NCBI GenBank assembly: GCA_022545805.1
Contig: JAKEIJ010000008.1
Span: 1-11,328 of the forward strand
DNA from: Nitrosotalea sp.
GTDB lineage: Archaea; Thermoproteota; Nitrososphaeria; Nitrososphaerales; Nitrosopumilaceae
Reading direction: 5' to 3'
Length of the DNA: 11,328 bases
The translations under genes were made by a program, and so were the position numbers. How positions within the stretch are numbered: the first letter of the stretch is position 1; every line of letters begins with the position of its first letter. The notes under the pieces are model-generated. The model saw nothing but the letters and a program-made list of their open reading frames with translations, made no database searches and had not been told where the DNA came from. Shown here in pieces: positions 1-11,328 of the stretch.

Positions 1-227
1 CATTACAGTCCATGATATACAATGAAAAACTTGGCAAGTGGGTAGAGTTGTTTGGTATGGGAATTTTTAGACCAGAGGTAACAAAACCACTTGGAATCAA
101 AAATCCAGTTCTAGCATGGGGTGGAGGAATAGAAAGAATTGCCATGTTACGATATGGTCTAGAAGATGTCAGAGAGTTGTATGAAAACAAATTTGGTTGG
201 TTAAGGAGTGTACCAAAATGCCAGTAG
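1..227 (+). CDS. pheS: Phenylalanyl-tRNA synthetase alpha subunit, C-terminal end (5' end outside window)
   Basis: This is the last part of PheS, the catalytic subunit of the (alpha-beta)2 class II enzyme that charges tRNA-Phe in the cytoplasm. The visible frame enters at the left edge and reads through to a TAG at 225-227. It shows the family's C-terminal signature: GMGIFRPEV, then the AWGGGIERIAML block, which is class II motif 3 (the GxGxxR pattern with its ATP-binding arginine), and the terminal ENKFGWLRSVP. The N-terminal coiled coil and motifs 1 and 2 lie outside the window. It overlaps pheT by 10 bp, as expected for co-translated subunits that must assemble together. Identification is secure; only the 5' boundary is unknown. 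Confidence 0.95.
   Translation, partial: LQSMIYNEKLGKWVELFGMGIFRPEVTKPLGIKNPVLAWGGGIERIAMLRYGLEDVRELYENKFGWLRSVPKCQ
203..208 (+). promoter_or_regulatory. Shine-Dalgarno site of pheT
   Basis: AAGGAG within the last codons of pheS, 9 nt before the ATG at 218. It decides the pheT start and shows that internal operon genes here use SD-led initiation, in contrast to the leaderless first genes elsewhere in the window. Confidence 0.8.
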
Positions 228-1852
228 TCACATTATACTTTGACAGGATAAAAAAAATCCTTGGAAGGAGTATTCCAAAGGGAAAAATTATTGACACTTT
301 GCCGTTCATTGGACTGGATATCGAAGATGAGACAGCTGATCACATCAACGTAGAATACAGCCCAAACAGGCCAGATTATTCCACTGATTATGGAATAATT
401 ACAGGTCTTCAGGGATTACTTGGAATAAAACTTGGTATGCCTGTATTGAAAATTAAAAATGGAAAATATTCCATAAAAGCAGATCCTTCTGTCTCCAAAA
501 TACGACCATATGTCACAGCAATAGAGGCAAGAAATGGCAAGTTAGATGATGAAACAATCCGACAAATAATTACAATGCAAGAGGATCTCCATAATGGATT
601 AGGTAGACGACGAAAGAAGGCATCTATTGGAATACATGATCTTGAAAAAATAAAATTCCCGTTATACTACAAAACTGTAACTCGAGAACACAGCTTTATT
701 CCTCTTGAATCTGATGTATCCATGACTGTAAAAGATATACTGGAAAAAACAGAGACAGGAAAAAAATACAAGAACATCTTGGAAGGACATGCCAAGGTAC
801 CTGTCATTGTTGATTCAGATGGAAAAACTATATCACTTCCTCCTATTGTTAATGCAAAACTTACAGAAATGAATACAAAGGCACGCAATTTACTTGTAGA
901 GGTTACTGCAACTGACAAGAATGCTGCAGAGGGAGTGCTTGCAGTTGTTGCAAATACTTTACAGATTGCAGGATTTGAATTATATTCAGTAAAAATAACT
1001 GGAGCCGGAAACTGTACCCCTGTTCTAAAATCTAGAGATCTTGTACTAGAGCCTAAACTTGTAAACAAGACACTTGGAATTGAGATATCAAACCAACTCA
1101 TAGTAAAGTCTCTTAAAAAAAGTAGGCTGGATGCAAAGTTGCGAGGCAAGAAAATTGTATGTACAATTCCAAGATATAGAACTGATATCTTTGGAGTGAT
1201 GGACCTCGTAGAAGAAGTTGCTCTTGGATATGGAATTCAAAATCTTGCACCTACTATGCCTGAGTCTGTCTCAGCAGGTGAGAGAAATCACACCACAAAG
1301 ACACTTGAGACTGTTCGCTCGATTATGATTGGGCTGGGATATCTTGAAGTGATGAACTTTGAACTTACAAGCAAAGAAATTCTATATGACAAAACTGGTA
1401 GAGAATCGTCTAAGATAATATCTGTTGCAGATTCAAAAAGCCAAGAACACATTATCTTGCGTGACATGTTGCTTCCTGGTATGATGGAAGTGTTGTCAAG
1501 AAATATTCATGAAACGTATCCTCAAAAAATATTTGAGATTGGAACTATATTTGAAAAAGATTCCCCAATTAAGGAAGGAATTCATTTGTCCTGTCTTAGT
1601 GCTCATAAAGATGTCAACTTTACAGAAGTAAAATCTGTTTTACAATCTCTTCTTAAAACTGGTTTTAATTTATCCTGTAACACTGTACCACAAAAGGGGC
1701 CCATGTTTGTTGATGGAAGAACTGGCAGTATTGTGGTTAACGGTAAGAAACTTGGTTCACTGGGGGAAATGGATACAAAAGTTGCTGACAATTTCAAGCT
1801 TAGAACTCCAGTAGCTGGGTTTGAGATAAAACTCACTGATCTTTTATCTTGA
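218..1852 (+). CDS. pheT: Phenylalanyl-tRNA synthetase beta subunit (archaeal type, 544 aa)
   Basis: Partner of PheS in tRNA-Phe aminoacylation; the beta subunit binds tRNA and carries the editing site for mischarged Tyr-tRNA. I chose ATG 218 rather than the in-frame TTG at 197 because a Shine-Dalgarno AAGGAG lies at 203-208, 9 nt before it, inside the end of pheS. The 544-residue protein has the short archaeal/eukaryotic architecture: an N-terminal segment with SPNRPDYSTDYG (about 49-59), a B3/B4 editing domain at roughly 95-260 including QEDLHNGLGRRRKKASIGIH, a B5 domain at about 273-345 ending in PRYRTDIFGVMDLVEEVALGYG, and an inactive class II-like core at about 358-544. It lacks the N-terminal EMAP-type tRNA-binding domain and the C-terminal anticodon-binding domain of the bacterial (~800 aa) subunit, as is normal in archaea. 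Nothing appears broken. Confidence 0.96.
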   Translation: MPVVTLYFDRIKKILGRSIPKGKIIDTLPFIGLDIEDETADHINVEYSPNRPDYSTDYGIITGLQGLLGIKLGMPVLKIKNGKYSIKADPSVSKIRPYVTAIEARNGKLDDETIRQIITMQEDLHNGLGRRRKKASIGIHDLEKIKFPLYYKTVTREHSFIPLESDVSMTVKDILEKTETGKKYKNILEGHAKVPVIVDSDGKTISLPPIVNAKLTEMNTKARNLLVEVTATDKNAAEGVLAVVANTLQIAGFELYSVKITGAGNCTPVLKSRDLVLEPKLVNKTLGIEISNQLIVKSLKKSRLDAKLRGKKIVCTIPRYRTDIFGVMDLVEEVALGYGIQNLAPTMPESVSAGERNHTTKTLETVRSIMIGLGYLEVMNFELTSKEILYDKTGRESSKIISVADSKSQEHIILRDMLLPGMMEVLSRNIHETYPQKIFEIGTIFEKDSPIKEGIHLSCLSAHKDVNFTEVKSVLQSLLKTGFNLSCNTVPQKGPMFVDGRTGSIVVNGKKLGSLGEMDTKVADNFKLRTPVAGFEIKLTDLLS

Positions 1853-1861
1853 TTGTTTGTT

Positions 1862-2041
1862 TTACTTTTGAGAATCATTTTGGAAACAGCTGCAACGCTT
1901 AGACATATGCCTGTTACAACCAATTAGCTTGTGGTCTTTGCAACCGCAGAGTAGACACTTTCTTTCCAATTTGATGCTTTTTCTATGGGATCTGTGCATA
2001 TTACAATATTGTTTCTCAAAAAGAGATGTCCCGACTTGCAA
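1862..2041 (-). CDS. Small Cys/His-rich putative zinc-binding protein, start uncertain
   Basis: A short minus-strand frame ends at TAA 1864-1862, nine bases from the pheT stop and convergent with it. Its last 31 residues contain a dense ligand cluster, CLLCGCKDHKLIGCNRH then SKRCSC, i.e. C-x2-C-x-C-x2-H-x4-C-x2-H-x4-C-x-C, preceded by a basic stretch MHRSHRKSIKLERK. This looks like a small zinc-binding fold, but I do not recognise a named family. In-frame start choices are poor: TTG 2041 (59 aa) or ATG 1999 (45 aa). The frame stays protein-like further up (PDEFERVLQVGTSLFEKQYC, from codon 2062) until a TGA at 2071-2069, with no ATG, GTG or TTG before 2041. The gene may use an unusual start, may have lost its start, or may begin at TTG. 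That it codes is inferred from the motif and from the absence of another explanation for this stretch. Confidence 0.5.
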   Translation of the reverse strand: MQVGTSLFEKQYCNMHRSHRKSIKLERKCLLCGCKDHKLIGCNRHMSKRCSCFQNDSQK

Positions 2042-2092
2042 AACACGCTCAAATTCATCAGGTACTAATCAATCACAATAAATTACTGACTG

Positions 2093-2100
2093 AAAAATAA
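2093..2100 (+). promoter_or_regulatory. TATA-like element of the structured RNA
   Basis: AAAAATAA about 21-26 nt upstream of the first paired base at 2118, the spacing expected for an archaeal TBP/TFB promoter. Its complement would lie near the right distance for the minus-strand small Cys/His gene too, so the direction is uncertain. Confidence 0.4.
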
Positions 2101-2117
2101 TCAATCGCCCCAATAAA

Positions 2118-2262
2118 GCACGCAGACGGACTGGGATGATGAAATATGATTTTTGGTCCACCCAGCCGTGCTACAGGGCACCCCGGTAATAGAACAAGAT
2201 GAGGATTAAGGCTAACGTACCAATGACTCTATGTGAGTCAGAACCGGGGAACATTCTTTTTT
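2118..2262 (+). ncRNA. Putative stand-alone structured RNA of unknown class
   Basis: No convincing reading frame crosses 2072-2350, but the plus strand folds well by eye. A first hairpin pairs GCACG (2118-2122) with CGTGC (2167-2171), then CTGGG (2131-2135) with CCCAG (2161-2165); its apical part contains ATGATGA. A second domain is closed by a perfect 7-bp stem, CCCCGGT (2181-2187) with ACCGGGG (2243-2249), and encloses a 6-bp hairpin TGACTC (2224-2229) / GAGTCA (2235-2240) with a 5-nt loop. The closing stem is followed at once by a T-run (2257-2262), and an AT-rich TATA-like element lies at 2093-2100, about 25 nt before 2118. It has higher GC than its flanks, as archaeal ncRNAs in AT-rich genomes do. 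I could not match it to RNase P, SRP, C/D, H/ACA or a known riboswitch. Confidence 0.6.
2257..2262 (+). terminator. T-run terminator after the structured RNA
   Basis: Six consecutive T shortly after the stem closed at 2249. Archaeal RNA polymerase terminates at such U-tracts, and the position supports a discrete transcript rather than a leader of the next gene. Confidence 0.5.
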
Positions 2263-2382
2263 CCTAAATTTTCCAAAAATACCAAAAACCAAAAGAACCT
2301 CCAAAATTCATCCAAAAAAACTAGTTCTCAATTTTCAACTATGATATAATCTTTGATTTGAAAAGAGAAAACAGATCTATTG

Positions 2383-2390
2383 ATATATTT
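2383..2390 (+). promoter_or_regulatory. TATA box of the Lrp/AsnC RAM-domain gene
   Basis: ATATATTT centred about 23-24 nt before the ATG at 2409, predicting a leaderless transcript and arguing against the upstream in-frame TTG at 2358. Together with the structured RNA this accounts for the gene-free stretch 2072-2408; I see nothing further in 2263-2382. Confidence 0.55.
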
Positions 2391-2408
2391 GCGTTGTATA
2401 GGTATACC

Positions 2409-2648
2409 ATGGCAACTGCATATGTGCTAATAAATTGTGAACTTGGCTCTGAGGAATCTATAATCTCTCAGCTAAAAGCAATCAATGGAGTCAAGGAAGT
2501 TCACGGTACCTTCGGGGCCTACGATATTCTCGCAAAGATCGAATCTCCAACAGTGGAAGCATTAAGAGAAATAATCACTTGGAAAATTCGTAAAATTGAG
2601 AAGATTCGCTCGACTCTGACCCTGATGGGAATAGAAGGTCAAAGTTAA
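2409..2648 (+). CDS. Stand-alone Lrp/AsnC ligand-binding (RAM) domain protein, 79 aa
   Basis: The whole protein is one alpha-beta RAM/AsnC C-terminal domain: MATAYVLINCELGSEESII, then the VKEVHGTFGAYDILAKIES block with its G-x-YD turn, and a final strand IRSTLTLMGIE. In full-length Lrp/AsnC regulators this domain oligomerises and binds amino acids or other small ligands. Here there is no N-terminal helix-turn-helix, so it cannot bind DNA alone; stand-alone versions are common in archaea and are thought to modulate partner proteins or act as ligand sensors. I chose ATG 2409 over the in-frame TTG at 2358 because homologous domains start at this point and a TATA box sits about 24 nt upstream, giving a leaderless mRNA. 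A T-run follows at 2706-2711. The ligand cannot be told from sequence. Confidence 0.88.
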   Translation: MATAYVLINCELGSEESIISQLKAINGVKEVHGTFGAYDILAKIESPTVEALREIITWKIRKIEKIRSTLTLMGIEGQS

Positions 2649-2705
2649 GTCTCTGTGGAAAAATTTTACCCATCTTTTTGAACACTACACCATAGAGTAC
2701 TCTAA

Positions 2706-2711
2706 TTTTTT
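2706..2711 (+). terminator. T-run downstream of the RAM-domain gene
   Basis: Six T residues between the RAM-domain gene and the next TATA element; a plausible archaeal U-tract terminator. No stem precedes it. Confidence 0.35.
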
Positions 2712-2721
2712 ATTCAAAGAA

Positions 2722-2730
2722 CTTTTAATT
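2722..2730 (+). promoter_or_regulatory. TATA box of the HExxH protein gene
   Basis: CTTTTAATT centred about 26 nt before the ATG at 2752, consistent with leaderless initiation exactly at that ATG. Confidence 0.5.
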
Positions 2731-2751
2731 GTGTTATAATCTTTTCATCAC

Positions 2752-3318
2752 ATGTTACTTCACTTTATTTTCTTGGTAAAAGAGGAAGATCTAGACAATA
2801 AGAAATGGGAATTTGATTACGTTACAAAGATGGCACAGTTCTACAAGGTTTGGATTGAAAAGACCTTTTCACAAAAAGTAGAGGTTCAGGCAGATGAGAT
2901 GATAGTAAGATCTAGAAGTAAATTCAGGATTGTAGATACGCCTGCTTTGCTTGATGACCATGCTGATAGGGGAAGAGATATCTTTCATTTCTATTTGACA
3001 TACTTTAGGCCTATTTGGACTGACTGTACATGTGAGGGATATTTTGCAGATAACTTTGGCATGGTTTTGTGGAGCAAAAGTCCACAAAAAGATGACTTGA
3101 AATTTCTAATGGAAACTAATTGCCCAAAGGTCTCACATGAACTTGCTCATGAATTTCTAAGACAAGCTGGATACAAAAATTACAAGGAACTAGTCCATGA
3201 TATATGGGACAAACATCTCTTTGCATCATTGTCCTATGAACACTATGATGCTAATAACAAACAAACAGACAAAGATGCTCTGTTTGCAACTATAGATACT
3301 TCCAGTTTACGGTTATAG
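2752..3318 (+). CDS. Uncharacterised protein with HExxH motif (188 aa)
   Basis: I do not recognise this family. The sequence shows no signal peptide and no clear membrane segment, so it is probably cytoplasmic. The notable element is SHELAHEFLRQAGY at 128-141: H129-E130-L-A-H133 fits the zincin HExxH motif, in which the two histidines bind zinc and the glutamate is the base. Histidines at 149, 155 and 164 could supply a third ligand, but their spacing fits no zincin subgroup I can name. Upstream lie an aromatic-rich, charged N-terminal half and a short DCTCEGYFADNFGM segment (91-104) before the motif. It is a single-gene unit with a TATA box about 26 nt upstream of the ATG. Putative metal-dependent hydrolase or peptidase is inference from the motif alone; HExxH also occurs by chance. 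Confidence 0.75.
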   Translation: MLLHFIFLVKEEDLDNKKWEFDYVTKMAQFYKVWIEKTFSQKVEVQADEMIVRSRSKFRIVDTPALLDDHADRGRDIFHFYLTYFRPIWTDCTCEGYFADNFGMVLWSKSPQKDDLKFLMETNCPKVSHELAHEFLRQAGYKNYKELVHDIWDKHLFASLSYEHYDANNKQTDKDALFATIDTSSLRL

Positions 3319-3358
3319 TAGAATGATACATTTTGATATTTTTAATGTCCTAAAAGAC

Positions 3359-3366
3359 TATAAGTA
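3359..3366 (+). promoter_or_regulatory. TATA box of the C2HC mini-protein gene
   Basis: TATAAGTA centred about 24 nt before ATG 3386, predicting a leaderless transcript and supporting the reality of the 38-residue gene. Confidence 0.5.
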
Positions 3367-3385
3367 AGTGGTTTGGAGTTTTTTT

Positions 3386-3502
3386 ATGCCAGAATTTATT
3401 TGTCCAGATTGTGGTAAGAAACTATTTCATGAAAATGAAACTACGTTGACTGTTGAAAAACAAGTCCACTTAAAATTCTGCCCTGCTAAAAAGAAGCACT
3501 AG
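3386..3502 (+). CDS. 38-residue C2HC zinc-finger-like protein
   Basis: A very short frame from ATG 3386 to TAG 3500-3502. It begins MPEFICPDCGKKLFHEN and ends HLKFCPAKKKH. Cys6 and Cys9 form a CPDCGK knuckle, and His28 with Cys32 (H-x3-C) can complete a single C2HC zinc site; the tail is basic. Such one-finger proteins are frequent in Thaumarchaeota and may bind nucleic acid or protein partners, but no function is known to me. Support for coding is the intact zinc-ligand pattern, a TATA box about 24 nt upstream, and the lack of any better frame here. Its stop codon overlaps the stop codon of the convergent gene on the minus strand. Confidence 0.72.
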   Translation: MPEFICPDCGKKLFHENETTLTVEKQVHLKFCPAKKKH

Positions 3503-4131
3503 CACTTTGTGACAGAATATATTCTGTCTTGAAAACTAGCTGTCTTGAAATCTATCTTATTTTGTGGATCTTTCTTTCGAGTTGTACTTAGTTTTTCTAA
3601 TGTGACAAGTGCCTCTCCATCAAATCCCACTGAAGATCCGAAAACTCCTTCGGAGAGCTGATTTCCATGTTCTCCTTTCTTGATATCGTCAACCATTTCA
3701 TAAAACTTGATGGCCTCTCTTTTTGTTGTTGGACCACCTGAAGATTTGTTAAAACCAACTGCAATGTACATTCCATTATTTTTGACTGCGATGGGTACCT
3801 TGTAGATTTTGCCAGAATGACCTGGGATTTTTTCGTTTAACAAAATTTCACACTTGTGGAACATGCTTGAGATATATGCAAAAAATCGATAGTTGGCGTA
3901 TACGCCGGAGGAATCTTCATGACAATCAACAAAAACCTTGTGTAAAAGTTCAAGAGCAGAATCATTCATGCTTTGCAGACGTTCTTCAATTCTGCCTTTT
4001 CTGACCAGATCTGATTTACAGTCTGCAGCAATTTTTTCTAAAATGAAAGGGGGCAGGTTATAATTTTTCAGTGTAGAAACAAAAGTTCCAGTTTTAGAGG
4101 CTCCAAATGTTGGGAAATTACCTCTGCTCAA
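3499..4131 (-). CDS. Conserved-looking protein of unknown function (210 aa)
   Basis: I do not recognise this protein. It starts at TTG 4131; a TAG lies three codons upstream and GAGG (4144-4141) stands 9 nt before the TTG, so the start is well placed. No signal peptide or membrane helix is visible. The N-terminal half is largely helical and charged (PPFILEKIAADCKSDLVRKG at 27-46, then RIEERLQ). The C-terminal half contains a strand-rich block KVPIAVKNNGMYIAVGF (111-127) followed by SGGPTTKREAIKFYEMVDDI and a Gly-rich EGVFGSSVGFDGEALVTL. The middle block loosely recalls the core of restriction-endonuclease-like folds, but I cannot identify a catalytic D/E-x-K set and do not claim it. It lies downstream of tRNA-Trp on the same strand and is convergent with the small C2HC gene. 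Confidence 0.82.
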   Translation of the reverse strand: MSRGNFPTFGASKTGTFVSTLKNYNLPPFILEKIAADCKSDLVRKGRIEERLQSMNDSALELLHKVFVDCHEDSSGVYANYRFFAYISSMFHKCEILLNEKIPGHSGKIYKVPIAVKNNGMYIAVGFNKSSGGPTTKREAIKFYEMVDDIKKGEHGNQLSEGVFGSSVGFDGEALVTLEKLSTTRKKDPQNKIDFKTASFQDRIYSVTKC

Positions 4132-4140
4132 TTCAATCTA

Positions 4141-4144
4141 CCTC
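4141..4144 (-). promoter_or_regulatory. Shine-Dalgarno site of the 210-aa gene
   Basis: GAGG (followed by T) on the minus strand, 9 nt before the TTG at 4131. It decides the start and shows this gene has a leader, unlike most other single genes here. Confidence 0.6.
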
Positions 4145-4183
4145 GATGTATTTTTGATATTGTAAAACTCAAATCCTATCTCC

Positions 4184-4201
4184 CCTAGCAGAAGTACTAG
4201 G
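4184..4201. repeat. Short inverted repeat in the leader of the 210-aa gene
   Basis: CCTAG (4184-4188) and CTAGG (4197-4201) are perfect complements around an 8-nt spacer. A TATA-like GTTATAAG sits on the minus strand at 4219-4212, which would place the transcription start of the minus-strand gene near 4190, inside the repeat. It could be an operator or a small 5'-leader hairpin; five base pairs could also be chance. Confidence 0.3.
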
Positions 4202-4283
4202 TGCCTTTTTCCTTATAACTGTTATCTAGTGGAGAGAGATCGGATGGTGGGGCCGACCGGAATTGAACCGGCGACACACGGGT

Positions 4284-4337
4284 CACTACAGCTCCAAACT
4301 GTACATCATCCTTGCGTCAGTGAAGCTTGTGAAACCA
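4284..4337 (-). other. tRNA-Trp intron 2, canonical position 37/38
   Basis: A 54-nt insertion between G37 and A38. The bulge-helix-bulge comprises the anticodon stem as outer helix, CTCC (32-35) against GTAG with one C-U mismatch as central helix, 3-nt bulges AGT and TGA, and a 7-bp inner helix GGTTTCA/TGGAGCT with wobble pairs. The loop carries CTGA (4320-4317) and GATGATG (4310-4304), resembling D' and C' boxes. Confidence 0.78.
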
Positions 4338-4346
4338 CTGGAGCCC

Positions 4347-4372
4347 TTAGCGGTGATCATGTGATCTAAACT
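4347..4372 (-). other. tRNA-Trp intron 1, non-canonical, in the anticodon stem (between positions 28 and 29)
   Basis: A 26-nt insertion between AC (27-28) and GGG (29-31) of the anticodon stem. It forms a bulge-helix-bulge: central helix GGCG (exon, 3' strand of the D stem plus base 26) with CGCT (intron end), 3-nt bulges ACA and AAG, each cut after its second base, and an inner hairpin GATC-ACAT-GATC. Such introns are processed by the archaeal tRNA-splicing endonuclease, whose relaxed (heteromeric) form in Crenarchaeota and relatives accepts non-canonical sites. Confidence 0.78.
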
Positions 4373-4425
4373 GTCGCCATACCAGGCTAGGCTACGACCC
4401 CACGTAATGACCATAAATGCACTTG

Positions 4426-4437
4426 AATTTTAATTTA
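4426..4437 (-). promoter_or_regulatory. TATA-like element of tRNA-Trp
   Basis: The minus strand reads TAAATTAAAATT, centred about 30 nt before the tRNA 5' end at 4401, the usual distance for archaeal tRNA promoters. The rest of 4440-4538 shows nothing recognisable. Confidence 0.45.
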
Positions 4438-4564
4438 CTTGACTTCTGAAGATTTATTGGTACCATCATAACTCTTTTTGAGCGTTGGATTGTTACAAGA
4501 AAATTGCATGTCATGATTTCTATATCTTGATAAATTACATGCCTAAATCAGACTCTGATAACTT

Positions 4565-4568
4565 GGAG
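4565..4568 (+). promoter_or_regulatory. Shine-Dalgarno site of the membrane-anchored protein gene
   Basis: GGAG (followed by AG) 8 nt before the TTG at 4577. There is no ATG in this frame before the membrane segment, so the site decides the start. Confidence 0.6.
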
Positions 4569-4576
4569 AGCGAAAT

Positions 4577-5110
4577 TTGGTTAGACCTATAATCATAATA
4601 TTGGGGGCAATTCCGGTGCTTGCTGCTCTTTTCATTGTGGTACCAACACTTCTTAGACCTGAAATTCCAAATGTTGCAGTTAATGCTGATGATGTTATAT
4701 CGATAGAATATAGTAAACAACACCTCAAAAAAATATCATTTGGCCTTACACAGAGCATTGGCGCTGACACAACCGAAGTTTTAACAATATCAAATGATGG
4801 TCAGACTACCTATAGTCTCACAAAGAATGGCTATTCTGAACCTGATAAAAAATATCAGCTGTCAAAAGATGAGGTCAAGAGACTGACTGCTTTGATAAAA
4901 GAGACAGGATTTATGCAAATTCCAACAACAACCTATCCAGTAAAAAGTGATCTAGACGAGTATGACAAATATGGATTACAAGTTACACTAAACGACAAAT
5001 CTATCAATGTCCAGTGGCCTGACCAGAATTCTACTCAGGAATTCATTCCTCCATTGATAAACGAGGTCCAAGACAGCTTGGACGCTGTAATTGCAGAAAT
5101 AATAAAATAA
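4577..5110 (+). CDS. Membrane-anchored extracytoplasmic protein of unknown function (177 aa)
   Basis: The first ~26 residues (MVRPIIIILGAIPVLAALFI and on to VVPTLL) form one hydrophobic helix preceded by an arginine, so the protein is a type II single-pass membrane protein or has an uncleaved signal anchor. About 150 residues follow outside the membrane: a first strand-rich part (VISIEYSKQHLKKISFG, then TTEVLTISNDGQTTYSLTKN) and an acidic C-terminal region that reads as a small alpha-beta domain (SKDEVKRLTALIKETGFMQI, YGLQVTLNDKSINVQWPDQN). No catalytic motif or metal site is evident. The start is TTG with SD GGAG 8 nt upstream; a stop lies in frame just above. A short separate frame (4539-4592) overlaps this start. 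It sits alone before pdxS, 25 bp away, but pdxS has its own TATA box, so no operon is implied. Confidence 0.85.
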   Translation: MVRPIIIILGAIPVLAALFIVVPTLLRPEIPNVAVNADDVISIEYSKQHLKKISFGLTQSIGADTTEVLTISNDGQTTYSLTKNGYSEPDKKYQLSKDEVKRLTALIKETGFMQIPTTTYPVKSDLDEYDKYGLQVTLNDKSINVQWPDQNSTQEFIPPLINEVQDSLDAVIAEIIK

Positions 5111-5113
5111 ATA
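5105..5113 (+). promoter_or_regulatory. TATA box of the pdxST operon
   Basis: AAATAAATA, overlapping the stop codon of the preceding gene and centred about 27 nt before ATG 5136; this predicts a leaderless pdxS mRNA and an independent transcript. Confidence 0.55.
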
Positions 5114-5135
5114 GCGTAAGACTCGATCAAATCTC

Positions 5136-6104
5136 ATGATTCCACTTTCTGGCGATTTGGGTGATACTAAAGGGGTAGTAAAGGAAAAGATAGGATCATT
5201 TGGTACTACTCGAGGTACTTCCACACTAAAACGCGGTTTTGCTCATATGCTCAAAAATGGAGTTGTCATGGATGTTACAACTGTTGAGCAAGCTCAAATT
5301 GCAGAAGATGCTGGTGCAGTTGCAGTAATGGTTTTGGATAAACTTCCATCTGATGTAAGAAAAGCTGGCGGTGTTGCAAGAACTGCAAGTATTAGAATTA
5401 TTCAAGAGATTATGGACTCTGTAACAATTCCAGTTATGGCAAAATGCAGAATAGGTCATGTATACGAGGCAATGGTTTTACAAGAAACAAATGTGGACAT
5501 GATTGATGAATCTGAAGTTTTAACTCCTGCTGATGAAAATAGACACATTTGGAAATGGGATTTCACTAGTCCATTTGTAAATGGTGCACGAAATCTTGGC
5601 GAAGCTCTCAGAAGAATAGAAGAGGGTGCAGCAATGATTCGAACAAAAGGAGAGCCAGGAACTGGTAATGTTGCTGAAGCAGTTATTCATATTAAAAATG
5701 TAAACACCGAGCTACGACGAATAAAATCAATCTATGATGCAGGCGATGAGCAAGACCTGATAAGTGTTGCAAGAGAGTTGAAAGTTTCCTACTCTGTTGT
5801 GGAACAGACTGCAAGTTTAGGTAGATTACCAGTTGTCAACTTTGCAGCGGGTGGAATCTCAACTCCTGCAGATGCTGCATACTTGATGACTCTGGGTTGT
5901 GATGGAGTGTTTGTAGGATCTGGTATATTCAAGGCCGATGACGCAAAAGAAAGAGCACAAGCAATAGTTCTAGCAACAACATTCTGGGAAGATCCAGACA
6001 AGGTAAAAGAAGCACAAAAAATGATTGATGAAAGACAGTCAATGTTAGGATTGGATACGAAGAATCTTGAACTTAGAATGCAAGAACGTGGTAGCACAGC
6101 ATGA
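5136..6104 (+). CDS. pdxS: Pyridoxal 5'-phosphate synthase, lyase subunit PdxS
   Basis: PdxS condenses ribose 5-phosphate, glyceraldehyde 3-phosphate and ammonia into PLP (the DXP-independent vitamin B6 pathway) as a dodecameric (beta/alpha)8 barrel. The 322-residue sequence is diagnostic: [17 protein letters not shown] (31-47), [13 protein letters not shown] (100-112), [21 protein letters not shown] (169-178) and [18 protein letters not shown]. The residues that take part in catalysis in the Bacillus enzymes are present: Asp46, Lys103 (first Schiff base) and Lys171 (second). Bacterial PdxS has about 294 residues; the extra ~20 here sit at the N terminus before the conserved LKRG. ATG 5136 is supported by a TATA box about 27 nt upstream (leaderless). 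Its stop overlaps the pdxT start in ATGA. Confidence 0.98.
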
Positions 6105-6718
6105 GCGGAATTAACATAGGAATTTTAGCAGTTCAAGGAGATGTTGCAGAAAACATACTTGCAACAAAGATGGCAATTGAAGACTTAGGTATGGAAGGTA
6201 TTGTAACTGAGGTTAAAACTCCTGAGCAAATCTCTGATCTTGATGGGCTAGTAATACCTGGTGGAGAAAGCACTGTGATAGGTACTCTCTCTCTGGTCAA
6301 TGGTTCGTTAAAGAAAATTAAAGAAAAGATTGCAAATGGAATGCCTGTATTTGGAATATGTGCTGGCATGATAATGCTCTCAAAAAAGGCAAAAGATAGA
6401 GTGGTTGGTGAAATGGACCAGCCATTGTTAGACTTTCTTGATGTGAAAATAGAGCGAAATGCCTTTGGCAGACAAAAGGACTCCTTTGAATCTGAAATCT
6501 CAATGGATAAAATTGGCATTTCAAAGTTTCCAGGAGTGTTCATCCGTGCACCTTCAATCATAGAAACAGGTAAGGATGTGGAAGTATTGTCCAAGTTTAA
6601 TGAAAAAATAATTGCAGTAAAACAAGGGAACATCCTAGGTACTTCATTTCATCCTGAGCTTACAGGGGATATCTCACTTCACAAATACTTTGTAAGCATG
6701 ATTAGAAAGAAAAACTAG
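6101..6718 (+). CDS. pdxT: Pyridoxal 5'-phosphate synthase, glutaminase subunit PdxT
   Basis: PdxT hydrolyses glutamine and channels ammonia into PdxS. It is a class I (triad) glutamine amidotransferase of normal length (205 aa). Visible motifs are [12 protein letters not shown] at 7-18, the oxyanion-loop motif [12 protein letters not shown] (50-61), the nucleophile elbow FGICAGM with Cys87, and [10 protein letters not shown] with the His184/Glu186 pair that completes the triad. The [13 protein letters not shown] segment (118-130) is typical of the interface with PdxS. ATG 6101 overlaps the pdxS TGA by 4 bp (ATGA), so translation is probably coupled, which suits a 1:1 complex. No key residue is missing. 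Confidence 0.98.
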
Positions 6719-6746
6719 ATCTACAGACTAAATTACTGGAATACCG

Positions 6747-6755
6747 TTTATATTA
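6747..6755 (+). promoter_or_regulatory. TATA box of the aconitase gene
   Basis: TTTATATTA, predicting a transcription start near 6777. This lies downstream of the in-frame TTG at 6768 and just before ATG 6786, and so favours the ATG start with a leader of about 9 nt. Confidence 0.55.
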
Positions 6756-6785
6756 AATTCAAATTGATTGTATACTGTTATTGTA

Positions 6786-9068
6786 ATGGAAATAGAGACA
6801 ACTCCAGAACTAGTTTCAAAGGTTTACAAAAAAATCGAAGAGAACATCTCAAAATATAGAAAACTAGTAAACCGGCCACTTACTCTTACTGAAAAGATCC
6901 TAGTTGGCCATCTTGATGATATAGAAAGTGCAAAAGATCTAGAACCGGGAAAAAGCTATTCATTTCTTAGACCTGATAGAGTTGCACTACAAGATGTCAC
7001 AGGACAAATGGTGATTTTACAATTCATGCAATCAGGTCTTAAACGAAGTACACTTCCAACAACTGTTCACTGTGATCATCTTATTCGCGCCAAAGTTAGT
7101 GGAGATGTCGATATCAAAGTTGCACTAGATGAAAACAGCGAGGTCTACAAATTTCTAGAATCATCCTCGAGAAAATATGGAATCGGATTCTGGAAGCCTG
7201 GTGCAGGAATTATTCATCAGGTTGTATTGGAACATTATGCTTTTCCTGGTGGATTGATGATTGGAACTGACTCTCACACTCCAAATGCAGGTGGTCTAGG
7301 TATGTTGGCTATTGGAGTGGGAGGACTGGATGCAACTGAGGTGATGGCAGGATTTCCATGGGAACTCTTGTATCCTAAACGAATTGGTATACATCTGAAA
7401 GGGGAGCTAAACGGCTGGGTTTCTCCAAAAGACATTATATTGTATGTAGCATGGAAGCTTACCGTATCAGGCGGGACAAATGCCGTCGTAGAATACTTTG
7501 GACCGGGTACCAAGTCAATTAGTTGTACTGGCAAAGCCACCATAACAAACATGGGTGCAGAAATTGGTGCAACATGCTCTGTATTTCCATATGATGACAG
7601 AATGGAAATTTATCTCAAGTCAACTAATCGCGAACAAATTGCAGAGCTTGCAAATAAACACAGAGATATTCTTGTGGCAGATCCTGAAGTTGAACAAAAT
7701 CCAGAAAAATATTTTGATAAAGTAATAGAGATTGATTTATCTGCACTAGAGCCATACATTGCAGGTCCGCACACACCAGACCTTGTCAGGCCAATATCTG
7801 CACTTGCAGAAGATGCAAAACAAAACAAGTATCTTGACACTATCTCTGTTGCTCTCATTGGAAGCTGCACCAATTCATCTTATGAGGATATGACAAGAGC
7901 TGCATCTGTTGCAGAACAAGCAAAATCTCACGGAATGAATGTGAAAATTCCTCTTCTTGTAACTCCAGGCTCAGAACAAATCAGAGCAACAATTGAACGA
8001 GACGGACAGATGCAGACATTAAATAAAATTGGAGCAACTGTACTAGCTAATGCTTGTGGTCCGTGCATAGGACAGTGGAACCGACCTGAGATAAAATCCG
8101 GAGAGCCAAATACTATTGTAACATCATTTAACCGAAATTTTCCTGGAAGAAATGACGGCAGAAGAGAGACAATGGCCTTTATGGGCAGTCCTGAATTAAT
8201 TGTGGCACTTGCTCTTGGTGGAAGACTCTCATTTAATCCTCTAAAAGATACTCTGAAAGGTTCAGACGGAAAAGAGTTCAAACTAGAACCACCGAAAAAG
8301 GCAGCAGAGGTGCCGTCCAAAGGATTCTCAAATGTGGGGCAAATCTATGTTCCGCCAGCCAAAAATCCTGATGAGATTCAAGTCATTATCAATCCTGCAA
8401 GTGGAAGACTACAAAAACTAGAACCATTTTTGAAATGGGATGGCAAAGATTTTGTGGAATTGCCGCTTTTACTAAAGGCAAAAGGCAAATGCACAACGGA
8501 TCACATATCTCCGGCAGGTGCGTGGTTGTCATTGCGTGGTCATATAGACAAAATTAGTGACAACATCTTCCTTGGTGCAGTCAATGCGTTTACAAGTGAT
8601 GTTGGAAAGGGAAAGAATCAACTAAATGAAAACACAGAATCATTTCCAGTCATAGCACGACAATACAAAGAGAAGGGACTAAAATGGATTGTAATTGGCG
8701 ATAATAATTATGGAGAGGGTAGTAGCAGAGAACATGCCGCCATGTCTCCAAGATATCTTGGATGCGCCGCAGTTATTGCACGAAGTTTTGCACGTATACA
8801 TGAAACTAATCTGAAGAAACAAGGAGTACTGGCACTCACATTTGCCAATCCATATGATTATGATAAAGTCCAAGAGTCTGATAAAATAAGCATTCTTGAT
8901 CTATCACAGATGCAACCTGGGAAAAATATCAGATGCATACTAAATCACAAAGACGGAACAAAAGATGAGATTGCACTCAAGCATTCATACAATGACTTTC
9001 AGATAAAATGGTTCAAAGCAGGTTCTGCCTTGAACATAATGCGTGAAAGAGAAGCACAAGCCAACTAA
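6786..9068 (+). CDS. acn: Aconitate hydratase, mitochondrial-type (760 aa)
   Basis: Aconitase interconverts citrate and isocitrate through cis-aconitate with a [4Fe-4S] cluster. In ammonia-oxidising archaea it serves the largely biosynthetic TCA reactions that draw carbon from the 3-hydroxypropionate/4-hydroxybutyrate cycle. Numbering from ATG 6786, the three cluster cysteines are C361 in GSCTNSSYEDM and C424/C427 in ANACGPCIGQW. The substrate site includes DSHTPNAGGLG near 162-172, and the swivel-domain loop NYGEGSSREHAA supplies the catalytic Ser647 and Arg648; KGKCTTDHISPAG and SFARIHETNLKKQG are also present. NTIVTSFNRNFPGRND and the overall length match the mitochondrial/bacterial mAcn subfamily rather than the ~900-aa AcnA/IRP1 or the AcnB type. 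It is a single gene with its own promoter. No deletion or frameshift is seen. Confidence 0.96.
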   Translation: MEIETTPELVSKVYKKIEENISKYRKLVNRPLTLTEKILVGHLDDIESAKDLEPGKSYSFLRPDRVALQDVTGQMVILQFMQSGLKRSTLPTTVHCDHLIRAKVSGDVDIKVALDENSEVYKFLESSSRKYGIGFWKPGAGIIHQVVLEHYAFPGGLMIGTDSHTPNAGGLGMLAIGVGGLDATEVMAGFPWELLYPKRIGIHLKGELNGWVSPKDIILYVAWKLTVSGGTNAVVEYFGPGTKSISCTGKATITNMGAEIGATCSVFPYDDRMEIYLKSTNREQIAELANKHRDILVADPEVEQNPEKYFDKVIEIDLSALEPYIAGPHTPDLVRPISALAEDAKQNKYLDTISVALIGSCTNSSYEDMTRAASVAEQAKSHGMNVKIPLLVTPGSEQIRATIERDGQMQTLNKIGATVLANACGPCIGQWNRPEIKSGEPNTIVTSFNRNFPGRNDGRRETMAFMGSPELIVALALGGRLSFNPLKDTLKGSDGKEFKLEPPKKAAEVPSKGFSNVGQIYVPPAKNPDEIQVIINPASGRLQKLEPFLKWDGKDFVELPLLLKAKGKCTTDHISPAGAWLSLRGHIDKISDNIFLGAVNAFTSDVGKGKNQLNENTESFPVIARQYKEKGLKWIVIGDNNYGEGSSREHAAMSPRYLGCAAVIARSFARIHETNLKKQGVLALTFANPYDYDKVQESDKISILDLSQMQPGKNIRCILNHKDGTKDEIALKHSYNDFQIKWFKAGSALNIMREREAQAN

Positions 9069-9105
9069 AGAACTAATAGTTTGAGTGACGTTATTTTCTA
9101 TCAGT

Positions 9106-9339
9106 GTGAGTCATACATTTGATCCCAATGAACTCTATAATCGCGTAGTACATTACTACATTGATAAAAAGGGATATTCAAAAGAACAGGCAAATCAAAT
9201 AGCCAGAAAGGTTGTAGAACGAGAAAAAAGTAGGCACACGTGTAAGAATGTAAGTTGTGGCCATGGTTTAGATGACCACATACGACACAGCGAAACTTGC
9301 CTTGTTATTGACTGTGATTGTAGAAAGTTTGTCAGTTAG
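9106..9339 (+). CDS. Small Cys/His-rich protein (77 aa), putative zinc-binding
   Basis: An unnamed small protein. Residues 1-40 form a basic amphipathic helical part (FDPNELYNRVVHYYIDKKGY, then SKEQANQIARKVVERE), and residues 44-77 carry the ligand set C46-x4-C51-x-H53-x4-H58-x6-C65-x4-C70-x-C72 (HTCKNVSCGHGLDDHIRH, ETCLVIDCDC). Such arrangements usually bind one or two zinc ions; I know of no assigned function. GTG 9106 (VSHTFDPNEL) is preferred because a TATA-like AACTAATAG at 9071-9079 would start transcription near 9100; GTG 9085 in the same frame would add seven residues. It follows aconitase by 37 bp on the same strand, and its last 8 bp overlap the convergent dehydrogenase gene. Confidence 0.82.
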   Translation: MSHTFDPNELYNRVVHYYIDKKGYSKEQANQIARKVVEREKSRHTCKNVSCGHGLDDHIRHSETCLVIDCDCRKFVS

Positions 9340-10330
9340 ATGCCTGTAACAATATCTTTCCTGACTGGTTGCTTTTTTCCATTTTTTGATGCGCAATTTT
9401 GGCATCCTTTAGATCAAATGTGCTATCTATTACTGGCTTGATCTTCTTTAATTTCATAAATTTGTGTAGTGCAACAAGTTGTGATTTTGATCCAAGATAT
9501 GCTCCAATTATCTGGGCCTCCTTGCTGTAAAATGATCTGATGTTCACTGTTGCCTCTCCTCCAGTTGTGGTACCACACGCAATCATTCTTCCTTTTACCT
9601 TGAGAACTTCAAGGCTTACAGGCCATGTCTTTGCTCCTACATGATCAATTACCACATCAACTCCCATCTGGTTCGTAAATCTAAGTACCTCTGATTCTAC
9701 ATCCTTGGTATTTCTATTTATTACAAAATCTGCTCCGAGTTTTTTTGCAAATGCTGCCTTGTTATTGTCTGATGCAACTGTAATCACCTTCAAGCCTTTT
9801 GCTTTTGCAAGCAATATTGCAGAAGATCCTACTCCGCTATTTGCCCCCCAGATTAGAATGGTATCACCTTTTTTGCATTTTGATTTTTCTAACATATTCC
9901 ACGACGTGAGATATGACACATTGATTGAAGCAGCCTCTTGATCTGAAAACCAATCTGGTTTTTTTATTATGTTCTTCTTTGGAACCTGAATTAATTCCGC
10001 ATAACCTCCTTTGTATTTTCCAAACCCGCCTATGATTCCAAAAGATACTCGAGAATTATTGCTTTCTATTGCGGGGTATACAATCACCTTTTCTCCCTTT
10101 TTGAAATTTCCAAATCCTTCTTCTAGTGTACCGCTGATATCACAACCTAGGATATGCGGAAATGATACTGTCTTGCCTGGAATTCCGTTTCTTACCCAAA
10201 TATCCAAGTGATTTACTGCACAATATCTCACTCTGACAAGAACATGTCCTTTTTGGACAACAGGGTCTGGAACTTGTTCATACGACAATACATTCGGTCC
10301 TCCATGTTTTCTAATGATTACGGCTTTCAA
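9332..10330 (-). CDS. Medium-chain dehydrogenase/reductase, quinone oxidoreductase-like
   Basis: A 332-residue MDR-superfamily oxidoreductase with a GroES-like N-terminal domain (1-125) and a Rossmann NAD(P)-binding domain. Visible features are MKAVIIRKHGGPNVLSYEQV at the N terminus, YCAVNHLDIWVRNGIPG (36-52), HILGCDISG (59-67) and the nucleotide-binding WGANSGVGSSAILLAKAKG (161-179). The loop that in zinc-dependent alcohol dehydrogenases holds four structural-zinc cysteines is instead YPAIESNNSRVSFGIIGGFG and has none, so the zeta-crystallin/quinone reductase type is more likely; the substrate is unknown. It starts at TTG 10330, with TAG immediately upstream. A minus-strand TATA element (TTAAATAA, 10360-10353) about 26 nt away predicts a leaderless mRNA. 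Confidence 0.9.
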   Translation of the reverse strand: MKAVIIRKHGGPNVLSYEQVPDPVVQKGHVLVRVRYCAVNHLDIWVRNGIPGKTVSFPHILGCDISGTLEEGFGNFKKGEKVIVYPAIESNNSRVSFGIIGGFGKYKGGYAELIQVPKKNIIKKPDWFSDQEAASINVSYLTSWNMLEKSKCKKGDTILIWGANSGVGSSAILLAKAKGLKVITVASDNNKAAFAKKLGADFVINRNTKDVESEVLRFTNQMGVDVVIDHVGAKTWPVSLEVLKVKGRMIACGTTTGGEATVNIRSFYSKEAQIIGAYLGSKSQLVALHKFMKLKKIKPVIDSTFDLKDAKIAHQKMEKSNQSGKILLQASN

Positions 10331-10352
10331 CTATTTGTGGAATATGAAATTA

Positions 10353-10360
10353 TTATTTAA
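10353..10360 (-). promoter_or_regulatory. TATA box of the MDR dehydrogenase gene
   Basis: TTAAATAA on the minus strand, centred about 26 nt before TTG 10330. It confirms the TTG start and leaderless initiation. Confidence 0.55.
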
Positions 10361-10400
10361 AGAAAGTCACTTGCATGAATCTATCCCTGGCGGGGAAAAC

Positions 10401-10409
10401 TTGTTAAAC
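10401..10409 (+). promoter_or_regulatory. TATA-like element of the FMN reductase gene
   Basis: TTGTTAAAC centred about 26 nt before TTG 10431, predicting transcription to begin at that TTG. Confidence 0.4.
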
Positions 10410-10430
10410 CATGATCACGTCATATCATGA

Positions 10431-11009
10431 TTGGCAAAACCAAAAATTCTTGCATTTGCAGGAAGTACCCGCACTGACTCATTTAACAAAAAACTAGTAA
10501 AGATTGCCGCAACTGGTGCAGTGGAGGGCGGTGCTGATGTTACTGTAATAGATCTTCGAGATTTTGCAATGCCTCTTTATGATGGAGACTTGGAGCAACA
10601 ACAAGGCCTTCCATCTAATGCACAAAAACTAAAGGACTTGATGTTATCACATCAGGGATTCTTAATTTCAGCACCAGAGTATAACAGCTCAATATCGGGT
10701 GTTCTGAAAAATACAATTGATTGGGTATCAAGACCAGCTGCAGGTGAAGAGCCTTTGGCTTGTTTCAAGGGTAAGGTTGCAGGAATAATGAGTACATCTC
10801 CCGGTGGTCTTGGCGGTCTTCGTGGATTGGTTCATGTACGTGCAATTCTTGAAAATATCAGTGTCCTTGTGATTCCAGATCAGATTGCTGTAAGCAAGGC
10901 CCATGAAGTATTCAATGCTGATGGAACTCTAAAAGACAAAAAACAAGAGGATCAAATAAAAAGAATTGGTTCAAACGTTGCAAAATTATTACTAAAAATA
11001 TCTTCCTGA
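10431..11009 (+). CDS. NADPH-dependent FMN reductase family flavoprotein (192 aa)
   Basis: A flavodoxin-fold reductase that binds FMN and passes electrons from NAD(P)H to quinones, azo compounds, chromate or free flavin; the physiological acceptor cannot be read from sequence. Motifs: AKPKILAFAGSTRTDSFNKK (2-21), where GSTRTDSFN is the FMN phosphate-binding loop (GSxRxxSxN), APEYNSSISGVLKNTIDWVS (80-99) for the isoalloxazine and dimer contacts, and a Gly-rich STSPGGLGGLRG loop. The length is normal. TTG 10431 gives LAKPKILAFAG, the natural beginning of the first strand; the ATG at 10427 is out of frame. It is divergent from the MDR dehydrogenase with about 100 bp between starts, so the two redox genes share one intergenic promoter region. 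Confidence 0.93.
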   Translation: MAKPKILAFAGSTRTDSFNKKLVKIAATGAVEGGADVTVIDLRDFAMPLYDGDLEQQQGLPSNAQKLKDLMLSHQGFLISAPEYNSSISGVLKNTIDWVSRPAAGEEPLACFKGKVAGIMSTSPGGLGGLRGLVHVRAILENISVLVIPDQIAVSKAHEVFNADGTLKDKKQEDQIKRIGSNVAKLLLKISS

Positions 11010-11072
11010 AATAATTATCATATTGATAGAAATTTTGTTCAAATTATGTTGTGTTATACGTATGTTGAATTT

Positions 11073-11328
11073 TTATTGTGCATTTTGATCCATTTGGATC
11101 ATTCCAAAAATGTTTCCCTCTGTATCCATACACGTTGCATAATATCCTACTCCTGGAATTGGCATCTTTGGTATCAACACTTGACCTCCGTTTGACTGGA
11201 TCTTGTTTGTATATTCATCAAGGGAGGGAACCTCGATAGTATTTGTCATGCCTATCTGGCCTGGCATTCTTCTTGCCATGCCTCCATTAATTCCTGGTTG
11301 GTTATCATCTCCAGTTCTTATCATCCAA
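11073..11328 (-). CDS. VOC (glyoxalase/bleomycin-resistance) family protein, C-terminal part, truncated by window edge
   Basis: The frame enters from the right edge and stops at TAA 11075-11073. It reads (W)MIRTGDDNQPGINGGMARR, then IEVPSLDEYTNKIQSNGGQV and a terminal CMDTEGNIFGMIQMDQ, the second beta-alpha-beta-beta-beta unit of a VOC-fold domain. The pattern D-x-x-GN-x-FG-x-x-Q near the end is typical of the family; the position often occupied by a metal-ligand glutamate reads Gln here, which is common in VOC proteins of unknown function. The codon before ATG 11324 is TGG in frame and suits the family, so I treat the gene as running past the window rather than starting there. Substrate unknown. 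The 63 bp between it and the flavoprotein gene show nothing of note. Confidence 0.85.
   Translation of the reverse strand, partial: WMIRTGDDNQPGINGGMARRMPGQIGMTNTIEVPSLDEYTNKIQSNGGQVLIPKMPIPGVGYYATCMDTEGNIFGMIQMDQNAQ

Follow-up and report, generated by a model that had tools for sequence, protein, structure and literature searches.

The window, by which we mean the whole stretch of 11,328 nucleotides analysed here (Nitrosotalea sp., assembly GCA_022545805.1, contig JAKEIJ010000008.1), belongs to a genome assembly of 208 contigs that totals 1.14 Mb and has a completeness of 70.7%. Its plus strand carries pheT (218–1852; Pfam tRNA_synthFbeta), a structured non-coding RNA (about 2107–2253) recognised from its fold, its relatives and covariation, and downstream of the RNA a gene with an Lrp/AsnC ligand-binding domain (2409–2648). 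Between pheT and the RNA lies a small ORF on the opposite strand that has no Pfam match and is regarded as a putative gene. The composition profile places an AT-rich, TATA-like box, AATAAATTA, at 2077–2085 (plus strand), 22–30 nt 5′ of the nucleotide at which base pairing in the RNA begins. The initial annotation had mentioned a TATA-like element, and a corresponding AT-rich box is found about 22–30 nt before the 5′ stem of the RNA in 45 of 74 aligned relatives, the 45 being the rows with a clear anchor, as rows without one were left out of the profile. In these 45 upstream regions, C and G are nearly missing at positions −29 to −23. The box overlaps the last pheT codons in many relatives that have pheT just upstream, and part of its conservation may therefore be coding; judged by position and composition, it is probably the RNA's own promoter. 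A T-rich stretch seen in the sequence at 2254–2262 (plus strand) is the presumed end of transcription, and we take the 3′ end of the RNA to lie at about 2254–2262 from this T-run.

The proximity to pheT allows a reading in which the RNA is an unclassified cis-element, either a structure of the pheT 3′ UTR or a regulator of the downstream gene. In 86 of 97 loci, the RNA is indeed preceded by the end of pheT in the same orientation, and in 73 of these that end lies within 400 nt of hairpin 2, the second of the two hairpins described below. We nevertheless regard this reading as highly improbable: the distance between pheT and the RNA ranges from 33 to 1888 nt; 11 loci show no pheT (in four of them, including L008, L009, L011 and perhaps others, the upstream sequence is short); in the window, the putative opposite-strand ORF intervenes; the AT-rich box, by eye, holds its position even where the upstream sequence differs; and the pockets of the RNA fit rRNA.

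The initial annotation had proposed a discrete structured RNA. On the plus strand, positions 2093–2262 fold at −46.9 kcal/mol, compared to a shuffle mean of −36.7 kcal/mol (z = −2.68; 3 of 200 shuffles as good), but because the fold of the minus strand is fairly stable too (z = −2.00; equalled by 4 of 200 shuffles), energy alone is weak proof of an RNA, and it was the relatives that settled the matter. A blastn search of 151 genomes recovered the stretch from the greater part of the family and also, within the order, from some genomes belonging to other families. A covariance model, R1, built on 51 of the recovered sequences, matched 242 of 300 genomes of the order; among the 197 genomes with a completeness of 90% or more and a contamination of 5% or less, it matched 176. 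In the model alignment (70 rows, 67 of them distinct), pairing is seen in 92.2% of cells, both partners vary in 15 of 30 pairs, and a covariation score of 0.247 is obtained. On each of the five covariation measures, the alignment exceeded all 500 shuffles, and slid controls were far lower. This alignment is fitted to the model and thus biased towards it. Covariation is, however, also visible in an unfitted MAFFT alignment, in which, for example, a pair of the hairpin 1 upper stem is CG in 26 and UA in 25 sequences. Before alignment, identical rows and the rows L001, L004, L013, L019, L041 and L078 were left out. GACGG, ACCCA, GUCAG and both ACA columns are invariant in all 51 MAFFT-aligned sequences. 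The proposed RNA, its hairpin at 2118–2171 and the 7-bp closure of its second domain (2181–2187/2243–2249) are thus real and conserved, and compensatory changes among relatives, one of the suggested checks, exceed all 500 shuffles.

A search of Rfam release 15 with the window and six distant relatives, also suggested at the outset, returned no family above the gathering cut-off at the locus. RNase P, SRP and riboswitches, which had been excluded from the beginning, are ruled out by this result together with tmRNA and 5S rRNA. Elsewhere in the window, the sole strong-looking Rfam match was a tmRNA-like 3′ piece at 4245–4295 on the minus strand. It lies below the cut-off and away from the RNA locus, and it resembles the 3′ part of a tRNA with an intron. 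The surrounding stretch (4245–4401, minus strand), whose acceptor and T-arm halves end in CCA, is probably an intron-containing tRNA gene; ARAGORN found no tRNA there.

Hairpin 1 (H1; 2118–2175, plus strand) was delineated by covariation, invariant columns and pattern parsing. It consists of a lower stem (2118–2122/2167–2171), a 5′ guide strand GACGG (2125–2129), an upper stem GGACUGGGA/UUUUGGUCC (2128–2136/2151–2159), a K-loop (2137–2150) in which G2138 and A2139 stand opposite G2148 and A2149, a 3′ guide strand ACCCAG (2160–2165) and, one nucleotide after the stem, an ACA box (2173–2175), all on the plus strand. The minimum free energy fold instead pairs CUGGG with CCCAG; this pairing was dropped because the upper stem given above covaries. 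We take the A–U pair 2130–2157 as the closing pair when target is bound, with two more G–C pairs below it in the free RNA. In the window, the ACA lies 15 nt from the pocket-closing pair. The GACGGA, CACCCA and ACA columns are invariant in 51 of 51 MAFFT-aligned sequences, and of 97 R1-matched sequences, drawn from the whole order, 89 yielded a parsed H1. The parsing patterns prescribed ACGG, ACCCA, (U/C)CAG and a box of the form A(C/U)A; these letters were thus given, while spacing and the choice between ACA and AUA were free. Within this freedom, the spacing from ACCCA[N] to the box is exactly 7 nt in 89 of 89 sequences, though 5–9 nt were allowed, and the box is ACA in 88 and AUA in one. In 81 of the 89, exactly eight layers lie between ACGG and the GA motif, as the published 10-layer rule for archaeal box H/ACA RNAs asks. 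Between lineages, the upper stem changes wholly whereas (G)ACGG and ACCCA are kept: the 5′ strand is GACGG in 84 of 89 sequences, AACGG in three and UACGG in two, and the 3′ strand is ACCCAG in 83, ACCCAA in five and ACCCAC in one. Taking the best of four offsets, the lower stem has six of six base pairs in 46 sequences, five in 41 and four in two, compared to a canonical 7–9; in the window, the sixth position is a C–C mismatch.

H1 and its ACA box are enclosed by an outer stem, P0 (2107–2110 with 2176–2179, plus strand). P0 is misregistered in the MAFFT alignment and was tested by permutation instead: a helix of at least six occurs in 43 of 89 sequences, compared to a mean of 23.0 and a maximum of 34 in 300 partner permutations. 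Its length is 4 bp in the window and 7–12 bp in the distant sequences inspected (L118, L122, L131 and others). As P0 encloses H1, the ACA box lies inside a closed helix, an arrangement that seems unusual for an H/ACA RNA.

Hairpin 2 (H2; 2181–2253, plus strand) was defined by pair counts, invariant columns and pattern. Its plus-strand elements are a 7-bp lower stem (2181–2187/2243–2249), a 5′ guide strand AGA (2191–2193), an upper stem with a bulged A2231 (2194–2199/2228–2234), a kink-turn (G2201 A2202/G2225 A2226) with a 3-nt bulge (2222–2224) and the stem GG 2203–2204/CC 2220–2221, a 3′ guide strand GUCAGA (2237–2242) and an ACA box (2251–2253) separated from the stem by one nucleotide. The H2 pattern, with its (U/C)CAG core and A(C/U)A box, is present in 96 of 97 sequences (ACA 95, AUA 1). 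In the window, the ACA lies 14–16 nt from the pair taken to close the pocket, for which there is more than one choice, and by eye the GA stem, examined in the window only, has 10–11 layers with one bulge. The GG/CC stem of the kink-turn pairs in 94% of cells and the upper stem in just 79%. By a loose test, the 14-nt 5′ pocket stretch contains AAGA in 23 of 96 sequences, AGA, as in the window, in 60, and neither in 13. A GGCUA near the kink-turn (2210–2214 in the window), conserved in 73 of 96 sequences, has a possible pairing partner in UAGCC (E. coli 1931–1935); as a 5′ guide it was dropped, being absent or altered in the other 23.

For this second domain, a 6-bp inner hairpin (2224–2229/2235–2240) had been proposed. 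Although 91.5% of its cells pair, three of its six pairs never vary, and 487 of 500 shuffles equalled or exceeded the observed value on four of the five covariation measures and 436 of 500 on the fifth. We rejected it, as it shows no covariation beyond shuffles and its bases fit the kink-turn and the guide strand.

The assignment to "no recognised class" and the accompanying exclusion of H/ACA RNAs did not survive the comparison with archaeal H/ACA architecture. In the excerpts available from two sources (PMC7991803, PMC4652768), archaeal box H/ACA RNAs are described as having a lower stem, a pocket and an upper stem with a K-turn or K-loop at ten stacked layers including two G–A pairs, and an ANA box 14–16 nt from the pocket-closing pair. 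Both domains agree with most of these features: each is a covarying hairpin divided by an internal loop into a lower and an upper stem, each has an ACA just 3′ of the lower stem and 14–16 nt from the closing pair, and tandem G–A pairs are found in the K-loop of H1, at 10 layers, and in the kink-turn of H2, at 10–11 layers by eye. The lower stem of H2 has 7 bp, within the canonical 7–9, that of H1 5–6; lower stems of 5–6 bp are reported for Pyrobaculum sR201 and sR202 in the part of the source available. With respect to targets, H2 can pair on both sides of an unpaired UN dinucleotide, whereas the best site of H1 leaves five target nucleotides unpaired. Among the protein partners, Cbf5 scored above the cut-off in nine of 10 genomes examined, the window's own genome showing a 133-position piece, and Nop10 was found in nine of 10 but not in the window's own, 70.7% complete genome, the nine with both genes being the more complete ones.

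An identity as a box C/D RNA would draw on weak Rfam matches to SNORD18, snoPyro_CD and others (E 1.3–8.9). These are all sub-threshold, and most sub-threshold matches are C/D snoRNAs because of the motif AUGAUGA, which sits in the K-loop of a covarying hairpin. With no D or D′ box seen by eye at guide distance, and with the ACA columns invariant, we rejected this identity as extremely improbable.

E. coli numbering of candidate targets was obtained by aligning Nitrosotalea 23S rRNA to E. coli rrlB. As no rRNA gene was found in the window's own genome, we used the rRNAs of relatives, namely 13 crudely trimmed 23S stretches (among them L082, which covers only 2333 nt of the gene, and L081, from which flanks were not removed) and 13 equally crudely trimmed 16S stretches (among them L094, which covers only 1163 nt, and L106, an incomplete gene together with flanks). 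The strands GACGG and ACCCAG of H1 are complementary to CCGUC (2590–2594) and CUGGGU (2579–2584) of the peptidyl-transferase centre, with UUAGA (2585–2589) unpaired between them. The strand GUCAGA of H2 is complementary to UCUGAC (1915–1920) and AGA or AAGA to UCU(U) (1923–1925/6), leaving U1921 and C1922 unpaired. The H1 site (6+5 bp) and the H2 site (6+3 bp with the window's own strands, or 6+4 bp) each occur once in Nitrosotalea 23S rRNA and not in its 16S rRNA. In 1000 dinucleotide shuffles, with guide limits chosen after inspection, the mean number of Watson–Crick matches per shuffled 23S and 16S pair was 0.007 for H1 (0.072 with G–U pairs) and 0.005 (6+3) or 0.0 (6+4) for H2. When consensus guides are used, each of the two sites comes out on top in all 13 23S stretches, the H2 scan using AAGA where the window itself has AGA. 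The rRNA sites are invariant and thus leave no room for guide–target covariation. One 23S rRNA, L092 from the same-genus genome G006, is about 690 nt longer than its relatives and departs from them directly after UUAAGGUA, beside the H2 target; it may hold an intron there.

Architecture, its conservation and the complementarity of both pockets to 23S rRNA are features of the sequences themselves. Taken together, they argue that the RNA is very probably a two-hairpin archaeal box H/ACA-type sRNA, encoded on the plus strand, that would guide modification of 23S rRNA. Each hairpin would bind L7Ae at its K-turn or K-loop and Cbf5–Nop10–Gar1 at its pocket and ACA. With H2 paired and U1921–C1922 left open, Cbf5 would make pseudouridine at position 1921, next to helix 69. 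H1 would clamp the peptidyl-transferase strand and present U2585 and U2586, one of which may be modified, most likely 2586, as in Haloarcula.

For H2, a strict contiguous scan also places the helix-69 site at the top, and it is in the exact nucleotide that a second reading differs: GRGUCAGA could act as an 8-bp 3′ guide strand and direct U1923 rather than U1921. With the window's strands, U1923 (LSU 2029) has the better stacking energy (−17.6 kcal/mol versus −15.7 kcal/mol for U1921, LSU 2027), and the H2 3′ strand pairs over eight contiguous nucleotides in 76 of 96 sequences, which makes such a shift possible (three of the 96 score 0 because the last guide base is unpaired). A shift to U1923 would, however, need 16 nt to the ACA and a 5′ strand ending in AG or AGA against UU, whereas the AAGA of 23 of 96 sequences fits UCUU for U1921; moreover, A/G2236 and G2235 can, by eye, form sheared pairs at the base of the H2 upper stem. 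We therefore consider U1923 a rather doubtful target and retain U1921 for H2.

For H1, the strict contiguous scan with the window's own strands does not list the peptidyl-transferase site because its gap is five nucleotides, not two. We rejected the leaders of that scan, LSU 2452 (−13.5 kcal/mol) and SSU 1365 (−15.4 kcal/mol), on the grounds that their pairing involves stem bases or bypasses the invariant strands; this decision was taken when the GACGG/ACCCA pattern across lineages was already known. The five-nucleotide-bulge geometry of H1 falls outside the published H/ACA rules considered here. H1 pairs beside the lower stem, with two to three guide nucleotides and five target nucleotides left unpaired, and this geometry invites the reading that H1 is an rRNA clamp or folding chaperone on an H/ACA scaffold, similar to snR30, and that H2 alone guides pseudouridylation. 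Pairing at the pocket bottom is what snR30 does according to the accessible part of a review (PMC7991803). On the other hand, the available text of PMC2584109 gives a pseudouridine at E. coli position 2586 in Haloarcula 23S rRNA and a predicted guide for 2586 in Haloferax, so a modifying role at this position is precedented, which counts against a pure clamp; we hold the latter to be unlikely. Somewhat less doubtful, yet still tentative, is a broader proposal in which H1 is a clamp on an H/ACA scaffold that would hold 2579–2584 and 2590–2594 of 23S rRNA with U2585–A2589 bulged, serving either a folding check by snR30-like logic or a modification of U2585 or U2586 across the five-nucleotide bulge. 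Its spread covers much of the order, as a rule not Nitrososphaeraceae (locus L193 excepted), and part of the wider phylum.

The two hairpins differ in their distribution. Among 300 genomes drawn from the phylum, R1 matched 51, just one of them outside the order. The exact H2 pattern was found in Nitrosopumilus, Nitrosotalea, Nitrosarchaeum, Nitrosopelagicus, Nitrosocaldus and Nitrososphaera (among the matches listed, 80 of at least 119 stretches). In family f8, taken as Nitrososphaeraceae, H1 was not found in any of eight sequences, and a model of H1, R2, gave no match below E 0.6 in any of 14 genomes. Similarly, among the matches listed, H1 is missing in 20 of 80 named loci, whose titles give Nitrososphaera, Nitrososphaeraceae or Nitrososphaerales in 18 cases, Nitrosopolaris in one and "bacterium" in one (one of the 20, L253, has just 118 bases on that side). 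A single Nitrososphaeraceae-titled locus, L193, does contain H1. The family retains H2 alone (L138, L139, L142, L078, L143, L145, L147, L151), in several cases directly after pheT. Outside f8, no H1 match was obtained in four of 11 genomes of the order (G016, G040, G061 and G103), several of the 11 having been chosen because R1 had missed them. The loss of H1 alone in one family indicates that the hairpins are separate modules.

Beyond the order, R2 matched seven of 40 genomes at E below 1e-5 and three more weakly, one of the 40 (G455) having been included because R1 had matched it. Because of these matches, H1 seems to be older than the order. In L173, L176 and L178–L182, the second hairpin, downstream of H1, is not H2 but a different one that has GAGAGAG and GUGUUAG, GUGAUAG or GAGUUAG strands. 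Five of these outside-order loci (L173, L179–L182) have the second hairpin with those strands and an ACA; in L176 and L178, the stretch inspected stops before a box, and L182 is without the ACGG strand. This second hairpin is perhaps a helix-69 guide of the HP2/Pf7-III kind.

HP1 and HP2 of Haloferax volcanii are described, in the text available from PMC2584109, as homologues of Pyrococcus Pf7-II/III (Pab40 in P. abyssi), with predicted targets at U2586 for HP1 and 1915/1917 for HP2. Like the hairpins described here, these are two archaeal H/ACA hairpins with predicted targets in the same two places, U2586 of the peptidyl-transferase centre and helix 69, and they are adjacent in Thermococcales. 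Different from HP2, predicted for 1915 and 1917 in the same text, H2 fits 1921; an outer stem, P0, closes H1 here, no Rfam family links the RNAs, and the comparison is by target positions only. The 10-layer GA stem, the K-loop and the ACA 14–16 nt from the closing pair recall Pyrococcus Pab91 and Pab21 and the 10/5/9 and 10/6/9 fold families, whereas, in the portions of the sources available (PMC4652768, PMC3726423, PMC6138745), those RNAs have one hairpin, a lower stem of mostly 9 bp and the target U with one neighbour unpaired. Eukaryotic snR30/U17 shares the pairing of rRNA at the bottom of an H/ACA pocket; its role, however, lies in the processing of 18S rRNA, no pseudouridylation site is known for it according to the excerpt available (PMC7991803), and eukaryotic H/ACA RNAs are described there as being without K-turn.

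Yeast snR191 and human U19 (E. coli 1915/1917) are likewise, according to PMC2584109, H/ACA guides for the helix 69 region. Yeast snR3 guides Ψ2264, which we take to be E. coli 1921. These are eukaryotic RNAs with an H box and no K-turn, and only the target region is common to them and to the RNA described here. The initial suggestion of an undescribed element thus holds in part: among the matches listed in open-licence PMC articles, we found no description of this RNA in these archaea, but its probable kind, H/ACA, is known. It matches no Rfam family above the cut-off, and the fit of H1 to the catalytic centre is unusual.

For the Nitrososphaeria, the ammonia oxidisers and their kin, the RNA provides a concrete candidate rRNA guide with testable sites in helix 69 and the peptidyl-transferase centre, and the covariance models are supplied where Rfam has none. 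It also raises the question of whether an H/ACA pocket works, or does another job, with five instead of two target bases unpaired. Nitrososphaeraceae, having lost hairpin 1, provide a comparison made by nature.
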